From the NCBI RefSeq assembly GCF_003148665.1, contig NZ_QGGQ01000001.1:1-64000 (forward strand): DNA of 64,000 nucleotides, given 5' to 3'. How positions within the stretch are numbered: the first letter of the stretch is position 1; every line of letters starts with the position of its first letter. Positions 1 to 64,000 of the stretch are shown here, in pieces. Both the position numbers and the translations under genes were made by a program. The notes under the pieces were generated by a model that did not search any database, had not been told where the DNA came from, and saw only the letters and a list, made by a program, of their open reading frames with translations. The DNA comes from Maribacter polysiphoniae (GTDB lineage Bacteria; Bacteroidota; Bacteroidia; Flavobacteriales; Flavobacteriaceae).

Positions 1-246
1 CTCCTTCGCCATTTGATGGTCCAAAGCCAAGTTGGCGTACATCTGCTTGAGCTTGCGGTTCTCCTCTTCCAGTTCCTTTATGCGCCTAAGCTCCTTGCCG
101 CTCATTCCGGCGTACTTCGAACGCCACTTGTAGAAAGCGGCCGAACTCACACCGTGTTCACGGGTTATATCCGCAACGGTCTTGCCATTATCGAACTCTT
201 TTAAAATCTTCGCGATCTGCGTGGGTGAAAATCTACTCTTCCTCAT
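1..246 (-). CDS. IS3-family transposase OrfA, N-terminal part (runs off the window)
   Basis: The reverse strand from 246 encodes MRKSRFSPTQIAKILKEF followed by a segment with GVSSAAFYKWRSKYAGM and then a charged helix (ELEEENRKLKQMYANLAL). This is the helix-turn-helix plus leucine-zipper layout of IS3-group OrfA (HTH_Tnp_1), the DNA-binding half of the transposase. The frame is open to base 1, so OrfA is partial and OrfB must lie outside. It sits head to head with a truncated integrase, and the insertion end lies about 40 bp upstream of its start. The family is clear from the motif; the subgroup cannot be told from 82 codons. Confidence 0.9.
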   Translation of the reverse strand, partial: MRKSRFSPTQIAKILKEFDNGKTVADITREHGVSSAAFYKWRSKYAGMSGKELRRIKELEEENRKLKQMYANLALDHQMAKE

Positions 247-249
247 AAT

Positions 250-289
250 ACTGTTTAAAATTAAGATTATTATTCTACTTTTAAACAGT
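250..289. repeat. Inverted repeat at the end of the IS3-family element
   Basis: ACTGTTTAAAA at 250-260 is the exact reverse complement of TTTTAAACAGT at 279-289. The outer copy coincides with the point where integrase-like coding sequence begins on the plus strand, so 289 is probably at or near the IS terminus; the inner copy lies just before the transposase start. Whether the outer copy is the true terminal repeat needs the other IS end, which is outside the window. Confidence 0.6.
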
Positions 290-573
290 TCGGTTTTAAG
301 GGAAGCTTACATACCCAACTAGCCGATAGAAAACATAAAATGCTCGGCATCTACAACAAAAAGCTAAAAGAACTAGCTAAACTGTGCGGGATTACCAAAA
401 ACGTTAGCAGCTATGTTGCTCGACATAGTTTTGCTAATTGTCTTAAGCAAAAAGGTGTTGCAACCGATGTCATAAGTGAATCATTAGGGCATCAAAATTT
501 AGCCGTAACCCAAGCATATTTGAAAGAATTGGATACTCAGATTGTAGATAAGGCTCTTGAAGTGTTATTGTAG
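290..573 (+). pseudogene. Tyrosine recombinase (integrase), C-terminal fragment truncated by the IS
   Basis: An open frame continuing upstream of the first ATG (340) encodes ADRKHKMLGIYNKKLKELAK, then ARHSFAN with the catalytic Arg and His, LGHQN with the second catalytic His box, and TQAYLKELD with the nucleophilic Tyr. These are the last catalytic boxes of a Bacteroidota phage-type integrase. The N-terminal SAM-like domain and the first catalytic Arg are missing, and the frame runs straight into the IS3 end near 289. I therefore read it as the element's own integrase broken by insertion. It faces opposite to the neighbouring defence operon. Confidence 0.8.
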
Positions 574-623
574 CCTTTTGATCATGTTCTGCTTTAAAAG
601 CAGTCTACTGTAGAAATAGGCTT

Positions 624-1226
624 TTATTCAATTAAAGTAGCAATATGTTTATCAAGTAAAGTTGGACTCATTGTTACAATTTTAACATCTTTTACCCAAA
701 AATCCTTATCATCGGTAACTATAAAATAGCCTTTCCTTTTGCATAGGTTGTAGTAGTAGTAGTCGTTAAAATCAAGACTTATAGGAGGATTAGATAAAAC
801 GTGCTTGAATTTAAAAGAAGAACCAAATTCATCATTAATCAAGTCAATCGATGAATGATAACTTTTCAAATCATCACATATCAGATTGTAAGCAACACCA
901 TAATCTGATGAAGATCTATAAACATTTTTATAGTAGAATCCGTCAGGACTAAACCCAGGTTGATTCTTTTGGATTTTGCTAATATGCTTTTGATAATAGA
1001 CCTCTCTTATTATCCTGTTAATTACTTCCGACACAACTAGTGCAGGTAAAACAATACGAACCTTTGTATTGTTGATTATTTTTTCAAAAAACTCTAAATA
1101 AGCTTTGTCCTTAAAAGAAGGGCTATTCTTTGGAGCTAAAACTTTTAGCCAAATATTAGCATCTAAAAAATAACTCTCCTGGTCTTTTACTTGATGGGAG
1201 TTCGCCTTAAAGTAGGTATAAGACAT
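624..1226 (-). CDS. PIN-domain protein (putative ribonuclease effector)
   Basis: This 200-residue protein has a PIN-like layout: FLDANIWLKV near residue 20 with acidic D22, SEVINR with E67, a C-terminal DFNDYYYYNLCKRKG segment (D152/D155) and IVTDDKDFW (D172/D175). These acids would form the metal site of a PIN nuclease, a fold usually found as RNase toxins. It starts 2 bp after the STAS-like gene ends and is the last gene of the minus-strand defence operon. No classical small antitoxin precedes it; a STAS-like protein and a GHKL ATPase do. Nuclease activity is inferred from the motif pattern. What the sequence shows is the acidic residues and the tight gene order. Confidence 0.75.
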   Translation of the reverse strand: MSYTYFKANSHQVKDQESYFLDANIWLKVLAPKNSPSFKDKAYLEFFEKIINNTKVRIVLPALVVSEVINRIIREVYYQKHISKIQKNQPGFSPDGFYYKNVYRSSSDYGVAYNLICDDLKSYHSSIDLINDEFGSSFKFKHVLSNPPISLDFNDYYYYNLCKRKGYFIVTDDKDFWVKDVKIVTMSPTLLDKHIATLIE

Positions 1227-1228
1227 AT

Positions 1229-1552
1229 TTACATTGACAGAAGTGCTTTATCCACAAAGTTATCGTACTCATCGCCTAATAGAGCGTTTTCAATTACGTC
1301 ATCTACTTTGTGAGCAAACATTTCTTTTCCCTGTGGATACTCAAATTTAAGTTCTTGAATAGTTTTACTATTCATAGTTGCATAACGACCTATACTTTCG
1401 TTTAAAAACAGAGTTGAAATAAGTCTAACACCAACAAATGAAATAGTAATCTCAGAAGGTTTTTTTGTTTTGATAACGTCAAAAAGAGCAACACCATCGG
1501 AAAGATTAGTTGCTAAATCGGATTTTACAATATCTAAAACGCTGATATTCAT
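1229..1552 (-). CDS. STAS-like domain protein (DUF4325 type)
   Basis: This small 107-residue protein has a hydrophobic strand-turn-helix core, ITISFVGVRLISTLFLNESI at about residues 35-54. It fits the DUF4325 STAS-like pattern (strand ending in a Phe/Ser loop, then a helix). Proteins of this group resemble anti-sigma-factor antagonists, small partners switched by GHKL ATPases. It lies between a GHKL ATPase gene (50 bp gap) and a PIN gene (2 bp gap), so all three are probably made together. I see no signal peptide or membrane segment. The family call is by pattern recognition; its partner is inferred from gene order. Confidence 0.65.
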   Translation of the reverse strand: MNISVLDIVKSDLATNLSDGVALFDVIKTKKPSEITISFVGVRLISTLFLNESIGRYATMNSKTIQELKFEYPQGKEMFAHKVDDVIENALLGDEYDNFVDKALLSM

Positions 1553-1602
1553 GGGTTAAAAAAATTAATGACCCTTATTTAGGAGTCAGCAAATATACCT
1601 TA

Positions 1603-2442
1603 TTAACGCTTAAAAAACAAGTTTAATATAGACCCCGCATAAGGATTTGGAAAATTGAACTTTTTCAATACCGTATTTTCCATGTCCAAACTCCAAAAAG
1701 TATCTCCAGATATGATTTGAAAATTACCTTTAGTTCTGTTAAAATAAGAATTTAAGTCAAATAAACCTAATCCGCCAGGAGCTCCTTCCCTAGTAGTATT
1801 CCTTTTTTCTAGTGCCCATTTAATAGCATCATAGCTATTATTTACTTTTCCTTTTGTCTTAACTTCAATAGCTGGAAGAAAACCAACTCCTAAATCTACC
1901 ATTGAAAAAGCTAAAAATCCCTGCTTTGGGTAATACTGCCCACATACATAAAAAGGTTCTATTGATTTAGAATGTTCCTGAATATTACAATACACTTCTA
2001 TTAAAGATTGCATTATGGTGTCTTTTTCATCGTCCTCAAGACTCGGCATTCCTCTGTGGGCAAAAAGATCATTTTCGACATAATCAACAAAACCTCCTTT
2101 ATCATTAAGGTCAAAACTCTTAAATGATACCGTGGATTCCTGCAAGTCATCTATAGGAGCTTCGGATCTGAGGAAACCATTTCTAAACAAAACATTGAAA
2201 TGTTCTTCTAAAAACTTCAAATCTGTTGAAAAATTTAAGTTGTTCTCTTTTTTCAACTTGGCCAAAATACTACCAAACAAGGCGCTTAAATTAGCATCAA
2301 ACCAATCCAAATGGTAAAAATCTATATAAATAGTGTCGTTGTAATAATGTGATGCTTCTTTATGAAAATCAAATAATTTTTTAATTCCTGAAAATTTTGT
2401 ACTCACATTGTGCTTTATACTTAATACTATCTTGTCTTCCAT
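1603..2442 (-). CDS. GHKL (histidine-kinase-like) ATPase with N-terminal STAS-like segment
   Basis: This 279-residue soluble protein carries the ATP-binding boxes of the GHKL fold: an N-box in EVYCNIQEHS (E149, N153, H157), a G1 box VDLGVGF (D183, G185, G187) and a glycine lid GAPGGLGL (about 221-227). It has no phospho-acceptor His domain and no membrane segment, so it is not a sensor kinase. Residues about 38-62 (YIDFYHLDWFDANLSALFG) look like a STAS-type strand-helix, so switch and ATPase may share one chain. It lies 54 bp after hsdR with no obvious promoter on its strand in the gap, and leads the STAS-PIN pair. The regulatory role is inferred. Confidence 0.75.
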   Translation of the reverse strand: MEDKIVLSIKHNVSTKFSGIKKLFDFHKEASHYYNDTIYIDFYHLDWFDANLSALFGSILAKLKKENNLNFSTDLKFLEEHFNVLFRNGFLRSEAPIDDLQESTVSFKSFDLNDKGGFVDYVENDLFAHRGMPSLEDDEKDTIMQSLIEVYCNIQEHSKSIEPFYVCGQYYPKQGFLAFSMVDLGVGFLPAIEVKTKGKVNNSYDAIKWALEKRNTTREGAPGGLGLFDLNSYFNRTKGNFQIISGDTFWSLDMENTVLKKFNFPNPYAGSILNLFFKR

Positions 2443-2496
2443 AAATTTTCTTCAAGGGCAATCCCAATTTTATATTTGTTGATCTTAATTCTTCAC

Positions 2497-5349
2497 TTAA
2501 CTATCAACCCCATTAATAAAGGTCCTGATAAAATCCATGATTTTTGTCGTTACCCGATTGCTGATGGATTCACGCTGTAAGACACTTGGTTGTTTCTGCA
2601 AAGTATCTATAACCTCGTCTTCCGTGGCCATTCTACCTGTAAATAGATAGTCGTTTATAATATCTTCTACTTTATCTTTTTGAAGAGCTTCGGTGTTGCT
2701 TAAATTCTCCAATGCCTTTTTGGTTTCTTCGGCCCAATATGTTTTGAATTCATTTTCCACATCATTGGCATCGTCTATTTTAGGCAAGTTATTTTGAATG
2801 AACTTTTCAATCAATTCCCGCTTGCTTCTTAGTTCAGCTTCCCCAGCGATTAAATCGATAATTTGCTTCTTCTGTTTGGCTTGGTCTTTTGGTTTGGCAT
2901 CTTTCAACTTTGCCAATAGCCTCATGATATAAGCGACATTTATTTCATCCCTATGAATTAGCTCTAATTCAAAATCAATCTCATTTAAGATGGAAACGGA
3001 TTCTTTAAGATTGTTGGTCTTGATTTTATCGTACAGATCTAGATATTTGCTTGAATAATCGGCAAACTCTTGATCCTTCATATAGGTGTCTTCAAAAGTA
3101 AATTGGGTGAACGTTGACAATATGTTTTTGAGACGCATTATTTCCCGAAACGCTTTTGCAAAAGCAAGTTCATCCTCTTCTGTTTCTAAATCGTTCACGC
3201 CGTCAACCGTAGGTGCGATTGCCATTAACTCCTTATAGGCCTTATTGAACTTTTTTATTTGTTCTTCATAGGGGTCTATAGTTATGGTTTCTTTTGCATT
3301 TTTGTCCGAGAACAAGGCGATGGCATCGTCCGTATTTTGTTTAAGGTTCCGGAATGCTAAAATATTGCCCTGCGATTTCTTTTCGTTCAATATTCTATTG
3401 GTACGTGAATAGGCTTGAATCAAACCGTGATAGTTTAAATTTTTATCTACATAGAGGGTGTTCAAAGACTTGCTATCAAAACCTGTCAAAAACATATTTA
3501 CCACCAAAAGAATATCTATCTGCTTGTTCTTGATACGTTTAGAAATATCCTTTTTGTAGTTTAAAAAAGTGTTACCATCCTTGGCTGAATGTTTTGTACC
3601 GAACTGTTGGTTATAATCTTCAATACATTCATCCAATTTATCCTTATGTGGAATATTACCGTAGTGTGCCGCCGGTTCAGCTGCCATGAGCATATCGGGA
3701 AAATCCTCTTCCGGAATTTCTCCATTGGCAAGTTTATCCTCTTGATTTGGCGCATAGGAAAAGATGGTGGCGATATTTAAACGATGTACTCCTGCTTTCT
3801 TTTTTGCCTTGAAAAGCTCATAATAGGTAATTAGAACATCTATACTGCTTACGCATAAAATAGCGGTAAACGTTCGATTATGAGTCTTACGATTATGGTT
3901 TGCAATTATATAATCCGTAATTGATTCTAAATATTCCTCACTTTCATAGACTTCAGTTTTGTCTATTTCTTCTACCTTGATATCATCAATACCCTCTTTG
4001 GATTTGAAGACGTTGTAATATTCAATAGAGAATTTTAAAACGTTCTCATCTCGTATAGCATCGGTAATGACGTAGCGGTGTAGACAGTCATCGAACAGGT
4101 TGGCCGTGGTCTGTTTTATGCTTTTCTTACTAATGGCGTTTTTAACGAATATTGGTGTTCCTGTAAAACCGAAGAGTTGATGGTTTGTGAAGAAATTTAC
4201 GATGCGCTTATGGGTATCGCCAAATTGTGAACGGTGGCATTCATCAAAGATGAAAACGATTTTCTCATCTTTAAGGCTTTCGATCTGCTTTCTAAATTTC
4301 GTCTTGGAAATCGCACTATTGAGTTTTTGAATGGTAGTAACAATAAGGGGTCTGTTCGCGTCCAAAAATTGACTGACCAGCATTTTGGTGTTTTCCGTAC
4401 CGTCAATGCTATCCTTATCGAAAGCCCTGAATTCTCGTACCGTCTGGTCGTCCAAATCTTGCCTGTCAACTACAAAAACCACCTTTTTGATTTTTGGGTT
4501 GTTGGTAATGATTTGGCTTGCTTTAAAGGATGTAAGGGTTTTACCTGAACCTGTAGTATGCCAGATGTAACCATTCTTTGTACTATTCTTTACCCTATCT
4601 ATAATAGCCTCCACCGCATGAAACTGATATGGTCGCAACACCATCAGAATTTTATCGCTTTCATGCAGCACGATATACTTGGTTATCATTTTCGCAATAT
4701 GGCAAGGCTCTAAAAATAATGTAGCGAACTTATCGAGTTGCGTGATTTTTGCATTGTTCATTTTACTCCAATAGCTAGTAAACTTGAAACTTTGTTTTTG
4801 ACTATTGGCGTAGTACTTAGTATCCACCCCATTGCTAATGACAAAAATCTGTACATAGTTAAACAGGGCGTTATTAAAGGCGAACGATTCTTTTTGATAG
4901 CGTTGTATCTGGTTAAAAGCTTCTTTGAGCTCAATGCCCCGGCGTTTTAATTCTATTTGTACTAACGGCAGACCGTTAATAAGCAAGGTTACATCATAGC
5001 GGTTTTCCCTTTTACCGTTTATAGTGATTTGTTTGGAAACCTGAAATTGGTTTTGACACCAAAAGTCTTGATTCAGAAATTCTATGTACGCCTTATCGCC
5101 GTTGTCTTTTATAAGAACATATTTATCGCGTAGCGTTTTGGCCTTATCAAAAATGTTACCCTTGCTTAAATGAATAAGTATTCTATCGAATTCACTATCG
5201 GTAAATGCTGTTTTGTTATGTTTCTCTAACTGTACTTTGAGATTTTTTAATAGGTCACCCTCTGTTTTTATCACAACCGATTTGTGGCCTAACCCGATAA
5301 GCTGACTGACTAAATTATTTTCTAATACTTGTTCTGGTTGTGTGGTCAT
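2497..5349 (-). CDS. hsdR: Type I restriction enzyme, R subunit (HsdR)
   Basis: This 950-residue subunit cleaves DNA and drives translocation in the type I complex. The N-terminal nuclease site reads RYDVTLLINGLPLVQIELKRR, with D119 and E133-x-K135 forming the PD-(D/E)xK triad. A superfamily 2 helicase follows: HTTGSGKT (Walker A, about 264-271), FDECHRSQFG (DECH box at 369-372), FTGTPI (about 395-400), and later a motif VI-like QAYSRTNR. The length is normal and no frameshift is seen. It begins directly after the stop of the pentapeptide-repeat gene, which separates it from hsdS and hsdM. Function is secure from the motifs; the recognition sequence is not deducible. Confidence 0.95.
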   Translation of the reverse strand: MTTQPEQVLENNLVSQLIGLGHKSVVIKTEGDLLKNLKVQLEKHNKTAFTDSEFDRILIHLSKGNIFDKAKTLRDKYVLIKDNGDKAYIEFLNQDFWCQNQFQVSKQITINGKRENRYDVTLLINGLPLVQIELKRRGIELKEAFNQIQRYQKESFAFNNALFNYVQIFVISNGVDTKYYANSQKQSFKFTSYWSKMNNAKITQLDKFATLFLEPCHIAKMITKYIVLHESDKILMVLRPYQFHAVEAIIDRVKNSTKNGYIWHTTGSGKTLTSFKASQIITNNPKIKKVVFVVDRQDLDDQTVREFRAFDKDSIDGTENTKMLVSQFLDANRPLIVTTIQKLNSAISKTKFRKQIESLKDEKIVFIFDECHRSQFGDTHKRIVNFFTNHQLFGFTGTPIFVKNAISKKSIKQTTANLFDDCLHRYVITDAIRDENVLKFSIEYYNVFKSKEGIDDIKVEEIDKTEVYESEEYLESITDYIIANHNRKTHNRTFTAILCVSSIDVLITYYELFKAKKKAGVHRLNIATIFSYAPNQEDKLANGEIPEEDFPDMLMAAEPAAHYGNIPHKDKLDECIEDYNQQFGTKHSAKDGNTFLNYKKDISKRIKNKQIDILLVVNMFLTGFDSKSLNTLYVDKNLNYHGLIQAYSRTNRILNEKKSQGNILAFRNLKQNTDDAIALFSDKNAKETITIDPYEEQIKKFNKAYKELMAIAPTVDGVNDLETEEDELAFAKAFREIMRLKNILSTFTQFTFEDTYMKDQEFADYSSKYLDLYDKIKTNNLKESVSILNEIDFELELIHRDEINVAYIMRLLAKLKDAKPKDQAKQKKQIIDLIAGEAELRSKRELIEKFIQNNLPKIDDANDVENEFKTYWAEETKKALENLSNTEALQKDKVEDIINDYLFTGRMATEDEVIDTLQKQPSVLQRESISNRVTTKIMDFIRTFINGVDS

Positions 5350-6504
5350 TTATTTATACTTTCTAAAAGCTTGTATTGTCTGATAGATACCGTAGCCGAC
5401 GAATATTCTACCTAAGTAGTCGAAAAAATAAAATAAAAAGTTTTGTTGTTGCCCCAAATATTCAACTGAATGTGCCGGATTTAGGAACTTCAAATAATTC
5501 GTCCAGAATTTGTCAAAAACCTCTGTGGACCAATTACTTGGAATTAGAGTAATATAGATATTCTCCAAGTTAACGAAAGAAAAGAAATAGAATAGTAAGC
5601 CAACAACAAATGTAAATAAGACGCCATACTCAAATCGAGTGCCGTAATCGTTTGAATTCTTGTTTAACCAAAGAACTATCTTGTTGAATCTACTAGCCCA
5701 TTTGTTCTCACTAATTGAAATATTGTGGTCTAAAATCTTATCATAGGTTTTAAGTTCGAGTTTTTTATAATCCAAGGAATTGATGTAGTCTGAATTACCC
5801 TCAAATATTTTGCGAAGAATTCTAAAGGTTTCACGTTTATTCTTAATAGGAATTTCACCTACAATAAAAACAATTTCTTCATACTGATCGGTTGTAAGTT
5901 TATTACTAAAAACCTCAAAATCATTTAACTGAATATCAAAAACACTCAAACTACCGGATAAGATTGATAAGGACAAATCCAATCCCTTCCTGAAATTAGT
6001 ACCCCTGAAAATAATTAGTTTATTGACTAAGGTATACGTGAAAAGGACATTCTCGTGAAAGGTAACTCCTGAAAAAACACAGGTCTGCATGAAATCTGTT
6101 TTGTAGAAAATTGTCCTTTGGTAAAAATGACAGCTGTAGAAATCCGCAAGGTCATTAAATCGGGTGTTTTTAAATCTGACTTCCTTATAGAAATGGCAGT
6201 TTCTAAATCTAATTTTACCGGAAAAATGAGCGCCGCCACCCTCAATCCTTCCATAAAATTTACAATTTTCAAAGTTCAGGAAGGAGTCAGAGTCTTCTAG
6301 TTTAAGCTGCTCTTGGAAAGTGCAATTTGTAAAGGATATATTTACTTTCTTAGAGTTTTTCTCAGGGAATAAAGGATTTTCAAAAGGGTACTGAACCTCT
6401 ATGGTTATTTCTCGGTCAGGAAGACCAGTAAATATTTCATCAGTACCGAAATAATTGCCTTGAAGAAAACTAATTATTTCTCTTGTGTCATTTATTTCCA
6501 CCAT
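5350..6504 (-). CDS. Pentapeptide-repeat protein with C-terminal membrane domain, inserted in the hsd operon
   Basis: Residues about 45-190 carry many five-residue units centred on Phe (NCTFQ, NCKFY, GAHFS, NCHFY, NTRFN, SCHFY, KTDFM, GVTFH, GTNFR), typical of a right-handed quadrilateral beta-helix. The C-terminal third has a hydrophobic segment (VLFTFVVGLLFYFFSFV) and a second hydrophobic stretch near FDYLGRIFVGYGIYQTIQAF, so it is probably membrane-anchored, perhaps channel-like. I chose ATG 6504, two bases after the hsdS stop; a TTG at 6513 would give an 8-bp overlap. It ends exactly where hsdR begins, so it is part of the same transcript. Its role is unknown; pentapeptide proteins such as Qnr and MfpA can mimic DNA, but this one also has a membrane part. 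Confidence 0.8.
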   Translation of the reverse strand: MVEINDTREIISFLQGNYFGTDEIFTGLPDREITIEVQYPFENPLFPEKNSKKVNISFTNCTFQEQLKLEDSDSFLNFENCKFYGRIEGGGAHFSGKIRFRNCHFYKEVRFKNTRFNDLADFYSCHFYQRTIFYKTDFMQTCVFSGVTFHENVLFTYTLVNKLIIFRGTNFRKGLDLSLSILSGSLSVFDIQLNDFEVFSNKLTTDQYEEIVFIVGEIPIKNKRETFRILRKIFEGNSDYINSLDYKKLELKTYDKILDHNISISENKWASRFNKIVLWLNKNSNDYGTRFEYGVLFTFVVGLLFYFFSFVNLENIYITLIPSNWSTEVFDKFWTNYLKFLNPAHSVEYLGQQQNFLFYFFDYLGRIFVGYGIYQTIQAFRKYK

Positions 6505-6505
6505 A

Positions 6506-7771
6506 TTACACAAACATTTGTTGCAGTAGCCCTTTTTTAAAAGCTATTGTTTTTTCAATTTGGCTATCTACTTGGTTGATTTTGTCATCTATTGCCGATA
6601 AGTAACTTGCTATCTTGTTTTGCTCCTTTATACAAGGATACGGTATCTCAAAATTCTCAAATTGCTTTCTCGACAAATAAGAAATCGTAGTTCCACTTGA
6701 AAGAACATTAAGCCGTCTACTTGATAACTTCATCATATGGTAAAGAAAATCTACATTGATTCTATTTAAATCTGGGAATAACCCAATAAATGTCTGGTTT
6801 GTGATTAATTCTTTTTTAACAATTGCACAAAATCCAAGATTGGCACTGCATGAAACTAACAGCGTATTAACGGGGTATACTTTAAGATTCATCTGTCTTA
6901 CAACCTTTTCAGTAACGCCTTGATTGGTCTTAGACTTTGAAAGAAATTTACCATCAAAATCTTCAATTCTACACCATGGTATTTCTCCAGTTAAATCTTT
7001 AGGCTTATCTCTCATAGGAACTATGAAATCAAGAATAAATTCTTTCAACCTCTTTTCTTTCCACTCTGGGTAATGCTTCCCATCATCATCCTTAAATCGA
7101 ACCTCTTGACAGAATAACCGCTGCATCACTCCTTTTTTATACTGCTCTAAAAGGACTTTCTTTTTATTAAGTTGGGTAATTTTCTTATCTACTGCGGTAA
7201 GAAACGAGGCTATTTTTTGTTGTTCTGGAAAGGAGGGAATATTTAATTTGATTTTAGCCAATCTGCTTTTAGCCAAACCTAAAACCTTTGTACCTTGAGC
7301 TATTTTCATAACTTGCTCGCGAACGCCCCAAGATTGTAACATAAAGCCTGCAAATCCGTAAGCCATATTATGCTTATTAGGACGTGCTAAAAAGGTATGT
7401 AGTCCCGCTAAAACTTTTTCATTATCCAGATTAACAATTTCTATAGTCTTCCCAACACCCTTGTAATCTTCGGACGCATCAGCAATGAGCAGATCACCCT
7501 CTTGACAGTAATTCTCAGACGGAATGTTGGAAATTATGATATCATCGTTTACAAATGGCACTATCTCTTTAGAAATATCAAAAAGTGTATCGAATTTAGT
7601 GTGGATATCTCCATAGTGGATATTTTTTACTTGGCCGCTCTCATAATTGAGTTTATCCCTTGATAAAGAATTTGTTGAATAGAATGAATAGATTTCATCA
7701 TACTTCATCGGAATCCAACCATTTTCAAACTCTGAAAACCTTAATTGTGGTAGCTTCTCCTTTCCCATCAT
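6506..7771 (-). CDS. hsdS: Type I restriction-modification specificity subunit (HsdS)
   Basis: This 421-residue subunit chooses the DNA target for the methylase and nuclease complex. It shows two half-units. Each has a variable target-recognition domain followed by a conserved helix: PEQQKIASFLTAVDKKI near residue 185 and KEQNKIASYLSAIDDKI near residue 390. Both helices end in Lys-rich coils (QLNKKKVLLEQYKKG; IEKTIAFKKGLLQQ). Both recognition domains are present, so a bipartite site is expected. Its ATG overlaps the hsdM stop by one base (TAATG), a sign of translational coupling. I see no second partial hsdS or inverted repeat in the window, so phase-variable shuffling is not indicated. Confidence 0.95.
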   Translation of the reverse strand: MMGKEKLPQLRFSEFENGWIPMKYDEIYSFYSTNSLSRDKLNYESGQVKNIHYGDIHTKFDTLFDISKEIVPFVNDDIIISNIPSENYCQEGDLLIADASEDYKGVGKTIEIVNLDNEKVLAGLHTFLARPNKHNMAYGFAGFMLQSWGVREQVMKIAQGTKVLGLAKSRLAKIKLNIPSFPEQQKIASFLTAVDKKITQLNKKKVLLEQYKKGVMQRLFCQEVRFKDDDGKHYPEWKEKRLKEFILDFIVPMRDKPKDLTGEIPWCRIEDFDGKFLSKSKTNQGVTEKVVRQMNLKVYPVNTLLVSCSANLGFCAIVKKELITNQTFIGLFPDLNRINVDFLYHMMKLSSRRLNVLSSGTTISYLSRKQFENFEIPYPCIKEQNKIASYLSAIDDKINQVDSQIEKTIAFKKGLLQQMFV

Positions 7772-9372
7772 TAAAAAGGTGTTTCAATATTCAACTGTTT
7801 ACAGAAATCGGCAATCGTTGCATCCGTTTTTAGCATCTGGGCATCCAAGGCCTGTATTTCTTTTGCCACAGCGGTAACGTCGATAGGCTCTTGCTCCTCA
7901 AAAGTATCTACATAACGTGGTATGTTCAGGTTGTAATCATTGTCCGCTATTTCCTTTAGGGTCGCTCTATAACTGTACTTTTCAATGACCTCGCGATTGG
8001 CATACGTATCTACGATGTCATCGATATGAGCCGGTAGCAATTTATTATCCTTGCCCTGTTTTCTAAATTTGTTGCTGGCATCTATGAATAAGACATCTTC
8101 ATTTTCTTCACGACATTTTTTAACGACCAAAATACAGGTAGGAATGCCCGTACCGAAGAAGATATTGGCCGGCAGACCAATAACGGCATCAATGTAGTTT
8201 CTATCTTCGATTAAATATCGGCGAATATGGCCTTCGGCAGCACCCCTGAATAAAACTCCGTGAGGTAAAACTGTTGCCATAATACCGTTTTCATCCAAAT
8301 GATAGATCATATGTTGTACAAAGGCAAAATCGGCTTTGCTCTTAGGTGCCAGCTTCCCGTATTGACTAAAACGGTCATCCGTACTATAAATACTTTTTGC
8401 GCTCCACTTGGCCGAAAATGGCGGATTTGCTACAATCGCCTCGGCACTTAGTTCCATATCCATATGTTGCGGTTCCTCCAACGTATCTTCTTGTTTGATG
8501 TCAAACTTTGAATAATGCACATCATGCAAAATCATGTTCATACGTGCTAGGTTGTAGGTAGTACGGTTCAATTCTTGACCATAAAAATTGCCTACATCGT
8601 CTACTTCCCTTGCCACCCGTAACAGCAATGAACCGCTACCACATGTCGGGTCGTAAACTGATTTTATGCGCTTTTTTCTGGTGGTTACAATACGCGCCAA
8701 AATGGTAGATACTTCTTGGGGGGTATAAAACTCCCCTGCCTTTTTGCCTGCTCTAGAAGCGAATTCACCGATTAGGTATTCGTAGGCATCCCCCAAAACA
8801 TCACTTTCCGTATCCTCAAGATGAAAATCAATTTCATCTAAACTGGCCAGAATCTTTGCGATGACTTCGTTCTTTGCCTTGAGTGAATTACCTAGTTTGG
8901 AAGAAGTTAAGTCCAGATCTTCGAAAAGGCTTATAAAGTCGTCTTCCGACTCAGTCCCCATAGTACTCTGTTCAATGTTTATCAGAATACGCTCTAAATC
9001 TTCAATGATGAAATACTGAGTAGCTTCGTCATTATCATTCGTTTCTACATTGGTAAGGTTTCCTCCCTTTTTTGCAATGGATGTGAACAATTCTGATGGC
9101 TTCAAAAAATAGCCCAACTCCTTGATACATGATTTTTGAACGGCTTCTAGGTATTTTTTTCCTTCTTCTGTTCTCTCATTAATCTCTACAAAATCTAAAG
9201 GGTCATTTTCCAGAATTCGGTCTGCATAAATATGTAATTTTTCAGATAGGTATTTGAAAAAGATGAAGCCCAAGATGTAGTTTCTATAATCGTCTGCATC
9301 CATTTTACCTCTTAAGAGGTTGGCAATCGCCCACAGTTGTTTTTGAAGTTGTTTTTTCTGATCTTCTGACAT
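7771..9372 (-). CDS. hsdM: Type I restriction-modification methyltransferase subunit (HsdM)
   Basis: This 533-residue N6-adenine methylase uses S-adenosylmethionine. An N-terminal helical HsdM_N domain is followed by GEFYTPQEV (about 213-221), motif I DPTCGSGS (241-248) and motif IV NPPF (316-319), the catalytic site of adenine methylases. The length is standard. It starts 9 bp after the AbiEii stop and overlaps hsdS by one base, so it appears co-transcribed with both. It protects host DNA and with HsdS forms an active methylase even without HsdR. No defects are seen. Confidence 0.96.
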   Translation of the reverse strand: MSEDQKKQLQKQLWAIANLLRGKMDADDYRNYILGFIFFKYLSEKLHIYADRILENDPLDFVEINERTEEGKKYLEAVQKSCIKELGYFLKPSELFTSIAKKGGNLTNVETNDNDEATQYFIIEDLERILINIEQSTMGTESEDDFISLFEDLDLTSSKLGNSLKAKNEVIAKILASLDEIDFHLEDTESDVLGDAYEYLIGEFASRAGKKAGEFYTPQEVSTILARIVTTRKKRIKSVYDPTCGSGSLLLRVAREVDDVGNFYGQELNRTTYNLARMNMILHDVHYSKFDIKQEDTLEEPQHMDMELSAEAIVANPPFSAKWSAKSIYSTDDRFSQYGKLAPKSKADFAFVQHMIYHLDENGIMATVLPHGVLFRGAAEGHIRRYLIEDRNYIDAVIGLPANIFFGTGIPTCILVVKKCREENEDVLFIDASNKFRKQGKDNKLLPAHIDDIVDTYANREVIEKYSYRATLKEIADNDYNLNIPRYVDTFEEQEPIDVTAVAKEIQALDAQMLKTDATIADFCKQLNIETPF

Positions 9373-9381
9373 TGGTGTTCC

Positions 9382-10173
9382 TTAAAGCTTTGAAATTAGT
9401 TGTTCTTTGATTAGTTCGTAAGCGTGTCTTTGGTCATACTCAATACCGGGTCGTAGCAATGCGTAAATATCCCCGCCAAAATCGGGGTCTTCCATTTTTT
9501 CATCCATATTTAATAAAAACACTTTTTGCGTCGGTGATTGTCCTTTTGAAAAATTCATGTATTCCCTATATGTTTTGACTAATTTCTGGGTATCAACATC
9601 TAACTGAGTCAAGGCTTGAAATAGGTCAAACAAATCCCTTCCTTTTCTTCGTTGGTATAATGCTCGAAGTTTTGTGGCCAGCAACTCCTCAATAGAAAAT
9701 GAATTCATACGGCAACTCCCAGAAAACCATCCATTTTCCATGGTATGTTCCAATTCGGTATAGCCCATAACCGTAAAATGCTCTCTTGTGTTAATTTCAA
9801 TCTTCAACCTCATATTGACTACCGGAGGAATCTCGGATTCGAAACGATAGGTAGCAGTATTCATATTAATGTTTTGCTTTATATTTCTTTTGGTTCCCAA
9901 AAAATCAAGTTGTTTTCCAATTGCTTGTAAGATAGGTTTTATAGGGCCCTCTTTGATTTGAACCAAATCAATATCTTCAGAATAACGTGCTTGCGGTTTC
10001 AAATAGATTTTATGCAACGCTGTACCACCTCGAAAGGCTACATGCTCTTTTAGAAAAGGATTTGAGAACAATGCAATAAGTGCACGTTCTATCACCAAGT
10101 CTTGCTCCACCTGGGCATCGGTTGGCCAAGGTGCATTTGCTTTCCATTCCGTAATATATCTCCTTGGTATCAT
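9382..10173 (-). CDS. abiEii: AbiEii-type nucleotidyltransferase toxin
   Basis: This 263-residue protein has the DNA-polymerase-beta-like signature of the AbiEii/AbiGii family: FRGGTALHK (about 47-55) and RYSEDIDL (63-70), with the paired acids D67 and D69. It also has the later conserved ELLATKLRALYQRRKGRDLFDL. Known members are toxins of type IV toxin-antitoxin pairs that block phage growth, and related enzymes modify tRNA. Its ATG overlaps the AbiEi stop (ATGA), so the pair is translationally coupled. It is 9 bp from hsdM, linking abortive infection and restriction in one operon. Confidence 0.93.
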   Translation of the reverse strand: MIPRRYITEWKANAPWPTDAQVEQDLVIERALIALFSNPFLKEHVAFRGGTALHKIYLKPQARYSEDIDLVQIKEGPIKPILQAIGKQLDFLGTKRNIKQNINMNTATYRFESEIPPVVNMRLKIEINTREHFTVMGYTELEHTMENGWFSGSCRMNSFSIEELLATKLRALYQRRKGRDLFDLFQALTQLDVDTQKLVKTYREYMNFSKGQSPTQKVFLLNMDEKMEDPDFGGDIYALLRPGIEYDQRHAYELIKEQLISKL

Positions 10174-10961
10174 GATAACTCTATTTCAGCATTTATAATA
10201 AGATTCCATTGTTCATTTTTAAATCCGCTTTTATTTTTATGGGATAATGACAATGGTGCGGTATTGGTTTTGTCTGAGTCTAAAACGGTCAATAAACCTG
10301 CTGCAAGTCTTGTTTCCCCTATCTGCTCTAGTAAATAGCCCAATCGCTGTATAGTCGGGAAAGACGAATCTTTGGCAGCGGCCATAAGTTTTGACGATTT
10401 TAAATTTTCACTAAGTTCTTCCAATACCAGAACTACTCTATTCAATCCCCCAATTTGTTTATGGTAATGGACAATATCTATGGCAGTCAGTTCAGGGGAT
10501 GATACAAGCACATAACCAGCTTCTGTCTTTTTTTTGACCAACCAATCGTTGTTCCAAGAGCTTTTTGTGAAAAAGCTCAAATGCTGATTCTTAGTCTTTA
10601 TATCTCTTAAAGCTGGTTTTTGAATTATTATTTGGGATTGCATAGGCTGTTGGTGTCCTGCCCCATGTAGTGCCGCTGCAGAATATAAACCTAGATAATA
10701 ATCCCTTTTCAGAAATTTCATCATATCATCCAAAAAATAAGTTGTAGGCAAAATTCCCTGATGAAAATATTGAGGAGGAACAATCACATAAAACTCCTTA
10801 CGTACCTGGGCAAGTTTGTTCTCTTTTTTTAACCGGTATAATTTTTGGGCAATCGCCTTTTCGTTTGGACCAAAACGCTCTCTAAGCTCATGAAGGCTAA
10901 TAGCATACCTACCCTGAGTTTGGATTTCATATAAATAATCTGAAATGTCTTGACCTATCAC
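10170..10961 (-). CDS. abiEi: AbiEi-type antitoxin / transcriptional autoregulator
   Basis: This 263-residue partner of the AbiEii toxin has an N-terminal winged-helix region (ISLHELRERFGPNEKAIAQK, then LYRLKKENKLAQVRKEFYVI). The AbiEi core follows, with GLYSAAALHGAGHQQP and the conserved SPELTAIDIVHY. Members of the family neutralise the toxin and repress their own operon by binding repeats near the promoter. It is the first gene of the long minus-strand defence operon, preceded by a -7 element at 11005-11012, so it may control everything down to the PIN gene. That last point is inference. Confidence 0.9.
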   Translation of the reverse strand: MIGQDISDYLYEIQTQGRYAISLHELRERFGPNEKAIAQKLYRLKKENKLAQVRKEFYVIVPPQYFHQGILPTTYFLDDMMKFLKRDYYLGLYSAAALHGAGHQQPMQSQIIIQKPALRDIKTKNQHLSFFTKSSWNNDWLVKKKTEAGYVLVSSPELTAIDIVHYHKQIGGLNRVVLVLEELSENLKSSKLMAAAKDSSFPTIQRLGYLLEQIGETRLAAGLLTVLDSDKTNTAPLSLSHKNKSGFKNEQWNLIINAEIELS

Positions 10962-11004
10962 AATAAATCTATTTGCGTAAAATTATGATAAATGTAGTTA
11001 ATTG

Positions 11005-11012
11005 CAAACATA
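11005..11012 (-). promoter_or_regulatory. Probable -7 promoter element of the defence operon
   Basis: The minus strand reads TATGTTTG, a full match to the Bacteroidota -7 pattern TAnnTTTG, 43 bp before the abiEi start. No clear TTG -33 element lies at 17-23 bp spacing, so this is a weak or regulated promoter candidate. It is the only good match upstream of abiEi. Confidence 0.4.
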
Positions 11013-11091
11013 TATTTATATAATTTTTAGGATATTAGTGTTTCTAGTTAAACTAAACCCCAAATCTTACCATAACTTAACTGCGCTTGGA

Positions 11092-11149
11092 TCCTGTGCG
11101 GTTTTCGCAGCGTTCTAGCAGATAAGCGACAAGCAAAAACCGCATAGGG
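11092..11149. repeat. Imperfect long inverted repeat beside the DUF6730 remnant
   Basis: CCTGTGCGGTTTT at 11093-11105 pairs with AAAACCGCATAGG at 11136-11148, with 12 of 13 positions complementary around a loop of about 30 bases. It is GC-richer than its surroundings and directly abuts the decayed DUF6730 3' end. It could be the old operon terminator, an oriT-like structure or part of an element end. The rest of the 432-bp gap 10962-11393 holds the operon promoter, the DUF6730 remnant and about 170 bp in which I see nothing recognisable. Confidence 0.55.
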
Positions 11150-11222
11150 CGCACACTACTTTTAATTTGGAACGATATCTTTTACCTTAACGTTTGTCCA
11201 ATATGCTTTTTAATGGTTATAA
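11150..11222 (-). pseudogene. Decayed 3' end of a second DUF6730 gene
   Basis: CGCACACTACTTTT and the following bases at 11150-11188 match 13232-13270, the 3' end of the intact DUF6730 gene, at 33 of 39 positions. Read on the minus strand the remnant aligns codon by codon (H-stop-K-A-Y..., then VKDIVPN-stop-K-stop, against HYKSY... and KEKDNVSDQK-stop), with stop codons replacing Tyr and Gln. The similarity covers the end of the coding region and the bases after the stop. It marks the place where an earlier copy of the mobilization module ended. Confidence 0.65.
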
Positions 11223-11393
11223 ACCTAATCAGTAAACATTCTGGAATAATTCGAATTTGATGTCACTAGGACAATTGGGGGGATAAAATAGAGGAGCAAT
11301 GAAGAATGACTACTATAATAAGCAAGCAAATTGTTTTAAAGAGATTTTAAATAAAAATATGGATGTTGAATAGTCAAATCAATCCTGATGAAA

Positions 11394-11801
11394 TCAATTT
11401 TTTTTCAACCTTTTTTCCATAAATGTCACTTTATCCTTTTCCGCCTGTAGCAACCGCTCGTAAAGCTTCCTATTCTCTTCATAGGCATCCATTAATTTGT
11501 CAAGTGGATTGAAAGTACAACCATAATTAACAGCCGAAGAATTATCTACATGGTATGTGTTTCCTATGATATTCAAAATCGCCTCTTCCGAAAAGTTCTC
11601 GATTCCTTCCTTGGTTACACCAAGTGCCTTTGCGATTTCCTCCAATTTGGCATCGTCCACTTTCTGGCTGTTCTCGATATTGGATATCGCCTGTTGGCTG
11701 ATGCCCAGTTCTTCGGCCAAGGTCTCCTGCTTCATCCCACGGAGTTCCCTGATCCTGCCGATCTTTCTACCTAAATGGTTGTTTTTGGTCTTTGTCTCCA
11801 T
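11394..11801 (-). CDS. XRE-family transcriptional regulator
   Basis: This 135-residue protein has a Cro/CI helix-turn-helix at residues about 12-67: IGRIRELRGMKQETLAEELG, then ISQQAISNIENSQKVDDAKL and ALGVTKEGIENF. The C-terminal tail is charged and probably coiled (LMDAYEENRKLYERLLQAEK). It is divergent from the HEPN-type gene across a 140-bp gap that contains a TTGTA-N3-TACAA inverted repeat, so it probably controls itself and that gene. A TATATTTG -7 element ends only 4 bp before its ATG, so its mRNA may be nearly leaderless. Regulators of this form are common next to cargo in Bacteroidota mobile elements. Confidence 0.9.
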   Translation of the reverse strand: METKTKNNHLGRKIGRIRELRGMKQETLAEELGISQQAISNIENSQKVDDAKLEEIAKALGVTKEGIENFSEEAILNIIGNTYHVDNSSAVNYGCTFNPLDKLMDAYEENRKLYERLLQAEKDKVTFMEKRLKKN

Positions 11802-11805
11802 ATCC

Positions 11806-11849
11806 CAAATATAGCTTGTTTCTAAAAATTAACCTATTGTAAAATACAA
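11806..11849. promoter_or_regulatory. XRE promoter -7 element and candidate operator
   Basis: On the minus strand 11813-11806 reads TATATTTG (TAnnTTTG), four bases before the XRE start. At 11837-11849 lies TTGTA-AAA-TACAA, a 5+5 inverted repeat of the size bound by Cro/CI-type dimers; another TACAA occurs at 11865-11869. The site sits between the divergent XRE and HEPN genes. The operator role is inferred. Confidence 0.4.
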
Positions 11850-11941
11850 ACATCGGCAATAAATTACAAGTATGAATGGTGGGATACGGGGAACTTTGGA
11901 CCTATTATCGTATTGAATGAAAAACTTTAATACATCGTACC

Positions 11942-13156
11942 ATGGCAAACAACCTGAAAATACCTGAAAATTTTAAGAAAAGTGAGGAACTGTTAAACTT
12001 AATGGACGATATCCTGAACGTTATCGCCATCGACAGAGTCTTTCTCTCGAGCCTACAGGAAGAGGGCGACACAAAGTACCATATCATAACCTTGCTTGTG
12101 GATGTCAACAACGACCCCATTCCCAATAAGATAGTGGAATTGGTAACAATGACGGGAAAGCAGCACCCCGATTTCAGGATAAGGGTCTACACGGAACACC
12201 AATACGAGATCGGTCTTGATCGAGGCACACTCTATTTTATGCGGCATTGCTATTGCGGAACCATTATTTATGCGAGTCCTAATGGGGATAATGGGGTGAA
12301 CCTATTCGACTATTCGGAAAAGGCCATGGACACATTGGTCAAAAAGGGCAAACGATACTTCGATATCGAAATGCGAAAGGTCGATGCCTTTGCCAGGACC
12401 GCCGATGGGCTAATTAAGGAGGGTGATTATGCCATTGCTACGTTCAATATGCACCAGGCTTATGAACTTTCGTTCCGGTCCATAGAACAGATGTGCATCG
12501 GCAGGAGCAAAATCACCCACAGCATTATTAGCCATATCAACTATTGCAAGCCTTTCTTTCCAACGCTCCGGCCATTTTCCGAAACCTTGGACATGGAGGA
12601 CAACGAACTTCTGTTGCTCGTGGAACATGCTTATAATGTGGCGCGTTACGGCAACGAATTCGAGATCACCATGGGACAGGTACTAAGGATTCGAAGCGAC
12701 CTAAAGGATTTTATCCAGGAAGCGCAGTCCATTTTCCATAGACACCTTTCCATCTGTACGGAAGGTGTTGAAGTGGATGAAAAGGCCTGCGAAATGGAAA
12801 CCCCGGCTATTCTCACGAACGAAAGGGGCAAACATGAAACATCCATTTTGGATAGATTGAAGGACCTGAAACAACAGCATTACGATACCTTGAAACCCTA
12901 CATACCGCAAAAGGGACTTTTCCAAGTGAACCTAGTCACGGAGGGCTATCTTGAAACCTCGTTCATGATTACGAACTTGTTAAAGGTCTGCATTATGGCA
13001 TTGGAAACGGAACATCTACCCAATCGGACCGTCCCGAGTCCCGAACACAATGTGAAGGAAGTCCTCGGATATGTCCTCGATATGCTGCCCCACGAGGAAA
13101 TGGAATTCTTGGACAAGGTCAGAGGTTTGATAGAGAGTATATCTCCTAAACAGTAA
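11942..13156 (+). CDS. HEPN-domain protein with N-terminal MNT-like region
   Basis: This 404-residue soluble protein starts with a region shaped like a degenerate nucleotidyltransferase (LMDDILNVIAIDRVFLSSLQ, then YHIITLLVD). From residue about 145 it becomes a HEPN-like helical bundle: DYAIATFNMHQAYELSFRSI, then LLVEHAYNVARYGNEFEI and VLRIRSDLKDFIQEAQ. Bacteroidota elements often carry such proteins beside an XRE gene. The RX4-6H motif of active HEPN RNases is not clear here, so catalysis is uncertain. The last 130 residues are unfamiliar. By eye its sequence is GC-richer than the defence operon beside it, which suggests a different origin. It is divergent from the XRE gene. Confidence 0.65.
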   Translation: MANNLKIPENFKKSEELLNLMDDILNVIAIDRVFLSSLQEEGDTKYHIITLLVDVNNDPIPNKIVELVTMTGKQHPDFRIRVYTEHQYEIGLDRGTLYFMRHCYCGTIIYASPNGDNGVNLFDYSEKAMDTLVKKGKRYFDIEMRKVDAFARTADGLIKEGDYAIATFNMHQAYELSFRSIEQMCIGRSKITHSIISHINYCKPFFPTLRPFSETLDMEDNELLLLVEHAYNVARYGNEFEITMGQVLRIRSDLKDFIQEAQSIFHRHLSICTEGVEVDEKACEMETPAILTNERGKHETSILDRLKDLKQQHYDTLKPYIPQKGLFQVNLVTEGYLETSFMITNLLKVCIMALETEHLPNRTVPSPEHNVKEVLGYVLDMLPHEEMEFLDKVRGLIESISPKQ

Positions 13157-13237
13157 CTCTTGTATGTAGATTATGAAAAAAAACGATTGGGAAACTGCCT
13201 GAATAAAACTTGAAATGAATATTCCAAAGGACGCACA

Positions 13238-13711
13238 CTACTTTTGATCTGAAACATTATCTTTTTCCTTTATCCATTTTTGATACGATTTATAATGCTC
13301 TGGGTTTTGGCCAAAGTATCCTTCAAGATTTGAAATTATTCGTTGCTCCCCTTTTACAAATGCTCCTTCCTGAATATTACCTGTTTGAGACACCCTGAAA
13401 GCTAGATAACCAATAATTACCAAGGAGATAAACCAAATCGAATAATGAAGCCATAGCTGTACTTTTGGGACTGATCTGGCTTTTGAAATCTGTTCCCCGA
13501 TAATCTGAACGAAGGCCTGAATCCTTTTGTTTCTGTCTTCCTCGGAATCCAGATGTTCTCGGAGCATCCTTTCAATTTTGGATGTATCCGGTTCTATTTT
13601 GATTTCATACACGTTTTGAGTGAGTCTCTCTAACTTGACCAAAGACTTATTAAATCCGTCCAGCTCGTCATTGAGCAGTTCCATTACCTCATCCAGTTTT
13701 TTATACCCCAT
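13238..13711 (-). CDS. DUF6730-type membrane protein of mobilizable elements
   Basis: This 157-residue protein has an N-terminal coiled region (LDEVMELLNDELDGFNKSLV, then KLERLTQNVYEIKIEPDTSK), one membrane helix at about residues 85-104 (LHYSIWFISLVIIGYLAFRV) and a short C-terminal tail. Proteins of this form regularly follow the relaxase gene in Bacteroidota integrative elements; their function is not established. It lies 11 bp after mobA on the same strand. Its last 39 bases, including the bases after the stop, recur in decayed form at 11150-11188. I assign the family by its layout and position. Confidence 0.75.
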   Translation of the reverse strand: MGYKKLDEVMELLNDELDGFNKSLVKLERLTQNVYEIKIEPDTSKIERMLREHLDSEEDRNKRIQAFVQIIGEQISKARSVPKVQLWLHYSIWFISLVIIGYLAFRVSQTGNIQEGAFVKGEQRIISNLEGYFGQNPEHYKSYQKWIKEKDNVSDQK

Positions 13712-13722
13712 AACCTTTACTT

Positions 13723-14592
13723 TTAATATCCGATACCCGGATCAATGGCTCTCTTGATTGTTTTTTTGATTATGTTTTTAGCAATACTAGAAGCGAGGTT
13801 GGTACTCATTTCCAAGGTTTTTCCCAATAGCTGGACTGATTTATCCGCTACTATGGATTTTCCAACACCTTTTTTCTGTAAAAGCTGTCCCATTATTTTC
13901 CCTCCGGACATGGAACGGTGTACCTCGCTTGCCTTGAAGTTATGGCCTTGGTACTCGAACCGGAACCCCTGCAATTTGTTCGCTTTGTTGATACTTGGGA
14001 TGACCTCCACATTCCTTTTTTGCATTGCCTTGATATAACCGTCGAGCGTTTTTGGCCTTTCGTTCTCCATTACCCTCTGATGGATGTTCTTTATCTCAAG
14101 ACGGGTATGTATGGAATCCAGTTGCTTTTCCAATTGTACTTCCTTGACCGTGGTCAACTCCATTTTCTTGGCCACGCTTTCGGCTGCGAATTGGCTCCGT
14201 TTACCAATAAAACTGTCATTATAGGCTTTTCCATCAAAACTGATACGGTTCACATACAGATGCACATGGGTATGTGCCTTGTCCCTATGGACGAATGCAA
14301 TTGCCTGTCGTTCTTTCAATTGCATTTCCTTGATGAACCTCTGGGTGAGTTCCCCAAGTTGCCGCTTGGTCAGGTTCCTGCCATCTTCCCGGGTCGGGCT
14401 GAGTATAAAGCTCAGGGTATTCTTTTGGCAACGGGTGTTTTCTTCCTGGATAAGTCTGAACTCTTCGGTAATCTGTCTAGGATTCTCACCTACCACATGT
14501 TGGCTAAAGACCACTTCCGAATCCTTCTCCTGGTTCCAACCGTATTCCATACATGCTCCCGTATGCGCTATGGATTTTCCTTTTCCTATCAT
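13723..14592 (-). CDS. mobA: MobA-type relaxase
   Basis: This 289-residue relaxase/mobilization nuclease would nick the element at oriT and lead the strand during transfer. The metal-binding motif is visible as VHRDKAHTHVHLYVNRI (H102, H107, H109, H111). Y17 in CMEYGWN is a candidate catalytic tyrosine. SFILSPTREDGRNL (about 61-74) matches the conserved relaxase core. The C-terminal part is basic. Its ATG overlaps the mobC stop (ATGA). It has no type IV secretion genes nearby, so the element would need a helper conjugative system. Confidence 0.93.
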   Translation of the reverse strand: MIGKGKSIAHTGACMEYGWNQEKDSEVVFSQHVVGENPRQITEEFRLIQEENTRCQKNTLSFILSPTREDGRNLTKRQLGELTQRFIKEMQLKERQAIAFVHRDKAHTHVHLYVNRISFDGKAYNDSFIGKRSQFAAESVAKKMELTTVKEVQLEKQLDSIHTRLEIKNIHQRVMENERPKTLDGYIKAMQKRNVEVIPSINKANKLQGFRFEYQGHNFKASEVHRSMSGGKIMGQLLQKKGVGKSIVADKSVQLLGKTLEMSTNLASSIAKNIIKKTIKRAIDPGIGY

Positions 14593-14894
14593 TTCTTTGT
14601 TCTTTTGAAATTATACAGGTGCGTTCGTATTTCCTCTGCCAATTTTTCAACCTCGCTTGCCAGTTTTGGATTGTGTTTCTTGAACATATTACGAATACTG
14701 ACAAAGTTGTTTTTATACTTGACCAGCATTCTATAATGTGTCAACTGTTCTTCTGTCAAACGTTCGATGACCGAATTTCCAAAAGCGGAACTGCGACAAT
14801 ATTCGGAAAGGGAAATACCTGCACGTTCCGCCCTTTTTCTGAGTAGTTTCTTTTCATAAATGGAACATCGGAATTTGATATAGGTCCTTTTCAT
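14589..14894 (-). CDS. mobC: MobC-type mobilization accessory protein
   Basis: This 101-residue basic protein starts MKRTYIKFRCSIYEKKLLRK and continues RAERAGISLSEYCRSSAFG, a ribbon-helix-helix pattern typical of MobC/plasmid mobilization relaxosome proteins. These bind oriT and help the relaxase. I chose ATG 14894 because it overlaps the primase stop in an ATGA junction; the longer start at 14930 would add 12 residues inside the primase gene. The C-terminus overlaps the mobA start by four bases, so primase, mobC and mobA are translationally coupled. Confidence 0.88.
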   Translation of the reverse strand: MKRTYIKFRCSIYEKKLLRKRAERAGISLSEYCRSSAFGNSVIERLTEEQLTHYRMLVKYKNNFVSIRNMFKKHNPKLASEVEKLAEEIRTHLYNFKRTKK

Positions 14895-15853
14895 TTCTTT
14901 TTTTCTTTGCGACCGCCGGGAGCAAAGCAAGTTTGTTTTTGTGGCAACAAAAACACATCTTGCGTTTCCTGCCCAAGTGCATTTTTAGTATTATTTATGA
15001 GCCATTCGTTCATGTCATTAAATCCTGTATAAAGCTTTGATTTATCCTCACAATTCTTGGAGTGCTCCATCAATTTTTTGGCAGTTCGTTTCCCATTGGG
15101 ATCATTGTCCAGATAGAGATCGATCTGTAAATAACAGTTCATTATCTCGCTTGTCTTTGAAATGAATGCTATGGAGTTCATGACCAAGAAATCATGTTCT
15201 GCTTCCAATCTAGGACTGACCTCAATAATGGATAACAGGTCGAACATCCCTTCGGTGATGATGAGCTTGGTATGGCCATTTCTGATATGGGTGATGTCTT
15301 TCGGTGAACTGGAATTCTTATAGTATTTGTTCCGTAGTTCCCATCCCCCGGATTCATTATGGAGTCCGATTGCGAAATAGCTTTTGCCCTTAAAACCATA
15401 ATGGACTTCCTTACAATATCCCAAAGCGGTTTTCAGTTCAATGTTTCTTGATTTCAAATACTCTTTCAATGCAACATGGGTCAACTCCTTAATTTTTATG
15501 ATAATTATTTTATGTGTGTTTTCTTCTTCCGTCATTAAAATTGGCTGCTGTTGAAAAGAAAAAGACGTCTGGTCTTGTCCGATTAGTTTCAATGCTTCCC
15601 TTACCGAAGATTTGGTTATCAGGCACACCAGGTCTATCACATTGCCTCCTATTCCTGCTCCGTGATCGTACCATCTGTTAAGTTTCTTGGACACTTTGAA
15701 AGAGGCTTGCGTTTCTGAGCGGAAAGGGCTCAGGAACCAAGCTTCTTTTTCGCTTGACTTGGTCGGAAAGTGCCCTAACTTTGCCATCGTGGCAACGATG
15801 CAAACGTTACGGGCTCTTTCACACGATAGCTTAATCATTCTTTTTTCTTTCAT
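14891..15853 (-). CDS. DnaG-like (Toprim) primase of the mobile element
   Basis: This 320-residue protein has the layout of CHC2-type primases of Bacteroidota elements. Its N-terminal region is LGHFPTKSSEKEAWFLSPFR, then KLNRWYDHGAGIGGNVIDLV. It ends in a Toprim catalytic centre: LIITEGMFDLLS with E201, and DLYLDNDPNGKRTAKKL with D249 and D251. The zinc-binding cysteines and histidine of the CHC2 finger are not evident, so the finger is degenerate. It would make primers on the transferred single strand. It follows a repeat-rich 224-bp region and is coupled to mobC by an ATGA overlap. Confidence 0.88.
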   Translation of the reverse strand: MKEKRMIKLSCERARNVCIVATMAKLGHFPTKSSEKEAWFLSPFRSETQASFKVSKKLNRWYDHGAGIGGNVIDLVCLITKSSVREALKLIGQDQTSFSFQQQPILMTEEENTHKIIIIKIKELTHVALKEYLKSRNIELKTALGYCKEVHYGFKGKSYFAIGLHNESGGWELRNKYYKNSSSPKDITHIRNGHTKLIITEGMFDLLSIIEVSPRLEAEHDFLVMNSIAFISKTSEIMNCYLQIDLYLDNDPNGKRTAKKLMEHSKNCEDKSKLYTGFNDMNEWLINNTKNALGQETQDVFLLPQKQTCFAPGGRKEKKK

Positions 15854-15875
15854 CAGCCTCTTTTTAGTGAATTTC

Positions 15876-16066
15876 GGTTACCTTCCTACCTAAATCCCTG
15901 TTTATTGGGGTTCAGGGCTAAGGTGGGCATGGATTTGACCTTACCCATCTTACCCAATAAGGTAAGTTTGGTAATACCTAGTTAACAAGTTGTTTATGCA
16001 TCTTACCTCATGGTAGCTCGCGCTAATATGGCGATATGGACACTTAAGGTAAGTAGGTAGCTGGTA
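15876..16066. repeat. TTACC/GGTAA repeat cluster: candidate origin or oriT
   Basis: The 224-bp gap between helicase and primase genes carries about ten short copies of (C)TTACC or its complement. They include 15876-15882, 15887-15890, 15940-15946, 15949-15955, 15961-15966, 15970-15978, 16002-16007, 16012-16016, 16048-16053 and 16056-16060. Some pair as inverted repeats (CTTACC-N6-GGTAAG at 15949-15966; GGTA-A-TACC at 15971-15979). Iteron-like repeats beside replication and mobilization genes suggest a binding site for the element's helicase, primase or Mob proteins. Which one is not decided by sequence alone. Confidence 0.6.
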
Positions 16067-16077
16067 TTTCTCCTTTT

Positions 16078-17265
16078 CTAAAGTTCCACCTCCCACGGTG
16101 TTTTCCCAAAAATGGGTTTTGCCAAATATCCGTACACTTGTCTTTTGGGATGCTTTATCCTTTGGAAGTTGAAACCGGTCAATGCCCGGCCCAAGTTTAT
16201 CTGATTCAGTCGAAGGTTCAAACAGCTGAGCTTGACCAGTACATCCGAGGCCGTGACAAAATCTTCTATGTTGTCAGACTTTTCAAAATATTTCGAGACC
16301 AGTTCCTCCTCCGTCGTCAACTTGGTGTACTTCTTGTTCCGCTCTTCGTTCTCTTGAATATCCTTAATGGAGAGTTCAGGATTAAAGTTTGGATCGGTGT
16401 AGGCGAGATAATACGCCTGTGACCATACCCTGTTGATATCTATTTCCTTCGAATACCCAAAATCGATTTTCCCCTTAAGCTCAAAACATAGCCATCTCAC
16501 TGAACCCGTTTCATCATTTAAAAATGAGGCCATGTTTGTAGAGCCTACAAAGGAACATATCCTCGGTAGCGTGGTGTTCTTTTTATCGTACGGCAAGCGT
16601 TCATTGATAAAAGTCTTGGAGAAAAATGATTTCAGCGCATTAACATCTTTCTTAGATAGTACCGCCAGTTCATCCAGATTATAAAGAAAGTTTCTGCAGA
16701 GCTGTATCCGAGCGTCCTTATCGTTACTGATATCCTCGGCCATATATTCCCCCAGTTCAGAAGGGCAAAGAAATCGGCACCAAGTGGATTTACCCGAGTT
16801 CTGACCTTGGTGGGACAAAACAAAAGCCTGTTTGTTGAAGTAGTTCTTTTCCAAAGCGCATTTAATGGTACGCACCAACCATTTCTTGAAATGATAATTA
16901 AACGCTTCATTCTCATAGGTCGGTACATAGGAAGCCAGTTTTAAGATATGGTCCGTCCCGTCCCATTTCGGTAGCTGTTCAAAATACTCCTTGATAGGAT
17001 TGCATTTCGGAATCCATTCCGACCGGATCAGGGTTTCCAATTTTCCGTTGGGAATATCGATGCCCGCTTTGGCCAGTTCTATGATTAATGAGTTCAGGTT
17101 CAGATATTGCCATTCCTTGGAAGCTTTGAAGGCAATCTGAAAGTCATGCGATATTTCGTTATACGTGATATCATATTTGCCCTCCAAGTATTCTATGGTA
17201 TAATCATATATTGTTTTCTTCTTAGGATCAACTACATCGTAGAGACCTGGAATATTATCCGTCAT
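16078..17265 (-). CDS. VapE/VirE-family P-loop helicase-like protein
   Basis: This 395-residue protein carries GQNSGKSTW (Walker A, about 154-162), the later acidic segment NFLYNLDELAVLSKKDVNAL (Walker B and following) and VGSTNMASFLNDETGSVRWL (sensor and arginine motifs). This is the virulence-associated E signature, an SF3-like helicase/ATPase used in replication of phages and mobile elements. It lies 11 bp after the HTH gene and upstream of the repeat cluster and primase, so the three probably form the element's replication module. It looks complete. Confidence 0.88.
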   Translation of the reverse strand: MTDNIPGLYDVVDPKKKTIYDYTIEYLEGKYDITYNEISHDFQIAFKASKEWQYLNLNSLIIELAKAGIDIPNGKLETLIRSEWIPKCNPIKEYFEQLPKWDGTDHILKLASYVPTYENEAFNYHFKKWLVRTIKCALEKNYFNKQAFVLSHQGQNSGKSTWCRFLCPSELGEYMAEDISNDKDARIQLCRNFLYNLDELAVLSKKDVNALKSFFSKTFINERLPYDKKNTTLPRICSFVGSTNMASFLNDETGSVRWLCFELKGKIDFGYSKEIDINRVWSQAYYLAYTDPNFNPELSIKDIQENEERNKKYTKLTTEEELVSKYFEKSDNIEDFVTASDVLVKLSCLNLRLNQINLGRALTGFNFQRIKHPKRQVYGYLAKPIFGKTPWEVEL

Positions 17266-17276
17266 AGTTTCAATCT

Positions 17277-17567
17277 TTATTTTTTGTTTTTAGCCAGATG
17301 TTCATTGAACTGCCGCTCCAGAAATTCATCGGATAGATTGGGTTCGCCTATAAGCCAAGTATCGATTTCTTCTTTATTGAAAAAGAGCTGACGGATGTGT
17401 TTATTGTTCCCCGTAGGTATCAGTTTTAACTGGGAAAGTTTGTAAATCTTACTTTTGGAGAGACCTGTGTATTTTACAAGGTCATCAATATTGAATACTT
17501 TTTTGGTGTGGGACAGCAGTTCTTTGATATCCTGAAGTAAGTCCACAACGTTTTCTTGCTCATTCAT
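17277..17567 (-). CDS. Helix-turn-helix (excisionase-like) protein
   Basis: This 96-residue protein has a MerR/excisionase-type winged helix (HTH_17): FNIDDLVKYTGLSKSKIYKL, followed by HIRQLFFNKEEIDTWL. Such small proteins begin the mobilization operon of many Bacteroidota elements and either help excision or regulate the operon. It is the first gene after a good promoter (17628-17659) and an 18-bp perfect palindrome (17595-17612) that lies in its leader. Autoregulation through the palindrome is a reasonable inference. Confidence 0.88.
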   Translation of the reverse strand: MNEQENVVDLLQDIKELLSHTKKVFNIDDLVKYTGLSKSKIYKLSQLKLIPTGNNKHIRQLFFNKEEIDTWLIGEPNLSDEFLERQFNEHLAKNKK

Positions 17568-17594
17568 AATCTTTTTGTTTATGGATTAATAATG

Positions 17595-17659
17595 AGTAAA
17601 AGGCCTTTTACTATTAATTGTACAGGACAAACATATGACGGCAGATACAGTAAAAACAA
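17595..17659 (-). promoter_or_regulatory. Promoter and palindromic operator of the mobilization operon
   Basis: On the minus strand there is TTG at 17659-17657, a 21-bp spacer and TATGTTTG at 17635-17628, matching the Bacteroidota TTG/TAnnTTTG promoter. Downstream, 17595-17612 is AGTAAAAGGCCTTTTACT, a perfect 18-bp palindrome within the expected leader. A repressor bound there would block transcription of the HTH-helicase-primase-mob genes. Confidence 0.6.
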
Positions 17660-17725
17660 TAGGGAAATTACGTTTGCTTATAGATTGCTTTATTATTTCT
17701 CTATAAAATTAAAACGAAGTGGGTC

Positions 17726-18406
17726 TTAAAGGATTCCAAGAGCTTTGGAGATGTCTTTTCGCACATCATCGTAGCTCCCATCTTGGGTAGCGGAACACCA
17801 TTTGGAATAACTGGAAGGAAGTGTACTTGGATTGATTTCAGAATTTTGAAAAGTAAACCGTTCCGAAATAAGAATGTTCAGGGATTCTTTAGGTTTGGTA
17901 TCCATACGGAAAATTCCTCCTCTAGTAATTAAGTCTAAAAGCGTGAATAAAAATCGTATGTTCCCAGATTGTTTGTTCTTTGGAGTTTCCTTTATCACAA
18001 TTTTCTGCTCTGCCGGAAGTCCGTTAACCAGCCTAAGAAGGTTCTCGATATCCTCATTATCGAAACCGAAAAAATCGGTATCGATTTTTGCTGGGATTAA
18101 TTGTAAAAAAGCAAATCCTTGAACATTACTTTTGAATAGCTCTTCTGATTTGAACCATGTGATGACCAGTAACAATACCAAGGCAAAGAGTAGCGTAACA
18201 AAAAGGTAGCCCGCTATAATTTGCACTATAGAGTAATTGGCACTTGAAAATAAATAATAAAAGGTCAACGGTCCTATACCAAAAAATAATATCAGGAAGA
18301 CGGAAAGTCTGTTCGTTGTTAGAGAACTATGTTTTAACCATAGTAGTTTTAACTCCTTTCGACTTTGATACAGCCAATTGGCCAATATTTCACCCAACCG
18401 TTCCAT
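17726..18406 (-). CDS. Two-helix membrane protein of unknown function
   Basis: This 226-residue protein has two predicted membrane segments at about residues 34-53 (LSVFLILFFGIGPLTFYYLF) and 63-86 (IAGYLFVTLLFALVLLLVIT), then a cytoplasmic domain of about 140 residues ending SKWCSATQDGSYDDVRKDIS. I do not recognise a family with confidence. It lies between the element's promoter and the tRNA-Asn terminator, so it is the outermost gene on this side of the mobile element. A regulator or cargo role is possible; nothing in the sequence decides it. Confidence 0.6.
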   Translation of the reverse strand: MERLGEILANWLYQSRKELKLLWLKHSSLTTNRLSVFLILFFGIGPLTFYYLFSSANYSIVQIIAGYLFVTLLFALVLLLVITWFKSEELFKSNVQGFAFLQLIPAKIDTDFFGFDNEDIENLLRLVNGLPAEQKIVIKETPKNKQSGNIRFLFTLLDLITRGGIFRMDTKPKESLNILISERFTFQNSEINPSTLPSSYSKWCSATQDGSYDDVRKDISKALGIL

Positions 18407-18493
18407 CCATTCAAGATAAGGATAAATGAAATAATAGAAAAAATGTGCTTGATCTGATGTTGTCCCTATGTTGTCCCCGCTAAAAAAAGAAAA

Positions 18494-18513
18494 CCTTTCG
18501 ATTTCTCGAAAGG
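18494..18513 (-). terminator. Intrinsic terminator of tRNA-Asn
   Basis: CCTTTCGA at 18494-18501 pairs perfectly with TCGAAAGG at 18506-18513 around a 4-base loop. On the minus strand the hairpin is followed by a T-rich run (RC of 18482-18493). It lies 15 bp beyond the 3' end of the tRNA and marks the chromosome side of the element junction. Confidence 0.75.
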
Positions 18514-18528
18514 CTTATTCTCACTGGG

Positions 18529-18602
18529 CTCCCCCTCTTGGACTCGAACCAAGGACCCTCTGATTAACAGTCAGATGCTCTAACCAACTGAGCTAAGGAG
18601 GA
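18529..18602 (-). tRNA. tRNA-Asn (anticodon GTT)
   Basis: The minus strand from 18602 gives acceptor arm TCCTCCT pairing with AGGGGGA, a D-arm starting GCTCAGTTGGTTAGAGC, an anticodon stem TCTGA/TCAGA with loop C-T-GTT-A-A, and a T-arm CTTGG-TTCGAGT-CCAAG, then discriminator G. The 3' CCA is not fully encoded (CC then C). The anticodon GTT reads asparagine codons. The 3' end points toward the mobile element, the usual arrangement for an integrase attachment site. A repeated 3' tRNA fragment at the other end is not in the window. Confidence 0.97.
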
Positions 18603-18682
18603 ATTTATGTCACTTTAATATCTTAAAGCGGGTGCAAATATAAATGCTTTTTTCAAATACGCCAAACAAAAATATTTATTCT

Positions 18683-20038
18683 CTATTTAAATAACCATTT
18701 ATACACATCATTACCATTTGCAAATAGTAATAATGCTATTAAAATAAAGAAACCGATCATCTGTGCATATTCCAGAAATTTGTCACTCGGTTTTCTTCCG
18801 GTAACCATTTCATACAATAAAAAGGCAACATGACCCCCATCCAAGGCTGGTATGGGCAAGATGTTCATAAAGGCCAGAATAATGGATATAAAGGCCGTTG
18901 TGTTCCAAAAGACAGGCCAGTTCCAACTCTCCGGAAATAGTCCGCCTATGGCCGCAAAACCACCAACTTCCTTATAGGCCCCTGTATCGGGATTGAAGAT
19001 TTTCTTCATACCCTTTATATAATTACCCAAGGTCGAAATACCCTTGTCAACACCGGCTGGTATCGATTCCAAAAAGTCATACTCCTTGGTTTTTATATCA
19101 AAATAGCCCATTTCGGCATATTGCTGCATTGTCAATCCGCCAATGTGAACGCCAATTGTAGCCTCATCGCTCACCTTTGCTGTCAAGTCCACAATATCCC
19201 CACTTTTCCTTTTTACGGTTAGCACGATTTCCTTTCCCTTATTGGCTTCCAATATGGGTTTTACCTGATCTACATAAGCAACTGTTGTTCCATTTACTTT
19301 TATGACCTCATCGAAAGGTTGAAAATCCACATCTTTATTCACTGAACCTTCTGCAACATCCTTAATGATAAAAGGCAACCTATAACTCAAAAACCGTACT
19401 TTATCCTTATCCTCCGATAGGGTGGCGATAAAATCAACAGGTATATCCTGTTCAAAACTTTTTCCATCCCTTACTACGGTCATGGTCTCACCATAAACGA
19501 TTTCCGGCAAAATATTCCTAAAGGCTTCGATCTTATTACCATCTACGGCAATGATCTTATCCCCTGTTTGTACCCCGAGTTTATCACCAAGGGTTTTTTC
19601 CGTAACCAAGAAACCATCCTTTAAACTATCAGCGGGCACATATTCATCACCATAGGCAAAAGCGAGTCCCACGTAGATAATAACCGCCAAAATAAAGTTC
19701 ACCGTTACCCCTCCCAACATAATGATCAAACGTTGCCAAGCCGGTTTGCTTCTAAACTCCCATTCCTTGGGCTCTTCCTTCATGGCTTCGGTATCCATGC
19801 TCTCATCGATCATACCGGCAATCTTCACATAACCACCAAGGGGCAACCAACCAATACCGTAAACAGTCTCCCCGATTTTTTTCTTGAACAATGAAAATTT
19901 TATATCGAAAAACAGATAGAATTTCTCTACCCTGGTCTTGAAGATCTTGGCAGGAATAAAATGCCCTAACTCATGGAGAACAATTAAAAGGGAAAGACTT
20001 AAAAAGAATTGTATGACCTGTATAACGATTGGACTCAT
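18683..20038 (-). CDS. rseP: Site-2 membrane metalloprotease RseP
   Basis: This 451-residue zinc protease cuts membrane anti-sigma factors. The zinc site HELGH is at residues 22-26 in the first membrane helix and the third ligand is in LDGGH (D400) near the C-terminus. A PDZ region lies between about 200 and 300, and there are hydrophobic segments at both ends. The length matches the family. A promoter lies just upstream (20063-20091, minus). The tRNA-Asn follows 80 bp downstream on the same strand. The assignment is secure; its target sigma/anti-sigma pair is not obvious here. Confidence 0.95.
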   Translation of the reverse strand: MSPIVIQVIQFFLSLSLLIVLHELGHFIPAKIFKTRVEKFYLFFDIKFSLFKKKIGETVYGIGWLPLGGYVKIAGMIDESMDTEAMKEEPKEWEFRSKPAWQRLIIMLGGVTVNFILAVIIYVGLAFAYGDEYVPADSLKDGFLVTEKTLGDKLGVQTGDKIIAVDGNKIEAFRNILPEIVYGETMTVVRDGKSFEQDIPVDFIATLSEDKDKVRFLSYRLPFIIKDVAEGSVNKDVDFQPFDEVIKVNGTTVAYVDQVKPILEANKGKEIVLTVKRKSGDIVDLTAKVSDEATIGVHIGGLTMQQYAEMGYFDIKTKEYDFLESIPAGVDKGISTLGNYIKGMKKIFNPDTGAYKEVGGFAAIGGLFPESWNWPVFWNTTAFISIILAFMNILPIPALDGGHVAFLLYEMVTGRKPSDKFLEYAQMIGFFILIALLLFANGNDVYKWLFK

Positions 20039-20062
20039 TTATATTTTCTAAAATTGAACGCA

Positions 20063-20091
20063 CAAAAGTACACTTTTACAAGGTCTTACAA
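20063..20091 (-). promoter_or_regulatory. Promoter of rseP
   Basis: The minus strand has TTG at 20091-20089, an 18-bp spacer and TACTTTTG at 20070-20063, a full match to the Bacteroidota -33/-7 pattern. The rseP ATG lies about 24 bp downstream. Confidence 0.6.
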
Positions 20092-20174
20092 AAAGAAACT
20101 ATGGGGACGACTTCCTTTTTATGAAATTTTTAGCAGCCATGACACTCCCAATATTTGATAAGTGAACAGGACTG

Positions 20175-20870
20175 ATGTACCTTTGGGAAAAAATCATGCG
20201 TTCCTTTTTCGGTAAGTACAAACTATTCGCCATTGTGTTTTCGAGCATATCGATCATCATCATGGTACTCTTTTACAAGGCCCTCCAACCTAAAACCGTA
20301 TTACCCATTTACCAGCCGTCAATGGTCAACCCCGATTTGGTCGACAGTACACTGCAACACGTAAAAAAGTACCACACCATAGCTGATTTTTCGTTGACCA
20401 ATCAAAACGGTAAAACCATTACCCAAAAAGATTATGAGGGTAAAATCTATATTGCCGATTTTTTCTTTACCACCTGTCCTACCATCTGCCCTATCATGAC
20501 AAAAAATATGGCCGGCATACAGGAAATGATCAAAGATGACGATAATGTCCTTTTGCTCTCCCATTCTGTAACCCCGGTCATTGATTCCGTTGCCCAATTA
20601 AAAAAGTATGCCCTTGAAAAAGGGGTTAACGATGCCAAGTGGAATTTGGTGACTGGCGATAAAAAACAGATATATGAATTGGCCAGAAAATCCTATTTGG
20701 CCGTTAAAACGGATGGCGATGGCGGCCCGTTTGATATGATCCATACCGAAAATTTCATCTTGGTGGACAAAGAACGTAGGATCCGTGGTTTTTACGATGG
20801 GACCAAATCAGAGGACATCGGGAAATTAATGGATGATCTTAAAATACTCAAGGCATCGTATGATGAATGA
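20175..20870 (+). CDS. SCO1/SenC-family copper chaperone
   Basis: This protein is up to 231 residues and is membrane-anchored by an N-terminal helix (residues about 17-34, FAIVFSSISIIIMVLFY). The thioredoxin-like domain has the copper-binding CPTIC (C101, C105) and a later conserved His in DMIHTENFILVD. SCO proteins deliver copper to the CuA site of cytochrome c oxidase. Either ATG 20175 or ATG 20196 could be the start; only the short cytoplasmic tail differs. It ends in a terminator shared with the convergent gene. Confidence 0.92.
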   Translation: MYLWEKIMRSFFGKYKLFAIVFSSISIIIMVLFYKALQPKTVLPIYQPSMVNPDLVDSTLQHVKKYHTIADFSLTNQNGKTITQKDYEGKIYIADFFFTTCPTICPIMTKNMAGIQEMIKDDDNVLLLSHSVTPVIDSVAQLKKYALEKGVNDAKWNLVTGDKKQIYELARKSYLAVKTDGDGGPFDMIHTENFILVDKERRIRGFYDGTKSEDIGKLMDDLKILKASYDE

Positions 20871-20906
20871 AAAAGCCTTCACGAATTCCATATCATAAAG
20901 GCTTTT
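20871..20906. terminator. Bidirectional terminator between SCO1-like gene and 550-residue gene
   Basis: AAAAGCCTT at 20871-20879 pairs with AAGGCTTTT at 20898-20906 across an 18-base loop. A-rich and T-rich flanks on the two sides suit termination of the convergent genes. Confidence 0.55.
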
Positions 20907-20926
20907 GAAATATCTTTCAGAAAATA

Positions 20927-22579
20927 TCACTTACATCCTTGATCATAAGCTTTGGCAATTTTTACCTGATCCTCCTTGGACTCTGTAAACTCACCATTTT
21001 CTATACTTTGGGCCAAACTAGAGCAACCTGCAAAATATTCTGAATTTACCCTTTCCGCTTTTTTCTCACCTAAAATCTGGAAAAAATACTGACCTACTCC
21101 TGTCAAATCCTCATATACTTTGATTTTTGCACCTTTATATATCAATTTCATATATATTGTATTGTTTAAAGCTATACCCGTCAGAGCTCCATCCGAACTA
21201 TCTAACAATGGTCTTTTAGGATTTACTGGCTCATATATTGCATCATTAACAACAACTTGCTGAACGTCCTTGCATTTTAAGGATTTCGTTTTTGTCTTGC
21301 CTTTTTCGTTCACGTATTTCACATACACCACTTTAGCCGTTTTATCACCACTTATATCCATAATATTTCCGTCGGATCCATCCTCCTTTTTGGCAAAATA
21401 CATGGTTAACTTACCTTCCATTTTAGAACCGTCTTCTAAAACAACATGACCTGGGGCATTTTTAATGTCATTTTCTTTTACGGCATTTTCGTTTTCCATT
21501 CGTATTAGCATGGGATCAACTTCATATGCAGCAGCATATTTACGTTCTCCTGTTGCAAGATCAAAGTTACTGGCATACGCTTTCATTTTCTTTTCAAAAG
21601 CAGATTTGGCTGCTCGTGTTATCCATTTTTTCTCTTCTAATTCAACCATACGGTCCATATATTTTTGAGCCGCATCATAATTTTCGGTCATCAAGGATAA
21701 ATTATAAAGGTTCATTAAAATCCCCCAACCCACTTTCTTGCCAGACTTGTTCGAAAGGTCATACTTTGCCAAATTACTTTCCCAATAATCAATAAAGGAT
21801 TGTATTTGACCCTTACCTGCACGCATTTTTTCAATGGTATTCAACTCAGCTGCAACTTTTTCAAGTGAAAGAACATTTTCTTTAGTCTCATCTTCTAGGC
21901 CATCGGTTTTTTTATCCTTGATATAATAAAACTTTTCAAATTCTTGGTTCACCCTAATATCATATAAACCATATAAAGTAGGTGCCAGAGTTTTTGTCAG
22001 ATATTCGTCTCCAAGGTTACTTCTTAAAAATTCTTGAACCAAATAAGGAGAACCCTTGGCTTGGTCATCACCATTAAAAATCAGATACTTTTCCTCTTCT
22101 TCAAAGGTAAAATCAATTGTAACCGGAATGCTTTTTCCTTCGTTATTGACCTTCGCAATTATTGGCAAGGCATAGTAATGCACGCTTTCTCCTTTTGCCA
22201 TTGTAAGCAATCCCATTTTGGCACTACTTTTTGGCAATATATCAATACTGTATGTTTCATTGGCCTTACTTCTCGAGATGGTAAGATTAAGATCATCTAT
22301 AGATATCCCGTTTAATGCGAATAATAAATCTGGCGCGGTACTATCATCCATATGTGGTTTAAAATCCTCAAAATTCAGGCTTTTTTGAAATTCTTCTTCG
22401 GTAAATGGAAGTACCGATTTCTCCGTATTCGCAAAAGCACCCATATAGGTATTGATATCTTTTGGTGCAGAAATTTCTGCGTAACTTGGCATTGACACCT
22501 TAATGCTTTTACTCTTGGTCGATTGAGCGTAAATAGCACCTGTTCCTACCAGTAGCAATACTGCTAATGTTTTTCTCAT
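20927..22579 (-). CDS. Secreted protein of unknown function (550 aa)
   Basis: The N-terminus MRKTLAVLLLVGTGAIYAQ is a signal peptide ending at a typical AQ cleavage site. The mature part is hydrophilic. It contains a helical, TPR-like stretch around residues 240-370 (NLYNLSLMTENYDAAQKYMD, then RMVELEEKKWITRAAKSAFE) and a beta-rich C-terminal region with KVVYVKYVNEKGKTKTKSLK. It ends with two cysteines (FAGCSSLAQ, YDQGCK). I do not recognise a family. It follows the 365-residue secreted gene by 12 bp and is probably its operon partner, acting in the periplasm or at the outer membrane. Confidence 0.7.
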   Translation of the reverse strand: MRKTLAVLLLVGTGAIYAQSTKSKSIKVSMPSYAEISAPKDINTYMGAFANTEKSVLPFTEEEFQKSLNFEDFKPHMDDSTAPDLLFALNGISIDDLNLTISRSKANETYSIDILPKSSAKMGLLTMAKGESVHYYALPIIAKVNNEGKSIPVTIDFTFEEEEKYLIFNGDDQAKGSPYLVQEFLRSNLGDEYLTKTLAPTLYGLYDIRVNQEFEKFYYIKDKKTDGLEDETKENVLSLEKVAAELNTIEKMRAGKGQIQSFIDYWESNLAKYDLSNKSGKKVGWGILMNLYNLSLMTENYDAAQKYMDRMVELEEKKWITRAAKSAFEKKMKAYASNFDLATGERKYAAAYEVDPMLIRMENENAVKENDIKNAPGHVVLEDGSKMEGKLTMYFAKKEDGSDGNIMDISGDKTAKVVYVKYVNEKGKTKTKSLKCKDVQQVVVNDAIYEPVNPKRPLLDSSDGALTGIALNNTIYMKLIYKGAKIKVYEDLTGVGQYFFQILGEKKAERVNSEYFAGCSSLAQSIENGEFTESKEDQVKIAKAYDQGCK

Positions 22580-22591
22580 GTTAGTTGTTTA

Positions 22592-23689
22592 TTAATTAAT
22601 TGCTTTTTCTCTAGTATTATAATATTCTAAATATCGATGACTGAAGGTTTCTTTAAATTTGCCTTCTTCATCGAAAAGATTTGTTTTATTATCTGCCCTA
22701 TGGTTAGATTTACGAAGCTCTTCCGTAATAATGCCTACAAACCTTGCTTTATCATTAAAGGTCAAAGCTGTTTCATAATTCGTCCTAACTTTATTAAAAG
22801 ATTCGGTTATGGCGTATAGACTTGCTAAATTTGAATGTACATAAAACTTGAAAGTGTCATATTGTGCGTAGTCATTTAAATTCTTCATTGACGTAAATTC
22901 TTCTATCAACAAATTTACCTCCTTATTAAAAGCACCACGATCGTTTACGATTTCATCTAGCTTTTCCAGATTTTTTATCCTTTTATGTAATTCATGAACC
23001 TTCTCCCCGATTTCCAATTTCTTGGTTTTTGAAATACCGTAAAATTTGATGTATTCTTTTGTATAACTTAAATCGATACGGGCACGGGCAAACCTCCTAA
23101 AGGCATTGACTGATGAAGTGAGTATTTTCTCATTAAGATAAATTGCAAGTTCAGAGGCTTTATTAGTCGCAATTATGTGTACATCTTCATCTGAAAGACT
23201 AGAAGCAAACGTGCCCAACACTTCACTATATTCAAGAGTATCAGCAGTGACAATCGCATTTTGATGGGTAATTGACAACCTAAATTCATAGTCTCCTTTA
23301 ACCTCATAAATATTGTCCTTCCCCGTATATTCATGGTAAAGTTCTACATCGTCCATTTCAATCTTCAGAAGAAATCCATTATCATAAGGAATTGTTGATT
23401 TATGGTACTTATAAAAAGTAAACAACTTCGGCACATAACCTACAGTACCTGGATCATAACCTCCCCAAAGTACCTTGATATCGTGAAGTACCAATTTGTC
23501 TCCTCGATAATCATATGTATAAATAGATTTATTGGCTACTTGAGCTGAAACACCATAGACCTCACAACTTACAGGTAATGGATTTGTAGGGTAATCATAC
23601 TGGTGTAATTTCAAATAGAAGCTATTAGCTTTTTGGCCATTACTGGTATTCATACCAATTATGAAGAGAAAAAGGGGGATATATTTCAT
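22592..23689 (-). CDS. Secreted protein of unknown function (365 aa)
   Basis: MKYIPLFLFIIGMNTSNGQ is a signal peptide. The first half is beta-rich (SFYLKLHQYDYPTNPLP, VLWGGYDPGTVGYVPKLFTF) and the second half helical with charged coils (KLEIGEKVHELHKRIKNLEK, NDRGAFNKEVNLLIEEF). A near-consensus -7 element lies upstream on the minus strand (RC of 23716-23723). No domain is recognised. The 12-bp gap to the next gene indicates co-transcription, so the two may form one extracytoplasmic unit. Confidence 0.7.
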   Translation of the reverse strand: MKYIPLFLFIIGMNTSNGQKANSFYLKLHQYDYPTNPLPVSCEVYGVSAQVANKSIYTYDYRGDKLVLHDIKVLWGGYDPGTVGYVPKLFTFYKYHKSTIPYDNGFLLKIEMDDVELYHEYTGKDNIYEVKGDYEFRLSITHQNAIVTADTLEYSEVLGTFASSLSDEDVHIIATNKASELAIYLNEKILTSSVNAFRRFARARIDLSYTKEYIKFYGISKTKKLEIGEKVHELHKRIKNLEKLDEIVNDRGAFNKEVNLLIEEFTSMKNLNDYAQYDTFKFYVHSNLASLYAITESFNKVRTNYETALTFNDKARFVGIITEELRKSNHRADNKTNLFDEEGKFKETFSHRYLEYYNTREKAIN

Positions 23690-23843
23690 GAAGTATTTTA
23701 ATCCAGTATTTATTCAAATATGGAATTTTTTGTTAAAATATTATAAATTTTGTTGCAAAAGCGGTTTAAACTGTTGCCTATTTAATTCTTTAGCTAAATA
23801 GATTATGTCAAAAAGGAATTATTAAAGTCAATTATTTAATAAA

Positions 23844-23901
23844 TTGGCTGCCTCTTTTTTCAATTTAGCTTACTTTTGCCTTACTTATAATCATTCTAAA
23901 T
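23844..23901 (+). promoter_or_regulatory. feo promoter with Fur-box-like operator
   Basis: TACTTTTG at 23871-23878 matches the -7 pattern; the nearest upstream TTG (23844) is 24 bp away, slightly long. Just downstream, CTTATAAT-C-ATTCTAAAT (23884-23901) resembles a Fur box: its right half ATTCTAAAT fits and the left half matches the mirror at most positions. Placed between promoter and feoA start it would allow iron-dependent repression. Confidence 0.45.
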
Positions 23902-23904
23902 AAA

Positions 23905-24150
23905 ATGAGCACGAGTATTGCACATCTCAAGCGCGGGCAGAAAGGAGTCATCAGGGAATTCCCCGATGATTTTTTGCCTATAAAATTGCTCGAATTGGGG
24001 TGCTTACCGGGTAATGAAGTTGAATTGGTGCAAGTGGCACCCTTTAAAGATCCCTTATATATCAATGTAAACGGCTCCCATATCGCTATAAGACGCTCTA
24101 TGGCCTTGAAGATAGAATTGGATCTTATTGAAGACACCCCAGATGTATGA
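23905..24150 (+). CDS. feoA: FeoA, ferrous iron transport accessory protein
   Basis: This 81-residue protein has an SH3-like fold: LKRGQKGVIREFPDDFLPIK, LLELGCLPGNEVELVQVAPF, DPLYINVNGSHIAIRRSMAL. The LLELGCLPG and IAIRR segments are hallmarks of FeoA. It assists FeoB in Fe(II) uptake across the inner membrane. Its stop overlaps the feoB start (ATGA). It is probably iron-repressed through the upstream Fur-like site. Confidence 0.95.
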   Translation: MSTSIAHLKRGQKGVIREFPDDFLPIKLLELGCLPGNEVELVQVAPFKDPLYINVNGSHIAIRRSMALKIELDLIEDTPDV

Positions 24151-26384
24151 GCAAACAAATCAATGTTGCACTGATCGGCAATCCCAACACTGGTAAAACG
24201 TCCGTTTTTAACCAATTGACCGGACTTAATCAAAAAGTAGGCAATTATCCTGGAATCACCGTTGAGAAAAAGGAAGGGATCTGCAAGCTGCCACGAGGTG
24301 TAAAAGCACATATCATCGATCTTCCGGGCACCTATAGCCTTAATACCACATCCCTTGATGAGAGTGTCGCCGTTGAACTACTTTTGAACAAGAATGACAA
24401 GGATCACCCTGATGTGGCCATTGTTATTTCCGACGTTGAAAACCTAAAACGAAATCTATTACTGTTCACCCAGATAAAGGATCTGAAAATACCTACCATC
24501 CTGGTAATAAATATGGCCGATAGAATGGTGCGAAAGGGGATAACTTTGGATATTGAACTGATGGAAAAAAAGTTGGATACCAAAATAGCCCTGGTCAGTA
24601 CCCGTAAAAAAACCGGCATAGAGCGATTGAAAGAACTGATTGCCGACTATAAAAATCTATCTATTGCCCCAAACGTCGACACCACTGTCATTGCGCCGGA
24701 ATATTTTAAAAGTTTACAAGAGACCTTTCCCAATGAAAACCTACACAAACTTTGGTTGGTCATTACACAGGATGTAAACTTTATGCCCTTGGAAAAAAAA
24801 TTGATCAAGGACACCTCATCATTCAATACAAAATCGAAATCCGAACTTAAACGTCTTCAACAAAAGGAGACCATTAAAAGATATCAATTTATAAACTCCA
24901 TACTCAAAGAGACTTATAAGGTTGATGTCAATGCAGCCAAAGGATTAAAGGCAACCCTTGACAAAATCCTAACGCATAAGATATTCGGATACCTTATTTT
25001 CTTTGTGGTACTACTTACGATTTTCCAAGCCATTTATGATTGGAGCAGTATTCCCATGGATTTTATAGATGAAACCTTTGTCTCAGCCAGTGAATGGGTC
25101 AAAGACTCATTCCCCCCCGGGATGCTCACCAATTTGATTGCCGAAGGAATACTTTCAGGAATTGGTGGTATTGTCATATTCATTCCACAGATCGCATTCC
25201 TTTTCCTGTTCATTTCCCTTTTGGAAGAATCGGGCTATATGAGTAGGGTGGTTTTTCTCATGGATCGCGTTATGCGCCCATTCGGGTTAAGTGGTAAAAG
25301 TATTGTTCCCCTGATTTCCGGAACGGCTTGCGCCATCCCAGCCGTTATGGCAACCCGGACCATAGAGAATTGGAAAGAGCGTTTGATAACCATATTGGTC
25401 ACGCCTTTTACAACGTGTTCCGCACGTTTGCCCGTATATCTTATCATAATCGCCTTGGTGATACCGGAAGGTCGATTTTTAGGATTGGGCTACCAGGCCA
25501 TGACCTTAATGTTACTGTATTTAATAGGATTTGGTGCTGCCATACTTTCCGCCATGGTCTTAAACAAGGTCTTGAAAATTAAAAGTCGCACCTTTTTCGT
25601 AATGGAAATGCCCAATTACAAACTCCCTTTGATTAAGAATGTAGCCTATACGGTTTGGGAAAAAACCAAGAGTTTTGTCTTCGGTGCGGGAAAAATCATC
25701 TTGGCCATCTCAATCATATTATGGTTCTTAGGTTCAAATGGTTTCACGGAAAAGTATGAAAATGCCGATTCCATCATCGAACATCGAATTCAAACCGAAG
25801 GCTTGTCGGTTTTCAATCAAGAAAGTATAGCCAATAATCTTGAAGCCTATAAAATCGCACTGAACGATAGCATAGCCAAAAAGGTATATACCATTGGCCC
25901 GGAACAGGTTAAAGACTCCATACATAGATTGGATAAGGAATTGTTCGAAAAGGCAAAACATCAGGAAATAGCAAGTTTTAAACTCGAAAATTCCTATATA
26001 GGCAATATGGGTAAGGCTATAGAACCCATGGTAAGGCCATTGGGCTATGACTGGAAAATCGGTATCGCACTGATTACCTCCTTTGCGGCAAGGGAAGTCT
26101 TTGTAAGTACCTTGGCCACTATTTACAGTGTGGGAAGTGACGAGGAACACACCATAAAAAACAGGATGGCGGCTGAGATGAATGCCAACACCAATAAGCC
26201 CCTGTTCAATTTGGCTTCGGGCATATCCCTATTGTTATTTTACGCCTTTGCCATGCAGTGTATGAGCACCTTGGCCATTGTTAAACGCGAAACCAATTCA
26301 TGGAAATGGCCCGCTGCCCAATTGGTTTTTATGAGTCTTTTTGCTTATATTGTTGCTTTAGTCGCCTATCAAATACTGAAATAA
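24147..26384 (+). CDS. feoB: FeoB, ferrous iron transporter
   Basis: This 745-residue protein starts with a GTPase domain: GNPNTGKTS (G1, residues 11-19), DLPGTYSL (G3) and NMADR (G4 variant of NxxD). The membrane part has paired nucleoside-gate domains, with the conserved LISGTACAIPAVMATRTI and TPFTTCSARLPVYLII segments (Cys residues of the pore) and FAAREVFVSTLATIY. It imports Fe(II). It is coupled to feoA by overlap and followed one base after its stop by the Cys-rich peptide gene. Confidence 0.97.
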   Translation: MSKQINVALIGNPNTGKTSVFNQLTGLNQKVGNYPGITVEKKEGICKLPRGVKAHIIDLPGTYSLNTTSLDESVAVELLLNKNDKDHPDVAIVISDVENLKRNLLLFTQIKDLKIPTILVINMADRMVRKGITLDIELMEKKLDTKIALVSTRKKTGIERLKELIADYKNLSIAPNVDTTVIAPEYFKSLQETFPNENLHKLWLVITQDVNFMPLEKKLIKDTSSFNTKSKSELKRLQQKETIKRYQFINSILKETYKVDVNAAKGLKATLDKILTHKIFGYLIFFVVLLTIFQAIYDWSSIPMDFIDETFVSASEWVKDSFPPGMLTNLIAEGILSGIGGIVIFIPQIAFLFLFISLLEESGYMSRVVFLMDRVMRPFGLSGKSIVPLISGTACAIPAVMATRTIENWKERLITILVTPFTTCSARLPVYLIIIALVIPEGRFLGLGYQAMTLMLLYLIGFGAAILSAMVLNKVLKIKSRTFFVMEMPNYKLPLIKNVAYTVWEKTKSFVFGAGKIILAISIILWFLGSNGFTEKYENADSIIEHRIQTEGLSVFNQESIANNLEAYKIALNDSIAKKVYTIGPEQVKDSIHRLDKELFEKAKHQEIASFKLENSYIGNMGKAIEPMVRPLGYDWKIGIALITSFAAREVFVSTLATIYSVGSDEEHTIKNRMAAEMNANTNKPLFNLASGISLLLFYAFAMQCMSTLAIVKRETNSWKWPAAQLVFMSLFAYIVALVAYQILK

Positions 26385-26385
26385 T

Positions 26386-26535
26386 ATGGATTTATTTCAA
26401 CAAATAGTGGTTTATATCATCGTAGTACTCGCCATTGCGTATATCGTGAACAAGTTCCTTTTGCCCAAATCGCTGTTTTCTTCCAAAAAAAGTTCAAAAA
26501 AAGTTTGTGGTGAAGACAATTGCGGTTGTCATTGA
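26386..26535 (+). CDS. FeoB-associated Cys-rich membrane peptide
   Basis: This is a 49-residue reading frame too small for usual length cut-offs. It has one membrane helix (QQIVVYIIVVLAIAYIVNKF), a Ser/Lys linker and a C-terminal KVCGEDNCGCH with three cysteines. The P12/FeoB-associated family has exactly this form and gene position, one base after the feoB stop. It is thought to assist or regulate iron transport in Bacteroidota, in place of FeoC. The downstream 180 bp before the next gene hold nothing I can name. Confidence 0.88.
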   Translation: MDLFQQIVVYIIVVLAIAYIVNKFLLPKSLFSSKKSSKKVCGEDNCGCH

Positions 26536-26716
26536 TTTTGGCCCACCATTTTTATCCCTACCAAAATAATTTGTAACATTCCTAAAGGCAATTCGTCGTC
26601 TTGATTGATACCCTAGCTCATAATAAAAAGCTAAATGTGTCATAAAGAAAATAAAAATAGGACTGACATTTTTTGAACTATATGTTAGTTTGTTGATAAC
26701 TAATCACCAATCAATC

Positions 26717-28258
26717 ATGGACAAAATTATATTGTGGTTAATCGCCGTATTGGTCACCGCTGTTTGTAGTACGGTACAAAGCCAAACACTAACCTCACGG
26801 ATTCTGGATTCCGTTACCCAGGAACCCATACCCTATGTAACCGTACAATTGAATAAAAAAGGGGTAATAACCAATGAGGAAGGCCGCTTTAGTTTTCTCT
26901 TGGATGAAAATATCTCAGAAACCGATTCCCTCTTCATTTCATGCATCGGTTATGCATCGATTGGCAGACCCTTGAAGGAATTCCCTGATAATGTAATTTA
27001 CCTGAGTCCAAAGGCCATAGAACTCAACCCGGTTATCGTAACCAATAAAAATTACTCTGCCAAGGAAATCATAGCCTTAGTGCAAGAAAACCTTGATAAG
27101 AATTACAATAAAGATCTTAGTAAAAAAAGATTGTTCTTTAGGGATTCTTACTTTCAGAATTTTTATAAAACCGACTATACCTTCCTAAAATCGACAATAA
27201 AGGAACTCAATAAAAAATTCTTGGACAGTGTTCTCAGCACCATCCCGAAAAAATCGAGTTATTATACCGAGATTCTCTGTGACCTATACGGTAAGTACGA
27301 AGGTGAGGACCAAAAAATAAATATCCTCAAAGCCTCTGAACTCTATGATAAAAGCAAAGAGCTCGATTATGATGAATTAGAGAAAAAATTCAACGAGATC
27401 GTAAAATCGAATATAAAAAGGGACTCTTACTTCAAAATCAAATCAGGATTGTTCGGTGCGAAGATCAAGGAAGAGGATATTGATGGAATCTTTGAATCCG
27501 ATATCGATTCCACAGATCAAGCTGCCTTGAAAAAGGAATTGGATGAGAAGAAAAAAAGGGAAGAAGAGCGTAAGACCGATTTTGCCAAATACCGAAAAAA
27601 TAGCATTGTAGGGATGCTACAGGACCTTTTTTATTTAGAGGATTCCCCCCTGAATTTCATCAACAAATCCAGAAAATACGATTTCACCATAAAAGACTTT
27701 ACCTATATGGGCGATGATCCCGTTTATATATTGGAATTCGTACCTGACGGCAGTGCCGATTACAGCGGAAAACTCTTTATCAATGCCGATGATTTTGCCG
27801 TAATGCGATTGGATTATGAAAATGTAAAACCCCTGAAGAAATTCAATCTACTGGGCATCAGCATGAAACAATATTTAAGGAAGGGTAAAATAATCTTCAG
27901 CAAATCGGAGAATGGCAAATACGACCTGCGTTTTCTCGAACAGGAAGAGGGCACTAAAGTGGGAATTCGTAGACCTTTGAAGATCATAGAAAAGAATAAA
28001 CATGTCAAAGGCAGGAACAAACAAAACGAACTTTCGGTTAAACTGGATATGGGTACGGCTGGCACAAATAAACGTGAACTCATTGTATTTGATTCCAACC
28101 CAATATCCACTGCGACCTATGAGGCATTTACAGAGAACAATGCCGTTTTGCCAACATACATGCCAAGTTACGACCCGGAATTTTGGAAGGGCCAAACCAT
28201 TATAGAGCCTAACCAAGCTATTCGTGAATTCACTTCTACAGAAGAAACAGCAAAATAG
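26717..28258 (+). CDS. Secreted carboxypeptidase-like-domain protein (513 aa)
   Basis: I chose ATG 26717 (MDKIILWLIAVLVTAVCSTV, then QSQ), which gives a proper signal peptide; the ATG at 26690 would put nine residues before it. Residues about 23-100 form a CarboxypepD_reg-like beta-sandwich (SRILDSVTQEPIPYVTVQLN, then NEEGRFSFLLDE). The rest contains KSRKYDFTIKDFTYMGDDPV and DGSADYSGKLFINADDFAVM, as in outer-membrane-associated Bacteroidota proteins of unknown function. It is monocistronic and convergent with the DUF423 gene. Confidence 0.75.
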   Translation: MDKIILWLIAVLVTAVCSTVQSQTLTSRILDSVTQEPIPYVTVQLNKKGVITNEEGRFSFLLDENISETDSLFISCIGYASIGRPLKEFPDNVIYLSPKAIELNPVIVTNKNYSAKEIIALVQENLDKNYNKDLSKKRLFFRDSYFQNFYKTDYTFLKSTIKELNKKFLDSVLSTIPKKSSYYTEILCDLYGKYEGEDQKINILKASELYDKSKELDYDELEKKFNEIVKSNIKRDSYFKIKSGLFGAKIKEEDIDGIFESDIDSTDQAALKKELDEKKKREEERKTDFAKYRKNSIVGMLQDLFYLEDSPLNFINKSRKYDFTIKDFTYMGDDPVYILEFVPDGSADYSGKLFINADDFAVMRLDYENVKPLKKFNLLGISMKQYLRKGKIIFSKSENGKYDLRFLEQEEGTKVGIRRPLKIIEKNKHVKGRNKQNELSVKLDMGTAGTNKRELIVFDSNPISTATYEAFTENNAVLPTYMPSYDPEFWKGQTIIEPNQAIREFTSTEETAK

Positions 28259-28261
28259 TCC

Positions 28262-28648
28262 TTAGATTAGATTGGTAATGAAATTATAAAACAGAAGCCC
28301 CCAGCCTATCACCAAAAGCAGTCCGCCTAAAGGTGTTACAGGGCCAAGGAACGCCATGTTCTTTCCTTTGGACTTCCCTATCACCAACAGATAAATACTG
28401 AATGAAAACAATAGTATACCAAAAGTAAAACAGTAGATCATGTATCGCTGTACATCAGTATCGAGGTTAAGGTTAAAACTCAAGACCAATAACAAAATGG
28501 CGTGGTACATCTGATATTTTACACCGGTTTCAAAACTTTTAAGCTGGTCATCGTTCAATGACTTTTTTAAGGCATGGGCCCCAAAAGCACCAAGAATAAC
28601 CGCAAATAAACCGAGAAGGGAACCAACAACCTGAGCGAAAAGAACCAT
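28262..28648 (-). CDS. DUF423 family membrane protein
   Basis: This 128-residue protein has four hydrophobic segments. The N-terminal signature FAVILGAFGAHALKKSL and the conserved KYQMYHAILLLV and FLGPVTPLGGLLLVIGWG are diagnostic of DUF423 (YgdD/YwdK). Function is unknown; it is a small inner-membrane protein. It overlaps no neighbour and ends 3 bp from the convergent gene. Confidence 0.92.
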   Translation of the reverse strand: MVLFAQVVGSLLGLFAVILGAFGAHALKKSLNDDQLKSFETGVKYQMYHAILLLVLSFNLNLDTDVQRYMIYCFTFGILLFSFSIYLLVIGKSKGKNMAFLGPVTPLGGLLLVIGWGLLFYNFITNLI

Positions 28649-28769
28649 TTGAAAAATTTTAGCCCTAAGATAATTAAACCCTTTGGAGTTAAAATAGCTT
28701 TTTGTCTTATTCGTGCCTAAATGAAATGGGAAAGTCCGTTTTTAAAACCAATTCGCACTTGAACCTGCC

Positions 28770-29195
28770 CTACTGGGCACTATCGATTCTTTGTTTCAGC
28801 AGATTGAACAATTGTACTGTTTCTAGACTATCAGCGTAATTGATATAGAGTTTTAAAGAATCATTGTACACCAACTTGATTTTCCGGTTCGATAGGTTAT
28901 CGACATATACATTGACTTTCTTATCGGTCAACGAATCCTTGAACTCCCGAAAAATCCCCTTTTCCTTTTCCCAGGCCGAAAACCCGTTCAGCCGTTCCAT
29001 CGGGGGAATCTTATCGATCCACAGCACACTATCCAATTGTGCATAGCTGATTTTCTTATAATAAAATCCGGAAAGGATCTTAAGTTTATCCTGTTCTACC
29101 TTTGTCCAATTTTTATAATGGGCAAGAAAGGCCATAAGGCTAACAATGACGGTTAAAACCATGACCACATTCCAGAAGGGAAATCCTTTTTTCAC
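28770..29195 (-). CDS. Membrane-anchored protein of unknown function (141 aa)
   Basis: This is a single-pass protein: MKKGFPFWNVVMVLTVIVSL, then MAFLAHYKNWTKVEQ, followed by a soluble domain with DSVLWIDKIPPMERLNGFSA and VNVYVDNLSNRKIKLVYNDS. It starts 3 bp after the S9 peptidase stop, so it is co-transcribed and may act with that enzyme in the periplasm. I do not recognise a domain. Confidence 0.7.
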   Translation of the reverse strand: MKKGFPFWNVVMVLTVIVSLMAFLAHYKNWTKVEQDKLKILSGFYYKKISYAQLDSVLWIDKIPPMERLNGFSAWEKEKGIFREFKDSLTDKKVNVYVDNLSNRKIKLVYNDSLKLYINYADSLETVQLFNLLKQRIDSAQ

Positions 29196-29198
29196 TAT

Positions 29199-31238
29199 TT
29201 ATTTTTTTAGGGTATTATATTTATCAAACCAAGCCAATGTATGTGCAATCTTCGTAATTAAATTGCTTGGCCTATTGGCTATACCATGGCTCGCATTGGG
29301 TATTTCAACAAAAACCGTTTCTTTTTTCCTTAATTTAAGGGCATGGTACAATTGTTTGGCCTCACTGGGTGGCGTTCTTAAATCATCCATCCCTACCATG
29401 ACCATGGTCGGGGTTTCTATATTACCAACGAGTGAAAGTGGGGAAAATTTCCAGTACCCTTCAAAATTCTCCCAAGGTTGACCGGGGTAACGGGAGTTCG
29501 CATACCCAAAATAATTATCGGCAACCAAGGTTTTGCTGATCCAGTTCATCACCGGTTTGGCCACCACCGCAGCTTCAAATCGATTGTTTTTCCCTATGAT
29601 CCAAGCCGTCATTATTCCACCGGCACTACCACCGGTTACAAACAATTGGTCTTCATTGGCAATTCCCTTGGCAATACAATAATCAACCCCATCCATCACA
29701 TCCTGATAATCATCGCCGGGATAATTGTTGTATAGTAGGTTGCCAAATTCCTCTCCGTAACTGGTACTACCCCGTGCATTGGGATAGAAAACCACATACC
29801 CCGCGGCGGCATACAACTGCATTTCCACAGAAAAGCGATTTCCATAATTTAAAATGGGTCCGCCGTGGTTCTCGACTAAAAAGGGGTATGTCTGTGAAGC
29901 ATCGTATCCTGGGGGATAGACGACCCAACCTTGAATATCGCGTTGGTCAACCGTTGATTTATACCAAATCTCCTCTACCTTACCTAAATTCCTATAATCC
30001 AATAACCCTTTATTCAAGTTGGTTATCCTAAGCGGTTCCTTATCCTTGGGCTTTATAACAGCCAAATCCGCGGGGTGTTCCGGTCTTGTCTTGGTAAAAA
30101 CGATCGTACCATTTTTTGATCTACTGAAAGAACCGCTGGCATATGGTCTTCCGATGGTGGTACCTCCCAAATCATCGGCAAGCGTTGACACTTTCCCACT
30201 TAGGGCAATATATCCTATTTTGCTATTGCCTTTATCATCGAAGGTGAAATAGAGTCCCTCACTTTTACGATCCCAAACAATATTGGCAACATCTCTATCC
30301 AATTCCTGGGAAATTACGCGTTGATTTCTGCCGTCAACATCCATTAGATAGAGGCGCCGCACCTGATAGGCCTGCACCTTGTCATCATAGCCGATATAGG
30401 CAATGTGTTTCCCATTGGGCGATACCGTTGGACTGGTGTCGGGCCCTGTTCTATTCGTTAGGGTCGTTATGATTCCATTTTGAACCCCAACCGCATAAAC
30501 CTCACTGTTTCTAAAATCATATTCCCAGTCCGCATTTCTATTGGCGGAAAAGTAAATCGTATCCGCGTTGGGACTCCAACTTAAGTTTCCCCTATGATGA
30601 AAATCACCTGAGGTAAGTTGCCGTGGTGCCCCTCCATCGGCAGGTATGGTAAAAATATGGCTGAATCCGGGTTTTATGTATCCCCGACCATCAGCTTCGT
30701 GATAAAGTCGATCTGTAATCCTCGGTGACTCCGCCCACTCGGCCCCTTTTGGTTTTTGGGGCATATGGGCGACAACAGGTGGCTTCGTTTCCAATTTCAT
30801 GGAAAATGCCAATTGATCCCCTTTTGGAGACCATGTTAGGGAAGAAGGAGTGGATTCCAATTGTGAAATTTTAGCGGTCTTTCCCGTATTGACCCAATAC
30901 ATGTAAATTTCAGAACCCTCGTCCGTATTACTTACAAAAGCCAATCTATCCCCATTGGGTGACCATCTTGGACTAAATTCACCCGTTTCTTTGGCGGTGA
31001 GTTTTTGATGTTGTGAGCCATCGGTCCTGATCATCCACAAATTACCAACAGCCCTATCCTTCATGATATCCATACTCATCCTACGATAGACAATCAAATC
31101 GCAATTGGGGGAAATCTGAGGGTCCGATGCGTATTGTAAATCAAAAAGATCCAGGTAAGTAAACTCCTTTTTTTGGGCATTTCCATAAAAAAAGAAACAC
31201 AAAATCAAAAGTAGGATAGGTAGGCTTTTATATCGCAT
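29199..31238 (-). CDS. S9-family serine peptidase (prolyl oligopeptidase type)
   Basis: This 679-residue secreted protein (signal peptide MRYKSLPILLLILCFFFYGN, then AQ) has an N-terminal WD40-like beta-propeller with repeated SPNGD/SPKGD/SPNAD turns. The C-terminal alpha/beta hydrolase has the nucleophile box GGSAGG, an acid in MDDLRTPP and the His in NASHGIANR. Such enzymes release dipeptides or acylated residues from peptides. It is followed at once by a small membrane protein. Upstream is a promoter candidate. The activity class is clear; the exact substrate is not. Confidence 0.93.
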   Translation of the reverse strand: MRYKSLPILLLILCFFFYGNAQKKEFTYLDLFDLQYASDPQISPNCDLIVYRRMSMDIMKDRAVGNLWMIRTDGSQHQKLTAKETGEFSPRWSPNGDRLAFVSNTDEGSEIYMYWVNTGKTAKISQLESTPSSLTWSPKGDQLAFSMKLETKPPVVAHMPQKPKGAEWAESPRITDRLYHEADGRGYIKPGFSHIFTIPADGGAPRQLTSGDFHHRGNLSWSPNADTIYFSANRNADWEYDFRNSEVYAVGVQNGIITTLTNRTGPDTSPTVSPNGKHIAYIGYDDKVQAYQVRRLYLMDVDGRNQRVISQELDRDVANIVWDRKSEGLYFTFDDKGNSKIGYIALSGKVSTLADDLGGTTIGRPYASGSFSRSKNGTIVFTKTRPEHPADLAVIKPKDKEPLRITNLNKGLLDYRNLGKVEEIWYKSTVDQRDIQGWVVYPPGYDASQTYPFLVENHGGPILNYGNRFSVEMQLYAAAGYVVFYPNARGSTSYGEEFGNLLYNNYPGDDYQDVMDGVDYCIAKGIANEDQLFVTGGSAGGIMTAWIIGKNNRFEAAVVAKPVMNWISKTLVADNYFGYANSRYPGQPWENFEGYWKFSPLSLVGNIETPTMVMVGMDDLRTPPSEAKQLYHALKLRKKETVFVEIPNASHGIANRPSNLITKIAHTLAWFDKYNTLKK

Positions 31239-31261
31239 GACTTAAAAAAATAATGATTAGC

Positions 31262-31291
31262 TAAACTTAAGCAATAACCCACATTATACAA
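31262..31291 (-). promoter_or_regulatory. Promoter candidate of the S9 peptidase gene
   Basis: The minus strand shows TTG at 31291-31289, a 19-bp spacer and TAAGTTTA at 31269-31262, matching TAnnTTTG at all but the last base. Confidence 0.45.
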
Positions 31292-31426
31292 AGGGAATAT
31301 GGCTCCTCTTTGATACCTCGAAGTGATAAAGATCGTTTCATGGCGACCAAAATCAATGGCAGGGGAAAAATGGGTACAAGCTAAGGTGAATTACCTATTT
31401 TTGAATAGGAAAGACCAACATCGCAA

Positions 31427-32581
31427 TTGAAACAAACAAACACACATTACGATTTCATTATAATTGGGGCAGGGGCAGCAGGTTTAATGCTTGCCAATGC
31501 ATTGGGCCAAGATGCCTATTTTCAGGACAAAAGAATCTTGCTTCTTGATAAAGACCCGAAAAAAACCAATGACCGAACTTGGTGCTTTTGGGAAAGAGGA
31601 TCTGGACAATTTGACCCCATCGTCGCGAAATCCTGGAATAATATCTTCTTTGGCGGACAAGTATTCTCCCAACAGTTCAATATTGAGCCCTATACCTATA
31701 AACTGGTTCGCGGATCCGATTTTTACCAAGACCACCTTCAGAAAATCAATGCCTATGCCCATGTCGATTTTATCGAAGAAGAGGTTGTCGGGATTGTGGA
31801 GAGTAAAGACGAGGTAAGGGTGTCCACAGCAAAGAATGAATATACCAGTCCCCAGATATTCACCAGTGTTTTCGATTTCAAGACACTTAAAGACCAACAG
31901 AAGTACCCCGTTTTACAGCAACATTTTGTCGGTTGGTTGGTAGCGACCAAAGAACCTACATTCAATGAGGATGAAGCTGTATTTATGGATTTCTCCGTGG
32001 AACAAAGGAACAACACCCGCTTTATGTATGTGTTACCGTATTCCGAAAACACGGCATTGCTCGAATATACCTTGTTCTCCGAAAATCTTTTGCCTATTGA
32101 TGAATATGAAAAGGCGATCAAGGATTACTTAAACCTGAAATACCATTGTACGGAATTTGAAATACTGGAAAAAGAGCAAGGGAGTATTCCCATGACTTCC
32201 TATGATTTTCAGGTACATAACACGAAAAGAATCCAATATATCGGTTCGGCCGGAGGATGGACCAAACCCAGTACGGGATATACCTTCTACAATACTTCAA
32301 AAAAAATTCGCGATTTAATCCCATTGATCAAAAACAACCAGCCATTTACTTCGCTTCGAAGCCAAAGAAAATTCTGGTTTTACGACCTGCTTCTATTGGA
32401 TATACTTTTTTCCCAAAATGACAAAGGCCAATATATCTTTGAAACCCTATTTAAGAACAGGCCTCCTCAATTGATCTTTAAATTTCTGGATGAGGAAACA
32501 AGTCTATGGGAAGATATCCAGATAATTTCCGGTTGTCCTAAAAAGGAATTTATAAAAGCCCTATTGGGAAGGTTATTTTAA
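31427..32581 (+). CDS. crtY: Lycopene beta-cyclase (CrtY type)
   Basis: This 384-residue FAD/NAD-dependent enzyme makes beta-carotene from lycopene. It has the dinucleotide fold DFIIIGAGAAGLMLANALG (residues 9-27), the family signature TNDRTWCFWE (about 45-54), and GSIPMTSYDF and GSAGGWTKPSTGYTF near the C-terminus. The start is a TTG at 31427; the next ATG (31487) would delete the FAD motif, so TTG is required. It is convergent with the prenyl synthase gene. With it, it supports a yellow carotenoid pathway. Confidence 0.92.
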   Translation: MKQTNTHYDFIIIGAGAAGLMLANALGQDAYFQDKRILLLDKDPKKTNDRTWCFWERGSGQFDPIVAKSWNNIFFGGQVFSQQFNIEPYTYKLVRGSDFYQDHLQKINAYAHVDFIEEEVVGIVESKDEVRVSTAKNEYTSPQIFTSVFDFKTLKDQQKYPVLQQHFVGWLVATKEPTFNEDEAVFMDFSVEQRNNTRFMYVLPYSENTALLEYTLFSENLLPIDEYEKAIKDYLNLKYHCTEFEILEKEQGSIPMTSYDFQVHNTKRIQYIGSAGGWTKPSTGYTFYNTSKKIRDLIPLIKNNQPFTSLRSQRKFWFYDLLLLDILFSQNDKGQYIFETLFKNRPPQLIFKFLDEETSLWEDIQIISGCPKKEFIKALLGRLF

Positions 32582-32617
32582 CCCATTTCCCACATCAAAA
32601 AAGCAACAGGATAAACC

Positions 32618-33592
32618 TTATACCTTTCGCATCATTAAGTTTTCCCCAAACTGTTTAAGCACAGCTTTCTTTTCTTCCGACATGTCGATGACATCCAGAA
32701 CCTCAAAGGCCTTTTGGGTATAGTTTTGAATTTCCGATTTCGTATGCTTGGCAGCGCCCGTAGAAAGGAAGATACCCTTGACCGAGTTTACCTTGTCGGA
32801 CACATCTTGCGGCTGAATGGAATACAGATCAAGTATTTCCTTCTGCTCCCCAGCATTTCCCAACTGTAATGCCGACAAATACAAAATGGTCTTTTTATTC
32901 TCTATAATATCACCCCCCACCTGTTTTCCGAAACTTTCGGGATCCCCGAAAGCGTCTAAATAATCGTCTTGCAGCTGAAATGCAATCCCTAGGTTCTTAC
33001 CAAAATCATAAATAAGGTTTTGGTCCTTTAATGAGGCCCCTGCTATAATCCCTCCCATTTTCATCGCAGCGGCAACAAGTACCGCTGTTTTGTATTCGAT
33101 CATATGCAGATACTCAGGAACCGTAACATCGTCCCTAGTCTCAAAATCCATATCATATTGTTGTCCTTCACAAACCTCAAGAGCCGTCTTACTAAATAAC
33201 ATGGCCAACGCCCTAAAGATTTCACTTGGGTAGTTCTCAAAAAACTGATAGGCGAGAATCAGCATAGCATCACCCGATAGGATTCCGGTATTCAAATCCC
33301 ATTTTTCATGAACGGTCTTTTGCCCCCTACGCAAAGGAGCATCATCCATAATATCGTCATGTATCAATGAGAAATTATGAAAAACCTCTATGGCCAGGGC
33401 TGCATCCATGGCCTTCTTATAATCCGTTCCGAAAAGTTCGGTCGTCATAAGCGTAAGAACCGGTCGAAGGCGCTTACCACCAAGTCGTAAAATATAATTG
33501 ATCGGCTCATAAAGTCGTGATGGCTCCTTGTCAATTGACTTTTGCCCTAAATAGGTTAGAAATTCTTTTCTATAAAGTTCTATGGAATACAT
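32618..33592 (-). CDS. Polyprenyl (geranylgeranyl/farnesyl-type) diphosphate synthase
   Basis: This 324-residue trans-prenyltransferase has GGKRLRP (38-44), first Asp-rich motif DDIMD (79-83, followed by D) and second Asp-rich motif DDYLD (209-213). The residue three before the first motif region is not bulky enough to fix chain length by eye, so farnesyl or geranylgeranyl product is open. It supplies prenyl diphosphates for carotenoids or quinones, which fits the neighbouring lycopene cyclase. A promoter lies 17 bp before the start. Confidence 0.93.
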   Translation of the reverse strand: MYSIELYRKEFLTYLGQKSIDKEPSRLYEPINYILRLGGKRLRPVLTLMTTELFGTDYKKAMDAALAIEVFHNFSLIHDDIMDDAPLRRGQKTVHEKWDLNTGILSGDAMLILAYQFFENYPSEIFRALAMLFSKTALEVCEGQQYDMDFETRDDVTVPEYLHMIEYKTAVLVAAAMKMGGIIAGASLKDQNLIYDFGKNLGIAFQLQDDYLDAFGDPESFGKQVGGDIIENKKTILYLSALQLGNAGEQKEILDLYSIQPQDVSDKVNSVKGIFLSTGAAKHTKSEIQNYTQKAFEVLDVIDMSEEKKAVLKQFGENLMMRKV

Positions 33593-33608
33593 TACAGCTA
33601 ATTTTCGT

Positions 33609-33642
33609 CAAAAATACATCCATTTTAACAAAACCCTTTCAA
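33609..33642 (-). promoter_or_regulatory. Promoter of the prenyl synthase gene
   Basis: The minus strand has TTG at 33642-33640, a 23-bp spacer and TATTTTTG at 33616-33609, matching the Bacteroidota pattern. Confidence 0.5.
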
Positions 33643-33749
33643 AGAAATTCCATTTCAAAAACAAAAAGCCATAAATAAACCGTAAAAAAATGCAATAGTT
33701 TTGAAAAATTTCGTCTTTAAAGGGGAAGGGATGATTTAAATATTATTGA

Positions 33750-34289
33750 ATGACTTCGACAACGGACAACCATTTTAAGCTAAAGGCATTCTTTAATGAT
33801 GAATATCATGCATTGAAAGCATACGCCAAATCTAAAATCGATGATGCCGCGGATAGGGATGCTGATGATATTGTCCAGGATGTGGCCTTAAAGCTTTTTT
33901 CACAGGTCAACAGTTCTCCCATAAATAATATAGCCGGTTTTGTGTACCACTCGCTAAGGAATAGGATCATTGATATTTTAAGGAACAAAAAAGAACGGTT
34001 GTCCGTTGAAGATCAATTGGAGATACGGCTGGTCGAATTCTCTGAACTTTTCTACGGCAAATCGGACAATTCATATTCAGACCGTATGAAAAACGAACTC
34101 AAACAGGCCATTTTAAAATTGAAACCCTTATATCGAAAAATAATCTTCGATATAGATTTTGAAGGGTATAGCTATAAAGAAATTTCACAGGAAACAGGAA
34201 TACCCGAAGGTACCTTAATGTCTAGACGACATCGTGCCATTGCCTTATTATACAAAGAATTGGAATCGAAAAAAGAATATAATAACTAA
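33750..34289 (+). CDS. ECF-type RNA polymerase sigma factor
   Basis: This 179-residue sigma-70 family protein has region 2 at about residues 10-80 (DADDIVQDVALKLFSQV, FVYHSLRNRIIDILRNK) and region 4 at about 110-170 (LKPLYRKIIFDIDFEGYSYK, then EISQETGIPEGTLMSRRHRA). Region 3 is missing, as expected for ECF factors. The next gene, 11 bp downstream, encodes a membrane protein that may be its regulator. No anti-sigma zinc motif is seen, so control is unresolved. Confidence 0.92.
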   Translation: MTSTTDNHFKLKAFFNDEYHALKAYAKSKIDDAADRDADDIVQDVALKLFSQVNSSPINNIAGFVYHSLRNRIIDILRNKKERLSVEDQLEIRLVEFSELFYGKSDNSYSDRMKNELKQAILKLKPLYRKIIFDIDFEGYSYKEISQETGIPEGTLMSRRHRAIALLYKELESKKEYNN

Positions 34290-34300
34290 AACAAATTACT

Positions 34301-34738
34301 ATGTCAGAATATATGGAGCGAAAAGTAAAAAGTAAAGTCGAAAAGTACTTCAGGGCACTATTGAAAATAGTGATTGGAGGTATTCTACTCATAGCTTTCA
34401 TTATGCTATTTGGCTATATAACGATGCGTTTATGGAACTGGTTGATGCCCGAAATTTTTGGACTTGTCACCATTGACTATTGGCAAGCCATAGGCATCAT
34501 TGTACTATCCAAAATCATTTTCGGTGGATTCGGCAGCCATAACAGTGCTAAGTCAAGGAAGAAAAAAATCAGAAAAAAATTCTCCTCAAAATGTACCAAT
34601 GGGGGCAACAAGGATTTTTCGAAATGGAAATACTACGACCAATTCTGGGAAGAGGAAGGCAATCAGGCTTTTGAAGACTTCGTAAAACATAAAAAAGAAG
34701 GTGCTGGGCCCCAAAACGAGGCAGAAATGGGTTCCTAG
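34301..34738 (+). CDS. Membrane protein paired with the ECF sigma gene
   Basis: This 145-residue protein has two membrane helices (IVIGGILLIAFIMLFGYITM; YWQAIGIIVLSKIIFGG) joined by RLWNWLMPEIFGLVTI. The C-terminal tail is strongly basic then acidic (KSRKKKIRKKFSSK, then WKYYDQFWEEEGNQAF). Proteins with this WNWLMP-IFG pattern occur beside ECF sigma genes in flavobacteria; I know of no proven function. It is in one transcription unit with the sigma factor. An anti-sigma or accessory role is a guess from position. Confidence 0.65.
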   Translation: MSEYMERKVKSKVEKYFRALLKIVIGGILLIAFIMLFGYITMRLWNWLMPEIFGLVTIDYWQAIGIIVLSKIIFGGFGSHNSAKSRKKKIRKKFSSKCTNGGNKDFSKWKYYDQFWEEEGNQAFEDFVKHKKEGAGPQNEAEMGS

Positions 34739-34784
34739 CCCTAGATGATACGATGTAGTTCGTATTAAATTATCGTAAAACTTT

Positions 34785-34824
34785 GGAAACTTTTATTGTT
34801 TCTCAAGTTTCCGTGGTATATTTG
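34785..34824 (+). promoter_or_regulatory. Promoter and TetR operator of the efflux operon
   Basis: TTG at 34796-34798, an 18-bp spacer and TATATTTG at 34817-34824 fit the promoter pattern. Overlapping the -33 element is GGAAACTT (34785-34792) with its inverse AAGTTTCC (34805-34812). Inside it are further GAAAC/GTTTC copies at 34786-34790 and 34798-34802. A TetR dimer there would block RNA polymerase. The promoter position also excludes ATG 34796 as the tetR start. Confidence 0.6.
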
Positions 34825-34846
34825 CCCGCTTTATTGCTTAAGATAC

Positions 34847-35452
34847 ATGAGAGAGAAAATATTACATAAGGCTACAGACCTATTTCTAAACCTAGGGTTT
34901 AAGAGTGTTACCATGGATGACCTAGCGTATGAACTAGGTATTTCAAAAAAAACCATTTACGCCCATTTTGCGAATAAGACCAAATTGGTGGAAGAATGTA
35001 CCAAACAATTGTTTTGTACCATCTCGCAAGACATCGATCACGTGTGTTCCCTACAAAGGAACCCCATTGAGGAAATGTACGAAATAAAAAAAATTGTGCT
35101 CTTGCATTTAAAGGATGAAAAAGCTTCACCCCAGTACCAATTACAGAAATACTATCCTAAAATCTTTGAGGACATCAAGGCCAAACAATTCGAAATGATG
35201 GAGGATTGTTTTGTTGAAAATATCAAAAAGGGAATCCATTTGGGAATCTATCGTGAAAACCTCAATATGGATTTTCTTTCCAGGATTTATTTCTCTGGGA
35301 TAACCAGCCTAAAAAATCATGCCCTATTTCCTGTAACAATGTTCTCAATGACTAGTCTTATGGATGACTTTCTCGAATACCATATTAGGGGTATCGCAAC
35401 ACTGAAAGGACAACAAATATTGAATACAATAATCAACTCAAATCAAGAATAG
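34847..35452 (+). CDS. TetR/AcrR-family regulator of the efflux operon
   Basis: This 201-residue protein has an N-terminal helix-turn-helix (FKSVTMDDLAYELGISKKTI, then YAHFANKTKLVEE) and a variable ligand-binding helical domain. I start at ATG 34847 because the promoter and operator lie directly upstream and an earlier ATG would fall in the -33 box. It ends where the TolC gene begins, so it heads a four-gene operon and probably represses it until a drug or toxic compound binds. Confidence 0.9.
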   Translation: MREKILHKATDLFLNLGFKSVTMDDLAYELGISKKTIYAHFANKTKLVEECTKQLFCTISQDIDHVCSLQRNPIEEMYEIKKIVLLHLKDEKASPQYQLQKYYPKIFEDIKAKQFEMMEDCFVENIKKGIHLGIYRENLNMDFLSRIYFSGITSLKNHALFPVTMFSMTSLMDDFLEYHIRGIATLKGQQILNTIINSNQE

Positions 35453-36793
35453 ATGAAAATCCGTTTTATACTGATCTTTATATTTATACTTTCAGTAAAG
35501 GGCTATGCCCAAGATCTGCCCAAAAGTTTTTCTTTGGAAGAGGCTATTGCCTTTGCTCTGGAAAATAATTATAGCGCAATCAATGCAAACAGGGATGTTT
35601 TGGATGCTAAAAAGCAGAAATGGGAGACCATCGCGGATGGTTTGCCACAAATCAGTGGAGCCATCAGTTATCAAAACCAGTTAAAGCAACCTGTTTCCCT
35701 GATTCCTGCCGAGTTTTTTGGAGGCGAAGCAGGCACCTTTCAAGCGATTACCTTCGGTCAGCCCCAACAGGCAACAGCAACTGCCACCCTGCGCCAACAA
35801 ATATTCGATGGTTCATACATTGTAGGGGTTCAGGCAACCAAAACATTCCTGAATTACAGTGCCAACAATAAGGAAAAAACAGACCTTGAGGTCCGAAAGG
35901 CAGTGGTAGAAGCGTATGGCAATGTTTTATTGGCCCAGGAAAGTGTTACCATTTTAGAGAAAAACTTAGCGACTTTAGAGAAGAATCTCTTTGAAACCAC
36001 CAAAATATTTGAAAATGGACTCGGTGAGGAAGAGAGTGTTGAACAACTGCAGATTACACTATCATCCGTTGACAACCAACTTAAAAACGCCATTCGATTA
36101 AAAGGTATAACCCTACAGATGTTGAACCTTTTAATAGGCATTCCCATTGAATCACCCACACAATTAACCGAAAATCTGGATGACCTTACCCTCAAACAAA
36201 TAGATCTGGATTTATTGGAATCTCCTTTCGACCTTGAAAACAATGTCGATTATAAACTCGCCACCAATTTAAATGAGCAACGATCACTGGAATTAAAATT
36301 GGCCAAAAGCAGGGCCCTTCCTACCTTAAACGCTTTTGTAAACTATGGAAGCGCCTCCTACAGCGATTCCTTCGATTTTCTAAGTGGCGACCCTGAGTGG
36401 TATAATTCATCCATAATGGGTTTTGATTTGAACATTCCCATCTTTAGCTCCCTAAAACGGAGCGCCAGTACCCAAAGGGCCAAAATAGCCTTGGAAAAAG
36501 CAAAAACACAACTTACTGAAGCGGAAGAACAATTACGATTGCAATGGCAACAGGCCAAAAGTGATTATATCCTGGCCATAGAACAGTATGAGACAGCAAA
36601 AAATAACCTAGCCCTTGCAGAACGTATAGAGAACAAAAATGAAATAAAATATTTTGAAGGTTTGGCCAGTAGTTTTGAACTTCGCCAAGCACAAACCCAA
36701 TTGTATTCTACACAACAAGAGTACTTGCAATCAATGGTGGCGGTAATCAATGCCAAGACTACCCTTGAGAACATTTTAAACAGCAAATCATAA
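35453..36793 (+). CDS. TolC-family outer-membrane efflux protein
   Basis: This 446-residue protein has signal peptide MKIRFILIFIFILSVKGYAQ. It has two repeats of the OEP domain, seen as long heptad helices (NANRDVLDAKKQKWETIADG; AKIALEKAKTQLTEAEEQLR). It forms the exit duct of a tripartite pump. It starts at the base after the tetR stop and precedes the adaptor gene by 31 bp. Confidence 0.93.
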   Translation: MKIRFILIFIFILSVKGYAQDLPKSFSLEEAIAFALENNYSAINANRDVLDAKKQKWETIADGLPQISGAISYQNQLKQPVSLIPAEFFGGEAGTFQAITFGQPQQATATATLRQQIFDGSYIVGVQATKTFLNYSANNKEKTDLEVRKAVVEAYGNVLLAQESVTILEKNLATLEKNLFETTKIFENGLGEEESVEQLQITLSSVDNQLKNAIRLKGITLQMLNLLIGIPIESPTQLTENLDDLTLKQIDLDLLESPFDLENNVDYKLATNLNEQRSLELKLAKSRALPTLNAFVNYGSASYSDSFDFLSGDPEWYNSSIMGFDLNIPIFSSLKRSASTQRAKIALEKAKTQLTEAEEQLRLQWQQAKSDYILAIEQYETAKNNLALAERIENKNEIKYFEGLASSFELRQAQTQLYSTQQEYLQSMVAVINAKTTLENILNSKS

Positions 36794-36824
36794 TCAAAAA
36801 ACAGTCACAACTAAGCAACAAACC

Positions 36825-37994
36825 ATGAAAAAAATATTTTTAACACTAATCACCCTCCTATTAGTAATGTCCTGTGGCAATAATCAAGGGAAATCCATTG
36901 ATGAGTTGATCAGTGAAGGTGATTTAAAGGCTATTCGAGCTAAAAAAAGCGAAATATCCGAACAACAGAAGGCCCTTGAGGAGGAGGCTAAAAAACTCGA
37001 CTCCGTAATTGCCAAGTTGGGTGGTGAAGAAAAACTGCCCTTGGTAACCACCATAACGGCCAAAAATCAAAGTTTTGTGCACTACCTAGAATTGCAAGGG
37101 GAAGTGAAAACCAAACAAAACGTACTGATCTACCCAGAAATGTCAGGTACATTGGAAAAAATCTATGTCAAAAAAGGGCAACGGGTATCCAAAGGACAGC
37201 TATTGGCCAAGATTGATGACGGTGGTTTGAGCAGTCAACTCGAGCAGCTGAAAACCCAGGCCGAACTCAACAAGACCACTTTTGAACGCCAAAAAAGGTT
37301 GTGGGACCAAAAAATAGGTTCCGAAATACAGTACTTACAGGCAAAAACAAACTTTGAGGCTTCTGAAAATACAGTAAAACAGCTTGAAAGCCAATTGGGT
37401 AAATCGACAATACGTGCACCGTTCAACGGTATATTGGATGATGTGATCAAGGATCAGGGTACCGTGGTTTCCCCAGGTCCCGGTTCTGAGGTTTTCCGTA
37501 TCGTAAACCTAAGCAACATGTATATTGAGGTTGATGTTCCTGAAACCTATTTAGGTCAAATCGCCAAGGGCAAGGAAGCCGTTGTTTATTTTCCAGTGTT
37601 AGGTGATAGCGTAATGACCAAAATACGGGAAACCGGTAATTTCATCAATCCAAGCAATCGTTCTTTCAGTATTGAAATACCAGTTCCCAACAAAAATGGC
37701 CTAATTAAGCCTAACCTTACGGCAAGGGTAAAACTTAATGATTATACCAATGCCAATGCCATACTTATTCCGCAAAGTATTATATCAGAAAATGCTTCGG
37801 GAGAGCAATATGCCTATGTAAGTTCTGAGCCAAACGATAAAAATGAGGCGGTTGTAACCAGAAGTATCATAAAAACCGGCAAAACCCAGAATGGAATGAT
37901 TGAGGTACTTAGTGGTATAGAAAGTGGCAATCAAATCATCAATGAAGGTGCAAGGACCGTTAAAAATGGTCAGAAAGTAAAAATCCTTAAATAA
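36825..37994 (+). CDS. RND efflux periplasmic adaptor (lipoprotein)
   Basis: This 389-residue protein has a lipobox at LLLVMSC (C17), an N-terminal coiled coil (AIRAKKSEISEQQKALEEEA), then the barrel-sandwich segments GTLEKIYVKKGQRVSKGQLL and IRAPFNGILDDVIKDQGTVV, split by a helical hairpin. It links the inner-membrane pump to TolC. It is in operon with both. Confidence 0.94.
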   Translation: MKKIFLTLITLLLVMSCGNNQGKSIDELISEGDLKAIRAKKSEISEQQKALEEEAKKLDSVIAKLGGEEKLPLVTTITAKNQSFVHYLELQGEVKTKQNVLIYPEMSGTLEKIYVKKGQRVSKGQLLAKIDDGGLSSQLEQLKTQAELNKTTFERQKRLWDQKIGSEIQYLQAKTNFEASENTVKQLESQLGKSTIRAPFNGILDDVIKDQGTVVSPGPGSEVFRIVNLSNMYIEVDVPETYLGQIAKGKEAVVYFPVLGDSVMTKIRETGNFINPSNRSFSIEIPVPNKNGLIKPNLTARVKLNDYTNANAILIPQSIISENASGEQYAYVSSEPNDKNEAVVTRSIIKTGKTQNGMIEVLSGIESGNQIINEGARTVKNGQKVKILK

Positions 37995-38007
37995 AGACGT
38001 TGAACCA

Positions 38008-41000
38008 ATGAGCAAACAGCTAAAAAACGCCCAAAAGGAATTTGGACTTTCATCATGGGCCATCGACAACCCTTCGGTCATTTATGTCATGATCGGCATC
38101 TTCCTTTATATTGGGCTCAAATCCTATTTCGCAATGCCAAGGGAGGATTTTCCCGAAATTGTGGAAACCAAGATCTATATCAGTACCCCATATCCGGGCA
38201 ATACAGCCGAGGATATTGAACGACTGATCACAGACCCCTTGGAAGATCGTTTAAAAGGCATAAGCAACGTTGTTGAGATTACCTCAACCTCCCAAGAGGA
38301 TTATGCGATCATCACGGTTGAATTCGATGAGGATATTACCGTTGAGGAGGCCAAGCAAAAGGTAAAGGACGAGGTCGATGTTGAAAAGGCAACTGAAGAT
38401 TGGCCAACCTTTAACAATGCGAAGGTTGACCCCAATGTTTTTGACCTGAACATTTCGGAATCCATTCCGATCATGAATGTGAATTTTACGGGGGATTATC
38501 CCGTCAGGAAACTAAAGGAATTTGCTGAACACCTACAGGATGAAATCGAAGACCTCCCCGAAATAAAGGAAGCCCAAATACGTGGAGCCCAGGACAAAGA
38601 GGTTGAAGTCGCGGTTGACATACATAAAATGATGGCTGCTAAAATCAGCTTTCAGGATGTGATCAGTGCTATTGGCAATGGAAACACAACCATGTCGGCA
38701 GGCAACTTGAAATCAGGTGGCCAACGACGTACAATCCGTATCATTGGGGAGATTGAAGACCCCAAGGAATTGGACGATTTCGTGGTTAAGTCGGAAAATG
38801 GTGCCGTTTATTTGAAGGATATTGCAACGGTTACCTTCAGTGAGGAAGACAAAACCACCTATGCCCGTGAATTTGGGCAAAATGTAGTGATGCTCAACGT
38901 TACTAAACGGGCTGGCCAAAATGCGATTTCAGCCGCAGACAAGATCAAGGCACTGGTAAAAGATCAGTTGGAAAACTACTATCCCGCCGATTTAAAGATA
39001 TCAATAGCCAACGATTCCTCTACCCGTACTTTAAACCAGGTAGATGACCTTGTGAACAATATTATCTTTGGTATTCTACTAGTGGTTACCGTTTTGATGT
39101 TCTTCTTGGGGTTCCGAAATGCCCTGTTCGTTGGTTTTGCAATTCCCATGTCGATGTTCATGTCGTTTATGATCTTAAACTATTTGGATGTCTTCGTCGA
39201 TGGCATGAGTTTTACCCTGAACACCATGATCCTCTTTGGAATGATCATGGGTCTGGGAATGTTGGTAGACAACGGTATCGTGGTCGTAGAGAACGTCTAC
39301 CGTCTTATGGACCAAGAAGGTATGTCGCGTATAGAGGCTACAAAAAAAGGTATTGGCGAAATCGCCTATCCTATCATCATATCAACGGCAACAACAGTTG
39401 CGGCTTTTGTTCCTTTAGGCCTTTGGCCCGGAATTTTCGGCCAGTTTATGATTTACTTCCCCATTACCCTGTCGGTGGTATTGGGATCATCACTCTTTGT
39501 GGCCATTTTTATGAACTCCATGTTGGTTTCCCGTTTTATGGAAATCGGTGAAAAAGAATTAACCCTAAAACAACTTATAAGAATCAGTATCATTTTAGGC
39601 GTATTCGGAATTTTTATCTTAATCGTAGGAGGTCCTGTACGCGGTTTGGGTTCATTAATGATCCTTACAGCCATGTTGTTCTGGATCTACAAATATGTGA
39701 TTAAAGGTGCCGCCCTCAGCTTTCAAAGGGTAATAATGACCCGTCTTGAGGATCTTTATGAAAAGCAGTTAAAGACCGCACTACGGGGCAATAATGTGTA
39801 TTGGTACTTTGGACTGACCTTTTTACTCTTACTGATCACTTTCATGCTCTTCGGAATGTCTATTGGCAGTGGCAGGACCAAAATCGAATTCTTCCCGGAC
39901 AACAAACCCAATGAGATTTATGCCTATATAGAATACCCACAAGGTACGGCTATTGAAAAAACCAATGAGTTGACCTTGGATATAGAAAAACGGGTTTATG
40001 AGGTAATCAATCAGGACAAATACAAAAAAGGGGATTTCAATTTCTTGGTTGAATCTGCCGTATCCCAAGTAGGGGAAGGCGCAGGTAACCCGTACACCGA
40101 TGGTGGTTCATCAGCGGAAATGCCACATCGTGGAAAGATAACGCTATCAATGCGTGAATTTAAATATCGAGGAGGTCTCGATACCGAGGAACTAAGACAA
40201 CATATACAGGATGCCCTTAGCGGTATATATCCTGGTGTCGCGATTTCGGTTGAGAAAGATGCCAATGGCCCACCAGCTGGTTATCCCATCAATATTGAAT
40301 TGGAAGGAAAGGACTATGATCAACTCATCAATACCGCGGAGGACATGCGGAATTTCATCAATAGCAAGAACATTGCAGGGATTGAAGAGTTGAAAATCGA
40401 TGTGAATAAAGGCAAACCCGCCATGGAAGTGGCTGTTGACCGTGAAAAAGCGGGTGAATTGGGTGTTTCGGTAGGTCAGGTAGGCTTACAATTGAGACGC
40501 TCCTTGTTTGGCGAAAAAGCAGGCGTCTATAAAAAAGATGGTGATGATTATGATATAAACGTGCGTTTCAATGAGGATCTACGGTACAATACCAGTGCGC
40601 TCTTTAACCAGAATATCATTTTTAGGGATCCCGCATCCGGACAGATCAAGGAAATTCCTGTTTCTTCCGTTGCATCGGAGCGAAATACCTCATCATTCAG
40701 CGCCATTAAACACAAAGACAACAAGCGGGTGGTAACCGTCTATTCCCAATTAAAACCCGGATTTTCCGATGCAGGGGCCATTGTAGCGGAAATACAGAAA
40801 GAGATGGAGGATTTTAGACAACTTCCATTAGACATCAAAATCGACTATACCGGTCAAATCGAAGAACAAAACAAACAAATGCAGTTTTTGGTGGGTGCTT
40901 TTTTCTCTGGTTTAGGATTGATTTTATTGATTTTGATCTTCCAATTCAGCGGGGTCTCAAAACCGATTATTATCATGATTGCCATCTTCCTGAGTTTCAT

Positions 41001-41514
41001 TGGGGTTTTTGGTGGACTTATGATAACGGGCAAGCCCTTCGTAATCATGATGACCATGATGGGAATCATTTCACTGGCAGGTATCGTGGTGAACAATGGA
41101 GTTGTCCTTCTCGATTACACACAAATCCTAATAGATCGTAAAAAATTGACATTAGGGATAGGAGACGCAGACCTATTATCAAAAGAAGAGGTCACCGATA
41201 CCATAGTAAAAGGAGGAAAAGCAAGGTTGCGACCCGTATTACTGACCGCGATTACCACGGTTCTAGGATTGATTCCCTTGGCCATTGGACTCAATATAGA
41301 TTTCTTTTCCCTGTTCACTGAATTCGACCCCAAGATATACATTGGAGGGGATAATGTGGTATTCTGGGGGCCACTGGCATTGACCGTAATCTATGGTTTG
41401 ATTGTTGCCACATTCCTAACCCTTATTATAGTGCCTGTGCTGTTCAGTATAGAATATAGAATGAAGATTCGGGTAAGGAATTGGCGAAATAAGCAAAAAG
41501 TACCATCGGTCTAA
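38008..41514 (+). CDS. RND-type efflux permease (AcrB/MdtC-like)
   Basis: This 1168-residue proton-driven pump has an N-terminal membrane helix, the first porter domain (STPYPGNTAEDIERLITDPL), twelve membrane helices in two blocks, and the central LGMLVDNGIVVVENVYRLMD with the D residues of the proton relay. A second copy of that motif is near residue 1030 (GIVVNNGVVLLDYTQI). The length is above the usual 1040 because of an extra segment around residues 510-560 containing more hydrophobic stretches. It is last in the TetR operon, followed by a terminator. Confidence 0.95.
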   Translation: MSKQLKNAQKEFGLSSWAIDNPSVIYVMIGIFLYIGLKSYFAMPREDFPEIVETKIYISTPYPGNTAEDIERLITDPLEDRLKGISNVVEITSTSQEDYAIITVEFDEDITVEEAKQKVKDEVDVEKATEDWPTFNNAKVDPNVFDLNISESIPIMNVNFTGDYPVRKLKEFAEHLQDEIEDLPEIKEAQIRGAQDKEVEVAVDIHKMMAAKISFQDVISAIGNGNTTMSAGNLKSGGQRRTIRIIGEIEDPKELDDFVVKSENGAVYLKDIATVTFSEEDKTTYAREFGQNVVMLNVTKRAGQNAISAADKIKALVKDQLENYYPADLKISIANDSSTRTLNQVDDLVNNIIFGILLVVTVLMFFLGFRNALFVGFAIPMSMFMSFMILNYLDVFVDGMSFTLNTMILFGMIMGLGMLVDNGIVVVENVYRLMDQEGMSRIEATKKGIGEIAYPIIISTATTVAAFVPLGLWPGIFGQFMIYFPITLSVVLGSSLFVAIFMNSMLVSRFMEIGEKELTLKQLIRISIILGVFGIFILIVGGPVRGLGSLMILTAMLFWIYKYVIKGAALSFQRVIMTRLEDLYEKQLKTALRGNNVYWYFGLTFLLLLITFMLFGMSIGSGRTKIEFFPDNKPNEIYAYIEYPQGTAIEKTNELTLDIEKRVYEVINQDKYKKGDFNFLVESAVSQVGEGAGNPYTDGGSSAEMPHRGKITLSMREFKYRGGLDTEELRQHIQDALSGIYPGVAISVEKDANGPPAGYPINIELEGKDYDQLINTAEDMRNFINSKNIAGIEELKIDVNKGKPAMEVAVDREKAGELGVSVGQVGLQLRRSLFGEKAGVYKKDGDDYDINVRFNEDLRYNTSALFNQNIIFRDPASGQIKEIPVSSVASERNTSSFSAIKHKDNKRVVTVYSQLKPGFSDAGAIVAEIQKEMEDFRQLPLDIKIDYTGQIEEQNKQMQFLVGAFFSGLGLILLILIFQFSGVSKPIIIMIAIFLSFIGVFGGLMITGKPFVIMMTMMGIISLAGIVVNNGVVLLDYTQILIDRKKLTLGIGDADLLSKEEVTDTIVKGGKARLRPVLLTAITTVLGLIPLAIGLNIDFFSLFTEFDPKIYIGGDNVVFWGPLALTVIYGLIVATFLTLIIVPVLFSIEYRMKIRVRNWRNKQKVPSV

Positions 41515-41536
41515 AATAGTTAAGCAAAATAAAATG

Positions 41537-41572
41537 GGCAGTCTTTCTTCTTGAAGAAGGACTGCTTTTTTT
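41537..41572 (+). terminator. Intrinsic terminator of the efflux operon
   Basis: GCAGTCTTTCTTC (41538-41550) pairs with GAAGAAGGACTGC (41553-41565) around a short loop and is followed by T7. It is one of the cleanest terminators of the window. The remaining bases to aspS hold only its promoter. Confidence 0.85.
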
Positions 41573-41782
41573 ATACCATACAAAAAACGACTTCACCAAA
41601 ACACCATACTCCCAACGCGAAACACCAATATACCGCATTAACCGGTGTTTTAAGACAAAACAATCAGCAAGGCCAAAAAAGTGTGGTCTTTATGTAATAC
41701 CTTTGGTATTGCCCCCCTTATCCACAATTAACAATTTCAAAAAATCGAAGAACTAAAATAGCCTATAATCGCTTATACTTAG

Positions 41783-41790
41783 TAAATTTG
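41783..41790 (+). promoter_or_regulatory. -7 promoter element of aspS
   Basis: TAAATTTG matches TAnnTTTG, 23 bp before the aspS ATG. No TTG is seen at the right spacing. Confidence 0.4.
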
Positions 41791-41813
41791 CATTTTTAAA
41801 ATAAATTCGATAG

Positions 41814-43571
41814 ATGTACAGAAGTCATAACTGCGGGGAATTAAGGGAATCACACATTGACAAGGAGGTAACATTGGCCGGTTGGGTGCAAAAAACCAGG
41901 GACAAGGGTTTTGTTGTTTGGGTGGACCTTCGGGATCGTTACGGTATTACCCAGTTGATATTTGATGAGGAAAGAACTTCCCAAGAGCTTTTGGAGCAAG
42001 GAAGGAATTTGGGTCGTGAATTTGTGGTCCAAGTAAAAGGAACTGTCATCGAAAGGGCTTCAAAAAACACCAATATCCCTACAGGAAACATAGAGGTCCT
42101 GGTCAAAGAACTAACCATACTCAATACCTCCAAAACCCCTCCATTTACTATTGAGGACAAAACGGACGGTGGTGAGGACCTAAGAATGAAATATCGTTAT
42201 TTGGATATTCGTAGAAATCCGGTCAAGGAGAACCTCATTTTTAGGAGTAAGGTATCTATGGAGGTGCGAAATTACCTATCGAAAGAAGGTTTTATTGAAG
42301 TAGAAACCCCTTACCTTATAAAATCGACTCCAGAAGGCGCCCGTGATTTCGTCGTGCCCAGTCGTATGAACCAAGGGCAGTTTTATGCCCTACCACAGTC
42401 ACCCCAGACCTTTAAACAATTATTGATGGTCGGTGGCATGGATAAATATTTCCAGATCGTGAAATGTTTTAGGGATGAAGACCTTAGAGCCGACAGACAA
42501 CCCGAGTTTACACAGATAGATTGTGAAATGGCCTTTGTGGAACAAGAAGACATCCTCGATGCCTTTGAAGGGTTGACACGACATTTATTAAAAGAAATAA
42601 AAGGAGTGGAAACCTCTAAATTTCCACGAATGACCTTCGACGAGGCCATGGCCAAGTATGGTAATGACAAACCGGACATCCGTTTTGGGATGGAATTTGG
42701 TGCGTTGAACACCGTTGCCCAACATAAAGATTTCAATGTATTCAATACTGCGGAATTGGTAGTGGGTATAGCGGTTCCTGGTGGTGCATCTTACACTCGA
42801 AAGGAAATCGATGCATTGGTAGACTGGGTGCGCCGACCGCAGGTGGGCGCCAAAGGCATGGTTTATGTAAAATGCAATGAAGACGGTTCGTTCAAATCAT
42901 CGGTAGATAAATTTTATGATCAGGAAGACTTAGCCCAATGGGCTGAAGCTACTGGAGCAAAGGCCGGAGATCTGATTTGTGTACTCTCTGGGGATGCAAA
43001 CCCAACCAGGGCCCAATTAAGTGCTTTGCGTATGGAACTTGCAGAACGTCTTGGACTTCGTAAGAATGATGTGTTCGCCCCACTTTGGGTCATTGATTTC
43101 CCACTGCTTGAACTCGATGAGGAAACAGGGCGATACCATGCCATGCACCACCCTTTCACATCCCCTAAACCGGGACAGATGGAACTGTTGGAAACCGACC
43201 CAGGAAGCGTTAAGGCGAACGCCTATGATTTGGTGTTGAACGGTAATGAAATTGGTGGTGGTTCTATCAGAATACACGATAAGGAAATCCAAAGTACCAT
43301 GTTTAAACACTTGGGCTTTACCCCCGAAGAGGCAAAGGCCCAATTCGGATTCTTGATGGATGCCTTCCAATACGGTGCTCCCCCACATGGCGGAATAGCG
43401 TTCGGGTTAGATCGTTTAGTCGCTATTTTGGGAGGACAGGAAACCATTCGTGACTTTATCGCATTCCCTAAAAACAATAGTGGCAGGGATGTTATGATCG
43501 ATGCCCCTGCTGTGATTGACCAATCACAATTGGACGAGCTCAATTTATTGATTAATGACAGTAAAAACTAA
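41814..43571 (+). CDS. aspS: Aspartyl-tRNA synthetase
   Basis: This 585-residue class II synthetase has an N-terminal OB-fold for the anticodon ([20 protein letters not shown], then [14 protein letters not shown]), motif 1 near [20 protein letters not shown], motif 2 in [18 protein letters not shown], a bacterial-type GAD insertion at about residues 290-400, and motif 3 in [14 protein letters not shown]. The length is standard. It ends 17 bp inside the next gene. Confidence 0.97.
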
Positions 43572-45327
43572 AATTCATAAGAAGCTCAATGAACTGGAAT
43601 CAACGGCCATTTGTGGTAATGACATCAGTTCATCGGTTTTATATGTCTCAGCCCTAGCTATAGCATTTGCTGGTCAATACGCCTGGATTACCTTACTCAT
43701 AGTATCCGTAGTCCTGTTTTTATTTAGAAAGATTTATGGGGAAGTTGTAGGTGCCCTTCCTCTTAACGGGGGTACGTACAACGCATTACTGAATACCACG
43801 AGTAAGTTTATGGCATCTTTTGCCGCTACCCTGACCATATTATCCTATATGGCCACAGCAGTGATTTCTGCCAATGAGGCCATGCATTACCTACATCACC
43901 TCTTACCCTCAATGCCCATAATCATTGCAACCGTATGTCTTTTAAGTGTGTTTGCGATTTTATCTATCATCGGCATTACGGAATCGGCCAAAGTCGCCAT
44001 TGGGATTTTTATTTTCCACCTTGTTTCCTTAACGGTTTTAACGGCCTTTATCGTAGTGTTTTTGTTTCATAATGGCATTGGTACTTTTATAGATAATTGG
44101 AACTTCCCTACAAATGAGAACGGCATTTTAATAGCTATTTTTTTAGGTTTTTCCGCTTCGATGCTGGGCGTCTCGGGTTTTGAGAGTTCTGCGAATTTTA
44201 TTGAAGAACAGCAAAAAGGTGTTTTTCCGAAAACATTGAAAAACATGTGGGCCATCGTCAGTGTCATAAACCCTTTGATGGCCGTATTCGCCTTGGCTTT
44301 ATTTGCCATGCCCGTATTACAAAGTAGTGATTATCAAAATACACTTTTGGTGGAAATGGCTTCGCACGTCGGAGGTGACTGGATTGCCTCACTGATTTCC
44401 ATTGATGCCTTCCTGGTATTAAGTGGTGCCGTATTAACGAGTTTCGTTGGGGTTACAGGATTATTGGAAAGAATGACATTGGACAGGATCATGCCACAGT
44501 TCTTTTTAAAGAAGAATAAAAAGGGAAGTTCGTATCGTATTATTATCATGTTCTTCATATTAGCGGTTTCCGTTCTTCTCATAACACGTGGTGAGGTAAC
44601 CTTGTTGGCAGGGGTCTATACCATATCATTTTTATCCGTTATGGCCTTATTTGGTATTGGGAATGTTATGCTTAAAGTCAAAAGAGCAGCCCTACCAAGA
44701 CCGGAAAAAGCCTCATGGCTCTCGGTTTTTGTTGCAATAATCGCTGTTTCCATTGCCCTGATCGGCAATATTATCATTGAGCCGGCAGAAGGGCAAGCCA
44801 GCAACTTAGCCGTCTTCTTGGATTACTTTATCCCATTTATCATCTTTATTATGGTTATGTTGAACAGAACCTTGGTGCTACGGTTACTGTTGAATTTTAT
44901 ACACTATATCTTTGACCCACTGCGCAAATTGGTTTTTAATGCGGATAAAAAGATTCTTTCTTTCATCAATGAGATAAACAACCAAGAGTTTGTCTTTTTC
45001 ACCAGGGGAGACAGCATAGCTACATTGAATAGGGTTATGCTGTATATAAAGAAAAATGAGCATACCAAAAAAATCAAAATAGTACATGTACTGCGGGAAG
45101 GCGACGAAATGCCTAAAAATTTAGCTTTTGAAATTGATATACTAGATCGTGAGTATCCCGAGATAAATGTTGAATTTATTATAGAGAAAGGTGAATTCAC
45201 CCCGGAATTAATTCAAAGCCTTTCCAAAAAATGGAATATTCCCGTAAATTTTATGTTTATTGGTTCCCCGAGTGATAAGTTCAATTACAAAGTTGAACAA
45301 CTCGGGGGAGTACGATTAATCATATAG
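43555..45327 (+). CDS. APC-family amino-acid/cation permease with C-terminal soluble domain
   Basis: This 590-residue protein has about 12 membrane helices. It contains [20 protein letters not shown] (APC core after helix 2) and [20 protein letters not shown], a typical substrate-binding break helix. Residues about 465-590 form a soluble domain ([20 protein letters not shown]), possibly Usp-like. It starts 17 bp inside aspS, with ClC 5 bp after it. Substrate is unknown. Confidence 0.85.
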
Positions 45328-45332
45328 CCCAA

Positions 45333-47123
45333 ATGCAACAAAAAAAGAAACTATTTACCAAACTCCTTATATGGCGGGCTAAACACATAAGCGAACGCCA
45401 ATTCATATACATCCTTAGTATATTGGTCGGTTTTACTTCGGGAATAGGGGCTGTGATCCTTAAAAACCTAACCCACTTCTACCAACATTTGTTGGAAGGG
45501 AACCTGGTACGTGATTACCACCATGCTTTTTACTTCGTTTTTCCACTTATTGGCCTTGTTTTAGTATATCTCATCATAAAATATGTGATTCGCAACAAAG
45601 TAAGCCACGGTATACCCTCTACCCTGTATGCGATTTCAAAGCGAAAGGGCATTATGAAAAGATATCAAATGTTCGGGTCTATATTGACTGCCCCCTTAAC
45701 CGTGGGTTTTGGTGGTTCCGTGGGTCTTGAAGGACCCTCCGTAGCCACAGGGGCCGCTATCAGTTCCAATATAGCACGTTTGTTCCATATGAATCAATCG
45801 TCTCGGAACTTATTGATAGGATGTGCGGCCGCCGGTGCATTGTCCTCTATTTTCAAGGCCCCTATTGCAGCGATTATTTTTGCCATTGAAGTCTTTAGCC
45901 TGGATTTGACCATAGCCTCTATGGTTCCCCTATTGTCGGCATCGATCTCTGCCATAATCACTTCTTATTTCTTTTTGGGGGATGATGTTTTATTACCCTT
46001 TAAGATCGAGGACAGTTTCGAGATATCGGATGTTCCCTTTTATATTATCCTGGGACTTGTCGCCGGCATTACTTCGATATATTTTACCGAAGTATATACG
46101 AGGGTACAGAATTTCTTCGATAAATTAGGCTCCCCGGGTAAGCGCTTGCTGATTGGGGGGATAAGTATCGGAGTCCTGGTGTACTTTATACCTCCGTTAT
46201 ACGGTGAGGGTTTTGACGTGATAAACAATCTGGTGAAAGGCCATCCTGGAAATTTCCTAAAGGACAATGTCTTCAATCTGGATCTCACGAATGTTTGGAC
46301 CTTGATCATGCTTTTGGGCGGATTGGTAGTCTTTAAGATCTTTGCAACTTCCATTACCTTTGGAGCAGGTGGTGTCGGTGGTATTTTTGCCCCTACCCTT
46401 TTTATGGGAAGTATAATGGGTAATTGTATCGCCAAAATCATAAATAATATCGATTTATTCAACTTCAAGGTCTCCGAGAGTAATTTCACATTGGTAGGCA
46501 TGGCCGGACTAATGGCCGGTGTCCTACATGCACCATTAACGGCTATTTTCCTAATTGCGGAAGTTACTGGAGGCTATGAACTTTTTATTCCCTTAATGAT
46601 TGCATCAGCCATATCATACCCGATTGCAAAATATGTCCACCCCCATTCGGTTTACAACATGCAACTAGGACGCAAAGGGGAATTGATAACACACGATAAA
46701 GATCACGCGGTCCTTACCCTTATGGATATTGACAAGGTCATAGAGAATAATTTTGTGATCATACATCCTGAGATGACCTTGGGTGACATCGTACATAAAG
46801 CCGTTGTAAAATCGAGCCGTAATATCTTCCCTGTACTCAATAAGAAGGATGGGAAATTATTGGGGATTATCCTTCTGGATGATATTCGTCCGGTCATGTT
46901 CAACCAAACGCTATATGACAAGGTCATTGCCAATGATGTGATGCACTCGCCCCCGGCAATCATCAGATTGGAAAAGGATAAAATGACCGATATCATGGAT
47001 AAATTTCAAGACAGTGGCGCCTGGAACCTACCTGTACTCAGGGATGGCAAATATGTTGGGTTCATAACGAAATCAAAGCTACTGACCGCCTATCGTAGAA
47101 AGTTGATTAATTTTACCAAATGA
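45333..47123 (+). CDS. ClC-family chloride channel/antiporter with CBS pair
   Basis: This 596-residue protein has the anion selectivity motif GGSVGLEGPSVATG (gating E133) and GAGGVGGIFAPTLFMGS, plus many membrane helices. Two CBS domains follow at about 455-590 (VIIHPEMTLGDIVHKAVVKS; MTDIMDKFQDSGAWNLPVLR). It carries chloride, possibly against protons. It overlaps the next small gene by 4 bp. Confidence 0.95.
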   Translation: MQQKKKLFTKLLIWRAKHISERQFIYILSILVGFTSGIGAVILKNLTHFYQHLLEGNLVRDYHHAFYFVFPLIGLVLVYLIIKYVIRNKVSHGIPSTLYAISKRKGIMKRYQMFGSILTAPLTVGFGGSVGLEGPSVATGAAISSNIARLFHMNQSSRNLLIGCAAAGALSSIFKAPIAAIIFAIEVFSLDLTIASMVPLLSASISAIITSYFFLGDDVLLPFKIEDSFEISDVPFYIILGLVAGITSIYFTEVYTRVQNFFDKLGSPGKRLLIGGISIGVLVYFIPPLYGEGFDVINNLVKGHPGNFLKDNVFNLDLTNVWTLIMLLGGLVVFKIFATSITFGAGGVGGIFAPTLFMGSIMGNCIAKIINNIDLFNFKVSESNFTLVGMAGLMAGVLHAPLTAIFLIAEVTGGYELFIPLMIASAISYPIAKYVHPHSVYNMQLGRKGELITHDKDHAVLTLMDIDKVIENNFVIIHPEMTLGDIVHKAVVKSSRNIFPVLNKKDGKLLGIILLDDIRPVMFNQTLYDKVIANDVMHSPPAIIRLEKDKMTDIMDKFQDSGAWNLPVLRDGKYVGFITKSKLLTAYRRKLINFTK

Positions 47124-47371
47124 AATATGTTGTAATCCTTATTGTTCTCGCCTCACTGGGATCCATTCTCTATGGATTCAGTATTCATGAAGAACAAATT
47201 GCCTTTGGCAATAAATGTATTGGTTTCGGTACCGTTGGTATTTTCTTAGTGGCAATGCCCTTATTTCTCTACAAAGAAAGTCAAGGCAAAAAGATGAAAG
47301 ATTATATGCTGACCGAGGAAAATATCAAAAAAATGCGCGGCGAAAAGGCCGAAAAGGCTGAAAATCAATGA
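47120..47371 (+). CDS. Small two-helix membrane protein
   Basis: This 83-residue protein has MKYVVILIVLASLGSILYGF and CIGFGTVGIFLVAMPLFLYK as membrane helices and a Lys/Glu-rich tail (MLTEENIKKMRGEKAEKAEN). It overlaps the ClC stop by 4 bp (ATGA) and is probably translated with it. The family is not known to me. Confidence 0.7.
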   Translation: MKYVVILIVLASLGSILYGFSIHEEQIAFGNKCIGFGTVGIFLVAMPLFLYKESQGKKMKDYMLTEENIKKMRGEKAEKAENQ

Positions 47372-47460
47372 TTAATACCCATATTCACACAAATATTTCT
47401 TTGCGTCTGCCATAAATATTTTAAATTAGTGTACTAATTATTTTATTAATATCAATTGGC

Positions 47461-47655
47461 ATGACAGGTACAGTAAAATTTTTCAATGAATCCAAAGGAT
47501 ACGGATTCATTACCAACGACGAGACGGGAAGCGACATTTTTGTTCACGCAACAGCATTGAATGGTGTTGAGTTAAACGAAGGTGACAAAGTGGAATACGT
47601 AGAGGAAGAAGGAAGAAAAGGATTGGTTGCAGGCCAAGTGCAGGTAATCGGTTAA
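47461..47655 (+). CDS. Cold-shock-domain protein
   Basis: This 64-residue CSD protein has MTGTVKFFNESKGYGFITND and GSDIFVHATAL, carrying RNP-1 (KGYGFI) and RNP-2 (DIFVHA). It binds single-stranded nucleic acid and acts as an RNA chaperone. It stands alone with a 90-bp leader and a terminator. Confidence 0.96.
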   Translation: MTGTVKFFNESKGYGFITNDETGSDIFVHATALNGVELNEGDKVEYVEEEGRKGLVAGQVQVIG

Positions 47656-47680
47656 AACATTCCTTTACTGATTGTATTGA

Positions 47681-47712
47681 AACCCCGACGTTTAATATGT
47701 TGGGGTTTTTTA
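47681..47712 (+). terminator. Terminator of the cold-shock gene
   Basis: AACCCCGAC (47681-47689) pairs with GTTGGGGTT (47699-47707) and is followed by a T-run. Confidence 0.8.
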
Positions 47713-47727
47713 TTTTCAAAATCCCAC

Positions 47728-48177
47728 TTAATTCAGGTTTCTTCGCGCTATAAAAAACCTTTTCAATAAATCCGAGGCCTCCTTTTCCAAAACACCCCCT
47801 ATAATTTTGGTCTTTGGATGTAATTTGGTACCCATGGCCTTATAGCCCCGCTGGGGATCCCCAGCCGCATACACAATTTTTGATATTTGGCTCCAATACA
47901 AGGCTCCAGCGCACATTTGACAAGGCTCCAAGGTAATATACATGGTGCAATCCTGAAGGTATTTTCCGCCAAGGAAATTCGCTGCAGCGGTAATCGCCTG
48001 CATTTCGGCATGGGCCGTAACATCATTCAGTTGTTCTGTTAAATTATGGGCCCTGGCAATAATCCTATCGTGTATCACAACGATCGCCCCAATAGGCACC
48101 TCCCCTTTTTCATAGGCCATCTCTGCTTCTTGCAGGGCCTTCTTCATATAATAGCTATCATCAAAAAGTAATTCCAT
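47728..48177 (-). CDS. tadA: tRNA-specific adenosine deaminase TadA
   Basis: This 149-residue zinc deaminase converts wobble A34 of tRNA-Arg to inosine. It has HAEMQAI (H56, E58) and PCQMCAGAL (C86, C89), the zinc and proton-shuttle residues. It starts close to a TATTTTTG promoter element (48190-48183), only 5 bp from its ATG. Confidence 0.95.
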   Translation of the reverse strand: MELLFDDSYYMKKALQEAEMAYEKGEVPIGAIVVIHDRIIARAHNLTEQLNDVTAHAEMQAITAAANFLGGKYLQDCTMYITLEPCQMCAGALYWSQISKIVYAAGDPQRGYKAMGTKLHPKTKIIGGVLEKEASDLLKRFFIARRNLN

Positions 48178-48182
48178 AATCT

Positions 48183-48243
48183 CAAAAATACGCTTTTGGA
48201 GGTACAGAATATAATTGTCACATATGATTTTCCCTTACATTTG
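48183..48243. promoter_or_regulatory. Divergent promoters of tadA and dxs with very short leaders
   Basis: For dxs (plus) TTG at 48215-48217, 18 bp, TACATTTG at 48236-48243, ATG at 48253. For tadA (minus) TATTTTTG at 48190-48183 and ATG at 48177. Both -7 boxes end within about 10 bases of the start codons, leaving almost no room for a Shine-Dalgarno leader. Confidence 0.6.
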
Positions 48244-48252
48244 CCATCTATC

Positions 48253-50025
48253 ATGAAACTACTGGATAAAATACAATTCCCTAAAGACCTTCGTCAATTA
48301 AAAAAAGACGAACTGCCCCAGGTTGCCAATGAATTGCGAAAATTTATTATCGACATTGTTTCGGTCAAGGAAGGACATTTAGGGGCCAGTCTGGGCGTGG
48401 TAGAACTCACGATAGCCCTCCACTACATTTTCAACACCCCTAAAGATAAATTGGTATGGGATGTAGGCCATCAAGCCTATGGCCATAAAATACTTACGGG
48501 ACGAAAGGATATTTTCACTACTAACCGACAATTGGGCGGTATCAGTGGCTTTCCAAATAGAAAGGAAAGCGAATATGATGATTTTGGGACAGGACATAGC
48601 TCCACAGCCATTTCCGCTGTTTTAGGCATGGCCATCGCCTCTAAACTCAAAGGTAATCCACACCGTAACCATATCGCAGTAGTCGGTGATGCTTCCATTG
48701 CCAGTGGAATGGCCTTCGAGGGATTAAACCATGCTGGGGTCACCGATGCCAATATTTTGGTGGTACTCAATGACAATGCCATAGGTATCGATCCCAGCGT
48801 AGGTGCACTTAAAAAATATTTGACCAATGTAAAAAAAGGAACGGCCAAGGATGAAAACATCTTTGAATGTCTGAATTTTGATTATTCCGGTCCTATTGAT
48901 GGTCATGACCTTCCCCTGTTATTGCAAGAACTGGAGCGTCTAAAATCGGTATCAGGCCCTAAACTGTTGCATATCATCACTACCAAAGGCAAAGGATTGC
49001 AAAAAGCCGAAGAAAACCAGGTCGTTTACCATGCGCCCGGAAGGTTTGACAGGCTTACCGGGGAACTCCAGAAAAAACCGGATTCGGAACTCCCCCCGAA
49101 ATACCAAGACGTTTTTGGCCATACCTTGGTAGAACTTGCCAGGAAAAATAAAAACATCGTAGGTATAACACCCGCCATGCCAACCGGAAGTTCCTTAAAA
49201 TTCTTGATGGATGGGATTCCGGACAGGGCCTTTGACGTGGGTATAGCCGAACAACATGCTGTTACCCTGGCCGCAGGTATGGCCACCCAAGGACTCATTC
49301 CTTTCTGTAATGTATACTCCACTTTTTTACAAAGAGCCTACGACCAGATCATACATGATGTAGCCCTACAAAAATTACCTGTAATCTTTTGTTTGGATAG
49401 GGCCGGACTCGTTGGGCAAGACGGCGCCACCCATCATGGGGTATTTGATATTGCCTATTTGAGATGCATTCCCAATTTGATTATTTTTGCGCCCATGAAT
49501 GAGTGCGAACTACGAAATATCATGTATTCGGCGCAATTGGGACTTGATCGGCCCATCGCGATCAGATATCCAAGAGGACGTGGTGTAACCATGGACTGGC
49601 GCACTTCTTTTCAGAAGATTGAAATCGGGGTTTCCGTAGAAGTAAAAAAAGGCACGAAAATTGCAGTGCTTTCCATCGGTCATATAGGTAATTTGGTAAA
49701 AAAAATCATTGCCGAATTACCGGATTCAGAAAAAATAGGTCATTACAATATGCGTTTTATCAAACCCATGGACACCAAACAGCTCCACCATATTTTCACC
49801 CATTATTCCCGTGTAATAACCATAGAGGACGGCTGTAAAATAGGTGGATTTGGTAGCTCGATTGCTGATTTTGCGAATGAAAATGACTATTCAACCAAAA
49901 TCGATATTCTAGGTATCGACGATCGTTTTATCGAACATGGCACTATTGACCAACTTCAGGGAATAGTGGGTTTAGACGGTGCTTCAATCAAAAGACATAT
50001 TAATGAAACCCTTAATGAACTGTAA
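48253..50025 (+). CDS. dxs: 1-deoxy-D-xylulose-5-phosphate synthase
   Basis: This 590-residue thiamine-diphosphate enzyme makes the first product of the MEP isoprenoid route from pyruvate and glyceraldehyde 3-phosphate. It shows GHLGASLGVVELTIALHYIF, the cofactor motif GDASIASGMAFEGLNHAG then VLNDN, and the transketolase pyrimidine segment VGIAEQHAVTLAAGMA and DRAGLVGQDGATHHGVFD. I start at 48253, because the promoter reaches to 48243; an ATG at 48196 would lie upstream of it. It feeds the prenyl synthase and carotenoid genes. Confidence 0.95.
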   Translation: MKLLDKIQFPKDLRQLKKDELPQVANELRKFIIDIVSVKEGHLGASLGVVELTIALHYIFNTPKDKLVWDVGHQAYGHKILTGRKDIFTTNRQLGGISGFPNRKESEYDDFGTGHSSTAISAVLGMAIASKLKGNPHRNHIAVVGDASIASGMAFEGLNHAGVTDANILVVLNDNAIGIDPSVGALKKYLTNVKKGTAKDENIFECLNFDYSGPIDGHDLPLLLQELERLKSVSGPKLLHIITTKGKGLQKAEENQVVYHAPGRFDRLTGELQKKPDSELPPKYQDVFGHTLVELARKNKNIVGITPAMPTGSSLKFLMDGIPDRAFDVGIAEQHAVTLAAGMATQGLIPFCNVYSTFLQRAYDQIIHDVALQKLPVIFCLDRAGLVGQDGATHHGVFDIAYLRCIPNLIIFAPMNECELRNIMYSAQLGLDRPIAIRYPRGRGVTMDWRTSFQKIEIGVSVEVKKGTKIAVLSIGHIGNLVKKIIAELPDSEKIGHYNMRFIKPMDTKQLHHIFTHYSRVITIEDGCKIGGFGSSIADFANENDYSTKIDILGIDDRFIEHGTIDQLQGIVGLDGASIKRHINETLNEL

Positions 50026-51124
50026 GATTTTGCAAAAATTATTTTTCGCCCTTCTATTTATCACCTCATGTATTTCGGCTTATGGCCAGGATTCCATCCC
50101 TGAAAGCTACCCCTTGGACTCAACAACCATTGACACCGTAGTCATAAGAAGGACATTGGTCAAAATCAAAAATATTCCAAGGAGTGCCAATTTGACCAAC
50201 CCCGTGATCTCCTTCAATAAAACAAAACCTTTAAAAAATAAGCCCCGTAAATTTAGGGTTCCTTCTTTTTGGACCAAAATCAATCGTTTCGGTATCAATT
50301 TCAGTGAAGTCGCCTTTGTGAATTGGAATGCTGGTGGGCAAAATTCGGTCTCAGGATTGGGCAATCTGCGTTTTGAACGAAATTATAAATTCCGCTATAT
50401 CCAATGGGACAATTACCTTGAACTTCGATATGGATTAAATGCCCAAGAAGATAGAAAACTAAGAAAAACCGATGATGCCATTAAGATAAGTTCAACTTTT
50501 GGGTATCGCCGCGATACCATTACCAATTGGTATTATTCGGTAAAGGCCAATTTCAATTCCCAATTTTCCAACGGTTATAAATATCCGGACCGGGCCAATC
50601 CAATTTCCAGATTTATGTCTCCGGGCTATTTCTTTTTAGGTGCCGGTACTTCCTTTATCACTGTAAACCAAAAATTCAATCTTTATATTTCCCCCTTAAC
50701 CCAAAAGGCAACTTTTGTATTGGACCAGGACTTGGCCGACAACGGTTCCTTCGGTGTAAAAAAAGCGGTTTTAGACGCTAACAACGAAGTCATTACCCCT
50801 GGGGAAAATTCCTTTATTGAACTAGGTTTTCTTATTACCAACAAATGGGAGACCGATATTGCCAAAAACGTTGGTCTTCGGCATGATTTGAGTTTATATA
50901 CCGATTATCTCTCCAGTTTTGGAAATATTGATGTCGATTGGGAATTAAACCTGACCCTTAAGGTCAATAAATTCATGACCACCAATATTGGCACACATAT
51001 GATATACGACGATGATATTCTTTTTGATCGTATCGTAGATGCCAGTGGTAATGAAACCCAGGCCGGAAGACCCAAAATACAGTTTAAACAATCGCTGGGC
51101 GTTGGGATTACCTATGAATTCTAA
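50015..51124 (+). CDS. DUF3078 family outer-membrane-associated protein
   Basis: This protein is up to 373 residues (ATG 50003 is an alternative start). Its signal peptide is KILQKLFFALLFITSCISAY, then GQ. The core has FGINFSEVAFVNWNAGGQNS and FERNYKFRYIQWDNYLELRY, the DUF3078 signature, and the sequence ends in a beta-strand with a terminal aromatic residue (TYEF), as in outer-membrane barrels. It overlaps the dxs 3' end by 11 bp, and its stop overlaps that of the convergent dgt gene by 4 bp. Function is unknown. Confidence 0.85.
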   Translation: MNCKILQKLFFALLFITSCISAYGQDSIPESYPLDSTTIDTVVIRRTLVKIKNIPRSANLTNPVISFNKTKPLKNKPRKFRVPSFWTKINRFGINFSEVAFVNWNAGGQNSVSGLGNLRFERNYKFRYIQWDNYLELRYGLNAQEDRKLRKTDDAIKISSTFGYRRDTITNWYYSVKANFNSQFSNGYKYPDRANPISRFMSPGYFFLGAGTSFITVNQKFNLYISPLTQKATFVLDQDLADNGSFGVKKAVLDANNEVITPGENSFIELGFLITNKWETDIAKNVGLRHDLSLYTDYLSSFGNIDVDWELNLTLKVNKFMTTNIGTHMIYDDDILFDRIVDASGNETQAGRPKIQFKQSLGVGITYEF

Positions 51125-52464
51125 AGTTGTTTACCCATAATCTTATTATGCATGTGAACGGCGGCACTATCCGACAGGCTGGCTACATAACAACAGGTAT
51201 TCAACAAGATTTCATAGATGGCCTTATCGGTTTGTTGATAGAACCCGGGCAACATATTTATCACTAGTTTATCATAGTTGGAGGCCTTCCCTGTATGTGT
51301 CCTGATCAAGGCTGTGGTATACACATCCAAAAGATCGGAAATAATCTTATACCCTGCAATTTCCTTTTCGAGCACTTCCTGCGATCTATAAATCTTATTT
51401 ACGCTCAAGGCAATGATATCATCAATCTGGGCGGTATACTTGCTTTTATCCAACAGGGCCACGTCAAAAGTACCTGCCAGGATATCCTCTTCGTTTGCAA
51501 CGAATACATCTATTGCATCGCTGATCAGTGTGCTTATGGCCAATGCCCGTAAATAACTGAGGCGATCCTCTTTATAGGCCAACTTATTATACTTTTTGGT
51601 ATTGATGCGATCTTTGACCAGTTTTATTAAATACTCCAGGGCATAATCCTCAGAAATCAATCCTAGGTTGATTCCATCCTCAAAATCTATGATGGTATAA
51701 CAGATATCATCGGCAGCCTCTACCAGAAATGTCAAAGGGTGCCTCGAAAAGGAAATGTCCTTGCCTTTTCGAGTCTGATTTAGCCCTAATTCCTCCGCTA
51801 TATCCAAAAAGGCATCCTTTTCCGATTGAAAAAAACCGAATTTTTTGTCCGAAATATGTTTGGTTGGTTTTTTGGGCAACGATTCTTTGGGGTATTTCAT
51901 AAATGCACCCAGGGTAGCATAGCTTAATCGGAGTCCACCCTCAACCCCTTCCCGGGATTCGGTCAAAAGTTTTAAACCATTGGCATTACCTTCAAAATCA
52001 ATAATATCCTGATATTCTTTTTCGGACAGGGCTTCTTTGTATCGTGCCCCTTGGCCGGTTTTAAAATATTCGCCAATAGCCTTTTCACCACTGTGTCCAA
52101 AAGGAGGGTTTCCAATATCATGTGCCAATGCCGCTGCAGCAACAATGGCCCCGAAATCATTGAACTGATAACCATGAACATCCTTCAAATGCGGATGCTT
52201 TTCCAAAATCCTTTTTCCAGCTACCCTACCCAAACTTCTACCTACCACCGAAACTTCAAGACTATGGGTAAGTCGTGTATGTACAAAGTCGGTCTTCGAA
52301 AGGGGTATAACCTGGGTTTTGTCCTGTAAACTTCTAAATGCTGATGAGAAAATGATCCGGTCATAGTCGACCTCAAAGCCCAAACGGGTCTCATCCTGCT
52401 CTTTTCGTAATCTTTTCCCGACATCGCCATGGCGCCGTAAAGAGAGTAATTGTTCCCAATTCAT
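51121..52464 (-). CDS. dgt: Deoxyguanosine triphosphate triphosphohydrolase (dNTPase, HD domain)
   Basis: This 447-residue HD-domain enzyme splits dNTPs to nucleosides and triphosphate. It has FSSAFRSLQDKTQV, HTRLTHSLEV (H62, H67), and AHDIGNPPFGHSG with the HD pair H115/D116. It starts at ATG 52464 (MNWEQLLSLRRHGD); a start at 52536 would add 24 residues with no family match. A perfect palindrome CGATAATTATCG lies in the leader at 52472-52483. Such enzymes tune dNTP pools and, in some bacteria, limit phages. Confidence 0.95.
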   Translation of the reverse strand: MNWEQLLSLRRHGDVGKRLRKEQDETRLGFEVDYDRIIFSSAFRSLQDKTQVIPLSKTDFVHTRLTHSLEVSVVGRSLGRVAGKRILEKHPHLKDVHGYQFNDFGAIVAAAALAHDIGNPPFGHSGEKAIGEYFKTGQGARYKEALSEKEYQDIIDFEGNANGLKLLTESREGVEGGLRLSYATLGAFMKYPKESLPKKPTKHISDKKFGFFQSEKDAFLDIAEELGLNQTRKGKDISFSRHPLTFLVEAADDICYTIIDFEDGINLGLISEDYALEYLIKLVKDRINTKKYNKLAYKEDRLSYLRALAISTLISDAIDVFVANEEDILAGTFDVALLDKSKYTAQIDDIIALSVNKIYRSQEVLEKEIAGYKIISDLLDVYTTALIRTHTGKASNYDKLVINMLPGFYQQTDKAIYEILLNTCCYVASLSDSAAVHMHNKIMGKQL

Positions 52465-52536
52465 TTTATATCGATAATTATCGGCAAGATACGTTTTTTT
52501 CAAAGCTCCCCTATAGTTGGTCGCACATCTATTCAC

Positions 52537-52633
52537 TTAACATTTAGTTAATCTAGTAACCTTTATATAACCCTAACATATTTAACATTTAACATAGGAC
52601 TAACCCAGCTTTTACATGCCCACAGTTTATTTG
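52537..52633 (+). promoter_or_regulatory. PhoB-type direct repeats (TAAC, 11-bp period) and promoter of the TonB receptor
   Basis: T(A/T)AC cores at 52590, 52601 and 52612 lie exactly 11 bp apart; the -7-like TTTATTTG starts at 52626, 14 bp after the last core. Further upstream there are more pairs at 11 bp (52538/52549, 52557/52568). Direct repeats at this period are the mark of OmpR/PhoB-family response regulators. Confidence 0.6.
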
Positions 52634-52664
52634 CAGCGGTATTTAATAATAGAGAAAATCAAAC

Positions 52665-55535
52665 ATGAGAAAAATTATTTTTAGTCTACTTTTATTGACT
52701 AGCGTCTTTTTAAGCGCTCAAGAAACAGGGAGTATTGCCGGTACACTTACCGACACCGAAATGAACAACGAACCCCTACCTTTTGCCAATGTAGTAATTA
52801 AAGGAACCACGAAAGGAACCACTTCCGATTTTGACGGACTTTACGAAATTGGAAATCTTGAACCGGGCACCTATACAGTGATCTTCAGTTTTCTTGGGTA
52901 TGAAACCGTAGAGATCCCGAATGTAAAGGTTGAAGCAAAGAAAGTTTCCACCATAAATGTACCGATGGCAACTACGGGGGTAGCCTTGGAAGGGGTAACC
53001 GTAACAACAATTGCCCGAAAGGATTCTGAAACGGCGCTTTTGATCGATCAGAAAAAAGCCATTGAGATCAAGGAAAGTATTGGTGCTGTGGAACTCGGTA
53101 AAATCGGGGTTTCCGATGTAGCATCGGCAACCACTAAAATATCGGGCGTATCGAGTAGTGAAGCTACCGGCGATGTATTTGTTCGCGGTCTTGGGGACCG
53201 TTACCTATCCACAACACTAAACGGACTCACGGTGCCTTCGGATGATGTTGAAAAGAAAAACATTGACCTGTCCCTTTTTCCCACCCGAGTAATACGAAAT
53301 GTAAGCATCAGTAAAACGTACGCCGCACAATCCTCAGCCGATCAATCCTCTGGCACCATAAACATAAGTTCCAGGGAACTTGTTGGCTCCTCGGAATTAG
53401 GGGCAAATCTTTCCACAGGAATCAATTCCAATGTGGCCAAAAGTGGTGTATATGACAATTTTAAGATTTCGCCCAATCAAAGTGATGTGACCTTTGGTTT
53501 TTACAACTCGAACAAAACCATACAACAACAAATTACCCAACAAGGTTGGAATACAAGAACACAGGAAAACCCCATGGATTATTCATTTTCCATGATTGCA
53601 GGGAAACGGATAAAAGACAAGCTATCTATCTTTTTTACAGGTTCCCACTCGAGGTCTTATGAATTTCAAAAAGGACTCTTTCGCCAGTACAGGTCCAACT
53701 TCGTTGATGACACCATAACCGATGCCACAACCTATAGCAATAAAATCGTCAACACGGCCTTATTGGACATGACGTTCTTAGCCAATGACAAGAACAAGAT
53801 CAAATCGAGTACGTTCTTTGTGAATAAAATAAGTGAATCTGTATTTGAAGGCGGGCGAAATGGGGAAGCCACGATTTTTGAAGAGACCGCTCCCTCTGAA
53901 GGTCTTTTTCAGTTCGTAAGGGACCAGAACACCAAACAGACACGTTTGTTGGTTACACAGCTTATGGGGTCTCATGGGATTGGCGACAACAACACTTTGA
54001 AATGGGCAGGGGGATATAATATCCTAAATGCGGATGAACCGAACAGGATCAGAAACGAAGTGAACTGGGACCCCAACAATGTTGAACCTGACTTTGATGT
54101 TCAGCTTGGTAGAAATGGTGGTTTTCAACAAAGAAAATCGAGTCAATTTATTGAGGATATCGAATACAACGGCTACATTAAAGATGTTCTGGATATTATC
54201 AAGGATGAGGATAATGCAAAGACTTTCAAGGTCGAACTGGGCGTATCCTACAGAAACAAGAAACGTGACTTCAGTTCGGAATTCGTAGGTGTCGAAGAAA
54301 CCTCCACCAACGCCGTCAATCCGTCTTCAATCGATAACATTGGAAGTATCTTTCAACAATCCAATTTTGATAGCGGCCTGCTCGAACTCAATTTATTGGG
54401 GTCAAACGCCAACGATGAACGCAAAGACATCTATACCGGGGAATTGGAATCAAAAGCGGCATTCGCAGATTTTAACGTTGGTCTGGAGAAATGGAATTTC
54501 AATGCCGGTCTTCGGTTTCAAAAAGATGGGATAAAAGTCAAGTACGATATAGGAAACTTATTCCCAAGGGAAGGGGAAAGCTTTCAAGAATACAACAATC
54601 TGTACCCAAGTCTTAACATTAAATACTCGCTCAACGAATTACACGCCTTAAGGCTTGCCGTAAGCAAAACCTTGACCCTTCCTGAATTCAAGGAGGTCTC
54701 CCCTTTTGAATATGTATCACCAACGAGTCAGGTAATCCGTGGTAACGTAGATCTTAGGGCCTCCAAGAACTTAAACTATGATATTAAGTGGGAATATTTC
54801 CCTTCACCCACCCAATTGATTTCCGCCTCTATTTTTTATAAAGACATTTCAGACCCTATCAACAAAGTAAGGGACAGAGGGTCTGCCGGAGTGTTCTCAT
54901 ACTTCAACTCCGCAGAAAAAGCAGAAGTATTCGGACTTGAGGCCGAAACCAAGGTAGACTTGATCAAACCAACCATCAATGAAGAAGATGGTACCCCTAG
55001 TGGACAAAACTTGAACATGGTGTTTAATGCAACACGTATGTGGCATTCACAGGATTTAAAAGAAATTTACAAGGACGATGGGACATTATTGAGAACCTTT
55101 AGGTACAAGGGTATTGAAAAAACAGACCTACAGGGTGCCTCTGACTGGATTTTCAATACAAGTCTCAATTATAATACAATAGGCAAAAACCCCTTCTCCG
55201 CTTCCTTAAATGCCAACTACGCCTCAGACAAGATTTATGCTTTGGGCGTACCTACGGACCAATCGAATCGAGATATCTTTTACGATGATGCCATTATAGA
55301 AAAAGGATTTGTGGTGCTCAATGCTGTTATCAGCAAAATAATTGCCAAAAAATGGAAAATAACCCTAGTGGGCAAAAACCTCCTCAACCCGGAAATAGAA
55401 CAAACACAGCGTATTTTGAAAAATGTCGCTGAAATAGCCTCGGACCCCACTGCCAATCGAATTGAAGTTGATGAGACCGTAAGTTCCTACACGACCGGTG
55501 TCGGACTAAGCTTAGGTCTCAGTTATCGTTTTTAA
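52665..55535 (+). CDS. TonB-dependent outer-membrane receptor
   Basis: This 956-residue protein has signal peptide MRKIIFSLLLLTSVFLSAQ, then a carboxypeptidase-like domain (residues about 22-105: IAGTLTDTEMNNEPLPFANV, then SDFDGLYEIGNLEPGTYTVI). The TonB plug follows (KIGVSDVASATTKISGVSSS, VFVRGLGDRYLSTTLNG), and then a long beta-barrel ends in the aromatic SYRF. It would import a bound ligand with TonB energy. It lies 48 bp before the repeat lipoprotein gene, in the same operon, and behind Pho-like boxes, so phosphate or an organophosphate is a candidate ligand. Confidence 0.94.
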   Translation: MRKIIFSLLLLTSVFLSAQETGSIAGTLTDTEMNNEPLPFANVVIKGTTKGTTSDFDGLYEIGNLEPGTYTVIFSFLGYETVEIPNVKVEAKKVSTINVPMATTGVALEGVTVTTIARKDSETALLIDQKKAIEIKESIGAVELGKIGVSDVASATTKISGVSSSEATGDVFVRGLGDRYLSTTLNGLTVPSDDVEKKNIDLSLFPTRVIRNVSISKTYAAQSSADQSSGTINISSRELVGSSELGANLSTGINSNVAKSGVYDNFKISPNQSDVTFGFYNSNKTIQQQITQQGWNTRTQENPMDYSFSMIAGKRIKDKLSIFFTGSHSRSYEFQKGLFRQYRSNFVDDTITDATTYSNKIVNTALLDMTFLANDKNKIKSSTFFVNKISESVFEGGRNGEATIFEETAPSEGLFQFVRDQNTKQTRLLVTQLMGSHGIGDNNTLKWAGGYNILNADEPNRIRNEVNWDPNNVEPDFDVQLGRNGGFQQRKSSQFIEDIEYNGYIKDVLDIIKDEDNAKTFKVELGVSYRNKKRDFSSEFVGVEETSTNAVNPSSIDNIGSIFQQSNFDSGLLELNLLGSNANDERKDIYTGELESKAAFADFNVGLEKWNFNAGLRFQKDGIKVKYDIGNLFPREGESFQEYNNLYPSLNIKYSLNELHALRLAVSKTLTLPEFKEVSPFEYVSPTSQVIRGNVDLRASKNLNYDIKWEYFPSPTQLISASIFYKDISDPINKVRDRGSAGVFSYFNSAEKAEVFGLEAETKVDLIKPTINEEDGTPSGQNLNMVFNATRMWHSQDLKEIYKDDGTLLRTFRYKGIEKTDLQGASDWIFNTSLNYNTIGKNPFSASLNANYASDKIYALGVPTDQSNRDIFYDDAIIEKGFVVLNAVISKIIAKKWKITLVGKNLLNPEIEQTQRILKNVAEIASDPTANRIEVDETVSSYTTGVGLSLGLSYRF

Positions 55536-55583
55536 TGAATCACAAACAACAATAAATATCTAACAAATTCTAAATCCAATAGT

Positions 55584-58535
55584 ATGAAAACGAAAATTTT
55601 AAGATTAACAATGGGTCTAATGGCCATTACCTCCTTGTTTCTTACAAGTTGTAGTAGCGACGACGGAGGCACCGATCCAGGAGAAGAAGCCACCTGTTCC
55701 GACGGCAAGATGAACGGGGATGAGACCGGCATCGATTGTGGTGGCTCATGCACCGCCTGTGAAGACACAAACCTTACGGGGTCATTAACTGAAGATAGGA
55801 CTTTGGATGCCAGTAAAACATATACCCTTACCACAACCTTTAGTATTGAGTCAGGAGCTACACTTACGATCCCTGCAGGTACTAAAATTATTGCAGACGT
55901 AGAAAGTGGGGATGAGACAAGTACCTATATCGTAGTTCAAAAAGGAGCCAAAATCAATATTCAAGGTACTTCCTCAAATCCGGTCGAGATGACCTCTGAG
56001 AATGAATCTGCCGGTGACTGGGGTGGTTTGGTAATTGCGGGTAATGCAACCACGACCGAAGGTTCCGATGCCACTGCAGAGGTTGGCCAAATAAAATACG
56101 GGGGTAGTACAGACACCGATAATTCTGGTTCCATAAGCTATTTAATCATACGATATGCCGGTGCCCAGATCAATCCCGATTCACAGTACAACGGACTTAC
56201 ACTTTATGCCGTAGGTTCCGGGACAACTATAAATAATGTTGCCTTGATAGACGGTAAGGACGATGGTGTTGAATTCTTCGGCGGTACGGTTTCCGCTTCT
56301 AACTTCTACTTGGAAAACAACGAGGATGATGCCGTTGACTGGACAGAAGGTTGGAGTGGTACTTTGACCAATACCTATGTTGTACATACCGTTGATGGTT
56401 TCTCTACCGCCGTTGAAGCCGATGGTGAAAACGGAAATCCGACCTTAGCCAACTTTACAGCGGTTTCAACCGTAGGTGGTACAGCCTTACAGTTCAAAAA
56501 GACTTCCGGCGCCACTATCACTGGACTTTCTTTAGCTGGGTATGACACAACCGTAGATATGAAAGACGATGGACCTTTGGCCAACGTACAAATAGATGGG
56601 GCCGACGCTAACCCTGAATTAAGCTACATAGCAACCCCTACTGTTGACATTGAAAGATTTGCTTGGGTCAATTCTTCCACAACAGCGGAAACTTCAATTT
56701 TAACTGGCTCTTTAACTAGTGAACTTACCTTAGACGCTGAGATAAAATACTTCTTGGATAGTACTTTTAGTGTAGAGGCTGGCGGTAAATTGATTATTCC
56801 GGCAGGAACTGAAATCGTTGCCGATGTTGAGAATGGTGATGAGACCAGTACATACATCGTTGTACAAAAAGGTGGTCAAATCGACATCCAAGGTACTGAA
56901 TCCAGTCCCGTCATAATGACTTCCGCCAATGAAAACCCTGGCGACTGGGGTGGTTTGGTAATCGCAGGAAAAGCGACAACTACCGAAGGTACAGACGCTA
57001 CCGCCGAGATTGGACAGATTAAATACGGTGGATCTGATGATACCGACAATTCCGGTTCTATCAAATACTTGGTCATCAAATATGCAGGTGCACAGATCAA
57101 TCCTGATTCACAATACAACGGACTTTCACTTTATGCCGTAGGTTCAGGGACAACTATTGACAATGTTGCCTTGATAGACGGTAAGGACGATGGTGTTGAA
57201 TTCTTCGGTGGTACGGTTTCCGCTTCTAACTTCTACTTGGAAAACAACGAGGATGATGCTGTTGACTGGACAGAAGGTTGGAATGGTACTTTGACCAATA
57301 CGTATGTTATACATACCGTTGATGGTTTCTCTACCGCCGTTGAAGCCGACGGTGAAAACGGAAATCCGACCTTAGCCAACTTTACAGCGGTTTCAACCGT
57401 AGGTGGTACAGCCTTACAGTTCAAAAAGACTTCCGGCGCCACTATCACAGGACTCTCTTTAGCTGGGTATGACACAACCGTAGACATGAAAGATAATGGT
57501 CCTTTGGCCAATGTTCAATTAGATGGGGCTGATGCAGATCCAGCTTTACCTTATATCGCAACTCCAACTGTGGATATTGCAGCCTTTGCCTGGGTAAATT
57601 CGGAAACTGAAATCGAAACAAGTGTTTTGTCGGGAAGCCTTTCTACAGATTTAACTTTGGATGCTGACATTACGTATTACTTAGCCGAAACATTAAGTGT
57701 TGAGTCAGGTGCCACATTAACCATTCCAGCAGGAACCTCAATAATCGCCGATGTCGAAAGTGGGGATGAAACCAGTACGTATATCGTTGTTCAAAAAGGT
57801 GCCAAAATCGATATACAAGGCACTGAAGCCAGTCCAGTAGTGATGACTTCCTCCAATGAGGCCCCTGGTGATTGGGGTGGATTGGTAATCGCTGGGAATG
57901 CGACAACCACTGAAGGCACTGATGCAACTGCAGAGGTGGGACAAATTAAATATGGGGGCACGGTAGATACCGATAACTCTGGTTCCATTAGCTATTTAAT
58001 CATACGTTATGCCGGGGCACAGATCAATCCAGACTCTCAATACAACGGCCTTACACTATATGCCGTAGGTTCCGGGACAACTATCGAAAATGTCGCCATG
58101 ATCGATGGCAAGGATGATGGCGTTGAATTTTTCGGTGGAACTGTTTCGGTTTCCAATTTCTACTTCGAGAACAACGATGATGATGCGATAGATTGGACAG
58201 AAGGCTGGAGTGGTACTTTGACCAACGCCTATGTTCTACATACAAATGCCGGTTTCTCAACTGCAGTTGAAGCTGACGGCAGCAACAACAATCCGAAACT
58301 CGTAAACTTAACCGCAGTTTCTACCCAAGATGGTACTGCATTACAGTTTAAAAAGACTTCTGGAGCAACCATAACCAATCTTTATCTTGAAGGTTATGCC
58401 ACTTTGGTTGATATGAAAGATTCCGGTCCTTTGGCCAATGTACAGATTGATGGTGCCGATGCTACCGTCGCTGGCCCTTATAACTCAGGAACGAAAGTTG
58501 ACATTACTCTGTTTGATTGGGCTACTGGAAACTAA
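55584..58535 (+). CDS. Surface lipoprotein of three 309-residue beta-rich repeats
   Basis: This 983-residue protein has lipobox LTSC (C23) and an N-terminal Cys-rich motif with NGDETGIDCGGSCTAC. Then come three near-identical units starting LTGSLTED, LTGSLTSE, LSGSLSTD. Each unit has a strand-rich pattern (SGATLTIPAGTKIIADVESG, WGGLVIAGNATTTEG, GTALQFKKTSGATI) consistent with a right-handed beta-helix. It is in operon with the TonB receptor, so it is probably its surface-exposed partner. I recognise the fold type but not an enzymatic site. Homologues I know of are usually a single unit; the triplication is unusual. Confidence 0.85.
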   Translation: MKTKILRLTMGLMAITSLFLTSCSSDDGGTDPGEEATCSDGKMNGDETGIDCGGSCTACEDTNLTGSLTEDRTLDASKTYTLTTTFSIESGATLTIPAGTKIIADVESGDETSTYIVVQKGAKINIQGTSSNPVEMTSENESAGDWGGLVIAGNATTTEGSDATAEVGQIKYGGSTDTDNSGSISYLIIRYAGAQINPDSQYNGLTLYAVGSGTTINNVALIDGKDDGVEFFGGTVSASNFYLENNEDDAVDWTEGWSGTLTNTYVVHTVDGFSTAVEADGENGNPTLANFTAVSTVGGTALQFKKTSGATITGLSLAGYDTTVDMKDDGPLANVQIDGADANPELSYIATPTVDIERFAWVNSSTTAETSILTGSLTSELTLDAEIKYFLDSTFSVEAGGKLIIPAGTEIVADVENGDETSTYIVVQKGGQIDIQGTESSPVIMTSANENPGDWGGLVIAGKATTTEGTDATAEIGQIKYGGSDDTDNSGSIKYLVIKYAGAQINPDSQYNGLSLYAVGSGTTIDNVALIDGKDDGVEFFGGTVSASNFYLENNEDDAVDWTEGWNGTLTNTYVIHTVDGFSTAVEADGENGNPTLANFTAVSTVGGTALQFKKTSGATITGLSLAGYDTTVDMKDNGPLANVQLDGADADPALPYIATPTVDIAAFAWVNSETEIETSVLSGSLSTDLTLDADITYYLAETLSVESGATLTIPAGTSIIADVESGDETSTYIVVQKGAKIDIQGTEASPVVMTSSNEAPGDWGGLVIAGNATTTEGTDATAEVGQIKYGGTVDTDNSGSISYLIIRYAGAQINPDSQYNGLTLYAVGSGTTIENVAMIDGKDDGVEFFGGTVSVSNFYFENNDDDAIDWTEGWSGTLTNAYVLHTNAGFSTAVEADGSNNNPKLVNLTAVSTQDGTALQFKKTSGATITNLYLEGYATLVDMKDSGPLANVQIDGADATVAGPYNSGTKVDITLFDWATGN
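55773..56699 (+). repeat. Lipoprotein repeat unit 1 (927 bp)
   Basis: The first of three tandem units, exactly 927 bp long. From about 56245 to 56560 it is almost identical in DNA to unit 2 (57172-57487), with only a few silent changes, which suggests recent duplication or gene conversion. Confidence 0.9.
56700..57626 (+). repeat. Lipoprotein repeat unit 2 (927 bp)
   Basis: The second tandem unit, again 927 bp. It is closest to unit 1 in its middle and 3' part and more divergent in its first 150 bp. Confidence 0.9.
57627..58535 (+). repeat. Lipoprotein repeat unit 3 (about 909 bp, ends the gene)
   Basis: The third unit, in register with the others, slightly shorter at its 3' end. Its 3' half differs more from units 1 and 2, although the first part of its sequence (ESGATLTIPAG, GDETSTYIVVQKGAK) resembles unit 1. 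Confidence 0.88.
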
Positions 58536-58556
58536 GCCACAATTAAATACCACTGA

Positions 58557-58590
58557 AAGCCCTGACGAATTAGTCGGGGTTTTCTTTTTT
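58557..58590 (+). terminator. Terminator of the receptor-lipoprotein operon
   Basis: CCCTGAC (58560-58566) pairs with GTCGGGG (58573-58579) with one G-T pair and is followed by a T-rich run to 58590. Confidence 0.75.
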
Positions 58591-58656
58591 GCAGTACATC
58601 TGTGGGCGTTTTAAATACAAGTGAACCTGCAAGATATTAACCTAAACCTTTATATA

Positions 58657-58700
58657 TAACCTTCCCATAACATTCAATTAACCTTAGTCCGTTTTATTTG
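58657..58700 (+). promoter_or_regulatory. PhoB-type boxes and promoter of the small carboxypeptidase-like protein
   Basis: Three perfect TAAC cores at 58657, 58668 and 58679 are spaced exactly 11 bp, and the -7-like TTTATTTG begins at 58693, 14 bp after the last core. This geometry is identical to that before the TonB receptor, including the following GCAG, so the same regulator probably acts on both. Confidence 0.7.
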
Positions 58701-58717
58701 CAGTCAATTTTTAACCC

Positions 58718-59101
58718 ATGAAGAAACTAACTTCTATTCTTGCTCTATTTATTACCCTTGGTGTTTGTGCCCAAGAAAAAGGCGCTATTTCCGGAAAAAT
58801 AATGGACTTGGAAATCGAAAACGAACCCATGCTATTGGCAAATGTGCAAATTAAAGGGGGTTCCAAAGCAACACAGACCAATTTTCATGGGAATTTTGAA
58901 CTGAAAGATATTCCCGTAGGGCAACATACTTTAATCGTCAGCTATGCCGGTTATGAAAAATTAGAGATACCCGTACAGGTCGAAAAAGATAAGATTGCAG
59001 AAGTTAATGGCGGTTTGTCGCAGAAAACATTATTTGGGAGTGATATGGCCATTACTAAAACCATACAAAAAGAATTTACCAGAGGACCAAGTTTAAGGTA
59101 A
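58718..59101 (+). CDS. Stand-alone carboxypeptidase-like (CarboxypepD_reg) secreted protein
   Basis: This 127-residue protein has signal peptide MKKLTSILALFITLGVCAQ and then only the beta-sandwich domain (GAISGKIMDLEIENEPMLLA, NFHGNFELKDIPVGQHTLIV), similar to the N-terminus of the TonB receptor 6 kb upstream. The plug and barrel are absent and the frame closes at a normal stop followed by a terminator. It may be a remnant of a receptor or a free domain that regulates one. The shared promoter architecture argues it is still used. Confidence 0.75.
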   Translation: MKKLTSILALFITLGVCAQEKGAISGKIMDLEIENEPMLLANVQIKGGSKATQTNFHGNFELKDIPVGQHTLIVSYAGYEKLEIPVQVEKDKIAEVNGGLSQKTLFGSDMAITKTIQKEFTRGPSLR

Positions 59102-59123
59102 GACGCATATTTGATATAAAAAA

Positions 59124-59146
59124 ACATCCCGCTTTTGGCGGGATGT
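59124..59146. terminator. Bidirectional terminator
   Basis: ACATCCCGC (59124-59132) pairs perfectly with GCGGGATGT (59138-59146) around a 5-base loop, with A-rich sequence upstream and T-rich sequence downstream. It serves both converging genes. Confidence 0.85.
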
Positions 59147-59172
59147 CTTCGTTTTGATTGGTTAAATTATCG

Positions 59173-59526
59173 TCAATTCTTTGCTAGTCCTTCTTTTTTA
59201 ACACCGTCGACACTAGCAATCTCGTTATTGCTATATCTTACTTCCTTCATTTGATCACCGACCCAAAATGTCCATTTCCCTACTTTACGCCCATTTAAAT
59301 AGGCGCCTTCAGAAATCTTTTTACCTTCTTCGTTAAAACTTGTCCATTCCCCATGTAACTTTCCATCAAGGTTAAAAGTCCCTACTTGACTTACAATTCC
59401 ATTGTCATGAAAATAAGTAGCTTCTATCAATTCGGTTTCTTCATTTAAACCGACCTTATTTTCTTGTTGGGCATATGCAAATGACGTTGCCAATAGTACG
59501 GTTAGGAGTATTAAAATGTTTTTCAT
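59173..59526 (-). CDS. Secreted YwqK/MORN-like protein
   Basis: This 117-residue protein has signal peptide MKNILILLTVLLATSFAYAQ. The mature part contains MORN-like repeats (YFHDNGIVSQVGTFNLDGKL; EWTSFNEEGKKISEGAYLNG; KVGKWTFWVGDQMKEVRYSN), the toxin-antitoxin YwqK-type pattern. Its role is unknown. It is divergent from the porin gene, with TAAC/TTAC 11-bp repeats in its upstream region (59569-59595). Confidence 0.8.
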   Translation of the reverse strand: MKNILILLTVLLATSFAYAQQENKVGLNEETELIEATYFHDNGIVSQVGTFNLDGKLHGEWTSFNEEGKKISEGAYLNGRKVGKWTFWVGDQMKEVRYSNNEIASVDGVKKEGLAKN

Positions 59527-59568
59527 GATCGATCTTTCTTGTAATGACTAGTACGAAGATACGTTTTT

Positions 59569-59595
59569 TTTACGTTCACTTAACGTTTACTTTAC
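59569..59595. promoter_or_regulatory. PhoB-like repeat array between YwqK-like gene and porin gene
   Basis: T(T/A)AC cores at 59570, 59581 and 59592 are exactly 11 bp apart (TTTACG, TTAACG, TTTACA). It lies 43 bp upstream of the minus-strand gene start and 200 bp from the porin start, so the target is uncertain. Confidence 0.5.
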
Positions 59596-59730
59596 ATTAA
59601 AAACGATCGCCTTATGACTTCATTATTTTCCAATTACCCATAAAATGGGCCCATTGAACCAAATAACCCATTGCAATACCCTTTCATAAGTACCACAATA
59701 ATGGATTCCTTTTTCAGCCAAATCCATTGC

Positions 59731-59757
59731 TTAACGTTTAGAAAACATTATCTTGAC
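59731..59757 (+). promoter_or_regulatory. Degenerate PhoB-like repeats before the porin gene
   Basis: TAAC at 59732, AAAC at 59743 and TGAC at 59754 keep the 11-bp period, with single-base departures from TAAC. It lies about 40 bp upstream of the chosen porin start. Confidence 0.45.
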
Positions 59758-59795
59758 ACGGTATGGGTTCCATACCGCGCAAAACCATTAACGCA

Positions 59796-61001
59796 ATGAA
59801 CTTCAGACATATAACCGTATTGTTTGTTTTCCTAGGGACCATTATTTCCTATTCACAAGAGACAAATGCGCCTAAATTTGGCAAAGGCCTATTTAACCTT
59901 GTTGGAAAAGACAGTACGTGGAGCATGAAAATCGCTGCACGTATGCAGTTTCTCTCAACCAATACCTGGAATAAGGGTGATGACGATAATTGGGTCGATC
60001 CAGAGCAAAATTTTCTGGTGCGTAGGGCTCGACTAAAATTCAATGGGTTTGCCTATACGCCAAAACTTAAGTACAAACTCGAACTGGGACTATCCAACCG
60101 TGATATTTCAGGTGCCTCCACCTATACCGGCAATGCCCCTAGATATATCCTCGATGCCGTCATTATGTGGAATTTTTATGAAAATTTCGAATTATGGGTG
60201 GGTCAGACCAAACTGCCCGGAAACATTGAGCGGGTCATTTCCTCAGGAAACCTGCAACAGGTAGATCGATCTTTGGTCAATAGTAGATTTAATATTGACC
60301 GTGACCAAGGAATTCAATTACGGCATCATTTCTATGTAAAGAACAACTTTTTGATTCGGGAAAAATTCGCCATCTCCCAGGGGGAAGGTAGAAATATCAC
60401 CAGTGGCAATTTGGGGGGCCACCAATATACCACGCGTTTGGAATTATTGCCTTTCGGAACCTTTGAAGGGAATGGGGAATACAGTGGCAGTGACCTACAA
60501 AGGGAAACGAAACCGAAGTTAATGCTTGCCGCGACCTATGACAGTAACCAAAATGCAGTAAAGACAAGAAGCAACCAAGGCTCCTATATGACCAATGATA
60601 CCGGTTTTTACGAAACCAATATCAATACTTTCTTTTTAGATGCCATGTTCAAGTATCAGGGCTTTTCATTAATGGGCGAATATGTACATCGGGATGCCAA
60701 GGATCCCATTGCTAAAAATTCGGATGGCACATTAACGGGTGATGAAGTACAAGTGGGCCATGGACTTAATCTACAAACAGGATATCTTTTCCGTGGCAAT
60801 TGGGAAGTGTCTGGCAGGTACACCGAAATCAACTTGGACGAGGCCATTACAGGAAGAAATCCTGAAACCCAATATACTCTTGGTTTTTCTAAGTATATTG
60901 TTGGTCATAAACTGAAGGTTCAGACCGACTTAAGTTATTTGTCAGTAGATGGTGGATCGGACAGGATAATGTATCGCTTGCAATTAGACGTTCATTTTTA
61001 A
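59796..61001 (+). CDS. OprO/OprP-type phosphate-selective porin
   Basis: This 401-residue protein has signal peptide MNFRHITVLFVFLGTIISYS. I start at ATG 59796 because it gives a clean signal peptide; an ATG at 59763 would add 11 residues in front. The core has FLVRRARLKFNGFAYTPKLK, FELWVGQTKLPGNIERVISS and GQIRL-type strands (NVDRDQGIQLRHHF-like), the porin_O_P pattern, and it ends in a terminal Phe (LDVHF). It would pass phosphate across the outer membrane. It precedes the PiT gene by 209 bp. Confidence 0.9.
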   Translation: MNFRHITVLFVFLGTIISYSQETNAPKFGKGLFNLVGKDSTWSMKIAARMQFLSTNTWNKGDDDNWVDPEQNFLVRRARLKFNGFAYTPKLKYKLELGLSNRDISGASTYTGNAPRYILDAVIMWNFYENFELWVGQTKLPGNIERVISSGNLQQVDRSLVNSRFNIDRDQGIQLRHHFYVKNNFLIREKFAISQGEGRNITSGNLGGHQYTTRLELLPFGTFEGNGEYSGSDLQRETKPKLMLAATYDSNQNAVKTRSNQGSYMTNDTGFYETNINTFFLDAMFKYQGFSLMGEYVHRDAKDPIAKNSDGTLTGDEVQVGHGLNLQTGYLFRGNWEVSGRYTEINLDEAITGRNPETQYTLGFSKYIVGHKLKVQTDLSYLSVDGGSDRIMYRLQLDVHF

Positions 61002-61129
61002 TTTAAAAAAGGGATATACGAATATAAAAGTTTAAGTGATTGAAGATGTTTTCCTGAAATCCATTTCACATCCAAAATGTGGAAATCGTTTTATTGAAAT
61101 ATTTTTTATCCGCAACATATAGTATTGAT

Positions 61130-61156
61130 TTAACATATTCATAACATTTTGGTAAC
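61130..61156 (+). promoter_or_regulatory. PhoB-type boxes before the PiT transporter
   Basis: Perfect TAAC cores at 61131, 61142 and 61153 lie exactly 11 bp apart. About 13 bp after the last core is TAGGGTTA (61166-61173), a weak -7 match. The PiT ATG follows at 61211. Confidence 0.7.
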
Positions 61157-61210
61157 TTTAGACCATAGGGTTAAGGCTATGTTTACGCCGTTACTTTCAA
61201 AAGTTCTTTT

Positions 61211-63478
61211 ATGGATAACATTTACTTTTTAATGATCATAGCACTGGCCATTTTAGCCATAGCGGATCTCGTTGTAGGGGTTAGTAATGACGCCGTTAAT
61301 TTCCTGAATTCCGCACTTGGTTCCAAGGCCATCTCCTTTAAAACCATAATGATCGTGGCCAGTTTGGGTATCGCATGTGGTGCTGTATTCTCCAGTGGAC
61401 TAATGGAAGTTGCTAGAAAAGGTATTTTTGTGCCAGGGGAATTTATGTTCAGTGAAATCATGATCATATTCATGGCCGTTATGATCACCGATATTCTCTT
61501 GCTCGACTTTTTCAACACCTTGGGCATGCCTACCTCCACGACCGTATCCATTGTTTTTGAATTATTGGGTGCAGCGGTTGCCATGGCCCTTATCAAAATA
61601 GGCATGGATGGCGGTTCATTTTCAGAGGTCGTTAATTATATCAATACAACAAAAGCCACCGAAATTATACTGGGTATTCTATTGTCCGTGGTTGTCGCCT
61701 TCTCGGTCGGGGCCTTGGTCCAATATGTATCCCGTCTTTTGCTATCCTTCAATTTTGAAAAAAAAGCGAATTGGGTAGGATCTGTATTTGGAGGATTCGC
61801 CTTGGCAGCGATTACCTATTTTATCTTTATCAAAGGATTGAAAGGAACGGATTATTATGCTGAAATCAAACCCATGATCGAAGGCAAGACTGCTATTATC
61901 ATTGCCTTATGTTTTATAATTTGGTCCCTCTTATCCTATGTTGTTATTGCCGTTTTCAAAAAGAACATATACAAACTCATTATTGCGGTAGGGACTTTTG
62001 CCTTGGCATTGGCCTTTGCCGGTAATGACCTTGTTAATTTTATTGGGGTACCTATTGCGGCCTATCAATCCTATGAGGCTTGGGTCATCTCAGGAGTACC
62101 AGCCAACGAATTCGCCATGGGCGTTTTAGGCACAAAAGTACCTACCCCTACCACTTTTCTTCTTGGTGCCGGTTTGATAATGGTCTTGACCTTATGGTTT
62201 TCCAGCAAGGCTAAAAAAGTAGTGAAAACCTCCATCGACCTTTCTAGTCAGGCAGAGACAAAAGAACGTTTTAATCCGAATTTCTTGTCCAGAACCTTGG
62301 TCAGAACTACGATATTGGCTGCAAAATATACGGCAACCGTTATTCCGAATTCCCTTCAAACCCGTATAGACCAACAATTTACGAAACCCGTTATCAAACT
62401 CCCGAAAGGCAAGGAACATGAACTTCCTGCGTTCGACTTGGTGCGGGCAGCTGTCAACCTCATGGTAGCCAGTGTACTTATTTCGATCGCGACATCAATG
62501 AAACTACCCTTATCAACCACCTACGTGACCTTCATGGTCGCCATGGGTTCTTCCTTGGCGGACAGGGCATGGGGTAGCGAAAGTGCCGTTTACAGGGTCG
62601 CTGGAGTACTTAATGTCATTGGAGGATGGTTCTTTACCGCCCTGTGTGCTTTTATTGCTGCAGGGACTGTTGCCTATTTGATCCATTTGGGTGGTAGCGC
62701 CATGATTGCGGTCTTATTATTATTGGCCATTTTACTATTGACACGGAACTACATAAAACACACCAAAAAATCAAGGGAAGTTAAAGCTGAGGATAGTCTG
62801 AGTAAGGCTGAGAGCCAATCTATCCATGGGGTTATAGAAGAAAGTGCGGATAACATTTCAAAAGCACTTAGGCGGGTAAGTAAAATAAACCAAATTACCA
62901 TTAATGGATTGATCAATCAAGATCTCGATGCGTTAAAAAAGGCAAAAAAGACCGTAGTAAAACTTGAAAATGAAATTGAGGAACTTCAGAATGATATTTT
63001 CTATTTCATCAAAGATCTGGACGACTCCTATTTAGGGGCCAGTAAATTCTATATCGATGTTATCGGAAGCATTCAGGACGTTGCACAATCATCTAGCCTG
63101 ATAGCAAAAGTCAGCCATAAACATGTTAACAACAACCATAAGGCCCTAAAGAAAAAACAAGCTGAGGAATTGTTGTACATCAACGAGAAATTGGTGCACT
63201 TATGTTCTGAAATAGGCAAAATATTCGATGCGCGTTCCTTTCATGATATAAAACCCAATATTCTCCAAGAAAAGCAGGATTTGTTGGCCTACGTTAAGGA
63301 ATCCATCCAAAAACAGGTGGAACGTACAAGATTTGAGGAATCGAGTCCTAAGAACACGACCCTCTACTTTAATATTTTATTGGAAACCAAAGACCTTATC
63401 AAAGCGAACATGGATATTCTAAATCTTTATTTTGAAGAACATAGAAATAGCACAATAGGTCAGGAACCGATAGATTGA
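61211..63478 (+). CDS. PiT-family inorganic phosphate transporter with PhoU-like tail
   Basis: This 755-residue protein has about 10 membrane helices in two PHO4 signature halves: GVSNDAVNFLNSALGSKAIS near the N-terminus and AGNDLVNFIGVPIAAYQSYE in the second half. After about residue 530 the chain is a soluble helical domain (VIEESADNISKALRRVSKIN; AKKTVVKLENEIEELQNDIF) like PhoU. It takes up phosphate across the inner membrane, possibly regulated by its own tail. It follows the PhoB-like boxes and is convergent with another PhoU-domain gene. Confidence 0.95.
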   Translation: MDNIYFLMIIALAILAIADLVVGVSNDAVNFLNSALGSKAISFKTIMIVASLGIACGAVFSSGLMEVARKGIFVPGEFMFSEIMIIFMAVMITDILLLDFFNTLGMPTSTTVSIVFELLGAAVAMALIKIGMDGGSFSEVVNYINTTKATEIILGILLSVVVAFSVGALVQYVSRLLLSFNFEKKANWVGSVFGGFALAAITYFIFIKGLKGTDYYAEIKPMIEGKTAIIIALCFIIWSLLSYVVIAVFKKNIYKLIIAVGTFALALAFAGNDLVNFIGVPIAAYQSYEAWVISGVPANEFAMGVLGTKVPTPTTFLLGAGLIMVLTLWFSSKAKKVVKTSIDLSSQAETKERFNPNFLSRTLVRTTILAAKYTATVIPNSLQTRIDQQFTKPVIKLPKGKEHELPAFDLVRAAVNLMVASVLISIATSMKLPLSTTYVTFMVAMGSSLADRAWGSESAVYRVAGVLNVIGGWFFTALCAFIAAGTVAYLIHLGGSAMIAVLLLLAILLLTRNYIKHTKKSREVKAEDSLSKAESQSIHGVIEESADNISKALRRVSKINQITINGLINQDLDALKKAKKTVVKLENEIEELQNDIFYFIKDLDDSYLGASKFYIDVIGSIQDVAQSSSLIAKVSHKHVNNNHKALKKKQAEELLYINEKLVHLCSEIGKIFDARSFHDIKPNILQEKQDLLAYVKESIQKQVERTRFEESSPKNTTLYFNILLETKDLIKANMDILNLYFEEHRNSTIGQEPID

Positions 63479-63507
63479 AAATAAAAAAACCAAAAAACGA
63501 TACTTTC

Positions 63508-64000
63508 TTATTTTCGAACTTCCAACAAAGTGTCGGTTTCCCCATATAACAACTCCGCCACTTCGATCAATTTTTTGACAATATCGTTAACATGATCGTT
63601 GTCATTTACCAATGAAGAAGCCATATCAACGGTTATCAAATCGTTCCGAATCAGTTTGTTTATCGATTTTGTGCTTTGGTGCTTGCCTTTTCTAGCTTCC
63701 TCCTTAAGCACCAATAATTTTGAATACTGGGCTTCCCGGTCCACTTCTTTTCTGAACAAATAGATAACGCGTAAAACTTTTACGATCTTCTTCCTGAACT
63801 TATCATACTCTTTACTAATATATTTATTGTCGGAATTTAGATAGTAGGACACATTCCTACCCAGTTCACGAACATCCTCGATAATCTCTACCATCTTGCG
63901 ACTTGCGATCCTTATCTCGGATAACCGCGTATTCTGCACCTTGGTCATCTTTAAATCACTTTGTGCCGTAGTAGCATATCTTATGATTTCGCCATAGATG
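63508..64000 (-). CDS. PhoU-like C-terminal domain, probably of a Na/Pi cotransporter (partial)
   Basis: The minus-strand frame is open from the window edge: EIIRYATTAQSDLKMTKVQN continues into RLSEIRIASRKMVEIIEDVR and then helices such as RKIVKVLRVIYLFRKEVDRE to the stop at 63508. An internal ATG at 63948 is not the true start, since the reading frame runs on through the edge. The helical pattern matches the PhoU-like tail of NptA-type Na/Pi cotransporters in Bacteroidota. The transporter part is outside the window, so that identity is an inference from the tail and its neighbour. Confidence 0.65.
   Translation of the reverse strand, partial: IYGEIIRYATTAQSDLKMTKVQNTRLSEIRIASRKMVEIIEDVRELGRNVSYYLNSDNKYISKEYDKFRKKIVKVLRVIYLFRKEVDREAQYSKLLVLKEEARKGKHQSTKSINKLIRNDLITVDMASSLVNDNDHVNDIVKKLIEVAELLYGETDTLLEVRK

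Follow-up and report, generated by a model that had tools for sequence, protein, structure and literature searches.

A predicted surface lipoprotein of the ElpS/FII family with three tandem beta-helix units, encoded beside a TonB-dependent receptor among phosphate genes of Maribacter polysiphoniae

The window analyzed here (the whole 64,000-nucleotide stretch of DNA, contig NZ_QGGQ01000001.1, positions 1 to 64,000) encodes a repeat-containing lipoprotein directly after a TonB-dependent receptor, raising the question of what such a protein does beside a receptor and how its repeats evolved. In the original prediction, it was proposed to extend from the cell surface as a receptor partner and to catch a phosphorus compound. 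The family has already been described as the phosphate-starvation lipoproteins ElpS (Caulobacter) and FI, FII, and FIII (Flavobacterium). The 983-aa protein is a member of this ElpS/FII family, as assigned by gene layout and published descriptions. To the known family, the present analysis adds the one-, two-, and three-unit forms, the separate three-unit lineages, the constancy of the receptor, the phosphate context, and a TAAC repeat. The features are listed in Table 1.

Table 1 Features of the lipoprotein locus and its surroundings in the window
Feature	Position	Strand	Basis
PHO-box-like repeat TAACATTTAGTTAAT, one mismatch	52538..52552	+	pattern search
PHO-box-like repeat TAACCTTTATATAAC	52557..52571	+	pattern search
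PHO-box-like repeat TAACATAGGACTAAC	52590..52604	+	pattern search
TonB-dependent receptor (CarbopepD_reg, Plug, OMP_b-brl_3), partner gene	52665..55535	+	ORF, Pfam; 79/80 loci
ElpS/FII-type predicted surface lipoprotein, 983 aa, three tandem beta-helix units	55584..58535	+	ORF, unit HMM, AlphaFold
Signal peptide and lipobox to Cys23, then SSDD (surface-export-like) and Cys-rich linker	55584..55652	+	sequence
Unit 1, 309 aa (aa 64-372)	55773..56699	+	927 bp; self-comparison, profile HMM
Unit 1 tract common with unit 2, recent conversion, probable donor	56154..56582	+	sequence comparison, clustering tests
Unit 2, 309 aa (aa 373-681), sister of unit 1	56700..57626	+	927 bp; profile HMM, unit tree
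Unit 2 converted tract, probable recipient	57081..57509	+	sequence comparison, clustering test
Unit 3, 302 aa (aa 682-983)	57627..58532	+	906 bp; profile HMM
Triple half-site TAAC-N7-TAAC-N7-TAAC, upstream of 127-aa gene	58657..58682	+	pattern search
127-aa protein, stand-alone CarboxypepD_reg-like domain	58718..59101	+	ORF, Pfam
Porin O/P family (phosphate-selective porin)	59763..61001	+	PF07396
Triple half-site upstream of PiT	61131..61156	+	pattern search
PiT-type phosphate transporter (PHO4 family)	61211..63478	+	PF01384
Na/Pi cotransporter family protein	63508..64000, on to 65397 in contig	-	neighbour annotation

Units, predicted fold, and a shared tract

When the 983-aa protein was compared with itself, an offset of 309 aa gave the most identities (498), followed by an offset of 618 (246), and the next best offset gave 103. 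Units 1 and 2 were identical at 261/309 residues, unit 1 and unit 3 at 239/303, and unit 2 and unit 3 at 231/303 (stop position counted in both of the latter). Three repeats of 309 residues (927 bp) had been predicted; the profile HMM boundaries upheld this length for units 1 and 2, whereas unit 3 was slightly shorter than stated (906 bp, 302 aa). Tandem Repeats Finder, whose longest covered period was 500, detected no repeat. An assembly error, against which the original prediction had cautioned, appears from the sequences to be an unlikely source of the third unit, since the same three units recur in the assemblies of M. aquimaris (94% identity) and M. polysaccharolyticus (87%).

The predicted lipoprotein nature was borne out by the lipobox LTSC followed by SSDD, which resembles the surface-export signal described for lipoproteins (PMC5080379) and suggests that the protein may be exposed at the surface. 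The lipobox pattern was found in 71 of 81 family genes, 66 of which also had at least two acidic residues at positions +2 to +6.

Because Foldseek returned low TM-scores for the complete 983-aa model, a single unit was modelled by itself. Structure prediction, named earlier as a check, returned a confident right-handed parallel beta-helix, almost all beta (AlphaFold unit model, pLDDT 94.1, pTM 0.93), with Z-scores of 17.8-20.6 among the 50 VIA matches listed (Z up to 20.6, rmsd 2.8, 231 residues). No relative was found among PDB sequences with either the whole protein or a 65-unit profile as query, the sole match being a cytochrome (E 1.5). In Pfam, the window protein matched DUF7233 alone, barely above the cut-off and with no single stretch passing, and its units taken singly gave weak matches or none. 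Among 65 units scanned singly, Beta_helix was matched in 10 and Pectate_lyase in 7; SusD domains were found neither in the whole protein nor in the 65 units. An acidic ladder (D163, D164, E167, D185, D186, D189, and E215, numbered as in unit 2) together with K242 was identical in 185/185 tandem units.

Near-identical DNA had been pointed out between units 1 and 2, and the two segments concerned (56245-56560 and 57172-57487) indeed matched at 307/316 positions. The longest segment with at least 95% identity between these units covered 429 bp (56154-56582; 21 mismatches, 95%), and the longest exact run was 98 bp; across the unit's first 405 bp, just 39 of 100 same-amino-acid codons were identical. 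None of 400 permutations reached the observed clustering of identity, a test that is not specific by itself, and clustering restricted to same-amino-acid codons gave p = 1/1001. Along the tract, M. polysiphoniae units 1 and 2 resembled each other more closely than either resembled its M. aquimaris orthologue, indicating recent conversion, which probably ran from unit 1 onto unit 2. The predicted homogenisation holds for these two units but is not strong family-wide: clustered synonymous identity at p < 0.01 was seen in 10/106 within-gene unit pairs versus 6/150 between-genome control pairs, so that general homogenisation, when tested across the family, came out weak. First and second units fell largely in separate parts of the unit tree, their labels requiring 16 and 11 changes versus shuffled means of 66.8 and 63.4.

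Receptor partner, phosphate genes, and TAAC repeats

The proposed partnership with a TonB receptor agreed with gene order: in 79/80 named loci, the receptor frame preceded the lipoprotein frame by no more than 249 bp, and the 80th (L047) is cut by a contig end and begins at the lipoprotein gene. The two genes also adjoined in all five plasmid loci examined (L113-L117). The proposed link to phosphorus was supported by the PHO-box-like sites and by the gene context, as PhoBR and/or PiT, porin O/P, an Na/Pi carrier, PstA, or PhoU occurred in 71/80 named loci, with both PhoR and PhoB in 43/80; the PhoB and PhoR models matched below their curated cut-offs at family loci. None of these phosphate genes was found in 9/80 loci, some of them short stretches. 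Outside the window, a second PiT-like gene follows the Na/Pi gene (likeness to the first PiT, 76% and 74% in relatives). Neither PstS nor PstA was matched in the M. polysiphoniae genome, whereas 13/14 and 14/14 control genomes, respectively, had matches. A PhoB-family search of this genome (E <= 1e-50) returned three response regulators, none of which passed the cut-off or lay near the locus.

The exact TAAC-N7-TAAC repeat, with an 11-bp period, was present upstream of the receptor in 66/79 loci versus 52/653 regions preceding the other genes of these loci. Of these 52 regions, 37 preceded phosphate transport genes (PiT 24/32, OprP 8/19, PstS 3/4, and Na/Pi 2/6), and the repeat was found before only 3/339 unlabelled neighbour genes and rarely before PhoB (2/43) or PhoR (2/39). 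With one mismatch allowed, the repeat was less specific (77/79 receptor regions versus 159/653 others), and with a period of 8 it matched 55/79 receptor regions. Across the 5.13-Mb genome, the triple half-site was matched exactly at just two places, each of them in this cluster. It showed no genome-wide excess over the reversed control (2 versus 3 in this genome, 35 versus 51 in 31 genomes), and its enrichment was by location only, with 12/35 sites in the 31 genomes lying no more than 10 kb from a family gene. The term "pho box" is absent from the main text of PMC8115612, which is not proof of its absence in print for Bacteroidota, and PMC4796936, on marine bacteria, does mention it.

Known relatives and comparable systems

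ElpS (CC0170) of Caulobacter crescentus is a phosphate-starvation surface lipoprotein whose gene lies beside the receptor gene CC0171 and the T2SS (PMC2996285). The likeness, by description, is a gene of this kind next to a TonB-receptor gene, and the lipoprotein-receptor-T2SS order recurs in Indioceanicola and Sphingomonas plasmid relatives that match our unit profile (E 4e-111 and 1e-48, respectively). In M. polysiphoniae, however, the lipoprotein gene follows the receptor gene rather than preceding it, no T2SS gene is among the annotated neighbours, and the protein has three units. According to PMC8115612, Fjoh_0543-0546 of F. johnsoniae encode PhoR, PhoB, a receptor, and FII (Fjoh_0546), an outer membrane lipoprotein with IPR011050 in the PUSIV/PhoBR cluster. 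The PhoR-PhoB-receptor-lipoprotein order among our loci corresponds to this arrangement. In F. johnsoniae, as reported there, low phosphate strongly induces the receptor and FII, FI is the most abundant exoprotein of phosphate-starved cells, and FI, FII, and FIII are reported to be related to ElpS. The genes for ElpS, FI, and FII all adjoin TonB-receptor genes (PMC2996285, PMC8115612). As described there, FII comes after a receptor that shares its Pfam families with ours, and its cluster also contains PhoBR and OprP, whereas the pair in the window has OprP, PiT, and Na/Pi carriers as neighbours but lacks PhoBR.

Alpha- and gammaproteobacteria carried the same lipoprotein/receptor gene pair, next to T2SS, PhoBR, or ExbBD-TonB genes. 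In BtuG-BtuB and SusD-SusC, a surface lipoprotein is likewise encoded with a TonB receptor, and the ligand is taken first by the lipoprotein. These pairs showed no sign of homology to ours, and BtuG and SusD have folds different from the beta-helix.

Candidate roles and the meaning of unit number

The most likely role, in which we place moderate confidence, is that this ElpS/FII-family lipoprotein, probably PhoB-regulated and surface-exposed, captures a phosphorus ligand for its TonB receptor. PhoB would control the pair through the PHO-box-like sites; the lipoprotein would capture phosphate, an organophosphate, or a phosphate-bearing polymer at the cell surface and, by analogy with BtuG or SusD and their ligands, may pass it to the receptor, after which porin O/P, PiT, and Na/Pi carriers would complete uptake. 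With two or three units, a single anchor would offer each receptor more binding sites and a longer reach.

The main rival to phosphorus capture is a carbohydrate-cleaving site. In this reading, which we consider unlikely, the units are or recently were carbohydrate-active enzymes resembling GH28 or pectate lyases, and under phosphate starvation they would open polysaccharides bearing phosphate at the cell surface. The right-handed parallel beta-helix is common to PL3, PL6, GH28, and AlgE/AlgG, and plant-glycan binding or hydrolysis has been proposed from homology modelling (PMC8115612). In our profile comparison, D164, E167, D185, and D186 aligned with four aspartates invariant across 14 GH28 proteins, a similar acidic spacing, although this single comparison had an hhalign probability of 7% (E 0.005). 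The catalytic motifs of GH28 comprise aspartates in N-x-D and D-D, a histidine, and R-I-K. The residues aligned with these aspartates are presumably D164, D185, and D186, each conserved in 185/185 tandem units (hhalign probability only 7%). At the same low probability, the GH28 histidine aligned with V207 and R-I-K with A238-L239-Q240, rather than with H205 and K242, which lie two residues away. H205 is present in 158/185 tandem units but in only 8/22 single-unit relatives. PF00295 (GH28) had no match in the 65 units scanned singly, the protein has no Pfam membership in GH28 or PL3/PL6, and the recurrent neighbours are phosphate genes.

It seems quite improbable that the protein scaffolds or activates a secreted phosphatase at the surface, a role proposed for ElpS, instead of binding ligand as a receptor partner. 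In cells that overproduce ElpS, the extracellular activity of alkaline phosphatase goes up although ElpS has none itself, which suggests a phosphatase-helper role, but elpS deletion leaves phosphatase activity unchanged (PMC2996285). In 5/80 loci the family gene has a PAP2-superfamily gene nearby; besides it, no phosphatase was recognised among the annotated gene clusters common to at least four loci, and the near-constant receptor partner would be left unexplained. As to unit number, a reading compatible with any of these roles is that one unit might be enough and the number might drift by unequal crossing-over with no functional weight. Genes with one, two, and three units do coexist in the family, the number differing between species, and in the unit tree, where unit 3 clusters with second units from relatives that have two, the plain reading is that two Maribacter lost a unit. 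We regard such drift as doubtful, given that the acidic ladder is retained in every tandem unit and that three-unit genes appear in separate lineages, Gammaproteobacteria included, and in two phyla. The gene evolves as whole units are gained or lost and, in M. polysiphoniae, also by partial copying from one unit to the next; the words "repeat" and "tandem" are absent from the main text of PMC8115612.

Returning to phosphorus capture, we tentatively suggest that the ElpS/FII lipoprotein and its receptor form a widespread outer-membrane machine for acquiring phosphorus, common to Bacteroidota and to alpha- and gammaproteobacteria. Its capture arm would be adjusted as whole units are gained, lost, and partly homogenised. 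In genomes without Pst, among which this Maribacter would count, the machine may be the main high-affinity phosphorus route, and in flavobacteria it may be under a distinct PHO box of TAAC repeats with an 11-bp spacing. Such a PHO box would make the flavobacterial phosphate regulon searchable. The M. polysiphoniae locus offers a clear system: a single gene holds three similar units, the receptor partner is fixed, and no PstS or PstA was found. If the lipoprotein does capture ligand for the TonB receptor, unit number would provide a natural dosage series, and capture of phosphate or organophosphate would explain how scarce phosphorus passes through the outer membrane in marine Bacteroidota.

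Context of the family lipoprotein gene

The gene belongs to a known family that includes ElpS of Caulobacter and FI, FII and FIII of Flavobacterium johnsoniae. In Caulobacter, phosphate starvation induces the surface lipoprotein ElpS, the gene elpS adjoins the receptor gene CC0171 and T2SS genes, and overproduction of ElpS raises phosphatase activity, with ElpS itself showing none (PMC2996285); the T2SS and TonB receptors of Caulobacter are among its PhoB-regulated functions (PMC11208175). Low phosphate strongly induces FI, FII and FIII, which show relatedness to one another and to the Caulobacter lipoprotein (31–36% identity, 50–54% coverage), and FII (Fjoh_0546) adjoins the receptor Fjoh_0545 and PhoBR (PMC8115612). 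No description of tandem forms was met in literature searches with other aims.

Features of the cluster and their positions
Feature	Position	Strand	Remarks
TonB receptor	52665-55535		directly upstream of the lipoprotein gene
Family lipoprotein gene	55584-58535	+	intact ORF, 983 aa
Three units	aa 64-372, 373-681, 682-983	+	from unit profile and sequence
127-aa protein	58718-59101		signal-like start, CarboxypepD_reg-like domain only
Small protein	59173-59526	-	weak MORN_2 match (E 1e-4, under cut-off); between 127-aa gene and porin
TAAC repeats, 11-bp spacing	52538-52604, 58657-58682, 61131-61156

The gene is the only family member in its own genome at E ≤ 0.001. Its lipoprotein signal (residues 1-23, ending in FLTSC) is followed by SSDDGG, and a Cys-rich linker separates the signal from the first unit; the surface export signal of F. 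johnsoniae is given as SDDFE (PMC5080379). The original prediction of units of exactly 927 bp stood except for unit 3, which is 906 bp long.

In 79 of the named loci (the best 80 of 130 relatives), at most 249 bp lie between the end of a receptor frame and the lipoprotein frame, and the remaining locus (L047) is cut at the lipoprotein gene; a stricter adjacency rule gives 66 loci with a receptor, since stop-to-stop frames can overlap. PhoR and PhoB were present in 43 of the 80, PiT in 29 and porin O/P in 19. PhoBR and/or PiT, porin O/P, Na/Pi carrier, PstA or PhoU occurred in 71, and none of them in the other 9 within the stretch covered. The PhoB and PhoR representatives score under the curated cut-offs of their models, so the label PhoBR rests on best matches and the Fjoh gene order. 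Downstream of the lipoprotein gene lie the 127-aa protein gene, porin O/P and PiT, followed by a Na/Pi carrier gene and, past the window end, by another PiT-like gene. Model searches gave no PstS or PstA match in this genome, whereas the same models match control genomes.

The 127-aa protein resembles the N-terminal extension of the receptor but lacks the barrel; its gene has its own triple PHO-like half-site, and related small proteins lie downstream in 7/80 loci (Maribacter and Eudoraea). Relatives of the MORN_2-like protein occur in 8/80 loci. The two-unit relative M. arenosus (L040) has Pst genes within the same cluster, and five loci (L062, L064, L091, L094 and L104) share a PAP2-superfamily gene in the vicinity of their two-unit gene. 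On plasmids, the Alteromonas pair is accompanied by phoB, phoR, a phosphate-binding-protein gene and ExbB-ExbB-ExbD-TonB genes (L116), and the Pseudoalteromonas pair, in the stretch shown, by the ExbB-ExbB-ExbD-TonB set only (L115).

Conversion between units 1 and 2

The two stretches originally described as nearly identical between units 1 and 2 (56245-56560 and 57172-57487) indeed match at 307/316 positions, and the first lies in a 429-bp segment (56154-56582) with at least 95% identity between the units. We counted identical codons among codons for the same amino acid, by unit position. At unit positions 405-810, units 1 and 2 of the window share 115/127 such codons, compared with 100/128 between the first units of the window and M. 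aquimaris and 79/125 between their second units; at positions 0-405, the window units drop to 39/100. Because the tract of window unit 2 is nearer to M. aquimaris unit 1 (96/128) than to M. aquimaris unit 2 (79/125), these counts suggest that unit 1 overwrote unit 2.

A permutation test was performed on 452 variable sites in 13 units from five genomes (78 pairs, 400 permutations). Window units 1 and 2 showed a run of 49 and a segment score of 118.7, this score being the highest among the pairs listed, and no permutation attained either value. By score, 0/400 was also the result for other pairs (12/78 in all), 7 of the 12 being between genomes and some of these being third units that are orthologues. 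Constraint that varies along the unit therefore clusters identity as well, and the test by itself is not specific for conversion. By run length, four pairs gave 0/400, and the one between genomes joins window unit 2 with M. aquimaris unit 1, as conversion predicts. Given this non-specificity, the paralogue-versus-orthologue codon counts are the main evidence for conversion.

On same-amino-acid codons, window units 1 and 2 had a segment score of 90.6 (clustering p = 0.001), the highest of 106 within-gene pairs, the next being 51.8. Across the family, p < 0.01 was obtained for 10/106 within-gene pairs versus 6/150 between-genome control pairs. Conversion is clear in the window gene, and elsewhere in the family it is occasional at most.

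Unit number, phylogeny and fold

Two units were found in 72 of the 80 named loci and three in 8 (M. aquimaris, M. polysaccharolyticus, a Maribacter MAG, Aureicoccus marinus, Muricauda CAU 1633, two Winogradskyella and a Psychroflexus MAG), a sample biased to multi-unit genes by the use of a three-unit query. In the family and order, relatives with one unit and a frame of about 400 aa are common. Matches at E ≤ 1e-20 occurred in 139/149 Flavobacteriaceae genomes (drawn at completeness ≥ 90%), with frames of about 1000 aa in at least four by hand count (G000, the genome studied here, G087, G129 and G155); at class level, 79/119 genomes match. The plasmid relatives, from five of 21 plasmid records, have three units each in Alteromonas macleodii and Pseudoalteromonas shioyasakiensis, two in Indioceanicola and one each in Sphingomonas and Aureibacter. 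In four Aquimarina loci (L106, L107, L108 and L073), a one-unit gene paired with a TonB receptor of its own directly precedes the receptor and two-unit gene, placing two receptor-lipoprotein pairs side by side.

A tree of 207 units was built by a quick method with SH-aLRT support only, after removal of six loci that duplicated others and of one weak single hit. Window unit 3 clusters with the second units of two-unit relatives, and window units 1 and 2 form a sister pair. The second units of the window, M. aquimaris and M. polysaccharolyticus make up one clade, and its sister is a clade of first units in which the two-unit M. arenosus and genome G003 are also found. Read plainly, the third unit would predate this split and have been lost in M. 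arenosus and G003, a reading that conversion could blur. The other three-unit genes are placed away from these clades (Aureicoccus; the MAG with Muricauda; a Winogradskyella-Psychroflexus group).

The full-length model (39-row alignment) had a pLDDT of 87.6 and a pTM of 0.63, and the single-unit model (65-row alignment) 94.1 and 0.93. Short helices between the units in the full model suggest an arrangement as separate beads, not an uninterrupted solenoid. The top Foldseek match of the unit model was a PL3 pectate lyase (E 9e-4), and the 50 VIA matches listed (Z 17.8-20.6) include tailspikes, NosD, AlgE4, AlgG, PL6 and GH28; this β-helix fold is common to many functions and does not decide function. 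D163, D164, E167, D185, D186, D189, E215 and K242 (unit-2 numbering) are shared by 185/185 tandem units. Among 22 single-unit relatives, the acidic positions are kept in 20-22 and the K242 position is mostly Arg or Lys (16/22). The GH28-like spacing of the acidic residues may reflect an enzymatic origin or activity.

TAAC repeats and the proposed role

The exact repeat TAAC-N7-TAAC (period 11) precedes the receptor in 66/79 loci, compared with 0-11 of 79 for other periods from 7 to 15, 52/653 regions that precede other ORFs of these loci and 2% of mononucleotide shuffles. With one mismatch allowed, the counts were 77/79 receptors versus 159/653 others (other periods, 18-55 of 79). A per-gene recount in the 80 named loci under a first-Met rule found the repeat upstream of the receptor in 65/78, PiT in 24/32, OprP in 8/19, PstS in 3/4 and the Na/Pi carrier in 2/6, and upstream of PhoB in 2/43, PhoR in 2/39, the family lipoprotein gene itself in 8/84, PstA/PstB/PhoU in 0/12, unlabelled genes in 3/339, glycosyltransferase in 0/26 and DXS, DUF3078, HD and DUF6503 together in 0/49. 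Since the motif was found and counted on the same loci, the receptor count is not an independent test, and the counts for PiT, OprP and PstS come closer to being one. In the loci examined, the repeats are concentrated ahead of the receptor gene and of genes for phosphate transport. The triple site (TAAC-N7-TAAC-N7-TAAC) occurs twice in this genome, both times in this cluster (reversed control pattern, 3), and 35 times over 31 genomes, 12 of these sites being no more than 10 kb from a family gene; the reversed control (51) outnumbers it, so location alone is informative. The PHO box of Escherichia coli has an 11-bp spacing, which the TAAC repeat recalls, suggesting that the repeat is a candidate flavobacterial PHO box; a narrow literature search met no description of it as such.

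We infer the ligand, the surface location, PhoB binding and hand-over to the receptor. In the favoured reading, the lipoprotein would capture a ligand for the neighbouring TonB receptor, the pair would be under PhoB control, and multiple β-helix units would provide multiple binding units. Context gives strong support to a role in phosphate starvation.
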